From an uncultured Pelagibacteraceae bacterium (GTDB lineage Bacteria; Pseudomonadota; Alphaproteobacteria; Pelagibacterales; Pelagibacteraceae), in NCBI GenBank assembly GCA_902635845.1, contig CACPPK010000012.1:1-37198 (forward strand): a stretch of DNA of 37,198 nucleotides, read 5' to 3'. Every line of letters starts with the position of its first letter. Position 1 is the stretch's first letter. Below, piece by piece: positions 1 through 37,198 of this stretch. The notes beneath the pieces are model-generated. The model was not told the origin of the DNA. It searched no databases and saw nothing but the letters and a program-made list of their open reading frames with translations. A program made the translations under genes and the position numbers.

Positions 1-210
1 AAGAAAATACTTGAACAGGCAATTAAAAAGGGTGGTTCAAGTATCAGAGATTTTAAAGATATTTCAGGTAACAAAGGTAACTTTCAAAAGGAGTTTAAAG
101 TTTATCAGCAAGAGGGAGCCGATTGTAAGCGTACGAATTGCAAAGGCATTATAAAAAAAAAAATAACATCAAATAGGTCGACTTTTTTTTGTGTTTCTTG
201 TCAAAAATAG
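1..210 (+). CDS. mutM: Formamidopyrimidine-DNA glycosylase, C-terminal part (5' end outside window)
   Basis: Frame 1 is open from the first base to a TAG at 208-210, giving 69 residues of the C terminus. The end of the protein shows the Fpg/Nei zinc finger: a CX4C pair (visible residues 42 and 47) and a CX2C pair (64 and 67), with the usual G..I......R.T.FC..CQ spacing before the stop. MutM removes oxidised purines such as 8-oxoguanine and nicks abasic sites during base excision repair. The catalytic N-terminal proline is outside the window, so activity cannot be judged. It lies 50 bp upstream of rpsT on the same strand, a neighbourhood common in alphaproteobacteria. Confidence 0.9.
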   Translation, partial: KKILEQAIKKGGSSIRDFKDISGNKGNFQKEFKVYQQEGADCKRTNCKGIIKKKITSNRSTFFCVSCQK

Positions 211-260
211 TTAAATATTTAGTTGACCACTATAAATTCTCAAGCTATACCCCTGCGCAG

Positions 261-521
261 ATGGCAAACACAAAATCAGCAATTAAGAGAATTAGAAGAA
301 TTTCTAAACAAACATCTGTAAATAAAGCTAGAAAGAGCAGGTTTAGGAACGCTCTTAAGAAAATGAACCTTTTAATTGATGGTAAAAAGAAAGATGAAGC
401 TCTTAAATTTTTACCAAAGTTAAACTCTGAGTTGATGAAAATTGCAAAAACAGGAATAATAAAAAAACAAAATGCTTCTAGAAATGTTTCTAGAATTACA
501 AAAAAAATTGCTGCAATCTAA
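261..521 (+). CDS. rpsT: 30S ribosomal protein S20
   Basis: 86 residues beginning MANTKSAIKRIR, the canonical S20 start, and ending in a Lys/Arg-rich helix. S20 binds 16S rRNA early in assembly of the small subunit. The frame is open further upstream to an ATG at 189, but that start would add 24 residues unlike S20 and would overlap the end of mutM, so the ATG at 261 is chosen. It is followed by a 311-bp gap before dnaA; rpsT directly upstream of dnaA is a conserved alphaproteobacterial arrangement. No clear Shine-Dalgarno sequence is visible. Confidence 0.95.
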   Translation: MANTKSAIKRIRRISKQTSVNKARKSRFRNALKKMNLLIDGKKKDEALKFLPKLNSELMKIAKTGIIKKQNASRNVSRITKKIAAI

Positions 522-832
522 ACGTTAGTTAAAATTTTTTAAACAACTCCTGATATCCACATTATATATTTAAGTTTTGTGTTAAGTTACCATATTTAGA
601 TTTAGTAAATATTTGAATTATAGTCATTCAATCTATATTCGATTTAATTTTAATTCAATCAATTAATTGATTCAATCTATATTTGATTCAATTTATAATT
701 TTAAATTTAAGTTTATTTTAAAATTTTTTTTTAATCTAAATCACAATCATAGATTTTATTTTTTTTTAAATTTCTTTATTAACTTGTTGCAAATTTTTTT
801 AAATAGTTCTAACTGAGATTTCCCCTTAATTT
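522..832. promoter_or_regulatory. rpsT-dnaA intergenic region: AT-rich, with direct repeat, palindrome and one DnaA-box-like site
   Basis: This is the longest gene-free stretch in the window (311 bp), very AT-rich with T- and A-tracts. It holds a 25-bp direct repeat (626-650 and 670-694, 23 of 25 identical by eye), a perfect 16-bp palindrome between the copies (657-672), and a site at 553-561 one base off the DnaA box TTATCCACA. No convincing -35/-10 pair stands out in such AT-rich DNA. It should contain the dnaA promoter. It might bind DnaA or another regulator, or form part of an origin, but one weak box is not enough to claim oriC. Confidence 0.45.
626..694. repeat. Two-copy 25-bp direct repeat flanking a 16-bp palindrome upstream of dnaA
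   Basis: Copy 1 at 626-650 and copy 2 at 670-694 share ATTCAATCTATATT, then one mismatch, GATT, one mismatch, and AATTT. The copies are offset by 44 bp, close to four helical turns, so equivalent bases would lie on the same face of the DNA. The palindrome AATCAATTAATTGATT at 657-672 overlaps the start of copy 2. In such AT-rich DNA some similarity arises by chance, but 23 of 25 matches is more than background. Confidence 0.6.
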
Positions 833-2251
833 ATGAATAAAATAACAAATACAAAAAATATTAACAATTTTTCTTCTGAAGGTTTTGAATGGAAGCAAGT
901 GCAGAATGAAATGAAAAATAAACTAGGCTTAGAAGTTTATGAAAGCTGGTTAAAAAAGATTTCTTTTGTAGAGGAATTCAATAATTATTTATTATTATCA
1001 GTTCCAACAAGGTTTATTAGAGATTGGATTACATCAAGGTATTTAGACCAAATATTACAGATAATTAAAGTATATAAAAAAGACATTATTAGAATTGAGT
1101 TCAAAATAGTTGAAAAAGTTCAAGATATCACTTTAAAGGAAAATAATATTAATGAGAAGAATACTAATGAAAATGTTTCATTTATAAAAGACTCTTACCT
1201 TCAATATAATCGAATTGATCCAAATAAGAGATTTGACAATTTTATAACAGGTTCAAGTAACAAATTAGCTTACGAAGCTTCTTTAAAAGTTTCAGAAAAT
1301 ATATCTCATTATAATCCTCTTTATATTTATGGTGGTGTTGGAATGGGAAAAACTCACTTATTAAATTCAATAGGTTTAGAGCTTAAAAAAAATAACAAAG
1401 TAATGTTTATTTCTGCTGAACGTTTTATGTATCAGTTTGTAAAATCAATTAAATCAAACGACATGGTTAAGTTTAAAGAATATTTTAGAAACACAGATAT
1501 TTTATTAATCGATGATATCCAGTTTATAAGTGGAAAAGAAGCTATGCAGGAGGAGTTCTTTCATACATTTAATGCATTACTTGATAAGGGATCTCAAATA
1601 ATTGTTTCAGCTGATCGAGCACCAAACAAATTGTCAAGGATTCAAGAGAGAATTAAATCAAGATTTTCTGGTGGATTAGTTGTTGATATTCAAAAGCCAG
1701 ACCTTGAGCTAAGAAAAAAAATAGTTGAAAAAAAAGCAGAAGAATTGAATGCTTTGTATTCGGAACAATTACAAGTTTCTAGAGAAATTCAAGATTTTAT
1801 AAGTAATGAAATAACTGAAAGTGTAAGGGAATTAGTTGGTGCAATAAACAGAGTTGTTTCATTTTCAAGAATTTACAACAAAGCTCCAAATCTTGCTGAA
1901 ACAAAAGTAGTTTTAAAGGATTTATTAAATTTAGGCGAAAATAAAGTTACAATAGATTTAATTCAGACAATTGTTTGTAAGTTCTTCAAAATCAGCAAAA
2001 ATGAAATGTTATCATCTAGAAGATCAAGATACTTAGTAAGACCCAGACAAACAGCGATTTATTTAACTAAAATTCTAACTTCAAAATCATTACCTGAGAT
2101 TGGAAGAGAATTTTCGAACAGAGATCATACAACAATAATTCATTCAGTAAAAACTATTGAAAAAATTAAAGAAAAAGATCCTGAGATGGTTGATAATATC
2201 AATAAATTAAAAAATCAAATTTTATACAACAATAAAGAGAATGAAATTTAA
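833..2251 (+). CDS. dnaA: Chromosomal replication initiator protein DnaA
   Basis: 472 residues with the full DnaA layout. Domain I (about 18-95) contains W20 and the YESWLKKISF motif used for self-association and helicase loading. A poorly conserved linker follows (about 96-130). The AAA+ domain has Walker A GGVGMGKT at 167-174 and Walker B LLIDD at 224-228. The C-terminal DNA-binding domain carries the signature DHTTIIHSV from residue 431. DnaA-ATP binds DnaA boxes and melts the origin. The last 11 bp overlap the start of dnaN, so the two are co-transcribed and probably translationally coupled. The length is normal for the family. Confidence 0.98.
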   Translation: MNKITNTKNINNFSSEGFEWKQVQNEMKNKLGLEVYESWLKKISFVEEFNNYLLLSVPTRFIRDWITSRYLDQILQIIKVYKKDIIRIEFKIVEKVQDITLKENNINEKNTNENVSFIKDSYLQYNRIDPNKRFDNFITGSSNKLAYEASLKVSENISHYNPLYIYGGVGMGKTHLLNSIGLELKKNNKVMFISAERFMYQFVKSIKSNDMVKFKEYFRNTDILLIDDIQFISGKEAMQEEFFHTFNALLDKGSQIIVSADRAPNKLSRIQERIKSRFSGGLVVDIQKPDLELRKKIVEKKAEELNALYSEQLQVSREIQDFISNEITESVRELVGAINRVVSFSRIYNKAPNLAETKVVLKDLLNLGENKVTIDLIQTIVCKFFKISKNEMLSSRRSRYLVRPRQTAIYLTKILTSKSLPEIGREFSNRDHTTIIHSVKTIEKIKEKDPEMVDNINKLKNQILYNNKENEI

Positions 2252-3353
2252 CGTTAATCAACAAGACCTCCAACAGGCTTTAAATTATTGTCAGGGAGTT
2301 ATTGAGAAAAGAAGCACTCTACCAATACTTTCAAATATTTTATTAGATGCAAGTAATTCAAAACTTACTATTACAGCTACTGATCTAGATCTAATATTTA
2401 TTCATGAATTGAATAATGTTGAAATTTTAGAGGAGGGCAAAACTACAACAACTTCATCTATTATGTATGATATTATAAGAAAATTAAATTCGGGAAAAAA
2501 AATCAATCTATCCCTATCAGATATTAGTAAATTACAAGTAGAATCTGAAAAATCTATTTTTAATTTAAATTGCATAAGTGCAACAGAGTTTCCATTAACT
2601 GATGAAAATTTTAACGATAATGAATTTATAATTAAATCTAAAAAGCTTTTGAAACTATTAAATAAGTGTAAATTTTCAGTTTCTAATGATGAAACAAGAC
2701 ATTATCTAAGTGGAATTTATTTTCATCAAACTGAAGTTGAGGATAAAAATTATCTAACGGCAGTTGCGACTGATAGTCATAGGATGTCTATTTCGAAAAT
2801 TAGATTAGAGAAAAAAATTGATTTTGACCCAATAATTTTACCTAAAAAAACAATTTTTCAACTTTGTTCATTATTAGACAGTTATGATGGAGATGTAAAA
2901 GTTTCCAATGTAAAATCAAAAATAAAATTTGAATTAAATAATAGCATTTTAATTTCTAAACTAATTGATGGAAGATTTCCTAACTATATTCAAGTTATCC
3001 CTAAAAATAATCAAAAAAAACTAGAAATAGATTTAAAATTATTTTTAAATTCAGTTGATAGAGTAGCCTCAGTTTCATTAGATAAAAAAGATGGAGTTAA
3101 ATTCAATTTATCAAAAGATACTCTTAATTTATCAGTAAACAATACTAACAGTGGTGATGGTAAAGAAACTTTAAATGTTAAATTCGACCATGATTTAGAA
3201 ATAAGTTTTAATTCTAGATATTTGACAGATGTTGCATCTCAGTTAGATGGAGAAAGAGTTGAAATTTTCTTTAATGATACTGGTTCCCCAGCATTAATAA
3301 AAGATCCAGGTGATTTTGACAGTATATTTGTAGTTATGCCAATGAAGGGTTAA
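2241..3353 (+). CDS. dnaN: DNA polymerase III subunit beta (sliding clamp)
   Basis: 370 residues, the normal size for a bacterial beta clamp of three similar domains. Recognisable segments are the N-terminal MKFNVNQQDLQQAL...RSTLPILSNIL, ATDSHRMS in the central domain, and the terminal VVMPMKG, matching the usual VMP(M/V)R clamp ending. The clamp encircles DNA and tethers polymerase III and repair enzymes. Its start lies inside the end of dnaA (11-bp overlap). recF, which often follows, is absent: the next gene, plsC, is on the opposite strand and the stop codons overlap by 4 bp. Confidence 0.97.
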   Translation: MKFNVNQQDLQQALNYCQGVIEKRSTLPILSNILLDASNSKLTITATDLDLIFIHELNNVEILEEGKTTTTSSIMYDIIRKLNSGKKINLSLSDISKLQVESEKSIFNLNCISATEFPLTDENFNDNEFIIKSKKLLKLLNKCKFSVSNDETRHYLSGIYFHQTEVEDKNYLTAVATDSHRMSISKIRLEKKIDFDPIILPKKTIFQLCSLLDSYDGDVKVSNVKSKIKFELNNSILISKLIDGRFPNYIQVIPKNNQKKLEIDLKLFLNSVDRVASVSLDKKDGVKFNLSKDTLNLSVNNTNSGDGKETLNVKFDHDLEISFNSRYLTDVASQLDGERVEIFFNDTGSPALIKDPGDFDSIFVVMPMKG

Positions 3354-4060
3354 TTCATTAAGTCTAACTCTGTATATATATTTTTTTCTATTGCTTGAAG
3401 AAAATTTTCTTTTGATAATCCTGCTGGTATAGGTTTTAATATAGATATTGTAATAGTTTTATCAGCTATCTTTTTACCTTTCTTAGGCCATACGTATCCA
3501 GAATTAACGGCAACTGGCTGACATGTAACATTAAGTTGTTCATAAATTCTTGAAGCTCCTTTTTTAAATGGTGGTCTTTCATCTGGAGCAACCCTAGTTC
3601 CTTGTGGGAATATAATTAAAGGCCTATTAGACTTAGCTATCATTTCTGAAATATCGTCGAAAAAACTCAAATTTTCTTTTGTAACTTTATTTCTTTTAAT
3701 TGATATTGATCCTATTTTTCTCAAGTACCAACCAAATATTGGGATTAACAACAATTCTTTTTTTAAAATGAATATAGGTGAGTTAAAAATTGTTTGTAAA
3801 TAAAAAGTTTCAAACATTGATTGATGAGAAGATACAATAAAAAATTTTTCATTATTAATTATATTTTCTTTTCCCTTGATAGAAATTTTTACTGATAATA
3901 TAAGTCTTAGACAAAAAGCAGCCCAATGACCCATTAATTTTCCACCTGTTAAAACAACCTGTTTAGGTAAAAAAAAAGATGGTAAGAAAATTAATGAAAT
4001 AAAAATGATTCCACTGAAAAAAAATAATGAAAATAAAAAGTTTCTTATCATTTGTATCAA
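3350..4060 (-). CDS. plsC: 1-acyl-sn-glycerol-3-phosphate acyltransferase
   Basis: 236 residues with an N-terminal hydrophobic helix (about 10-33) and the glycerophosphate acyltransferase motifs: HQSMFE at 79-84 (block I) and FPQGTR at 151-156 (block III). PlsC makes phosphatidic acid from lysophosphatidic acid at the inner membrane. Two motif positions differ from textbook forms: Glu84 replaces the Asp of HX4D, and Gln153 replaces the Glu of FPEGTR. HQSxxE forms are, from memory, common in alphaproteobacterial PlsC, so the enzyme is probably active. It lies 3 bp downstream of lysA and converges on dnaN with a 4-bp overlap. Confidence 0.88.
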   Translation of the reverse strand: MIQMIRNFLFSLFFFSGIIFISLIFLPSFFLPKQVVLTGGKLMGHWAAFCLRLILSVKISIKGKENIINNEKFFIVSSHQSMFETFYLQTIFNSPIFILKKELLLIPIFGWYLRKIGSISIKRNKVTKENLSFFDDISEMIAKSNRPLIIFPQGTRVAPDERPPFKKGASRIYEQLNVTCQPVAVNSGYVWPKKGKKIADKTITISILKPIPAGLSKENFLQAIEKNIYTELDLMN

Positions 4061-4063
4061 AAG

Positions 4064-5278
4064 CTAAATTAAATCTTTATGCTTTTGTCTTTTTCTAATA
4101 ATTTTAATTTTTGATCCCTTTATTAACAATTCCACAGGTTTGGGTCTTAAATTATAGTTTGAGCTAAGAGACATTCCATAGGCTCCTACATCGCATATTG
4201 CTATTAAATCCTTTTCATTTAACACTTGAAATTTTTTTAATGTAACAAATTTATCTGTACTTTCACAAATAGGACCCACAAATTCATATGGTTTTTTAGA
4301 TGTTTTGTTAGATTTTGTAACAGGTAAGGTTTTATGAAACGCACCGTACAAAGCAGGTCTCATTAAATCGTTCATTGCAGCATCTAAAATGATAAATTTT
4401 TTACTTCCGCTATCTTTTATATAAAGTACTTTTGACACCAATGTGCCGGTATCACCAACAATCGATCTACCTGGCTCAAATATAATTTTAACTTTATGCT
4501 TGCTTAAAAATTTAAGAATAGCTGTGTTGTATTTTTGATAATTAAGTTTTTTATTTTTATCAGTGTAAGCAATGCCCATACCTCCACCTAAATCTATAAA
4601 TTCAAATTTATGATTTGTTTTATTGAGAATTAGACTGACCGCTTTAAGCATTTTTTCATAAGGTCTATGGTCTAAAATTTGACTGCCTATATGAACGCTT
4701 AGACATTTTAAATCAATATTTTTTGAATTCTTGCAATAATTTATAATTTCATAGAATGTATTTTTATTTACACCAAATTTATTTTCTTTTTTCCCAGTTG
4801 ATATTTGACTTAATGTTTTTGCATCTGTATTTGGGTTTAGTCTTACACCAATTTTTATTTTTTTATTTTTTGATTTTGCTATTCGATTTATTTCTTTTAT
4901 TTCACTCAAAGACTCAGCGTTAATAAGAAAAATTCTTTTATCAATAGCAAAGCTGATTTCACTTGTTGTTTTACCAACACCGGAAAATACTATTTTGCTT
5001 GGATTAATTCCTGCTTTTAGCGCCATCATTAGTTCTCCTACTGAAACAACATCAGCACCTAATCCAAATTTTTTAATTTCTCTAATTATATTAACATTTG
5101 TGTTGGATTTGATTGCAAAGCAGATAAGTGGTGAAAAAGATCTAAAACTTTTTTTAAACTTATTAATATTTTCTTTTAATTTAAAATAAGAATAAGAATA
5201 AAATGGAGTTCCAAATTTATTTGCAATTTTTTGGATACTAATTTTTTCTATAAAAAGTTTTTTATTATTATATTTCAT
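4064..5278 (-). CDS. lysA: Diaminopimelate decarboxylase
   Basis: 404 residues of the fold III PLP decarboxylase family. The PLP lysine is K57 in FAIKSN. Other landmarks are HIGSQ at 196-200, the phosphate-binding GGGMG at 231-235, EPGRSIVGDTG at 268-278, and CESTD at 338-342, where the Cys comes from the partner subunit's active site. It converts meso-diaminopimelate to lysine, the last step of the pathway. The start codon overlaps the stop of the upstream lipoprotein gene by one base (TAATG), so argH-lptM-lysA reads as one translationally coupled operon, with plsC probably last. Confidence 0.96.
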   Translation of the reverse strand: MKYNNKKLFIEKISIQKIANKFGTPFYSYSYFKLKENINKFKKSFRSFSPLICFAIKSNTNVNIIREIKKFGLGADVVSVGELMMALKAGINPSKIVFSGVGKTTSEISFAIDKRIFLINAESLSEIKEINRIAKSKNKKIKIGVRLNPNTDAKTLSQISTGKKENKFGVNKNTFYEIINYCKNSKNIDLKCLSVHIGSQILDHRPYEKMLKAVSLILNKTNHKFEFIDLGGGMGIAYTDKNKKLNYQKYNTAILKFLSKHKVKIIFEPGRSIVGDTGTLVSKVLYIKDSGSKKFIILDAAMNDLMRPALYGAFHKTLPVTKSNKTSKKPYEFVGPICESTDKFVTLKKFQVLNEKDLIAICDVGAYGMSLSSNYNLRPKPVELLIKGSKIKIIRKRQKHKDLI

Positions 5279-5400
5279 TAATCTTTAAACAAGGGATCAC
5301 ACTTTTCATTTTCTGAACTGGAGTATTTTGGACATCCTTTTTTTCCGCAGGAAACTAATAAAATTGAAATAAAGAGTATTAATATTATTTTTTTAGTCAT
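5278..5400 (-). CDS. lptM: Small lipoprotein, LptM-like (between argH and lysA)
   Basis: A 40-residue ORF too short for most gene callers. It has a lipoprotein signal peptide: a basic start (MTKK), a hydrophobic run, and the lipobox LVSC with the modified Cys at residue 18. The mature part starts CGKKG, like the CGxKG start of LptM/YifL proteins. In E. coli, LptM helps mature the LPS translocon protein LptD. A small lipoprotein between argH and lysA is a recurrent alphaproteobacterial arrangement (from memory). The ORF fits exactly between its neighbours, abutting argH and sharing one base with the lysA start. Two extra cysteines (23 and 34) are present in the mature region. Confidence 0.8.
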   Translation of the reverse strand: MTKKIILILFISILLVSCGKKGCPKYSSSENEKCDPLFKD

Positions 5401-6783
5401 TTATTTATATTTCATTATCATTTTTTTAATATTATCAAAAGAAGTTCCACCATACGATTTTTTCGAATTAACTGAATTTTTTAAGTTAAATACTTTTAAT
5501 ACATCTTCTTTAAGTTTAGGTTCAATTTTTTTTAACTCGTCTAAAGTTAATTCATTTAACTTCTTTTTTCTTTTTTCTGCAAAATTAACTACAGCAGCAG
5601 TTTTTTGATATGCTTTTCTAAAAGATATTGAGTGATTTTTCACAAGATAGTCAGCTAAATCAGTTGCAGTAATGTATCCAGAATTAGCAAGTTCTAACAT
5701 TCTGCTCTTATTTGGATTGCAATTTTTTAATATTTCATTAAAAATTTTTAAACAGTTGTTTAAATTGTCGTTAGATTTGAAAACAATTTCCTTGTCGTCT
5801 TGTAAATCTTTAAAATAAGACAATGGTAAACCTTTTAAAATTGTAAGCATCGAAAATAAATTTCCATAAGCGCTTCCTGATTTACCACGCAAGTACTCTA
5901 AAAGATCAGGATTCTTTTTTTGTGGCATTATTGATGATCCAGTAACAACTTTATCGGATAAATTGATCAAGTTAAAACCATCAGAGTTCCAAATAATTAA
6001 CTCTTCAGCAATTCTAGAAATATGCATTGCACATACGGAGATGGCATATAAAAAATCTAGAACAAAATCTCTATCCGAAACTGTATCTATAGAATTATTT
6101 GTAGGTGTTTTAAAACCAAGTTTTTTAGTTGTATAATTTCTATCTATATTGAAAGATGTTCCTGCTAAAGCTGCAACGCCTAAGGGATTTTCATTTAAAC
6201 TATTTAAATTATTTGAAAATCTCTTTTTATCTCTATTAAACATTTCCACATAAGACATTAAATAATGTGCAAAGGAGATTGCTTGAGCATTTTTAAGATG
6301 TGTAAATCCAGGCATAATTGTTTCAACATTTTTTTCAGCTAACTTAATTGTACTCTTGATAACTTTATTAATATTATTATTTATTTCATTAGTTGAATTT
6401 TTAATCCAAATTTTAAAATCAGTAATTACTTGATCATTTCTTGATCTTGCAGTGTGAACATAGCCAGCTTCTTCACCTATAATTTGAAAAAGTCTCTTTT
6501 CGATATTCATATGAATATCTTCATATTTTTTATTAAACTCAAATTTATTGGTTGTGATTTCTTTTTGAATTTTTGTTAATCCATAAATAATTTTATTTTT
6601 TATTTTAAATGAAATTATTTTTTGTTTAAAAAGCATCTCAACATGTGCAATTGATCCTTGGATATCTTCTCTGTAAAGTCTTTTATCAATATCTATTGAA
6701 TTACCGACTTTTTGAAACAAACTTGATGGATCTTTTTTTATCCGTGTGTTCCAGATTGGTTGGTTGTTTTTATTTTTTGCCAT
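5401..6783 (-). CDS. argH: Argininosuccinate lyase
   Basis: 460 residues of the fumarase/aspartase superfamily. Landmarks are TARSRNDQV at 111-119, the GFTHL histidine at 162, and the family signature GSSIMPQKKNP at 282-292, whose serine acts as the catalytic base. It splits argininosuccinate into arginine and fumarate. Length is normal for the family. It heads the minus-strand run argH-lptM-lysA-plsC and is divergent from the tlpA-like gene with only 24 bp between start codons, so the promoters of the two must overlap or lie within coding sequence. Confidence 0.97.
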   Translation of the reverse strand: MAKNKNNQPIWNTRIKKDPSSLFQKVGNSIDIDKRLYREDIQGSIAHVEMLFKQKIISFKIKNKIIYGLTKIQKEITTNKFEFNKKYEDIHMNIEKRLFQIIGEEAGYVHTARSRNDQVITDFKIWIKNSTNEINNNINKVIKSTIKLAEKNVETIMPGFTHLKNAQAISFAHYLMSYVEMFNRDKKRFSNNLNSLNENPLGVAALAGTSFNIDRNYTTKKLGFKTPTNNSIDTVSDRDFVLDFLYAISVCAMHISRIAEELIIWNSDGFNLINLSDKVVTGSSIMPQKKNPDLLEYLRGKSGSAYGNLFSMLTILKGLPLSYFKDLQDDKEIVFKSNDNLNNCLKIFNEILKNCNPNKSRMLELANSGYITATDLADYLVKNHSISFRKAYQKTAAVVNFAEKRKKKLNELTLDELKKIEPKLKEDVLKVFNLKNSVNSKKSYGGTSFDNIKKMIMKYK

Positions 6784-6807
6784 GATATTTAATTATACCT
6801 ATTTAAC

Positions 6808-7317
6808 ATGAGAATTTTAATAATATTTATTTTTTTGATAACAAATGCTTTAGCAGAAGAACTACCTGGTATTAAAAATATTGTAATCCATAAAATACCA
6901 AAAACATATGATAATGTTATTTTTTTAGACAAAAATGATCAAAAAATTAATATTAATGAACATACCGGTAACTTATTGATATTGAATTTTTGGGCAACCT
7001 GGTGTGAACCTTGTAAAGAAGAAATGCCATCTTTAGATAAACTACAAGCTAATCCAGGATTGGATAAAATAAAAATTTTTCCAATTAATATTGGAAAAGA
7101 AACTTCAAAAAAAGTTAATAAATTTTTTATAGATCTTAAGATTAAAAATTTTGAACCTTATTTTGATCCACCTACTACATTAGCAAAAATGTTTTCTTTA
7201 AGAGGTGTCCCTACAACAATTCTAATTAATAAAGAGGGCAAAGAATTTGCTAGAGTATTAGGTTCAATTAATTTTGAAGATAAAAATTTTATTAATTGGA
7301 TAAAAAAGTATAACTAA
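6808..7317 (+). CDS. TlpA-like periplasmic thiol:disulfide oxidoreductase
   Basis: 169 residues. A signal peptide occupies about 1-16 (hydrophobic, ending NALA-E). The thioredoxin-fold domain carries WATWCEPC with the active Cys pair at 66 and 69, and the cis-proline segment GVPTT. These proteins reduce or shuffle disulfides in the periplasm, for instance in cytochrome c and cytochrome oxidase maturation. The partner here is unknown. The signal peptide could be cleaved or retained as an anchor. The stop overlaps the end of the convergent HIG1-type gene by 4 bp. A TlpA-type gene divergent from argH is, from memory, frequent in alphaproteobacteria. Confidence 0.88.
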   Translation: MRILIIFIFLITNALAEELPGIKNIVIHKIPKTYDNVIFLDKNDQKININEHTGNLLILNFWATWCEPCKEEMPSLDKLQANPGLDKIKIFPINIGKETSKKVNKFFIDLKIKNFEPYFDPPTTLAKMFSLRGVPTTILINKEGKEFARVLGSINFEDKNFINWIKKYN

Positions 7318-7517
7318 TTTTTAAAAAAATAAGCAAAGCCAACTAAAGCAATAATAGCGATAAATTGTAAAATAACTCTTAACTGCATTAATTTATTTGA
7401 ATATTTCTTACTTGTCTCACCTCCCTTAAAAAGAGTTCCTATACCTAAGATTAAAACTACTCCAACAGCTATCAAAAGAGCTATTGATAAAACTTTTACT
7501 AATATTCCTGAAATCAT
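7314..7517 (-). CDS. HIG1-domain twin transmembrane protein
   Basis: 67 residues with two hydrophobic helices (about 4-28 and 46-65) joined by a polar loop, FKGGETSKKYSNKLMQLRV. The loop resembles the GG...SNKLMRWRV segment of HIG1-type proteins, which in mitochondria (Rcf1 relatives) associate with respiratory supercomplexes. Bacterial members are small inner-membrane proteins with little functional data. A respiratory role is inference from the family. It is monocistronic and convergent with the tlpA-like gene. Confidence 0.75.
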   Translation of the reverse strand: MISGILVKVLSIALLIAVGVVLILGIGTLFKGGETSKKYSNKLMQLRVILQFIAIIALVGFAYFFKN

Positions 7518-7568
7518 TTTTTTTTATTTTAGATTGTGTTTTGACATAAAAAACATAATTTATCCACT

Positions 7569-8219
7569 ATGACATTTTGCCTAGATTCTATAATTATTAA
7601 ACCAGAAAATGGTGTTGAAATTAAAAATGCAATTATTTTGCTTCATGGTTATGGAGGTGATGGAAAGGATATAAGCATGCTGTCCTTAAACTGGAAAAGA
7701 CATATGCCTAATACAGTCTTTATTTGTCCTAATGGTCACGAACCATGCGCTGTAAATCCTTCAGGTTATCAGTGGTTTGATTTAACAAAAGAGGATTCTA
7801 ATTACATATTAGAGCAATCAATTAAAGCTGAAGAAGTCTTAAAAAGATTTATTAATGAAATAAAAAAAGAGTTCAACTTATCAAATAATCAAATATGTTT
7901 ATCAGGATTCAGCCAAGGATGTATGATGTCTTTAAATGTTGGTCTTACATTTGGAGAAAATTTTTTATGTATAGTTGGTTTTTCTGGAAAGATTATAAAT
8001 CAAAATGATTTAAAAAATAGAATCAAAAATAATACTGAAACATTACTTATACATGGCGAAGCTGATCAAATTGTCCCATCTACCCATTTACTGGAAGCAA
8101 AAGATTTTTTAATTAGAAATAATGTCAAAGTTGACACACTATTAATAAAAAATTGTGATCATCATATTCCTATTGAAGCATCAAGTACAGCATTAAATTT
8201 TATCTTAAAAAAAATTTAA
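7569..8219 (+). CDS. Alpha/beta-hydrolase carboxylesterase/phospholipase (COG0400 type)
   Basis: 216 residues with the features of small cytosolic carboxylesterases: oxyanion-hole motif LLHGYGGDG (24-32), nucleophile elbow GFSQG with S115, then D166 in HGEADQIVP and a histidine at 198 completing the triad. Substrates could be short-chain esters or lysophospholipids, and the sequence does not say which. There is no signal peptide. It is followed after 48 bp by the HNH gene on the same strand. The ATG at 7569 is the first start of the frame and gives a normal family N terminus. Confidence 0.85.
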   Translation: MTFCLDSIIIKPENGVEIKNAIILLHGYGGDGKDISMLSLNWKRHMPNTVFICPNGHEPCAVNPSGYQWFDLTKEDSNYILEQSIKAEEVLKRFINEIKKEFNLSNNQICLSGFSQGCMMSLNVGLTFGENFLCIVGFSGKIINQNDLKNRIKNNTETLLIHGEADQIVPSTHLLEAKDFLIRNNVKVDTLLIKNCDHHIPIEASSTALNFILKKI

Positions 8220-8267
8220 CATCTCTTATTATTGATAAAATTGTTCAACTAAGTTAAAATTAAATTA

Positions 8268-8837
8268 ATGAATAACTTTATTGAACAATATGTTTCATTA
8301 GAAAAGTGCCCTGCATTAGTACTTAACGCTGACTACAGACCTTTGAGTTATTACCCTTTATCTTTATGGTCTTGGCAGGATACAGTTAAATCAGTTTTTC
8401 TTGATCGAGTTACTATTGTCAGTAATTATGATAGAACTATAAGAAGTCCATCTTTTAATATGAAATTGCCAAGTGTCATTGCATTAAAAGATTATATTGT
8501 TCCTCAAAGCAAGCCAAGTTTTACTAGATTTAACGTGTTTCTAAGAGATAAATTTTCCTGTCAATATTGTGGAAGCAATGAAGAGTTAACTTTTGATCAT
8601 TTATTGCCTAGATCAAAGGGAGGCGAAACTAATTGGGATAATGTTGTAACAGCTTGTTCTGCATGCAATGTAAAAAAGGGAGGAAAATTATTAAAACATT
8701 CAGGTATGAAATTATATCAGCACCCTTATCGACCTTCTACAGAGGATCTACATAAAAATGGTAAACATTTTCCACCAAATTTCTTACATAAAAGCTGGAT
8801 GGATTATCTATATTGGGATGTAGAGTTAGAGGCTTAA
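8268..8837 (+). CDS. HNH endonuclease family protein
   Basis: 189 residues. The HNH fold is in the second half: zinc-binding CQYC (98-101) and CSAC (130-133) flank FDHLLPRSKGG (109-119), with D110-H111 as the metal-binding core, and TNWDNVV carries the asparagine. The N-terminal half (VLNADYRPLSYYPLSLWSWQDTVK) matches the stand-alone housekeeping HNH proteins found widely in bacteria. The role of these is unknown to me; DNA repair is possible. There is no methylase, integrase or intron structure nearby, so it is not an obvious restriction or mobile element. It overlaps coq7 tail-to-tail by 4 bp. Confidence 0.85.
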   Translation: MNNFIEQYVSLEKCPALVLNADYRPLSYYPLSLWSWQDTVKSVFLDRVTIVSNYDRTIRSPSFNMKLPSVIALKDYIVPQSKPSFTRFNVFLRDKFSCQYCGSNEELTFDHLLPRSKGGETNWDNVVTACSACNVKKGGKLLKHSGMKLYQHPYRPSTEDLHKNGKHFPPNFLHKSWMDYLYWDVELEA

Positions 8838-9367
8838 ATTTTCTCAGAGATATTTATTGCAATTCTAGAGCCAGTTTTAATAATTTTATCTAGCAATAAA
8901 TAGGGCCCTTTTTTTGTTGCACCTTCATCATATGCAATATCCTTATGGTCTATTTCATCTTGTCTAAATTTTGAAATCTTTTTTTTTAAATCTTTCTCAC
9001 TCTTATCCAGTTGGTTAATTTGATTTAAGTAATGTTCATCTATAACTTCTTCAACAGAGGCAGTACATAACATTGCAGCTTTTTTTCCAAGTAAAGTTGA
9101 TCCAAATCCTAGTCCAACACCCAATAAATCCCACAAAGGTAAAAATTTAGTTGGTTGTATATTTCTTTTTTTAATTTCATTTTCAAAAAATTCACAGTGT
9201 TCTTTTTCGTGAACTTTCATTTCTTCAATAGTTTTTTTAAGATTTTCATCTTTTACAAAAGTATTTAAAGCTAGCAATTGCCCTTCGTAAATCTTAACAG
9301 CTCCACGTTCACCTGCGTGGTCAACTCTTATGAATTCTTCAACTCTTTTTTTATTAATTTTTGTCAT
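8834..9367 (-). CDS. coq7: Demethoxyubiquinone hydroxylase (Coq7 family)
   Basis: 177 residues with the di-iron carboxylate set of Coq7: E20 in DHAGE, E50...HE..H (50-57), EEVIDEH (106-112) and EIDH (138-141). It hydroxylates demethoxyubiquinone in ubiquinone synthesis and sits on the inner membrane as a peripheral protein. Coq7, rather than UbiF, is the form typical of alphaproteobacteria. The start overlaps the end of dsbB by 14 bp, so it is last in a minus-strand run yqaA-like, dsbB, coq7. Confidence 0.95.
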   Translation of the reverse strand: MTKINKKRVEEFIRVDHAGERGAVKIYEGQLLALNTFVKDENLKKTIEEMKVHEKEHCEFFENEIKKRNIQPTKFLPLWDLLGVGLGFGSTLLGKKAAMLCTASVEEVIDEHYLNQINQLDKSEKDLKKKISKFRQDEIDHKDIAYDEGATKKGPYLLLDKIIKTGSRIAINISEKI

Positions 9368-9836
9368 AGTTTAAATAAATTCTTGCACTACTAATAGTTA
9401 TTAGCAAAGAAATCAAAATATTATAACTTGTAAGTGATAATCCCATAATTTTAAATGTCACATCTTTGCAGCTTATATTTTTTTCTTGTAATTGTTTTAA
9501 TATGTCCTCTTTAGATACTAAATCTGACCCTTTTTTTAAATCACAAACTAACGATTCCTCAATAAAACCTTGCTCAATACCTAGATGATATAAAGATAAA
9601 ATTGTAGCAGCTAAAAAAACCAAGATAAGCAAAAGTATAAAATATTTTTCAAGATGAATAAATTTATAATTTAGTACAATAATTATTATAGCCATTAAGT
9701 ATGGAATTCTCTCTAAAATACATAAGTTACAAGGCTGATAACCTAAAACATATTCAATAAAAAATGCCGAAGATAAAGCAATAATGCTGATTAAAAAAAT
9801 TAATTTTAAGGTAATTGTTTTGTTAATCTCAACCAT
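9354..9836 (-). CDS. dsbB: Disulfide bond formation protein B (quinone-linked thiol oxidase)
   Basis: 160 residues with four predicted membrane helices (about 9-30, 43-60, 64-84 and 129-153). The first periplasmic Cys pair is PCNLC (36 and 39) and the second pair is C98 and C123 in the loop between helices 3 and 4, as in DsbB. The protein reoxidises DsbA and passes electrons to ubiquinone. Its overlap with coq7, a ubiquinone synthesis gene, is functionally neat but may be chance. No dsbA is in the window. The start overlaps the upstream gene by 8 bp. Confidence 0.9.
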   Translation of the reverse strand: MVEINKTITLKLIFLISIIALSSAFFIEYVLGYQPCNLCILERIPYLMAIIIIVLNYKFIHLEKYFILLLILVFLAATILSLYHLGIEQGFIEESLVCDLKKGSDLVSKEDILKQLQEKNISCKDVTFKIMGLSLTSYNILISLLITISSARIYLNYDKN

Positions 9837-10434
9837 TAAATTTAAAAAATAAATAAATAATAATAAATATTATAACTATAATAATTCCAATTATGGTGAA
9901 CCATTTTGATCCATGTTTTTCCATGTACTCTGTAAATAATTCTCCAAATTTATAAGATAAAAATGCAACTATAAAAAATCTCAGGCTTCTTGAAATTAAG
10001 CTAACAATTATAAAAACAGGAAGATTAAAAGCGATTAAGCCACTTGAAATCGTAAAGGCTTTATAAGGTAATGGTGTAAAGCCAGCTAAAAAAAGAATAC
10101 TCAGCCATGCAAGGAATCCATTACCTTGGGACATGCTGAATTTTAAATTTTCAACTTTATCTTGATATCCATAAAATTCGATTACATACATTGCTAAATC
10201 AAAAAATAGATACCCAATTAAATACCCAAAAATTCCACCAAAGACTGAAAATATTGATGCTATTAAAAATATTTTAAAATATTCCTTTTTTTTAGCAATA
10301 ACCATTGGAATTATCATTGCATCTGGAGGTATAGGAAAAAAAGAACTCTCTATAAAAGATACAAGTCCTAAGTAAAAATTTGAACTTTTATGTGCAGCTA
10401 ATTCTAAACATTTTTTGTAAAGTGTTTGAAACAT
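9829..10434 (-). CDS. YqaA/DedA-type (SNARE-associated family) inner-membrane protein
   Basis: 201 residues, largely hydrophobic, with about five helices. The segment SFIESSFFPIPPDAMIIPM (27-45) resembles the conserved re-entrant F.E...P..P motif of DedA/VTT proteins, and GFTPLPYKAFTISSG (118-132) matches the second conserved region of the YqaA branch. DedA relatives act in lipid carrier recycling and membrane homeostasis; the YqaA branch is not well characterised. It is first in the three-gene run with dsbB and coq7. Its start is 62 bp from the divergent tRNA-Leu. Confidence 0.8.
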   Translation of the reverse strand: MFQTLYKKCLELAAHKSSNFYLGLVSFIESSFFPIPPDAMIIPMVIAKKKEYFKIFLIASIFSVFGGIFGYLIGYLFFDLAMYVIEFYGYQDKVENLKFSMSQGNGFLAWLSILFLAGFTPLPYKAFTISSGLIAFNLPVFIIVSLISRSLRFFIVAFLSYKFGELFTEYMEKHGSKWFTIIGIIIVIIFIIIYLFFKFNG

Positions 10435-10475
10435 TTTTTGGTTTTAATATAAATTTAGTTCTTATACTATTTAAA

Positions 10476-10481
10476 TATAAT
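10476..10481 (+). promoter_or_regulatory. Candidate -10 box of the tRNA-Leu promoter
   Basis: A perfect TATAAT lies 15 bp before the first base of tRNA-Leu, the expected distance for a short 5' leader. The best -35 candidate is weak (TTTAGT at 10454-10459, 16-bp spacing). In AT-rich DNA such boxes occur by chance, so the position is the main support. The acyl-CoA synthetase gene just after the tRNA has no room for its own promoter and may depend on this one. Confidence 0.4.
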
Positions 10482-10496
10482 TTAATTGAATACCAA

Positions 10497-10581
10497 GGGC
10501 GAATGGCGGAACTGGTAGACGCGCACGACTCAAAATCGTGTTTCGCAAGAAGTGAGAGTTCGATTCTCTCTTCGCCCACCA
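10497..10581 (+). tRNA. tRNA-Leu (anticodon CAA)
   Basis: 85 nt with a 7-bp acceptor stem GGGCGAA/TTCGCCC, discriminator A and an encoded CCA. The anticodon stem CACGA/TCGTG encloses loop CTCAAAA, giving anticodon CAA, which reads UUG. A long variable arm and GTTCGATTC in the T arm fit a class II tRNA-Leu. The next gene starts 8 bp after the CCA end, so tRNA and mRNA are probably co-transcribed and separated by processing. Confidence 0.95.
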
Positions 10582-10588
10582 AGTAACT

Positions 10589-12319
10589 ATGAATTTAGAT
10601 AACTTAAATAATTTGATAGAATTATTTGCTAATCAAGTAAATAGACAAAATAAAAAAGATATTTTTTTAGATTGGTTAAACCCAAGCAATAAAAAAACAT
10701 ACACATGGGAACAAACTGAAAAGAATATTTTAAAATTATCAAAAGTTATTAAAGAGAATATAAAAGAAGGCGATAGATGTCTTTTAGTTTCAGAGAATAG
10801 ACCTGAGTGGTTTGTTTCTGACTTAGCTATAATGTTAGCTGGTGGAATTACAGTTCCAGCATATACAACTTATATAGAGAATGATTATAAGTATTTGATA
10901 GAAGACTGTGAACCTAGCTTAGTTATTGTTTCTAATAATGAAATGCTAAAAAAGTTAAATAATTTAATTAATGAAAAAGACTTTATTAATAAAATTATTA
11001 CTTTAGATCAAATAGATAAGGTAATAAATAATTTAAATTTAAATAACAAAGAAAGATATTTAGATTATAATTCTATTATAAAAAATAATTTATTAGCAGA
11101 AGATAAAATTGAAAATAATAAATTAAAAAGAAATTCCCCTGCATGTATTATTTATACCTCTGGGACTGGGGGTAATCCTAAGGGAGTAATTTTAAGTCAT
11201 GGTGGAATTTTAAATAATCTTGTAGGAGCATGTGAAATTACACAGCCGCTATTTACTTCAAGACCTGTATTTTTAACATGGCTTCCTCTTTCTCATTCCT
11301 ATGAACATTGTGTCCAGTTTTTACAAATTGCTGTAGGAGCAAAAGTTTTTTATGCAGAAAAAATAGAAAAACTTTTAGATAATATATCTGATGCAAAACC
11401 AACAGTTATGACAGCAGTTCCTAGATTCTACCAAAACCTTTACAACAAAATAAACATGAATTTAAAAAAACAGGAAGGTTTTAAAGCAAAGTTAATTAAA
11501 GCAACTATTCGTTTGGGAAGAAAAAAACTATTAAACCAAAAAATGAATTTTTCTGAAAAATTACTGAATTTTATAGTTGATAGATTAGTTAGAAAAAAAA
11601 TTAAAAAGCAATTTGGTGGAAATTTAAAAGCTTTTGTTTCAGGCGGTGGTGCTTTAGATAAAGAAATAGGTGAATTTTTAAATGCCATAGGATTACCGAC
11701 TCTCCAGGGATATGGTTTAACAGAAACATCACCAGTGGTAAGTTGTAATCCTATACACAAAATAAAAGTGGAAACTGTAGGACCTCCATTTAAAGGGAAT
11801 GAGGTTAAAATTGCTCAAGATGGAGAAATTTTAGTTAAAGGTGAAAACGTAATGCTGGGATATTGGAACAAAAAAGAAGAAACTGAAAAAGTAATTAAAA
11901 ATGGATGGCTTCATACAGGTGATATTGGAGAAATAGATCCAAATGATGGTTATTTAAAAATTACTGATAGAAAAAAAGATATCATAGTAAGTGCTGGAGG
12001 GGATAATATTTCACCAGCTAAAATCGAAAATATGATTACTAATGAGCCAGAGATAGATCAATGCATGGTTTATGGTGACAAAAAAAATTATTTAGTAGCT
12101 TTAATTGTACCCAATAAAGATTTTTCAAATGAAAAAGAAAAAATAAATGAAGTAATTGAAAAAATAAATACAAAATTAACTCTAGTGGAAAAAATTAAAA
12201 GAATTCAATTAATAGATGAAAATTTTTCTATTGAAAATGGTTTAATGACACCAACAATGAAAGTAAAAAGAAAAAAAGTTACAGAAAAATATAAAAATCA
12301 GCTTGAAAATCTTTATTAA
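10589..12319 (+). CDS. Long-chain acyl-CoA synthetase (AMP-binding, FadD15-like)
   Basis: 576 residues of the ANL adenylation family. The P-loop motif YTSGTGGNPKG is at 189-199, the adenine-binding motif GYGLTETSP follows mid-protein, then GWLHTGDIG and GYLKITDRKKDIIVSAGGDNISP near the C-terminal domain. The SGTGG form and overall length match bacterial long-chain acyl-CoA synthetases. It activates fatty acids to acyl-CoA through an acyl-adenylate. No signal peptide or membrane helix is seen. Chain length preference cannot be read from the sequence. It starts only 7 bases after tRNA-Leu. Confidence 0.88.
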   Translation: MNLDNLNNLIELFANQVNRQNKKDIFLDWLNPSNKKTYTWEQTEKNILKLSKVIKENIKEGDRCLLVSENRPEWFVSDLAIMLAGGITVPAYTTYIENDYKYLIEDCEPSLVIVSNNEMLKKLNNLINEKDFINKIITLDQIDKVINNLNLNNKERYLDYNSIIKNNLLAEDKIENNKLKRNSPACIIYTSGTGGNPKGVILSHGGILNNLVGACEITQPLFTSRPVFLTWLPLSHSYEHCVQFLQIAVGAKVFYAEKIEKLLDNISDAKPTVMTAVPRFYQNLYNKINMNLKKQEGFKAKLIKATIRLGRKKLLNQKMNFSEKLLNFIVDRLVRKKIKKQFGGNLKAFVSGGGALDKEIGEFLNAIGLPTLQGYGLTETSPVVSCNPIHKIKVETVGPPFKGNEVKIAQDGEILVKGENVMLGYWNKKEETEKVIKNGWLHTGDIGEIDPNDGYLKITDRKKDIIVSAGGDNISPAKIENMITNEPEIDQCMVYGDKKNYLVALIVPNKDFSNEKEKINEVIEKINTKLTLVEKIKRIQLIDENFSIENGLMTPTMKVKRKKVTEKYKNQLENLY

Positions 12320-12436
12320 ATTGATTTAATTAAATTGTTTATTAACCGCATAAACATTAACTAAATTAATAAAAAAAAGTTTTATAAAAATAAAACCTAA
12401 AATTAATTTTGTAAAATTTAACTTTTAATTAAAGAA

Positions 12437-12465
12437 TTGACATAACTTATAGAAAAAAATAAAAA
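12437..12465 (+). promoter_or_regulatory. Candidate sigma-70-type promoter of the Lys/Arg-rich peptide gene
   Basis: A perfect -35 hexamer TTGACA lies at 12437-12442. With 17-bp spacing the -10 would be TAAAAA at 12460-12465, a weak match. Transcription would start near 12472, just before a palindrome and about 45 bases upstream of the peptide start codon. A perfect -35 box placed this way is uncommon in the gaps of this window. Confidence 0.5.
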
Positions 12466-12474
12466 TATGGTAAC

Positions 12475-12495
12475 AACGAATCAATTTGATTCGTT
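12475..12495. promoter_or_regulatory. 21-bp palindrome in the leader of the Lys/Arg-rich peptide gene
   Basis: Perfect 10-bp arms AACGAATCAA and TTGATTCGTT are separated by a single T. It sits just after the predicted transcription start and 22 bases before the start codon. It could be a regulator's operator or, given the tiny spacer, a slipped hairpin in the 5' leader that affects mRNA stability or translation. There is no U-run directly after it, so it is not a terminator. Confidence 0.6.
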
Positions 12496-12517
12496 TAACT
12501 AAAAAAGGGAGCTAAAG

Positions 12518-12610
12518 ATGCCTAAGAAAAGAAAAAAAGCGGCAAAGAAAACTAAGAAAAAAGCTAAGAAAAAAGCTAAGAAAGCTAAAAAAAGAAGAAG
12601 AAGAAAATAA
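12518..12610 (+). CDS. 30-residue Lys/Arg-rich basic peptide
   Basis: A short ORF of 30 residues made almost only of Lys, Arg and Ala, starting MPKKRKK, with KKAKK-type repeats and a closing run of four Arg. It has no hydrophobic residue apart from Ala, Met and Pro. It resembles the Ala/Lys tails of H1-like bacterial DNA-binding proteins, but is only tail. A strong Shine-Dalgarno (AGGGAG at 12506-12511, 6-base spacer), a promoter with perfect TTGACA, and a dedicated terminator all support real expression. Nucleic acid binding by charge is the simplest inference. No family is assigned. Poly-A coding bias makes chance ORFs of this kind possible, but the signals around it argue against that. Confidence 0.72.
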   Translation: MPKKRKKAAKKTKKKAKKKAKKAKKRRRRK

Positions 12611-12630
12611 TAACTTAGTATTCTTCATAA

Positions 12631-12672
12631 AAAACGCTTCTCATTACAATTTGTATGAGAGGCGTTTTTTTT
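12631..12672. terminator. Bidirectional intrinsic terminator between basic-peptide gene and carD
   Basis: A stem of about 12 bp, AACGCTTCTCAT (12633-12644) pairing with ATGAGAGGCGTT (12655-12666) with one G-U wobble, encloses a 10-base loop and is followed by an eight-T run on the plus strand. A-rich sequence on the other side (12628-12634) supplies a shorter U-run for transcripts from the minus strand. It therefore ends the basic-peptide transcript and probably also the convergent carD operon, whose stop codon is at 12674. Confidence 0.88.
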
Positions 12673-12673
12673 A

Positions 12674-13567
12674 TTACTCTATAGGTTCATCAGTATCTGA
12701 GATTGGTTCATCTTCAGGCAATTCAGATGTTGGAGCTTTGGCAGCAGTTGTAGGGTGCGATTGACCACCCAAATTTCTTTTTAGAGCTTTATCCAATTTT
12801 TTTTGAGTATCTTCAAGAGATGAATTTAGTATTATTTGAAATTCGGATAAAATTCTTTCATAAGCTTTTTCAAACAATTGTCTTTCACTATAGGATTGAT
12901 CAACCATAAGATCATCTCCTTTATTTAAATCTCTCACAACCTCAGCTAATTCATAAATTTTTCCTGAAGAAATTTTTGCTTCATACTCTTGTGCTCTCCT
13001 GCTCCACATAGATCTTTTTATTTTTGGTTTACTTTTCAATATAGAAATACATTTATTCACTTGGTTAATTGTTGCTAACGGTCTTAAATGTGACTGCTTA
13101 TTTACAGGAACCATTCCATTAGCTTTATCTTTTTCAAATTTTATTACGTATGTTTCAACATCAATTCCACCTATATTAATTTTTTTGAATTCTGTTATTT
13201 GACCAACACCATGTTTTGGATATACAACATAGTCTTTAATTTTATATTCTCTTTTTTCAGTTTCTTGCTTTTTTACTTTTTTGATTTCAGGTTTAACTTC
13301 ATTTGTTTTAGATATTCTTAAATTATCTACCTTCGGATCAACTGAGCTCTCAGTCGTTTTAACAATTCTTTTTATTTTTGTTTTTTTCGGAGTAATTTTT
13401 TTTATGACTTTTTTGGTTTTTTTTGAGAAAATTTTTTTTGTTTTTTTAACTTTTACTTTTTTTTTTATTTTTACTTCTTTTTTTTTGGAAACTTTTTTTT
13501 TCACTTTGCTATTTGTTTTACCTTTAAAGATTTTCTTTAAAATATTTTTCGTACTTATTCTGCTCAT
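12674..13567 (-). CDS. carD: CarD family transcriptional regulator with Lys-rich N-terminal extension
   Basis: 297 residues from the ATG at 13567 (MSRISTKN). Residues about 11-75 are largely Lys with repeated KKK/KVK patterns. The CarD/CdnL RNA-polymerase-interacting domain begins near 108 ([15 protein letters not shown]) and the C-terminal helical domain includes [14 protein letters not shown]. The tail is acidic ([16 protein letters not shown]). CarD binds the polymerase beta subunit and stabilises promoter open complexes. Alphaproteobacterial CarD is, from memory, about 170 residues, so the basic tail of about 105 residues is extra. The frame is open upstream to a GTG at 13609, but that would deepen the overlap with fdxA (44 bp with the chosen start). 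Confidence 0.88.
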
Positions 13568-13850
13568 TTTTAAATTTTTCGTGATCCGCAGGGGGATCTT
13601 TTTTTTCACTTATATTAGGCCAGATTTCAGAGTATTTTTTATTGATCTCTAACCATTTTTCGCTTCCAGGTTCAGTGTCAGCTTTTATGGCATCAACAGG
13701 ACATTCTGGCTCGCAAACGCCACAATCTATACACTCATCGGGTTTAATTACAAGCATATTTTTACCTTCGTAAAAGCAATCAACTGGGCAAACATCAACA
13801 CAGTCTGTTAATTTACACTTAATACAATTGTCGTTAACGATATATGTCAT
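13524..13850 (-). CDS. fdxA: 7Fe ferredoxin, FdxA type
   Basis: 108 residues. The N terminus has the FdxA pattern [18 protein letters not shown] (C9, 12, 17, 21, 25) followed by [12 protein letters not shown], consistent with one [3Fe-4S] and one [4Fe-4S] cluster, and the typical C-terminal extension [19 protein letters not shown]. It is a low-potential cytosolic electron carrier; the partner in alphaproteobacteria is not settled. The neighbours fit the conserved helicase-fdxA-carD order. Its last 44 bp overlap the carD start, and its start overlaps the end of the TerB-like gene by 4 bp. Confidence 0.95.
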
Positions 13851-14257
13851 TTTGAATTTCCTTTAATTTTTTCTTTAATATCGCCCATTGTTTTATTGTC
13901 AATATAAAGCAGCCCCGCAAGTCGTCTCATTAAACTAGTTTCGTACATATCTGCTTCTTTGTTGGAATAAATTATAGACCAAAGAGCCTCTACTATTTTA
14001 ATTTTATCTTCTTCAGACAAAGCTTTTGCTTCTCGAGTAAAATCTAAAATTTGATTTGAGCTTTCCTCAATTATTTTTGCTTCTTCGATTGTTTTAGAAA
14101 TGTCTTTATTCTCGACACCAAGCTGAATAAGAGTTTTTTTAATAATTTCTTCCTCTTTATCTGTATAATTTTCATCGATCTTAGCAGCATGAATCAATAA
14201 AGCACAAATTTTTATGAGAAAATTATTATTTTTTATTACTTCTTTTTTAAAAAACAT
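13847..14257 (-). CDS. TerB-like (tellurite resistance B family) protein
   Basis: 136 residues, all helical in appearance. The pattern [25 protein letters not shown] (about 17-41) and a later [26 protein letters not shown] segment match the TerB domain (COG4103 type), with acidic residues after each helix that may bind metal. The molecular role of stand-alone TerB proteins is unknown, and tellurite resistance should not be assumed. It lies between the helicase (1-bp gap) and fdxA (4-bp overlap), the slot where, from memory, many alphaproteobacteria have an S4-domain RNA-binding protein. Confidence 0.78.
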
Positions 14258-14258
14258 T

Positions 14259-16739
14259 TTAATTTAAATTTAAATCTTTTAATATTTTAAATGGATTTTC
14301 ATTTGAGATTTTTTTTGTAGTCATTTTTTTAGATTTCTTTCTAGGAATATATTTGAAAAACGTTTCATTTTCTTTTTCAAATATTTTATAGTTCATTCTT
14401 TGAAGTAATTTTTTAAAATTATCTTTACTACATCCTAAAAGATTTAGCATTTCTGGAACCAATTTTATTTCAGGATTTTCTTTTGAACTAGAATTTATTA
14501 TTAATACAAATAATCTTTCTAAAATATCAATTCTTACAAAAAAATTATCAAATTTTTCAAATCCACATAATAGCATAAAGTTTTTATTTTTTATTTCTTT
14601 ATCATCTAAAAAATTCAAACCAAATGTAGGTGGTTTTAAATTATGAAAATTTTGATAAAAATTTTTCCATAATAGTGTTCGTAAAGATACTGCTTCTGGT
14701 TTAATTAATTGATAAAGGAAAACATGATATCTTCCAAATTTTACTCCCAAGTCTCTAAGAATTTTTCTATCATTTTGTTCTAGGTTTTTTAGGTATTCAG
14801 AAACTTGGTCTCTCTTTAATACTCCATTATTTTCATAGAGTTGGTATGCTAGCGCTTTAATTGACGAATTATTTTCTTTTATATTTTTTAAATCAATTAA
14901 ACTTTTAAGAACATTATTTATTTTTGCTTGTATCCATTTGTTAATATAATCATTTAATTTTTGTTTAGTGTTTTGTTCAACTATATCATCTAAGATTAAA
15001 TCAAAATTTGGATTTAAATAGTCATTACCTGTTGTTAATTTGGCAATTGGGAAATCGTTCCAGTAAATTTTAAAATCCTCATTCAAATTTATTAATCCTG
15101 AATCAATTATTGATTGAATACGTTTTTCTAATTCTGGACCAATAGTTTGTCTCGCAGCTTTTTTTAAAGATTTAATGTCAGTTTCTAAAGCACCTTTTTT
15201 TAGATCTAGTTCTAATTTTAGTCCTTTTATCTTTCCAATAAATTGATCGTCAATTCTAACGTCATTGTTTCTTAAAATTTCAGTTTTAAATTCCATATCT
15301 TGTTTTAAGCCTCTAGCGAGTACGCTTGCTCTTTTGTCAATAAAAGTTTTAGTAAGTTCTTCATGTAGTCTGTCTGAAAGTCTATCTTCTAAGTGTTTAG
15401 TTTTTTCAATCCAATAACTTTGATTTTCTACCCAATTATTTTTATTCGAAACATATGACCAAGTTCTAACATTTGCAATTCTATTTGATAAAGAATCTAC
15501 ATTTCCCTCTAATTTATCAAGTTTCATGAGCTGTAATCTCATATAATCTTCAGAAATTAGTCCTTTTTTGTTAGTTAAAAATTTAAATACATTTCCAATA
15601 ACCTCAAAATGATTTCCATAAGTTTTTTTAACAAAATCAGGTATTTGGCAACATTCCCATAAGAGCATTAAAGTTTTCTTATCAAATCCTCTATTTAAAA
15701 TTTTTTGATCTTTTAAAAAATATTTAAGTGCTTTTTCATCCTCACATTCATGAATTTTTCTTAGCCATTCCACCTGCGGTTTTTCCTCTAAACTTTTAAT
15801 TAAACTAATAGGGTTATTGAAATTAAGACTTGAATTTCTCCAAAACAAAGTTCTTATTTCCTCAAATTTATGATTTTCTAATAATTCTACCTCTTCTGGA
15901 GATATTTCTTTACAATCACCAGTAATACCGAAACCTCCATCGTTAAGGTATCGACCAGCTCTTCCTGCTATTTGACCTATTTCAGATAGATTCAATCTTC
16001 TTAATTTTTTTCCATCAAATTTCTTAATATTTGAAAAATAAACAAAATCTAAATCCATATTTATTCCCATTCCAATTGCATCTGTTGCAACTAAAAAATC
16101 GACGTCACCAGATTGATATAATTCAACTTGAGCATTTCTTGTTTTTGGACTTAGTGATCCCATTACAATAGCTGCACCACCCTTTTGTCTTCTAATTAAC
16201 TCAGCAATGGCATAAACCTCTTCTGATGAAAATGCAATAATTGCTGTTTTTCTATTAATTCTAGATATTTTTTTATGACCAGCGTAGGTAAGATTAGATA
16301 ATCGTTCTCTATTTATAAATTCAATGTCTCCATCTAATTTTGAAATAATATTTTTAATGGTACTTGAACCCATTAACATTGTAAGTTTTTCTCCCCTCAT
16401 ATTTAAAAGCCTGTCAGTAAAAATATGACCTCTTTCATGATCAGAGCACATTTGAATCTCGTCTACGCCAACAAACTCTAGATGTTTATCGATTGGCATT
16501 GACTCAACTGTGCATAAAAAATATTTAGCGTTTGATGGAATTATTTTTTCTTCTCCCGTTATAAGCGCAACATTATCTAAACTTATTTTCTTGATTACTT
16601 TGTCGTATACTTCCCTTGCGAGTAATCTAAGTGGAAATCCAATCATACCACTTTCGAAAGAAAGCATGGTTTCGATAGCAAGATGGGTTTTGCCTGTATT
16701 AGTAGGACCGAGAACAGCTGTAATTTTATTTTTAGTCAT
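14259..16739 (-). CDS. SUV3-like DExH-box RNA helicase
   Basis: 826 residues. The helicase core is at the N terminus: motif I GPTNTGKT (11-18), motif II DEIQ (92-95), motif V ATDAIGMGINM (218-228) and motif VI QIAGRAGR (255-262). The DEIQ box, the compact spacing and the region after motif VI match the mitochondrial Suv3 and alphaproteobacterial helicase group. Suv3 works with RNA-degrading enzymes, so a role in RNA turnover is a family-based inference. The second half is long, Lys-rich and without a recognised domain; a Lys-rich segment closes the protein. It is first in the run with terB-like, fdxA and carD. Confidence 0.88.
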   Translation of the reverse strand: MTKNKITAVLGPTNTGKTHLAIETMLSFESGMIGFPLRLLAREVYDKVIKKISLDNVALITGEEKIIPSNAKYFLCTVESMPIDKHLEFVGVDEIQMCSDHERGHIFTDRLLNMRGEKLTMLMGSSTIKNIISKLDGDIEFINRERLSNLTYAGHKKISRINRKTAIIAFSSEEVYAIAELIRRQKGGAAIVMGSLSPKTRNAQVELYQSGDVDFLVATDAIGMGINMDLDFVYFSNIKKFDGKKLRRLNLSEIGQIAGRAGRYLNDGGFGITGDCKEISPEEVELLENHKFEEIRTLFWRNSSLNFNNPISLIKSLEEKPQVEWLRKIHECEDEKALKYFLKDQKILNRGFDKKTLMLLWECCQIPDFVKKTYGNHFEVIGNVFKFLTNKKGLISEDYMRLQLMKLDKLEGNVDSLSNRIANVRTWSYVSNKNNWVENQSYWIEKTKHLEDRLSDRLHEELTKTFIDKRASVLARGLKQDMEFKTEILRNNDVRIDDQFIGKIKGLKLELDLKKGALETDIKSLKKAARQTIGPELEKRIQSIIDSGLINLNEDFKIYWNDFPIAKLTTGNDYLNPNFDLILDDIVEQNTKQKLNDYINKWIQAKINNVLKSLIDLKNIKENNSSIKALAYQLYENNGVLKRDQVSEYLKNLEQNDRKILRDLGVKFGRYHVFLYQLIKPEAVSLRTLLWKNFYQNFHNLKPPTFGLNFLDDKEIKNKNFMLLCGFEKFDNFFVRIDILERLFVLIINSSSKENPEIKLVPEMLNLLGCSKDNFKKLLQRMNYKIFEKENETFFKYIPRKKSKKMTTKKISNENPFKILKDLNLN

Positions 16740-16912
16740 TTCTATCTTTTGTGCTTCTTTTTTTTTACCTACCAGATATTGTTACTGCTAAAGAACAAAA
16801 ATAGACTAAAACATGACCGAATCGGAGGGTAAAAAGTTCTCATTTTCTTTTAAATGTTAGTGAGGTTATCATAAATAAGATTAATTCTATAACAGTAATT
16901 TAATTTAATAAA

Positions 16913-18880
16913 ATGAGTAAAAAACTTTGGCAACCTTCTCTAATTGTAAAAAAAAATTCAAATTTATTTGCTTTTGAAAATTACATTTCAAAAAAATTAA
17001 ATATAAAATTTAATAGAAATTATAAAAAATTATTAAATTGGAGTATTAAAAATTCACCTGAGTTTTGGAGTAGATTTTGGGATTTTAGTAAAATTAAAGG
17101 TACCAAAAGTAAAAAAAAATTTAGAAAATCAAAAACTTTTTATAAAAATTTATTTTTACCAGGTAGTAAACTAAATTTTGGTGAAAATTTATTATCAAAA
17201 AATAATAAAGAAAAAGCAGCAACCTTTATTAGTGAAAATGGATTTAGAGAAGAAAGGTCATGGAGACAATTAAATTTAAATACTAATAAAATTTCAAAGT
17301 TTCTAAAAAAAATAAATATTAAAAAAGGAGATAGAGTAGCTGCTTATATGCCAAATACTATTGAAACTGTTGAAGCATTCATTGCTACAACTTCTTTGGG
17401 AGGTATTTGGTCTTCTTGTAGTCCTGATTTTGGTTCTAAAGGGGTTATAGAAAGATTTTCTCAAATTAATCCAAAAGTTTTATTCATCACTGATCAGTAT
17501 TTTTATAATGGAAAAAAAATAGATGTTTTAAAAAGACTTCCAGAGATTTTAAAATTTATCCCATCAATTAAAAGTGTTGTAATTAGTAACTACCCTGGAA
17601 AAAAGTTTATTAAAAATAAGAATAAAAATAAATTCAAAAAAATTAATTTTTTTAAATGGAATAAATTAATGCAAACTAATCCTGAAAAAATTAATTTTAA
17701 AAGATTTGATTTTGAATCAGAGTTAGCAATATTATATTCAAGTGGAACTACTGGAAAGCCTAAATGTATTTGTCATAGATCTGGTGGTGTTTTAATCCAG
17801 CATATAAAGGAACATCAATTACATTGTAATATTAAAGAAAATGATAACGTTTTTTATTTTACCACATGTGGATGGATGATGTGGAATTGGTTAGTTAGTT
17901 CATTAGCTTCTAGGGCATCTATTGTTCTATTTGATGGATCGCCAATGTTTAAATCATCTGATTTGCTTTTGAAAATAGCTGAAAGAGAAAAAATAACTTT
18001 ATTTGGAATAAGTGCAAAGTATGTAGATGCTTTAAGAAAGTTTAAACCAAAATTAAAATATAAATTTAAACTAAATAAATTAAGAACAATTTGTTCAACT
18101 GGGTCACCTCTTTCAGAGGAAGGTTTTAAGTATGTTTATAAGCACATTAAAAAAAATGTGCACTTGTCATCTATTTCTGGTGGGACCGACATTGTTTCAT
18201 GCTTCGTATTAGGAAATTTATATCAGCCAGTAAATATAGGAGAAATACAAAACAAAGGTTTGGCTCTAGATGTAGATGTACTAAATGATAAAGGGAAGTC
18301 TTTAAAAAACATTAAAGGAGAGCTTGTTTGTAAAAATCCTTTTCCATCAATGCCGTTAAAGTTTTGGAATGATAAAAATGATATTAAATTCAAGAATGCT
18401 TATTTCAATAAATTTAAAAATATATGGCACCATGGAGATTATGCAGAGATAAAGAATAATGGTGGATATATAATTCATGGAAGATCCGATACCACCTTAA
18501 ATCCAGGAGGTGTTCGACTTGGAACAGCAGAGATATATTCAGAAGTTGAAAAGTTTAAAGAAATAAAAGAATCTATAGTTGTAGGACAATCATGGGATAA
18601 TGATGTTAGAATAGTTTTATTTATTGTAATGAGCAAAAATTATTCATTAACAGAAGAATTAATCAATAAAATAAAATCGGAAATAAAAAAAAATGCATCT
18701 CCCAGACATGTTCCGAGTAAAATTATTGTTGTAAAAGATATTCCTCGAACAAAAAGTGGCAAAATAGTTGAATTAGCAGTTAAAAATAAGATAGAAGGAA
18801 GTCAAATTAAAAACATTGAAGCTTTAGCAAACCCCGAAGCTCTTGAACAGTTTAATAATTTAAAAGAATTGAGTAGTTAA
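16913..18880 (+). CDS. Acetoacetyl-CoA synthetase (acetoacetate-CoA ligase)
   Basis: 655 residues, the usual size of this ANL enzyme. It starts KLWQPS and has NSPEFWSRFWDF (47-58), typical of acetoacetate-CoA ligases. The P-loop is YSSGTTGKPK at 275-284, followed by CHRSGG and the family segment TTCGWMMWNWLVSSL. The catalytic lysine near the C terminus is K617 in RTKSGK. It activates acetoacetate for lipid synthesis or thiolysis to acetyl-CoA. It is followed with no gap by an aminotransferase. A thiolase that could use its product is encoded about 8 kb further on. Confidence 0.92.
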   Translation: MSKKLWQPSLIVKKNSNLFAFENYISKKLNIKFNRNYKKLLNWSIKNSPEFWSRFWDFSKIKGTKSKKKFRKSKTFYKNLFLPGSKLNFGENLLSKNNKEKAATFISENGFREERSWRQLNLNTNKISKFLKKINIKKGDRVAAYMPNTIETVEAFIATTSLGGIWSSCSPDFGSKGVIERFSQINPKVLFITDQYFYNGKKIDVLKRLPEILKFIPSIKSVVISNYPGKKFIKNKNKNKFKKINFFKWNKLMQTNPEKINFKRFDFESELAILYSSGTTGKPKCICHRSGGVLIQHIKEHQLHCNIKENDNVFYFTTCGWMMWNWLVSSLASRASIVLFDGSPMFKSSDLLLKIAEREKITLFGISAKYVDALRKFKPKLKYKFKLNKLRTICSTGSPLSEEGFKYVYKHIKKNVHLSSISGGTDIVSCFVLGNLYQPVNIGEIQNKGLALDVDVLNDKGKSLKNIKGELVCKNPFPSMPLKFWNDKNDIKFKNAYFNKFKNIWHHGDYAEIKNNGGYIIHGRSDTTLNPGGVRLGTAEIYSEVEKFKEIKESIVVGQSWDNDVRIVLFIVMSKNYSLTEELINKIKSEIKKNASPRHVPSKIIVVKDIPRTKSGKIVELAVKNKIEGSQIKNIEALANPEALEQFNNLKELSS

Positions 18881-20107
18881 ATGTTAAAAAATCTTGTCAA
18901 AGATCTGAAGCCATCATCTACTCTTGCTATTAACGAAACTTCAAAACAATTAGAACAACAAGGAAAAAAAATTTTTAAATTTGGTTTTGGACAATCGCCA
19001 TTTAAAGTACCTGAAGATGTTGTTGAAGAATTAAAAAGTAATGCCTATCAAAACAAATATTTACCTATGCAGGGTCTTCAGGAATTAAGAGAAGCAGTTG
19101 CAAAATATACATCTAAAAAGAAAAATTATAACTACAAAGTGAATAATGTAATAATTGGACCGGGATCTAAAGAATTAATGTTTTTATTACAGGTAATATT
19201 TGATGGTGAAATTATATTACCGGCACCTAGTTGGGTTTCATATGCACCACAAGCTATCTTAGGGAGAAATAAAATTCAAATTCTTCAAACAGAAAGAGAG
19301 AATAACTGGTTTCCTTCTGGGGAACAAATTGAGAAAGTTATCTCAAAAGACAAAAATAAAAATTATTTATTATTTTTAAATTCACCAAACAATCCTTCCG
19401 GGCAGGTTTGTAGTAAACTTGAAGAAATTTCAGAGATTGCCAAAAAGTATAATCTTATAATTTTATCAGATGAAATATATTCAGAATTAACATTTTCAAA
19501 AAATTTCAAATCTATCTCAAGCTATTGTCCTGAAAAAACTATTATTAGTACAGGACTTAGTAAATGGTGTGGTGCTGGGGGATGGAGACTTGGTTATTTT
19601 ATAATTCCAGATGAATTGAATAATATAAAAAATATGATTAATGTATTAGCTAGTGAAACCTTTTCTGCTGTGAGCGCACCTATTCAGTATGCAGCAATCA
19701 AAGCTTACGAAAATGATCATTCAAATTATATTACAAAATCAATAAATATTTTAAGTGCAGTTGGTAAATATGTTTTTTTAAATTTAAAATCAAATAAGGT
19801 ATTGATTAATGAGCCTCAGGGAGGGTTTTATTTGATGCCAGAATTTTTAAATAATAAATTTAAAACTTCATCAGACATGTGTAGTGATATATTAAATAAT
19901 ACTGGAGTTGCTTTATTACCAGGCTCTGATTTTGGATTTAATCCAGATAAGATGATAGCAAGATTAAGTTTTACAGATTTTGATGGACAAGAGTTTATGG
20001 AAAATATTGATGAAACTAAAAAAATTGATGAAAATTCAATTAATAAGTTTGCACCAAAAGTAGTTGAAGGTGTTAATAAACTAAAAAATTGGTCAGAAAA
20101 CTTATAA
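18881..20107 (+). CDS. Class I/II PLP-dependent aminotransferase (aspartate aminotransferase family)
   Basis: 408 residues. Fold type I landmarks are NSPNNPSG at 167-174, D197 in ILSDEIY, and the Schiff-base lysine K228 in STGLSKWCGAGGWRLGY, followed by the phosphate-binding arginine. The substrate cannot be named from sequence alone: aspartate, aromatic, alanine or another amino donor are all possible. The ATG follows the stop of the acetoacetyl-CoA synthetase directly, so the two are coupled. The next gene, a TRAP binding protein, is 81 bp away with its own strong ribosome binding site. Confidence 0.88.
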   Translation: MLKNLVKDLKPSSTLAINETSKQLEQQGKKIFKFGFGQSPFKVPEDVVEELKSNAYQNKYLPMQGLQELREAVAKYTSKKKNYNYKVNNVIIGPGSKELMFLLQVIFDGEIILPAPSWVSYAPQAILGRNKIQILQTERENNWFPSGEQIEKVISKDKNKNYLLFLNSPNNPSGQVCSKLEEISEIAKKYNLIILSDEIYSELTFSKNFKSISSYCPEKTIISTGLSKWCGAGGWRLGYFIIPDELNNIKNMINVLASETFSAVSAPIQYAAIKAYENDHSNYITKSINILSAVGKYVFLNLKSNKVLINEPQGGFYLMPEFLNNKFKTSSDMCSDILNNTGVALLPGSDFGFNPDKMIARLSFTDFDGQEFMENIDETKKIDENSINKFAPKVVEGVNKLKNWSENL

Positions 20108-20175
20108 AATCACTCTGTACACCTATGTTTATTTTTTGTTAGAATAAACTTATAAAAATAACGACATATAAATAT

Positions 20176-20182
20176 AGAGGGG
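20176..20182 (+). promoter_or_regulatory. Strong ribosome binding site of the TAXI binding protein
   Basis: AGAGGGG lies 6 bases before the ATG at 20189. Most genes here have no clear Shine-Dalgarno sequence. Only this gene and the basic-peptide gene show such a strong one, which suggests high translation of the periplasmic binding protein. Confidence 0.7.
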
Positions 20183-20188
20183 TAAATA

Positions 20189-21193
20189 ATGAGAAAAATA
20201 ATCACATCTCTATCAAGTGCTTTACTGATTTTATTTGCATCATTGTCTTTGACAACTGTTGCTAAATCAGCTGAGTTCTTTACGATAGGAACAGGCGGAC
20301 CTACAGGAGTATATTTCCAAACAGGTAACGCTATATGTAAAATGCTTCACAAGTCAGCAATTAGTGCTGAACATGGTAGAAAAAAAGGTACAGCTAAAGC
20401 TTACAGATGTACTGCTCCATCAACCGGTGGGTCTAATTATAATATTGGTCAAATCGCAGCTGGAGAATTCCAATTTGGTGTAGCACAATCAGACTGGCAG
20501 TATCATGCTGTTAATGGATCTAGTAAATGGGAAGGAAAACAATTTAGCGATTTAAGAGCAGTGTTTTCAGTTCACAATGAGCCTTTTCAAATATGGGCTA
20601 GAAAAAAAGCAAAAATCAAAGATTTTGCAGATTTAGAAGGAAAAGTTGTTAACATTGGCAACCCAGGCTCAGGTCAAAGAGGAACTATGGAAGAACTGAT
20701 GAAAGCTATGGGTGTTGATAATAGTTTTTTTAAGTCAACAACTGAACTTACTTCTTCTGAACAAGTTAAAGCGCTATGTGATGGAAAAATAGATGCATTT
20801 GGTTATTCTGTTGGATTTCCAAATGGTGCTATGGAACAAGCAGCAACTTGTGCAGCAAAAGCATCACCAATCAATTTAACAGGGCCAGAGGTTCAAGGTT
20901 TAATTGATGGTGCAGATTATTACGCAAAAGCTGTAATTCCTAAAGGCACTTATACTAAACAGAAAAAAGATGCTACGACGTTTGGTGTAAAAGCAACTGT
21001 TGTTACTTCTGCAGATGTTTCTGAAGAGCTTGTTTATTTAGTTACAAAAGCTGTTATGGAAAATTTTGATGATTTCAAAAAACAACATCCAGCATTTGGT
21101 TTTTTGGAAAAGAAAAACATGATTAAAGATGGTTTATCTGCTCCATTACATCCAGGTGCAATAAAGTACTATAAAGAAGCTGGGTTAATGTAA
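20189..21193 (+). CDS. TAXI family TRAP transporter solute-binding protein
   Basis: 334 residues. A Sec signal peptide spans about 1-28 (MRKIITS, hydrophobic core, then VAKSA-E). The mature start, FFTIGTGGPTGVYFQTG, is the signature of TAXI (TRAP-associated extracytoplasmic immunogenic) proteins, and the NIGNPGSGQRGTMEELM segment lies mid-protein. It captures a solute in the periplasm and delivers it to the fused permease downstream. TAXI ligands known from studies include glutamate and other organic or amino acids; the ligand here is unknown. A terminator hairpin separates it from the permease, fitting a higher dose of binding protein. Confidence 0.93.
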   Translation: MRKIITSLSSALLILFASLSLTTVAKSAEFFTIGTGGPTGVYFQTGNAICKMLHKSAISAEHGRKKGTAKAYRCTAPSTGGSNYNIGQIAAGEFQFGVAQSDWQYHAVNGSSKWEGKQFSDLRAVFSVHNEPFQIWARKKAKIKDFADLEGKVVNIGNPGSGQRGTMEELMKAMGVDNSFFKSTTELTSSEQVKALCDGKIDAFGYSVGFPNGAMEQAATCAAKASPINLTGPEVQGLIDGADYYAKAVIPKGTYTKQKKDATTFGVKATVVTSADVSEELVYLVTKAVMENFDDFKKQHPAFGFLEKKNMIKDGLSAPLHPGAIKYYKEAGLM

Positions 21194-21210
21194 TCTAATA
21201 TTCTATTAAT

Positions 21211-21247
21211 TAAAAAGGCCTGGTAATTTTTACTAGGCCTTTTTTTT
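21211..21247 (+). terminator. Intrinsic terminator/attenuator between TRAP binding protein and permease
   Basis: AAAGGCCTGGTA (21214-21225) pairs with TACTAGGCCTTT (21231-21242) with one mismatch around a 5-base loop and runs into a seven- to eight-T tract. It lies within the 72-bp gap between two genes of one transporter, 19 bp before the permease start. Partial read-through would yield more binding protein than permease. Confidence 0.88.
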
Positions 21248-21265
21248 ATGGTGTGAATAATTTTA

Positions 21266-23587
21266 ATGAGCGACGCTGTCAGCACTAAAATTAAAAATAA
21301 AATAAGCGAAGACTTATCACCAACCAGAAATATTACTGGTTTTCATTTAAAAATTGTTTCAGCAATAGCAATTATCTGGTCTTTATTTCAACTTTGGTAT
21401 GCTTCACCATTTCCTTTTATGTTAAATATTGGAATATTTAAGGGATTGCCAGCAAGAGCAATTCATCTAGGTTTTGCTTTAACTTTAGCTTTTTTAATTT
21501 ACCCGATATCAAAGGGTAAGAAAATTTCATTTTTTGATGTTTTAATCAGTTTTATGGGCGCAATATCCTGTCTTTATATTTATTTTTTTTATGATCAGTT
21601 AGTTGAGAGAGGTGGTGTTCTTCTAAATTTAAAAATCACAGATACATTTAATTTTCCGTTAGAGTTAATTTTAGGAGGATGTGGAATTTTAATTCTTTTA
21701 GAAGCTACTAGAAGAGCAATTGGTTTACCCTTAGTAATTATTGCTAGTTGTTTTTTGTTATTTTCATATTTTGGAAGATATGCACCTGAAATAATTTCGC
21801 ATGGTGGTTTATCTTTAAATAGACTTGTAGGCTTCCAGTGGCTTGATCAAGAAGCAATTTTTGGAATTCCAATTGGGGTATCGGTAGATTTTATTTTCTT
21901 ATTTGTTTTATTTGGTGCTTTGCTTGAGACTGCTGGTGGTGGAAAATATTTTTTAGATCTTGCTTTTGCAATGGTTGGAAAAATGAGAGGAGGACCAGCA
22001 AAGGCAGCAATATTAGGATCAGGTATGACTGGATTAATTTCAGGATCTTCAATTGCAAACACAGTTACTACTGGAACATTTACAATTCCAATTATGAAAA
22101 AAACTGGTTTTTCAAAAGAAAAAGCTGGTGCTATTGAGGTTTCTTCATCTGTCAATGGCCAGATCATGCCACCTGTAATGGGGGCTGCAGCATTCGTAAT
22201 GGCAAGTTTTATTGGTGTGACCTACTTTGAAATAGTTAAACATGCTTTCTTACCAGCTATTATTTCCTATATAGCATTATTTTATATTTCACATTTAGAA
22301 GCTTTAAAATTAAATCTTAAGGGAATGGATGATGCAGATGTTCCTCATTTAAAAAAAACGTTTTTGTCTGGTGTACATTTTTTAATTCCAATTTTTATTT
22401 TAATTTACACTTTGGTTTACTTAAGATTTACCGCATCCTATTCAATTTTTTATGCAACAATTAGTTTGGTTTTAGTAAATTTAATAAATTTGTTAATAAA
22501 AAACGAAATTAAAAAAGATGCTCTTAAAGAATGGTTTAATCAAACAATAGTTGGTTTTGAAAAGGGTGCTCTGAATATGGTTGCTGTTGGTATAGCAATT
22601 GCAACCGCAGGAATTATTGTTGGTGCAGTTGGATCTACGGGTTTAAGCACAAATTTAATAATAGTTATAGAGTCTATAGCTAAAGATAATGTTACTATTT
22701 TATTATTTTTAACAATTATTTTGTGTTTACTTTTAGGAATGGGTTTGCCAACAACGGCAAATTATGTCGTTGTTGCTTCTTTAATGGCAACTGTTTTAGT
22801 GGATGTTGGGAATGCCTCAGGTTTTATTTTTCCCTTAATTGCGGTTCATTTATTTGTTTTCTATTTTGGTTTAATGGCTGATGTAACACCGCCCGTAGGA
22901 CTTGCTTCTTATGCAGCTGCAGGAATATCAGGTGGAGATCCCTTAAAAACAGGAGTGCAAGCTTTTTGGTATAGTTTAAGAACAGGAATTTTGCCGATTG
23001 TATTTCTATTTAACCATGAACTTTTACTTATTGGTATTGAAAATATTTGGCATGGATTGATTGTAATTGTAACTTCTTTAATTGGAATTTTAATATTTAC
23101 CTCAGCCACTCAAGGTTGGTTTGTTAATAAACTTAAATGGTATGAAATAATTATTTTTTTAGCTATTTCTATTTCATTGTTATCACCTGATTTTGTTTTG
23201 AACAAATTTTATCCAAAATATAATTATGAGGATATTACTAAAATTAATTCAATAAAATTAGACTCAACAAAAGAGATTCAAATAAAAATTACAAGGCCTA
23301 GTTTATATGGAGAAAGATACAAGTTATTTGTGATATCAAAAAATACTTTTGAGGATAAATTTACTCTAGAGGATTATGGAATAACATTATTAAAAAAAGA
23401 TGATAAAATCATTGTCGATAATTTAAAATGGAATGGAGAAGCAAAAAAAAGTGGTTTTGAAATGGGAGACTATATAAGTGAGTTTAAAATTGAAAATTCA
23501 GATAGACCATCAAAAAATATTGTTTATCCTATAGCAATATTTTTACTATTCATATTTGGATACTTTAACTCAAGGAGAAAAGAGTAG
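21266..23587 (+). CDS. TRAP transporter fused permease (4TM/12TM) with C-terminal DUF3394-like domain
   Basis: 773 residues. The N-terminal part (about 35-180) has the small DctQ-like helices. The DctM-like part follows, with GSGMTGLISGSSIANTVTTGTF (about 250-271), SSVNGQIMPPVMGAAAF and the mirrored GMGLPTTANYVVVASLM, the repeats that form the substrate site. Residues about 660-750 form a soluble segment with a PDZ-like look (KKSGFEMGDYI), as in DUF3394 at the end of TAXI-linked permeases, followed by a last helix. It is a Na+- or H+-driven secondary importer paired with the TAXI protein upstream. Confidence 0.93.
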   Translation: MSDAVSTKIKNKISEDLSPTRNITGFHLKIVSAIAIIWSLFQLWYASPFPFMLNIGIFKGLPARAIHLGFALTLAFLIYPISKGKKISFFDVLISFMGAISCLYIYFFYDQLVERGGVLLNLKITDTFNFPLELILGGCGILILLEATRRAIGLPLVIIASCFLLFSYFGRYAPEIISHGGLSLNRLVGFQWLDQEAIFGIPIGVSVDFIFLFVLFGALLETAGGGKYFLDLAFAMVGKMRGGPAKAAILGSGMTGLISGSSIANTVTTGTFTIPIMKKTGFSKEKAGAIEVSSSVNGQIMPPVMGAAAFVMASFIGVTYFEIVKHAFLPAIISYIALFYISHLEALKLNLKGMDDADVPHLKKTFLSGVHFLIPIFILIYTLVYLRFTASYSIFYATISLVLVNLINLLIKNEIKKDALKEWFNQTIVGFEKGALNMVAVGIAIATAGIIVGAVGSTGLSTNLIIVIESIAKDNVTILLFLTIILCLLLGMGLPTTANYVVVASLMATVLVDVGNASGFIFPLIAVHLFVFYFGLMADVTPPVGLASYAAAGISGGDPLKTGVQAFWYSLRTGILPIVFLFNHELLLIGIENIWHGLIVIVTSLIGILIFTSATQGWFVNKLKWYEIIIFLAISISLLSPDFVLNKFYPKYNYEDITKINSIKLDSTKEIQIKITRPSLYGERYKLFVISKNTFEDKFTLEDYGITLLKKDDKIIVDNLKWNGEAKKSGFEMGDYISEFKIENSDRPSKNIVYPIAIFLLFIFGYFNSRRKE

Positions 23588-23589
23588 AA

Positions 23590-24015
23590 TTATCCACCTG
23601 GTCCTAAATTAGAAGGTTTTATTTTCAAAATTTTCCATACTCCAGATGCTGAAGTTATTATTTTGTCATTACACTTTAGTTCACAAAATAAAAAGATTAG
23701 AGTATTTGTTTTTTTTAAAATTTTTGTATGTCCAATAATTTCTTCTCCAACTTTTGAACTACCTATAAATTTTATATCTAAAGAGATAGTTACACATGGA
23801 GTATTGCCTGCAGCTCTATGTGCAGCTGTGCCCGCACCAGCATCTATCAATGCAGACAAATAGCCACCATGAGTAATACCAGCAGCATTTAAATGATTTT
23901 CACTAATTATAGATTTAAATTCGTATTCGGTTTCTGATATAGACCTAAATAAAACACCTCCATTGTGTTTCATAAATCCAGGTTTAATACTTATTTGCTC
24001 AAATTCTTTGCTCAT
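23590..24015 (-). CDS. Hotdog-fold acyl-CoA thioesterase (PaaI-like)
   Basis: 141 residues. The hotdog motif HLNAAGITHGGYLSALIDAG (41-60) contains the HGG turn (49-51) and D58 on the central helix, the usual catalytic Asp. SLDIKFIGSS and the C-terminal ASGVWKIL strand also fit PaaI/YbgC-type thioesterases. It would hydrolyse an acyl- or aryl-CoA; the substrate is not evident. It converges on the TRAP permease with a 2-bp gap. A possible 32-residue membrane peptide lies 6 bp upstream on the same strand. Confidence 0.87.
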   Translation of the reverse strand: MSKEFEQISIKPGFMKHNGGVLFRSISETEYEFKSIISENHLNAAGITHGGYLSALIDAGAGTAAHRAAGNTPCVTISLDIKFIGSSKVGEEIIGHTKILKKTNTLIFLFCELKCNDKIITSASGVWKILKIKPSNLGPGG

Positions 24016-24021
24016 AATTTT

Positions 24022-24120
24022 TTATAATACATAAGTTAAAATTAACAAAATTATCAAGATAATTATAAAAAAATAAATTACTGATTTTTGTAGAGAAATT
24101 TTTTTTATCCAGTCTAACAT
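24022..24120 (-). CDS. Possible 32-residue single-pass membrane peptide
   Basis: A short ORF starting MLDWIKKISLQKS and continuing as an unbroken hydrophobic helix (residues about 14-32) to a TAA, with the basic residues before the helix as expected for an inner-membrane anchor. It ends 6 bp before the thioesterase start on the same strand. No clear ribosome binding site is visible. AT-rich DNA readily encodes Ile/Leu/Phe runs by chance, so the call rests on the charged-then-hydrophobic layout and on how well it fills the gap. No family is recognised. Confidence 0.4.
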   Translation of the reverse strand: MLDWIKKISLQKSVIYFFIIILIILLILTYVL

Positions 24121-24154
24121 TTACTTTATAATATATTAAACTATTTTTAAATAA

Positions 24155-25123
24155 ATGAAATTTTTAGTTACCGGTGGCGCAGGATATATAGGTTCTCACA
24201 TGGTTAATTTTTTATTAAAAAAAAATCATGACGTAACTATATTTGATAATCTTTCTACAGGAAAATTCATAAATAAAAATAGAATTAAATTTGAGAAAGT
24301 TGATTTAATTAATTTAAGTAAACTTAATAAATCAATGAAAAATAAAAAATTTGATGCAGTATTTCACTTTGCAGGCTTATCAATAGTTTCGGAGTCCGAA
24401 AAAAAAACAAAAAAGTATTATTTAAATAATGTCTTAGCAACTAAAAATTTAATTAAATCAATGATTAAATATAACATCAATAATTTAATATTTTCCTCGT
24501 CAGCATCAGTTTACGGTTTGCCAACTACAAAAAAAATTTCTGAAAATCACAGAACAAGGCCAATATCAGAATATGGCAAAAATAAAAAAGAGATTGAAAA
24601 AATTTTAATTAAATTTGGAAAAAAAAAAAATTTTAAATCAATATCTTTTAGGTATTTTAATGCAGCTGGAGCTGACGAGTCAGCAAAAATTGGCGAAAGC
24701 CATCATCCAGAAACTCATTTAATTCCTAAAGTTTTAGAATCAGTAAAGCATAGAAAAAAAAATATGTATGTATATGGAAATACATATAATACTAAAGATG
24801 GTACATGTATTAGAGACTATATACATGTAAATGATATAGCTAGAGCTCATTATTATGGTTTAAAAAAATTTAAAAATAGAAAATGTACATTAACTTACAA
24901 CATTGGCACAGGAAGAGGTCATTCAGTTTTAGAGATACTTAACGGTATAGAAAAAATAACAAAAAAAAAACTTAACATAATTTTTAAAAGAAAACGTAAG
25001 GGAGATCCTCCAATACTAGTTGCTGATTGTAAAAAAATATTCAAGGAGCTTAAATGGAAACCAAAATATAAAAATATTAATACAATCTTACTTACAGCTT
25101 GGAAATGGCATAAAAAAACTTAA
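24155..25123 (+). CDS. galE: UDP-glucose 4-epimerase
   Basis: 322 residues of the extended short-chain dehydrogenase family. NAD-binding TGGAGYIG is at 6-13, DNLSTG at 31-36, SSSASVYG at 114-121, the catalytic YxxxK pair is Y140 and K144, and YFNAAGA follows. It interconverts UDP-glucose and UDP-galactose, feeding surface polysaccharide synthesis. The gene is richer in Lys codons and A-tracts than its neighbours. It heads a three-gene glycan-type cluster with a family 25 glycosyltransferase and a methyltransferase. Confidence 0.93.
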   Translation: MKFLVTGGAGYIGSHMVNFLLKKNHDVTIFDNLSTGKFINKNRIKFEKVDLINLSKLNKSMKNKKFDAVFHFAGLSIVSESEKKTKKYYLNNVLATKNLIKSMIKYNINNLIFSSSASVYGLPTTKKISENHRTRPISEYGKNKKEIEKILIKFGKKKNFKSISFRYFNAAGADESAKIGESHHPETHLIPKVLESVKHRKKNMYVYGNTYNTKDGTCIRDYIHVNDIARAHYYGLKKFKNRKCTLTYNIGTGRGHSVLEILNGIEKITKKKLNIIFKRKRKGDPPILVADCKKIFKELKWKPKYKNINTILLTAWKWHKKT

Positions 25124-25124
25124 C

Positions 25125-25874
25125 TTAATTATTATGTGATTTAAAACTTATAAATTTTTTTAAAATTTTATTTTTAACTTTATATATTGTTCTCTTAAAC
25201 AAAAAAACTTTTTTGTCTCTCTTTACCCAAAATATAGAAGTTTTGAAATTTATTGTATCCTGTTTTAATAAAAAGGGATTTAAGCCTGTGATTTTTACAC
25301 CACAGTAAATATTGAAAAAGACAAAATTATCTGCAACAGTTTTTACTGGGAAATTGAATGAAATTATTGCTTTAGCGGCTCCTTTATTAATTATGTATCC
25401 ATGTGTAAAAAAGGCGTTAGAAACATTAACTATTTCATAACCATCTTCAGCATCTATCGGTTTTGGATAAAACTCTTTTAATTCACTCAATAACATTATT
25501 TGTTTTTTATATTTAAAATTTTTAATAATTAAATTTTTAATTTTAATTGCAAAATCTTCTAAAAAAATTGCATCATCTTCTAAAATAAAAGCAAGTTCAG
25601 AATTAGTATTAATAAATTTTTTATAAATTTTAATGTGACTTAATGCACAGCCAATTTGCGAAGGAGACATTTTACTATTCCATGGATTAATATTATTTTT
25701 ATTTTTAAATGTAAGATTATCCAATTCATTTTTATTAAGCTCATCTCCAGCAACAGCATCAATAATTTCATAATTTTTAATATTTTGTTTTTCAATTTCA
25801 TTGATTATATTTTTCCTTCTTGCATTATCTCTTTTTAAATTTACGACATAAATTTTAAATTCTTCTATCATCAA
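25125..25874 (-). CDS. Glycosyltransferase family 25 protein (LOS/LPS type)
   Basis: 249 residues. It starts with the family 25 motif IYVVNLKRDNARRKNI (about 8-23), then IDAVAGDEL, the segment SPSQIGCALSHIKIYK (about 71-86) and EDDA, the metal-binding acidic motif near 98-101. Such enzymes add sugars, often galactose, to lipooligosaccharide. GalE next door would supply UDP-galactose, so a galactosyltransferase is a reasonable guess. The C terminus is Lys-rich. It lies between galE (tail-to-tail, 1-bp gap) and the divergent methyltransferase (9-bp gap). Confidence 0.82.
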   Translation of the reverse strand: MMIEEFKIYVVNLKRDNARRKNIINEIEKQNIKNYEIIDAVAGDELNKNELDNLTFKNKNNINPWNSKMSPSQIGCALSHIKIYKKFINTNSELAFILEDDAIFLEDFAIKIKNLIIKNFKYKKQIMLLSELKEFYPKPIDAEDGYEIVNVSNAFFTHGYIINKGAAKAIISFNFPVKTVADNFVFFNIYCGVKITGLNPFLLKQDTINFKTSIFWVKRDKKVFLFKRTIYKVKNKILKKFISFKSHNN

Positions 25875-25883
25875 AATTATTTT

Positions 25884-26588
25884 ATGTTATTTTTAATCAT
25901 GTTTAAAAAAATTGTTTTTTTATTTAAAAGTAAAGCAAGCAAAGTTATTATACTACAATTTTTATTTCAAAAAATCCTAAATTTATTTGTTAAGAAAAAA
26001 ATAAAGTTCTACAAAAAAAATTTTAAAGATTTAATTTCAAATAAAAAAATATCATCTGAATTTTTTTCAGCAAATGCATACAATTTTCTTGTACATCTTT
26101 CATCTTTACCCTCTAACTTTAGATATCTTGAAATAGGATCATTTGAGGGAGGATCTGCGATATTTATTGCAAATAAGTTTAAAAATTCAGAAATATATTG
26201 TGTTGATAATTGGATTAAAACAGAGGATGGATACTCAAATCTTGATTTTAATGATGTAGAGAAAAATTTTGATTATAATGTAAAAAATTATAAAAATATT
26301 TATAAAATTAAAAACTCTAGTGATAAATTTTTTAAAAATAATTTTTTAAGTTATGATGCAATTTATGTAGACGGTTATCACAGAGCAGATCAAGTATACA
26401 AAGATTGTTTAAATTCCTGGAAACATCTTAAAACAAATGGAATTATGATTTGTGACGATTATATTTGGGATCATTATGCAGATATTTCTAATAATCCTTG
26501 TTATGCAATTAATAAATTTTTAAAAGTTATTAAAAAATATAGGGTTTTAAAAGTATCAAACACACAAATATTTTTAAAAAAAACTTAA
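25884..26588 (+). CDS. Class I SAM-dependent methyltransferase (Methyltransf_24 type)
   Basis: 234 residues. The SAM-binding motif I is YLEIGSFEGGSAIF (about 81-94), followed by an acidic end of strand 2 (YCVDNW) and DAIYVDGYHRADQVYKDCLNSWKHLKTNGIMICDDYIW, typical of Methyltransf_24 proteins in polysaccharide loci. The N terminus is basic and hydrophobic. A second in-frame ATG at 25899 (MFKKIVFL) could be the true start. It ends 7 bp before the 3' end of the opposite-strand tRNA-Arg. Substrate unknown; a sugar or glycan methylation role is inferred from context. Confidence 0.75.
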   Translation: MLFLIMFKKIVFLFKSKASKVIILQFLFQKILNLFVKKKIKFYKKNFKDLISNKKISSEFFSANAYNFLVHLSSLPSNFRYLEIGSFEGGSAIFIANKFKNSEIYCVDNWIKTEDGYSNLDFNDVEKNFDYNVKNYKNIYKIKNSSDKFFKNNFLSYDAIYVDGYHRADQVYKDCLNSWKHLKTNGIMICDDYIWDHYADISNNPCYAINKFLKVIKKYRVLKVSNTQIFLKKT

Positions 26589-26595
26589 TATTAAA

Positions 26596-26672
26596 TGGTG
26601 GACCGCCCAGAATTCGAATCTGGAGTCTCCCGGTTCGTAGCCGGGTGCCTTATCCAATTTGGCCAGCGGTCC
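26596..26672 (-). tRNA. tRNA-Arg (anticodon ACG)
   Basis: 77 nt on the minus strand with a 7-bp acceptor stem GGACCGC/GCGGTCC, discriminator A and an encoded CCA. The anticodon stem CCCGG/CCGGG encloses loop CTACGAA, giving anticodon ACG; A34 is normally edited to inosine by TadA to read CGU, CGC and CGA. The T arm has GATTCGAATTC. It marks the end of the glycan cluster and could serve as an integration site, but no repeated 3' tRNA fragment was noticed. Confidence 0.95.
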
Positions 26673-26745
26673 ATAACTATCAATACTATAATGTATCAAA
26701 GTTTTTGATGTAATTTAACTTATAAAATATTATGTTAATTACTTT

Positions 26746-27933
26746 ATGAGCAAAAATTCTAAAGATGTTGTTATAACTTCAGCGCTAAGAACCCCAATTG
26801 GAAGATACAAAGGTTCATTAAAAAATCTTAGCGCATCAAAATTAGGATCAATAGCAATTAAAGAAGTAGTTTATAAATCAAAATTAGACATAGAGGAGAT
26901 CGATGAAGTAATTATGGGGCATGTTTTAACTTCTGGGCTTGGACAAAACCCTGCTAGGCAAGCTTCAATTGGCGCTGGAATACCGGTCTCTAAACCTGCT
27001 CATATTATTAATCAGGTTTGTGGATCTGGACTAAGATCTGTTGTTTCCGGATATCAATCAATTAGTTTAGGAGAAAATAAAATAGTCATCGCAGGTGGTC
27101 AGGAAAATATGTCTAGAGCAACTCATGCAATTTATTATAGAGAAGATAAAAAATTTTCTGAAAACAAATTAGTAGATACAATGATAAAAGATGGTCTACT
27201 TGATTCCTTTAATGATTATCATATGGGAGTCACAGCTGAGAATGTTGCTGAGAAATATAAAATTTCTAGAGAAGAACAAGATAATTTTTCTTTAAATTCT
27301 CAGAAAAAAACAGAAAAAGCTTACATCGAAAATAAATTTAAAGATGAACTTATTAAATTACAAATTGAAGATGGTGATAAAAAATTTCTTTTAGAAAAAG
27401 ATGAACATCCTAGAGAAAATTTAAGTATAGATGATTTTAAAAAATTGAAAACAGTATTTAAAGAAAATGGGACTGTAACACCTGGTAATTCTTCAGGAAT
27501 AAATGATGGTGCAGCTGCTTTAGTGTTAATGTCTAGAGATCAAGCAGAAAAAAAATCTTTAGAGCCATTAGTTAAAATTGTTTCTTGGGCTACTTGTGGG
27601 GTTGAGCCTTCAGTAATGGGACTTGGACCTATACCTGCAATTCAAGAGGCTTTATCTAAAGCGAATTGGGCAATGGATGAAGTAGAATTATTTGAAATTA
27701 ATGAGGCCTTTGCAGCACAAAGTATTGCGGTAATTAGAGAATTAAAAATTCCTGAACAAAAAGTTAATGTTAATGGAGGAGCAATTGCCTTAGGTCATCC
27801 GATTGGAGCTTCTGGGTCAAGAATTTTAGTTACACTTATTCATGAAATGATTAAGCAAGATAAAAAAAAAGCTTGTGCGGCACTCTGTATTGGTGGTGGT
27901 ATGGGGATAGCTATGTGTATTGAGAGAAGCTAA
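26746..27933 (+). CDS. Acetyl-CoA acetyltransferase (thiolase)
   Basis: 395 residues, the standard thiolase length. Catalytic residues are all present: acyl-accepting C92 in NQVCGSG, H351 in GGAIALGHPIGASG and C381 in CIGGGMG. EINEAFAAQ is also intact. Overall form matches the biosynthetic acetoacetyl-CoA thiolases (PhaA/AtoB type), which condense two acetyl-CoA or cleave acetoacetyl-CoA. No phaB or phaC is next to it. It may work with the acetoacetyl-CoA synthetase at 16.9 kb to turn acetoacetate into two acetyl-CoA. Confidence 0.93.
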   Translation: MSKNSKDVVITSALRTPIGRYKGSLKNLSASKLGSIAIKEVVYKSKLDIEEIDEVIMGHVLTSGLGQNPARQASIGAGIPVSKPAHIINQVCGSGLRSVVSGYQSISLGENKIVIAGGQENMSRATHAIYYREDKKFSENKLVDTMIKDGLLDSFNDYHMGVTAENVAEKYKISREEQDNFSLNSQKKTEKAYIENKFKDELIKLQIEDGDKKFLLEKDEHPRENLSIDDFKKLKTVFKENGTVTPGNSSGINDGAAALVLMSRDQAEKKSLEPLVKIVSWATCGVEPSVMGLGPIPAIQEALSKANWAMDEVELFEINEAFAAQSIAVIRELKIPEQKVNVNGGAIALGHPIGASGSRILVTLIHEMIKQDKKKACAALCIGGGMGIAMCIERS

Positions 27934-28061
27934 AAAGCTTTAAATTCAATTATTTTTTTATTTTTTTTATAATAAAAATACAAGATTTAGGAAAAAAACT
28001 TATTAATATGATAAAATAAAGTCCAATAATGTTTTTTTAGGTATATAAAACGTTTTAAATA

Positions 28062-31000
28062 ATGAGCGAAAAATTACTTGTTCCTGACATTGGTGACTTT
28101 GAAAATGTTGAGGTTATAGAGATACTTGTAAAACCTGGTGATCAAATTAAAGAAAATGATCCAATAGTTACAATTGAAAGTGACAAATCAAGTGTTGAAA
28201 TTCCATCTACTGTTGCTGGAAAAGTAGATAATGTAGCAGTTAAAGTTGGTGATAAAGTTTCTAAGGGAGATTTATTGCTCAATCTTACTTCATCATCAAA
28301 AACATCATCTGAAAGCACGCTTCCAAAAGATACAGAAAATATAATTAAAAAAGCTGAAGAAGCAATGGCTGAAAAAAAAGAGGAAAAAAAAATTATTAGA
28401 GAGCCAGTAGAAGAGAAAAAACAATCTACAATTCAACTTGCTAATGGTTCTGATATCGATCCACTTGAAACTCAAGATTGGTTGGAATCTTTATCTGCGG
28501 TAATTTCCAAAGATGGAAATCACAGAGCACATTTTTTAATAAAAGAATTAATTAATAAAGCTTATCGTGAAGGAGCAAATATTCCCTATACTCAAAATAC
28601 ACCATACATTAATACAATACCTCCAGAGGCTGAAGTAAAGTCTAGTGGTGATCAAAATATTGAAAGAAGAATTAGATCGTTAATTAGATGGAATGCGGCC
28701 GCGATGGTGGTACGTGCAAATAAAAAATATCCTGAACTTGGTGGACACATTGGTACATTTGCTTCTGCCGCAACATTATATGATGTTGGTATGAATCATT
28801 TTTGGAGAGCAAAAAATAACAAATTTGGTGGAGATTTAATTTATTTTCAGGGACATAGTGCTCCAGGAATGTATGCAAGGGCATTCTTAGAGGGTAGATT
28901 AAATGAAAAACAATTAGATAGTTTCAGACAAGAAGTAAAACCTGGAGGTCTATCGTCATATCCACACCCCTGGTTAATGCCAAAATTTTGGCAGTTCCCT
29001 ACAGTATCGATGGGATTAGGTCCCATGCTCGCAATATATCAAGCAAGGTACATGAAATATTTAATCAATAGAGGTTTGATTAAAGATGAAGGAAGAAAAG
29101 TATGGGCTTTTTTAGGTGATGGAGAAATGGATGAACCAGAGTCCATGGGTGCAATCGGGCTAGCAGCAAGAGAAAACTTGGATAATTTAATTTTTGTAGT
29201 TAATTGCAACCTTCAAAGACTAGATGGTCCAGTTAGAGGTAATGGAAAAATTATTCAAGAACTTGAAGGAAGTTTTAGAGGAGCTGGGTGGAATGTAATA
29301 AAAGTTATTTGGGGATCATATTGGGACTCATTGATATCTAATGATAAAACTGGTCACTTAATAAAAATTATGAATGAAACCGTAGATGGTGAGTATCAAG
29401 CAATGAAAGCAAGAGATGGTGCTTATGTAAGAGAAAAGTTTTTTGGAAAATCTCCTGAAACATTGGAATTAGTCTCAAGTATGTCTGATAAAGATATATG
29501 GCGACTCAACAGAGGTGGACATGATCCTCATAAAGTTTTTGCAGCATATGATAAAGCGACTAAACATCAGGGAAGCCCAACAGTAATAATTGCAAAAACT
29601 ATTAAAGGTTATGGAATGGGAAAATCAGGAGAAAGTGTAAATACTACTCATCAAACTAAAAAATTAGATGTTGATGACTTGATGTACTATAGAGATCGAT
29701 TTGATGTTCCCTTAACAGATGAACAGGTGAGAAATATTGAATACTTTAGGCCTGACGAAAAATCTCCAGAAATAAAATACATAAAAGAAAAAAGAATTAA
29801 ATTAGGTGGATATTTACCCGAACGTTCGACTTTCGCTAAACCAATCAAAGCACCCTCAAAAGATATTTTCGATTTCATGAAAGTATCAACTGGTGAAAAA
29901 GAAATGTCTACTACTATGGCACTTGTGAGAATGTTAACAAATTTATTAAGGGATAAAAATATATCTCCGAGACTGGTTCCTATTATTCCTGACGAAGCAA
30001 GAACGTTTGGCATGGAAGGATTTTTTCAAAAGATAGGGATTTATGCGCATGAGGGACAAAAATATGAACCTGAGGATGCAGCTCAATTAAGTTCTTATAG
30101 AGAAGATAAAAGTGGTCAAGTTTTAGAGGAAGGTATCAATGAAGCAGGTGCTATGTCTTCATGGATTGCTGCTGCCACTGCATATACTAATCATGATATC
30201 GAAATGATCCCAATTTATATTTTTTATTCAATGTTTGGTTTCCAAAGGGTAGGAGATCTAGCTTGGGCAGCTGGAGATAGTCAGGCTAGAGGATTTTTAG
30301 TGGGTGCAACAGCTGGAAGAACAACACTAGCTGGAGAAGGCTTACAACATCAGGATGGGCATAGTCATTTAATTGCATCAACTATTCCAAATTGTGTAGC
30401 TTACGATCCTACATTTCATTATGAATTAGCTGTAATTTTTCGAGAAGGTCTAAGAAGAATGCATGAGAAAAATGAGAATGTTTTTTATTATATTACAACA
30501 ATGAATGAAAATTACTCACACCCAGAAATGCCAATAGATAAAAATTGTGAGGAAGGGATTTTAAAGGGCATGTATAAAATAAAAGAATTTAAAAAATACA
30601 AAAAAACTAAAATCCAACTTTTAGGATCAGGAACAATCTTAAGGGAAATGATGTCTGCTGCAGAGATTTTACAAAATGAATATCAAATTGATAGTGAGAT
30701 ATGGAGTGTAACAAGTTTTAATGAATTAAGAAAAGATGGAATGGAGGTAGAAAGATATAATCTTTTGAACCCAGATAAAAAACCTAAAAAATCTTATGTT
30801 GAGCAATGCCTGGGCCAAACAGAGGGCCCAATTATGGCTGCATCTGATTATATGCGAATGAATTCAGATCAAATCAGATCTTATACTAATAAAACTTTTT
30901 ATTCATTAGGAGCAGATGGTTTTGGAAGAAGTGATACAAGAAAAAATTTAAGAAAATTTTTTGAGGTAGATAAAGAACATTTGGTTGCTTACGGGTTAAG

Positions 31001-31100
31001 TATTTTGGCAAAAGAACAGCTTATAACTTCTAAATATGCAAAAGATGCAATGAAGAAGTATAATATTGATAGTAACAAACCAATGCCAACAAAATTATAA
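28062..31100 (+). CDS. aceE: Pyruvate dehydrogenase E1 (homodimeric AceE) with N-terminal lipoyl domain
   Basis: 1012 residues, about 125 longer than E. coli AceE. Residues 1-78 form a complete lipoyl domain with the modifiable lysine K42 in ESDKSS. A charged linker (about 79-128) follows. From about 131 (DIDPLETQDWLES) the sequence tracks AceE closely, including ERRIRSLIRWNA, GGHIGTFASAATLYD, the thiamine diphosphate motif GDGEMDEPES (352-361) and GRSDTRKNLRKFFEVD near the end. E1 decarboxylates pyruvate and acetylates the E2 lipoyl group. The lipoyl domain is about 65% identical by eye to that of AceF, encoded immediately downstream. The fusion is in one frame without a stop, so it is not an assembly join of two ORFs. 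Confidence 0.95.
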   Translation: MSEKLLVPDIGDFENVEVIEILVKPGDQIKENDPIVTIESDKSSVEIPSTVAGKVDNVAVKVGDKVSKGDLLLNLTSSSKTSSESTLPKDTENIIKKAEEAMAEKKEEKKIIREPVEEKKQSTIQLANGSDIDPLETQDWLESLSAVISKDGNHRAHFLIKELINKAYREGANIPYTQNTPYINTIPPEAEVKSSGDQNIERRIRSLIRWNAAAMVVRANKKYPELGGHIGTFASAATLYDVGMNHFWRAKNNKFGGDLIYFQGHSAPGMYARAFLEGRLNEKQLDSFRQEVKPGGLSSYPHPWLMPKFWQFPTVSMGLGPMLAIYQARYMKYLINRGLIKDEGRKVWAFLGDGEMDEPESMGAIGLAARENLDNLIFVVNCNLQRLDGPVRGNGKIIQELEGSFRGAGWNVIKVIWGSYWDSLISNDKTGHLIKIMNETVDGEYQAMKARDGAYVREKFFGKSPETLELVSSMSDKDIWRLNRGGHDPHKVFAAYDKATKHQGSPTVIIAKTIKGYGMGKSGESVNTTHQTKKLDVDDLMYYRDRFDVPLTDEQVRNIEYFRPDEKSPEIKYIKEKRIKLGGYLPERSTFAKPIKAPSKDIFDFMKVSTGEKEMSTTMALVRMLTNLLRDKNISPRLVPIIPDEARTFGMEGFFQKIGIYAHEGQKYEPEDAAQLSSYREDKSGQVLEEGINEAGAMSSWIAAATAYTNHDIEMIPIYIFYSMFGFQRVGDLAWAAGDSQARGFLVGATAGRTTLAGEGLQHQDGHSHLIASTIPNCVAYDPTFHYELAVIFREGLRRMHEKNENVFYYITTMNENYSHPEMPIDKNCEEGILKGMYKIKEFKKYKKTKIQLLGSGTILREMMSAAEILQNEYQIDSEIWSVTSFNELRKDGMEVERYNLLNPDKKPKKSYVEQCLGQTEGPIMAASDYMRMNSDQIRSYTNKTFYSLGADGFGRSDTRKNLRKFFEVDKEHLVAYGLSILAKEQLITSKYAKDAMKKYNIDSNKPMPTKL

Positions 31101-32363
31101 ATGTCAGAAACTGAGATTAAAGTACCTAATATTGGAGATTTTAGAGATGTTGAGGTCATTGAGGTATTAGTTTCTGAAGGTCAATCAATTAAAAAAAATG
31201 ATGCTCTGGTAACAATTGAAAGTGATAAATCTAGCGTAGAAATACCATCAAATTTAGAAGGTAAAATTAAAAATTTAAAAATAAAAGTAGGAGACAAAGT
31301 TTCTGAGGGCGACTTAATTTTAACTGTAGAAAGTGATTCAGAAGTTAAAAAGGAAGGGGTTAAAAAAAAACCAGAAATTGAAAAAGAGTCAAAAAATATT
31401 GAGGTTATAAAACCTGAAATCCAAGAAAAAATGTTTTCTAAAAATAATATTTCAGACATTTCATCTGCAAGTCCAAAAGCTAGAAAATTTGCTAGAGAAC
31501 TTGGTGTAGATATTAATCAAGTAGTAGGAAGTCAGAAAGATGGCAGAGTTGTTGAAGATGATATTAAAAAATTTGTTTCATCTAATTCAAAAAACAAAGT
31601 TGTAGTGAAAGATAGTAAACCAGATAAAATTAAAAACGAATTTGAACATTATGATTTTGGCGAAATAGAAATTAAAGACATACCAAGAGTAAAAAAATTA
31701 TCATCAAAATATCTTACAAATTCATGGACAACAATTCCCCATGTTACAAACCATGATGAAGCCGACATAACTGAGATGGAAAGTTTTAGAAGTTCATTAA
31801 CAGATATGTATACTGGAGAAAAAATTAAAATTACACCTCTAGCGTTTATAATAAAGGCTTTAGTTGCATCTCTTAAGAAATTTCCTAGTTTTAATTCTTC
31901 TATCGACGAAATTGAGACTGGTAAAATGACTTTAAAAAAATATTACCATATTGGTATAGCAGTTGACACGCCAAATGGATTAATGGTTCCAAAAATAAGA
32001 AATGCAAATAACAAAAAAATTTCTCTGATAAGTAAAGAATTAAAAGAGGTAAGCGAACTTTGTAGAAATTTAAAAATTGATAAAAAAGAATTGTTTGGCG
32101 GCTCAATGACGATTACGAGTTTAGGTGGTATAGGAGGTTCATTTTTTACTCCTATAATTAATTATCCTGAAGTTGCTATATTAGGAGTAGGAAGATCAGA
32201 AAAAAAACAAATTTTTATGAATGGAAAGTTTCAAACCAGGACTATGCTGCCAATTTCTTTATCTTATGACCACAGAATTATTGATGGTGCTGAAGCAGCT
32301 AGGTTTAATAATAATCTAAAAGAAAACTTAGGCAAAAATTTTGCCTATAAACTAGCTGTCTAA
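31101..32363 (+). CDS. aceF: Dihydrolipoamide acetyltransferase (pyruvate dehydrogenase E2)
   Basis: 420 residues with one lipoyl domain (about 4-78, lysine K43), a charged linker, a peripheral subunit-binding domain (about 122-159, SASPKARKFARELGVD...GRVVEDDIKKF) and a catalytic core ending in SYDHRIIDG with H391 and D395. It transfers the acetyl group from lipoyl to CoA and forms the complex core. With a single lipoyl domain it is shorter than the three-domain E. coli E2, and the extra domain on AceE may compensate. Its ATG directly follows the aceE stop. No lpd (E3) gene follows. Confidence 0.95.
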   Translation: MSETEIKVPNIGDFRDVEVIEVLVSEGQSIKKNDALVTIESDKSSVEIPSNLEGKIKNLKIKVGDKVSEGDLILTVESDSEVKKEGVKKKPEIEKESKNIEVIKPEIQEKMFSKNNISDISSASPKARKFARELGVDINQVVGSQKDGRVVEDDIKKFVSSNSKNKVVVKDSKPDKIKNEFEHYDFGEIEIKDIPRVKKLSSKYLTNSWTTIPHVTNHDEADITEMESFRSSLTDMYTGEKIKITPLAFIIKALVASLKKFPSFNSSIDEIETGKMTLKKYYHIGIAVDTPNGLMVPKIRNANNKKISLISKELKEVSELCRNLKIDKKELFGGSMTITSLGGIGGSFFTPIINYPEVAILGVGRSEKKQIFMNGKFQTRTMLPISLSYDHRIIDGAEAARFNNNLKENLGKNFAYKLAV

Positions 32364-32369
32364 TTTAAA

Positions 32370-33263
32370 ATGAGTAAATCCATATCATTATTTAGTGCCT
32401 TGTTGTGCACTTTTATTTGGGGAACAACTTTTATTGCCCAAGATACGGGCATGGATAATATTGGCCCTTTTACATTTAATTCTGTTAGGTTTTTTGTTGG
32501 TTTTCTAGCCATAATTCCGCTTATGATTTTATTTGAATTAAAAAATTTTAAATCAGAATTTAAATTAGATAAAAAAACTTTCATAATTTATTCATTATTA
32601 ATTGGAATTTCTTTATTTTTAGGCTCAGCACTACAACAAGTTGCTTTGCTTTATACAGATGTTGCAAATGCTGCTTTTTTTACAATTTTTTATGTGCCAA
32701 TGGTACCGATTATCATTTTTTTGTTTAGTAAAAAATCAATACATTGGAGTGTATGGCCTTCTGTAGTTCTATGTTTAATTGGAGGTTATTTATTAACAAA
32801 TTTTCATGATGCAACAGTAAGATTAGGAGATACTTTAGTTGTTCTCGGAGCTTTATTTTGGAGTACTCATATAATTTTTACTGGGATCATTATAACTAAA
32901 TACAATCTACCACTTACTTTAGGAGCTGCGCAGACATTAATTGTGGCTATTTTTTCTTTTATAATTGGAATTATTTATGAAGAATTTATTTTAAATAATA
33001 TTTTAAAGGAAATTTATTCAATTTTATACGCTGGGATATTATCTGGTGGATTTGCATTTGTTCTGCAAATTTATGCACAAAGAAATATTACACCTGCACC
33101 AGCAGCCATTATATTTTCACTTGAAGGAGTATTTGCTACAATAGCTGCTTGGTTTATTTTAAATCAAATTCTAGATGTTAATAATCTGCTTGGTTGTTTT
33201 TTTATTCTATGTGGGGTTCTTTTATCTCAATTACTACCTTTAGTTAAAAAAAAATATATTTAA
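32370..33263 (+). CDS. EamA/DMT family transporter (RhaT/YdcZ-like permease)
   Basis: 297 residues with about ten hydrophobic helices in two EamA repeats. The start, LFSALLCTFIWGTTFIAQ, and the mid-repeat ALFWSTHIIFTG and end-of-repeat PAPAAIIFSLEGVFATIAAWFI segments are typical of drug/metabolite transporters. These exchange or export amino acids and other small metabolites; the substrate is not predictable. It begins 6 bp after aceF and so may be part of that operon. The stop overlaps that of the opposite-strand uppP by 4 bp. Confidence 0.87.
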   Translation: MSKSISLFSALLCTFIWGTTFIAQDTGMDNIGPFTFNSVRFFVGFLAIIPLMILFELKNFKSEFKLDKKTFIIYSLLIGISLFLGSALQQVALLYTDVANAAFFTIFYVPMVPIIIFLFSKKSIHWSVWPSVVLCLIGGYLLTNFHDATVRLGDTLVVLGALFWSTHIIFTGIIITKYNLPLTLGAAQTLIVAIFSFIIGIIYEEFILNNILKEIYSILYAGILSGGFAFVLQIYAQRNITPAPAAIIFSLEGVFATIAAWFILNQILDVNNLLGCFFILCGVLLSQLLPLVKKKYI

Positions 33264-34024
33264 TAAATTAAACTAAATAAAATTAAGGCAATTACAATTC
33301 TATAAATTACAAAAGCGTTCATTGAAAATTTATCAATATAAATTAAAAAGAATTTTACTGTTAAGAAAGAAAAAATAAAAGAAGATATAATTGCAATAAC
33401 TATTAAGTAGTTAAATTCAATTGATTGTTCGAAAACATCTTTTAAGCTTAAGACACTAGCTCCAGCCAATGCTGGTATGGAAAGTAAAAAAGATATCTTA
33501 CTTGAATCTACTCTATTAAATTTTAAAATTCTTGCAGCTGTTATAGTAATTCCCGCCCTACTCACTCCAGGTACAAGAGAGAAAATTTGGAAAATACCTA
33601 TAAATATTATTGACTGAAAATTTAAATTTGTAGAAATTTTTTTATCAAATCGATTTTTGTCTGACATATATAAAATAATTGCAAATATTAGTGTAGTCCA
33701 TGCTATAATTTCTATGTCTCTTAACTGATAAATTAAACCTGTATTAAAAAGTATATAACCAACAATTATTAATGGAATAGATCCAAGTATAATTAAACTT
33801 AAAAGTCTTTTATTTTTTCTAGCATCAAATAGTTCATCCCTAAAAAAATAGATTATTGCCATTAGAGACCCTAAATGGAGGCTTATATCAATTAACAGAG
33901 AACTGGATTTAAATTCATATAACGTGGAAACCAAAATTAAATGAGCAGAGGAGCTTATAGGTAGAAATTCAGATATTCCTTGAATTGCAGACAGAATTAA
34001 AACTTCTATAATATTTTGAAACAT
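33260..34024 (-). CDS. uppP: Undecaprenyl-diphosphate phosphatase
   Basis: 254 residues, mostly membrane helices. The two UppP signature regions are present: GISEFLPISSSAHL (16-29), with the catalytic glutamate, and VPGVSRAGITI (about 153-163), with the catalytic arginine. It dephosphorylates undecaprenyl diphosphate so that the lipid carrier can be reused for peptidoglycan and O-antigen-type glycans. Bacitracin resistance is a side effect of its amount. It is monocistronic, divergent from gltD across a 183-bp gap. Confidence 0.94.
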   Translation of the reverse strand: MFQNIIEVLILSAIQGISEFLPISSSAHLILVSTLYEFKSSSLLIDISLHLGSLMAIIYFFRDELFDARKNKRLLSLIILGSIPLIIVGYILFNTGLIYQLRDIEIIAWTTLIFAIILYMSDKNRFDKKISTNLNFQSIIFIGIFQIFSLVPGVSRAGITITAARILKFNRVDSSKISFLLSIPALAGASVLSLKDVFEQSIEFNYLIVIAIISSFIFSFLTVKFFLIYIDKFSMNAFVIYRIVIALILFSLIY

Positions 34025-34131
34025 TATTTCTTCGTAACTTATAAAGTATTTATTTAAAACAATTCGATTTAAGCATAATAGCTATGCAATAATTAAAAAC
34101 TTGTTTATTGGCGGTAATAATTTAAAAATTA

Positions 34132-34150
34132 AGGTCAATATATATGACCT
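34132..34150. promoter_or_regulatory. Inverted repeat, candidate operator upstream of gltDB
   Basis: AGGTCA (34132-34137) and TGACCT (34145-34150) form a perfect 6-bp dyad with a 7-bp AT-only spacer. Downstream, an extended -10-like element TGCTTTATA lies at 34157-34165, so the dyad would cover the -35 position of that promoter. This layout is what one expects of a repressor or activator site. The gap 34025-34207 also serves uppP in the other direction. No known regulator is assigned. Confidence 0.5.
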
Positions 34151-34207
34151 ATTTTATGCTTTATATACAAAAATCAACGTATATTTTGCCAAAACTTAAA
34201 TAATATT

Positions 34208-35647
34208 ATGCCAGATAAAATGCTTAAATTTGTTAAAATAGGTCAACAAACTCCACCTAAAAGAGAAGTTGATACGAGAAAGAAAGATTTTAATGAAATT
34301 TATGACGAGTATATCAATGAAAAAGCAAAAGAACAGTCAAGTAGGTGTTCGCAATGTGGAGTACCTTTTTGCCAAGTTCATTGTCCTTTAAGTAACAACA
34401 TTCCAGATTGGCTTAAACTGACAGCTGAGGGAAGATTAAAAGAGGCTTATGATTTATCCCAAAGTACAAACAATATGCCTGAAGTGTGTGGCCGAATTTG
34501 CCCTCAAGATAGATTATGCGAGGGAAATTGTGTAATTGAACAGTCTGGTCATGGAACAGTAACTATTGGATCAGTAGAAAAATATATTACAGATAATGCT
34601 TGGGCTCAGGGCTGGGTAAAACCAATTAAGGTAACGAATGAAAAAAATCAAAGCGTAGGAATTATAGGAGCAGGTCCTGCTGGATTAGCTGCTGCAGAGC
34701 AATTAAGAAAAAATGGGTATAAAATTACTGTCTACGATAGATATGATAGAGCAGGAGGATTATTAATTTATGGAATTCCAAATTTTAAATTAGAAAAAGA
34801 AGTTGTAGAGCGAAGAACAAAACTCTTAAAGGATGGAGGGATTGAATTTGTTCAAAATTTTGAAGTTGGTAAGGATGCAAGCCTAGACCAATTGAGAAAA
34901 AAACACGATGCAATTTTAATTGCTACAGGAGTTTATAAAGCAAGAGAAGTAAACTTACCTGGAAATGATCTTGATAATATTTTTCCTGCAATGGATTTTT
35001 TAACAGCATCTAATAAAAAAGGTTTAGGAGATGATGTTGAGTTGTTTGATAAAGGAATTTTAAACGCAGAAGGCAAAGATATTGTTGTAATCGGTGGAGG
35101 TGATACGGCAATGGATTGTGTAAGAACTTCTATAAGACAGAAGGCAAAATCTGTTAAATGTTTGTATAGAAGAGATAAAGAAAATATGCCAGGATCTGCT
35201 AGAGAAGTTGCAAACGCAGAAGAAGAAGGTGTTGAGTTTGTTTGGTTATCAAGTCCCAAAGAATTTAAAGGTAAAAATAAAGTAGAAAAAATAATTGTAG
35301 ATCAAATTAAATTAGGTGATCCAGACGACACAGGAAGAAGAAAGCCACAGGTACAAGAAGGTTCAAGTTACGAAACAAAAGCAGATATGGTTATCAAAGC
35401 ACTAGGTTTTGATCCTGAGGATTTACCAAATTTATTTGATAGTAGTGAATTACAAGTAACAAAGTGGGGAACCATTAAAACAGATTTTGATACTATGGAA
35501 ACAAATATAAAAGGGGTGTTTGCTGCTGGTGATATAGTTAGAGGAGCTTCATTAGTTGTTTGGGCGATAAAAGATGGAAGAGATGCGGCAGCTTCAATTA
35601 AAACTTATCTAGAGAGTAAATCTAAAGTGGAAAAAAGAGTGGCTTAA
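34208..35647 (+). CDS. gltD: Glutamate synthase (NADPH) small subunit
   Basis: 479 residues. The N-terminal part carries the Fe-S cysteines C47, C50, C55, C59 and C94, C98, C104, C108 in CSQCGVPFCQVHC and CGRICPQDRLCEGNC. FAD-binding VGIIGAGPAG is at 150-159, the NADPH-binding VIGGGDTAMD follows, and GVFAAGDIVRGASLVVWAI is near the C terminus. It feeds electrons from NADPH to the large subunit, which makes glutamate from glutamine and 2-oxoglutarate. The stop codon shares one base with the gltB start (TAATG), so the pair is coupled. A second possible start is Met5. gltD precedes gltB here, opposite to the E. coli order. Confidence 0.96.
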   Translation: MPDKMLKFVKIGQQTPPKREVDTRKKDFNEIYDEYINEKAKEQSSRCSQCGVPFCQVHCPLSNNIPDWLKLTAEGRLKEAYDLSQSTNNMPEVCGRICPQDRLCEGNCVIEQSGHGTVTIGSVEKYITDNAWAQGWVKPIKVTNEKNQSVGIIGAGPAGLAAAEQLRKNGYKITVYDRYDRAGGLLIYGIPNFKLEKEVVERRTKLLKDGGIEFVQNFEVGKDASLDQLRKKHDAILIATGVYKAREVNLPGNDLDNIFPAMDFLTASNKKGLGDDVELFDKGILNAEGKDIVVIGGGDTAMDCVRTSIRQKAKSVKCLYRRDKENMPGSAREVANAEEEGVEFVWLSSPKEFKGKNKVEKIIVDQIKLGDPDDTGRRKPQVQEGSSYETKADMVIKALGFDPEDLPNLFDSSELQVTKWGTIKTDFDTMETNIKGVFAAGDIVRGASLVVWAIKDGRDAAASIKTYLESKSKVEKRVA

Positions 35648-37198
35648 TGGAAAATTATAAAAAGAACCTTCACATTTTAAAAGAAAATAATGTTTATTCA
35701 GAAGACATGGAGCATGATGCTTGTGGTGTTGGTATAATTGCATCAACTGAAGGTAAAAAATCTCGTAAAGTTGTAGAGTATGGAATTGAAGCGTTAAAAG
35801 CAGTCTGGCATAGAGGCGCTGTAGATGCCGATGGGAAAACCGGTGATGGAGCTGGGATTCATGTTGAAATACCAAAAGATTTCTTCATTGAAAAGATAGA
35901 AGTGACAGGACACACACATGATAATTCTGAAATATGTGTGGGCATGATATTTCTACCTCGGAATGATTACGCAGCACAAGAAAGTTGCAAAACTATTGTT
36001 GAAAGTGAATTAACAAAAAATGATTTTAGTATTTACGGCTGGAGACAAGTTCCAGTTAATCCAAAAGTTTTAGGAGAAAAGGCATTCCAAACAATGCCTG
36101 AAATTATCCAAGTATTGTTTAAACCTTATGATCCAGAATTAACAAATAAAAATTTAGAAAGAAAAATTTATGAAACTAGAAGAAAGATAGAAAATGAAGC
36201 TTTTAAAAAGTCTTTAAACAATTTTTACATTTGTTCATTGAGTTCTAAATCTATCATTTACAAGGGAATGTTTTTAGCTGAAGCTATCTCAGATTTCTAC
36301 CTTGATCTAAAAGATGAGAGATTTGTTTCAAGGTTTGCTATTTTTCATCAAAGATTTTCAACAAACACAGCACCTAGTTGGAATTTAGCTCAACCCTTTA
36401 GAGCTATAGCTCATAATGGAGAAATTAATACCTATAGAGGAAATAAAAATTGGATGAAGGTTCATGAACAAGAGATGAACAGTCCCCTTTTTGACGATGT
36501 CGAAAACTTAAAACCTGTTATACAACAGGGAGCATCAGACTCTGCTGCATTAGACAATGTTTTTGAATTATTAAATATATCTGGTCAGCCTGCGCCTTTG
36601 GCGAAGCTTATGTTGGTTCCGGACGCGTGGTCTAAAAAAAATAAAACTCTACCAAAAGATCATCAACAATTATTTAATTTTTTAAACAGTACTATGGAGC
36701 CATGGGATGGACCGGCAGCTATTGCTGGAACTGATAATGAGTGGGTTATAGCTGCAAATGATAGAAATGGATTAAGACCTTTAAGATACGCAATTACAAA
36801 AGACAAATTATTATTTGCAGGTTCTGAAACAGGAATGATTGAATTAAATGAAAAAAGAATTTTGTCAAAGGGAAGATTGGGTCCCGGAGAAATAATTGGA
36901 GTTAGAATAGAAAAAGGTAAAGTATTTACTAACAAGCAAATAAAAGATTATTTAGCAAAAGAATATAAACATTTTAATTCACAAATAATCGACCTAGATG
37001 ATAAGTTAACTATTTCAGATGAAAAAAATTCTTTTTCAGGAGATGATTTAAGAAGAAGGCAATATACTTTTGGAATAAGTTTAGAAGATCTTGAGCTTAT
37101 ACTGCATCCTATGGCAGAAGATGCTAAAGAAGCAACTGGATCTATGGGGGACGATACACCATTGGCTGTTTTGTCAGATAGGTATAGACCGCTATACC
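35647..37198 (+). CDS. gltB: Glutamate synthase large subunit, N-terminal part (runs off window end)
   Basis: The frame is open from the ATG at 35647 to the end of the window, giving about 517 of roughly 1500 residues. MENYKKN starts a 25-residue propeptide; the N-terminal nucleophile is C26 in HDACGVG, released by cleavage as in other class II amidotransferases. RFAIFHQRFSTNTAPSW, AHNGEINT, GASDSAALDNVFELL and AANDRNGLRPLRY are standard GltB glutaminase-domain segments. The domain releases ammonia from glutamine. The FMN and Fe-S parts are outside the window. Confidence 0.95.
   Translation, partial: MENYKKNLHILKENNVYSEDMEHDACGVGIIASTEGKKSRKVVEYGIEALKAVWHRGAVDADGKTGDGAGIHVEIPKDFFIEKIEVTGHTHDNSEICVGMIFLPRNDYAAQESCKTIVESELTKNDFSIYGWRQVPVNPKVLGEKAFQTMPEIIQVLFKPYDPELTNKNLERKIYETRRKIENEAFKKSLNNFYICSLSSKSIIYKGMFLAEAISDFYLDLKDERFVSRFAIFHQRFSTNTAPSWNLAQPFRAIAHNGEINTYRGNKNWMKVHEQEMNSPLFDDVENLKPVIQQGASDSAALDNVFELLNISGQPAPLAKLMLVPDAWSKKNKTLPKDHQQLFNFLNSTMEPWDGPAAIAGTDNEWVIAANDRNGLRPLRYAITKDKLLFAGSETGMIELNEKRILSKGRLGPGEIIGVRIEKGKVFTNKQIKDYLAKEYKHFNSQIIDLDDKLTISDEKNSFSGDDLRRRQYTFGISLEDLELILHPMAEDAKEATGSMGDDTPLAVLSDRYRPLY

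What the first reader, a model, noticed from the sequence alone, without database searches (positions are those of the whole stretch)
28062..32363. Pyruvate dehydrogenase E1 carries its own lipoyl domain, closely similar to that of the adjacent E2
Seen: AceE begins with a full lipoyl domain (K42 in ESDKSS) joined by a charged linker to a complete AceE. The AceF lipoyl domain next door matches it at about 46 of 71 aligned positions by my count. Known: homodimeric E1 normally has no lipoyl domain; E2 carries one to three. Inference: a lipoyl domain was copied from E2 to E1, so E1 could present a tethered swinging arm while E2 keeps only one. That would change the stoichiometry and geometry of the complex.
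Basis: partly seen in the sequence, partly recalled or inferred. Interest (0 to 1): 0.7.

Follow-up and report, generated by a model that had tools for sequence, protein, structure and literature searches.

The report
PDH swinging arm moved to E1
In SAR11 ocean bacteria the first enzyme (E1) of the pyruvate dehydrogenase complex carries the lipoyl domain that normally sits on the second enzyme (E2), and in many SAR11 genomes E2 has none of its own, so E1 likely provides the complex's only swinging arm.

Summary
AceE (28062-31100) is a complete homodimeric E1 preceded by a full lipoyl domain, 51/80 identical to AceF's, on a ~51-residue linker. Named relatives are all Pelagibacteraceae (SAR11).

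The fusion is a family trait: 138 of 140 SAR11 E1 loci examined carry it, the other two being cut by contig ends. The lipoyl-lysine motif is kept in 134 of 134 E1 domains. None of 34 non-SAR11 AceE loci examined has it. The domain groups with SAR11 AceF lipoyl domains, so an old copy from E2 is likely.

The decisive finding lies outside the window. In 52 of 131 distinct SAR11 E1/E2 pairs AceF has no lipoyl domain and starts at its subunit-binding domain. Presence/absence needs at least 7-9 changes on the tree. In 22 such genomes the lipoyl/biotin inventory shows only BCCP-like, SucB-like and AceE frames (plus one weak partial hit in two). There E1 likely carries the only arm. E1 linkers are longer there (60.5 against 50.6 residues), but a sign test is not significant.

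Lipoyl domains on E3 and on E1beta are known; this sole-carrier AceE form I found in no paper searched. Lipoylation is untested.

The parts
28062..31100 (+). aceE: homodimeric pyruvate dehydrogenase E1 with an N-terminal lipoyl domain (1012 aa)
28062..28295 (+). Lipoyl domain of AceE (aa 1-78; PF00364 at aa 5-74)
   Evidence: profile 2-79 of the frame; mostly confident in the model
28185..28187 (+). Codon of K42, the predicted lipoylation site of AceE (ESDKSS)
   Evidence: sequence; motif kept in 134 of 134 SAR11 E1 lipoyl domains
28296..28448 (+). Charged linker of AceE (aa 79-129), mostly low confidence, with one predicted helix at aa 89-103
28449..31097 (+). AceE catalytic core (aa 130-1012)
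   Evidence: TIGR00759; aligned to E. coli AceE 1l8a
31101..32363 (+). aceF: dihydrolipoyl acetyltransferase E2 (420 aa), ATG directly after the aceE stop codon
31101..31337 (+). Single lipoyl domain of AceF (aa 1-79), absent from 52 of 131 distinct SAR11 pairs
31227..31229 (+). Codon of K43, the predicted lipoylation site of AceF
   Evidence: sequence
31467..31565 (+). Peripheral subunit-binding domain of AceF (aa 123-155)
   Evidence: PF02817
31674..32330 (+). Acetyltransferase catalytic domain of AceF (aa 192-410)
   Evidence: PF00198

Best explanation
In the SAR11 family Pelagibacteraceae the homodimeric pyruvate dehydrogenase E1 (AceE) carries its own N-terminal lipoyl domain, which likely works as a lipoylated swinging arm and, in the many members whose E2 lacks a lipoyl domain, would be the complex's only arm. 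Inferred cycle: K42 is lipoylated; the domain, tethered by a linker of 42-67 residues at the E1 N-terminus, is reductively acetylated at an E1 active site, hands the acetyl group to CoA in the E2 core, and is reoxidised by E3 docked on the subunit-binding domain that E2 keeps. Inferred origin: the SAR11 ancestor held an aceEF operon of the homodimeric type, a copy of the AceF lipoyl domain was joined to the 5' end of aceE, and the now redundant E2 domain was then lost several times.
For: Shown: the fusion in 138 of 140 E1 loci, the other two cut by contig ends. ESDKS in 134 of 134 E1 lipoyl domains. No lipoyl domain on E2 in 52 of 131 distinct pairs; there 8-37 nt lie between aceE and the subunit-binding domain, against 343-404 nt with one lipoyl domain. 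In 22 genomes with such an E2, PF00364 finds a BCCP-like frame, a SucB-like frame and AceE; 2 of the 22 have one extra weak partial hit. 14 of those 22 were scanned for Lpd: each has one, and no PF00364 hit of theirs falls in a frame of Lpd length. Seven changes of E2 state are forced by starred branches, nine on the best tree, while no E1 intact at its 5' end was seen without the domain. dN/dS of the E1 domain 0.12-0.15, like E2's own 0.12 (dS near saturation). E1 active-site residues conserved. A lipoyl-less E2 is modelled with subunit-binding and catalytic parts (mean pLDDT 82).
Against: No lipoylation, expression or activity data. E1 linkers are longer where E2 has no lipoyl domain (PGLS +7.5 aa, t 6.9), but a sign test on 7 independent pairs is not significant (median p 0.25). 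In 13 lipoyl-less E2s, all of one clade, the Asp of the DHRxxDG motif is Asn, so their activity may differ. SucB keeps a lipoyl domain that could act in trans. The lipoyl trees rest on 78-79 columns, and the E1 domains are not one clade in them. Change counts do not tell loss from regain. In the window itself AceF still has a lipoyl domain.
Confidence: 0.83

Rival explanations
1. Hybrid complex: PDH and 2-oxoglutarate dehydrogenase share subunits, the SucB lipoyl domain serves pyruvate oxidation where AceF has none, and the AceE domain only docks.
For: A SucB-like lipoyl frame is present in all 22 lipoyl-less-E2 genomes inventoried, and a single Lpd in the 14 scanned. A PDH-ODH hybrid is reported for Corynebacterium glutamicum (PMC7568260, abstract and outline).
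Against: AceE keeps the lipoylation motif in 134 of 134 domains. Lipoyl-less AceF keeps its own subunit-binding and catalytic domains. In the Corynebacterium case AceF is shared, not bypassed (abstract).
Confidence: 0.08
2. The AceE lipoyl domain is auxiliary (docking to E2, lipoate store or regulation) and not a catalytic arm.
For: In the window and in 79 of 131 distinct pairs AceF still has a lipoyl domain, so the AceE copy need not be essential there. The E1 N-terminus is where E. coli E1 meets E2 (recalled).
Against: It leaves the E2 losses unexplained (52 of 131 pairs). The second E2 lipoyl domain of genera g6 and g7 lost the lysine in 5 of 5, so a freed domain can decay, and the E1 copy has not (134 of 134).
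Confidence: 0.06
3. Assembly or annotation artefact.
For: The window's genome is 75.9% complete in 30 contigs. One locus, L229, does look chimeric behind the E2 lipoyl domain.
Against: The same E1 frame occurs in 138 loci, including single-contig genomes (G012, G062, G067, G070 with 1+1; G061, G064 with 2+1). E2 without lipoyl recurs in genomes of four genera, g1, g8, g9 and g10.
Confidence: 0.01

Closest known systems
Heterotetrameric alphaproteobacterial E1beta with an N-terminal lipoyl domain (PRK11892/NF008854; Zymomonas mobilis E1beta, title of a reference in PMC7873978)
   Same: Lipoyl domain at the N-terminus of an E1 subunit; 21 of 41 class genomes searched have the full-length match.
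   Different: E1beta, not the homodimeric AceE. Its lipoyl domains lie far from the SAR11 ones, so the SAR11 domain is not a transfer from it. A neighbouring E2 with a lipoyl domain was seen at 12 of the 14 loci read.
E3 (Lpd) with an N-terminal lipoyl domain: Neisseria, Alcaligenes, Mycoplasma hyopneumoniae PdhD
   Same: The lipoyl domain moved off E2; PMC7873978 (passages) places the lipoyl domain of the M. hyopneumoniae complex in PdhD.
   Different: The carrier is E3; none of the SAR11 genomes inventoried has a PF00364 hit in a frame of Lpd length.
E. coli-type PDC (homodimeric AceE, AceF with several lipoyl domains)
   Same: The same AceE and AceF families, in adjacent genes.
   Different: E. 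coli AceE (1l8a) has no lipoyl domain and aligns from its residue 6; the E2 chain 7b9k (recalled as E. coli) has three lipoyl stretches.
Actinobacterial OdhA (E1/E2 fusion; PMC10415282, abstract in search listings)
   Same: An E2 function moved onto an E1 polypeptide.
   Different: There it is the acyltransferase; here it is the lipoyl domain.

Membership tests
Homodimeric pyruvate dehydrogenase E1, AceE (TIGR00759) | Full-length match over the curated cut-off, while the AKGDH exception model stays under its own | tested here: met
   1429 bits against 860; TIGR03186 1292 bits against 1408
Homodimeric pyruvate dehydrogenase E1, AceE (TIGR00759) | Active-site residues (E. coli H106, H142, H407, E522, E571; roles recalled) | tested here: met
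   H229, H265, H530, E645, E694 by alignment to 1l8a, invariant in 23 sequences
Homodimeric pyruvate dehydrogenase E1, AceE (TIGR00759) | No lipoyl domain on E1 (the usual state, not part of the model) | tested here: not met
   Lipoyl domain present; absent in 34 of 34 non-SAR11 AceE loci examined
E2p-type lipoyl domain | PF00364 with the lipoyl-lysine motif ESDK | tested here: met
   nearest PDB sequences are lipoyl domains of PDH E2 and E3
E2p-type lipoyl domain | Lysine lipoylated in vivo | not testable with these tools
   Needs mass spectrometry or anti-lipoate blotting
Zymomonas-type E1beta with lipoyl domain (PRK11892) | Heterotetrameric E1beta subunit with an N-terminal lipoyl domain of shared descent | tested here: not met
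   No full-length PdhB match in G000, which is 75.9% complete; lipoyl domains split 100/100 in the tree
E3-borne lipoyl PDC (M. hyopneumoniae type) | Lipoyl domain on E3 | tested here: not met
   PF00364 inventories against Lpd frame lengths
PDC with E1 as sole lipoyl carrier | No other PDH lipoyl domain in the genome | tested here: met
   Met in 22 relatives with lipoyl-less AceF (genomes 86-99% complete; one extra weak partial hit in 2). Not met in the window itself, whose AceF has one

The most novel reading that the evidence does not exclude
SAR11 runs an inverted pyruvate dehydrogenase complex: the swinging arm belongs to E1, and in several lineages the E2 core has no lipoyl domain at all, so arm number follows E1 occupancy and each E1 dimer brings its own two arms to a bare E2/E3 scaffold.
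Probability: 0.8. Interest if true: 0.85.

Novelty: new variant of a known kind. Interest (0 to 1): 0.74.

Why it matters
PMC7873978 (passages) states that in most prokaryotes the PDH lipoyl domains lie on E2, with few exceptions. SAR11 looks like a natural experiment that moved the arm: the E1 copy is kept in every intact locus seen, while the E2 copy comes and goes. It makes directly testable whether active-site coupling needs the arm on the core, with natural 1+1, 2+1, 1+2 (second one dead) and 1+0 variants at hand. It also adds to the picture of central carbon metabolism in SAR11, described by PMC10030771 (abstract) as the most abundant heterotrophic bacterioplankton, whose aceEF that paper reports without mention of a lipoyl domain (passages).

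Tried and rejected
Descent of the AceE lipoyl domain from alphaproteobacterial E1beta: rejected by the lipoyl tree. A 456-aa partial PF00364 hit in family f2, first taken for E1beta: the locus of G038 holds membrane-fusion-like and peptidase-like ORFs by reading their translations, not PDH genes (G037's locus was only profile-scanned). Linker length as a test: strong by PGLS, not significant in independent pairs, so kept as a trend only. One origin of all E1 domains: not shown, not rejected.

Rows dropped or limited. Of 141 SAR11 loci given to the scan, one (L124, a 2-kb stretch) held no E1. Of 140 with E1, 137 had a neighbouring E2; L217, L227 and L229 did not (L229 looks chimeric; the other two loci end at or near the aceE end). 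132 distinct E1 cores remained; L230 (E2 split by a frameshift) was then dropped, leaving 131. L114 and L118 stayed in the E2 counts though their E1 is cut. Less biased: 18 of 77 E2-bearing genomes in genus g1 (80 searched) and 4 of 44 in other genera (46 searched). Row lists were capped. E1 alpha/beta subunits were not searched in the AceE-less genomes. Only 22 lipoyl-less-E2 genomes were inventoried.

Literature: searches gave nothing on a lipoyl domain in SAR11 AceE (open-licence PMC only; mostly listings). Seen in part: PMC10030771, PMC7873978, PMC7186572 (passages), PMC7568260 (abstract, outline).
Full report
Observation. The window's aceE (28062-31100, 1012 aa) encodes a lipoyl domain at aa 5-74 (PF00364), a linker, and a complete homodimeric E1 from aa 130 (TIGR00759, 1429 bits). 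The aceF ATG follows its stop codon directly, and AceF has one lipoyl domain. The two lipoyl domains share 51 of 80 residues. The E1 core aligns to residues 6-883 of E. coli AceE with the active-site His/Glu residues kept (roles recalled). An AlphaFold2 model (mean pLDDT 73.6, 23 sequences) shows a fairly confident lipoyl domain (ten-residue means 69-88 over aa 1-80), a mostly low-confidence linker with one helix, and the AceE core (the best Foldseek hits are E. coli AceE chains).

Who has it. The 80 named loci found with a SAR11 E1 alignment are all titled Pelagibacteraceae or Candidatus Pelagibacter, so the window's family, coded f1, is Pelagibacteraceae; I infer this because the loci of f1 genomes and the named loci interleave in the E1 tree. 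In the order, 227 of 297 genomes have an AceE match at E 1e-60 or better, and all genomes listed with one are in f1; 17 listed f1 genomes have none. In the class sample 11 of 385 have one, five of them in f1. A profile scan found no lipoyl domain in the E1 frame of 34 non-SAR11 AceE loci (6, 28); 32 of the 34 show a neighbouring E2 frame with one to three lipoyl domains. In SAR11, 138 of 140 E1 loci carry one (133) or two (5) lipoyl domains, and the other two begin at a contig end. The fusion is therefore a family trait. A protein search with the N-terminal region lists 14 lipoyl-AceE proteins among its best 120 of 2002 hits; one, P0100, has two lipoyl domains in tandem.

The E2 side. Among 131 distinct E1/E2 pairs AceF has no lipoyl domain in 52, one in 74 and two in five. 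In lipoyl-less loci 8-37 nt separate the end of aceE from the subunit-binding domain, against 343-404 nt where one lipoyl domain is present, so the E2 starts at the subunit-binding domain. By state (E1+E2): 1+0, 52; 1+1, 69; 1+2, 3; 2+1, 4; 2+2, 1; two with E1 cut. Each of the 52 pairs with an E1 that has the domain. This set is enriched for lipoyl-less E2s. Less biased: 18 of 77 E2-bearing genomes in genus g1 and 4 of 44 in g5-g10. PF00364 inventories of those 22 genomes give a BCCP-like frame (119-167 aa), a SucB-like frame (436-454 aa) and AceE, with one extra weak partial hit in two. Each of 24 genomes scanned for Lpd has one match over the cut-off, in frames of 389-490 aa, the window genome's being partial. 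In the window's own genome PF00364 finds a 144-aa frame, AceE and AceF.

Evolution. On a 138-row E1-core tree (FastTree) E2 lipoyl presence/absence needs at least 9 changes, 7 of them forced by starred branches. Such counts cannot tell loss from regain; since 32 of 32 E2 frames seen beside non-SAR11 AceE have a lipoyl domain, mostly losses is the simpler reading. SAR11 E1 and E2 lipoyl domains form one group against other AceF lipoyl domains (100/98) and split from the E1beta/E2 lipoyl domains of other alphaproteobacteria (100/100). The E1 domains are not a single clade (3 changes), but one clade is not rejected (AU p 0.255); exchange between E1 and E2 copies is possible. In other alphaproteobacteria E1beta and E2 lipoyl domains interleave (10 changes).

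Function. ESDKS is kept in 134 of 134 E1 lipoyl domains and 79 of 79 first E2 domains, but in 0 of 5 second E2 domains. Median dN/dS of the E1 domain is 0.15 (pairs without E2 lipoyl) and 0.12, of E2's own 0.12, of the E1 core 0.05 (dS 1.3-1.5 and pairs not independent, so rough). E1 linkers average 60.5 aa without and 50.6 aa with an E2 lipoyl domain; PGLS gives +7.5 aa (t 6.9, n 129), but a sign test on 7 independent pairs is not significant. The reading I commit to is inferred and not shown: K42 is lipoylated and the domain serves as the swinging arm between E1, E2 and E3.

Comparison. PMC7873978 (passages) lists lipoyl domains off E2 on E3 (Alcaligenes, Neisseria; lipoylated PdhD of M. hyopneumoniae) and on E1 of Zymomonas. 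The E1beta form is common here (21 of 41 class genomes). New, as far as my searches reach, are the homodimeric AceE as carrier and an E2 left without any lipoyl domain beside it. PMC10030771 (passages) reports aceEF across SAR11 with no occurrence of 'lipoyl' in its main text; searches gave nothing on it. Hence a new variant of a known kind.

Noticed in passing
L087, L088, L089, L090, L114 (genera g6, g7): AceF has a second lipoyl-like domain that lacks the lysine motif in 5 of 5 and sits on very long branches: a decaying or repurposed domain.
   Followed up: partly
L117, L134-L140, L154, L156, L157, L159, L161: Thirteen lipoyl-less E2s, one clade in the E1 tree, have Asn in place of the Asp in the DHRxxDG motif; recalled work suggests lower activity.
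   Followed up: partly
G079, G110, G139, G205 (93-97% complete): Pelagibacteraceae genomes with no AceE match and only two PF00364 hits (BCCP-like and SucB-like sizes): the PDH complex may be absent, though E1 alpha/beta were not searched there. The listed genomes of family f2 also had no AceE match at 1e-60.
   Followed up: partly
L128, L129, L130 (G190, G061, G010): A second AceE-like E1 without lipoyl domain, 52-55% identical to the query; no E2 in the 12-kb stretches. Two were scanned: they score about equally on aceE and AKGDH_not_PDH, in 2-hydroxyacid/D-amino-acid dehydrogenase or TRAP-transporter surroundings. May bear on the multiple aceE copies of SAR11 IIIa in PMC10030771.
   Followed up: partly
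L229, about 6770 onwards: aceF stops after its lipoyl domain and the frame behind it belongs to another gene: an apparent chimera of the assembly or a real deletion.
   Followed up: partly
window 28326-28370 (AceE aa 89-103): A short predicted helix in the AceE linker (KDTENIIKKAEEAMA), with similar letters in the family consensus and in g10 but not in the g9 protein read.
   Followed up: no
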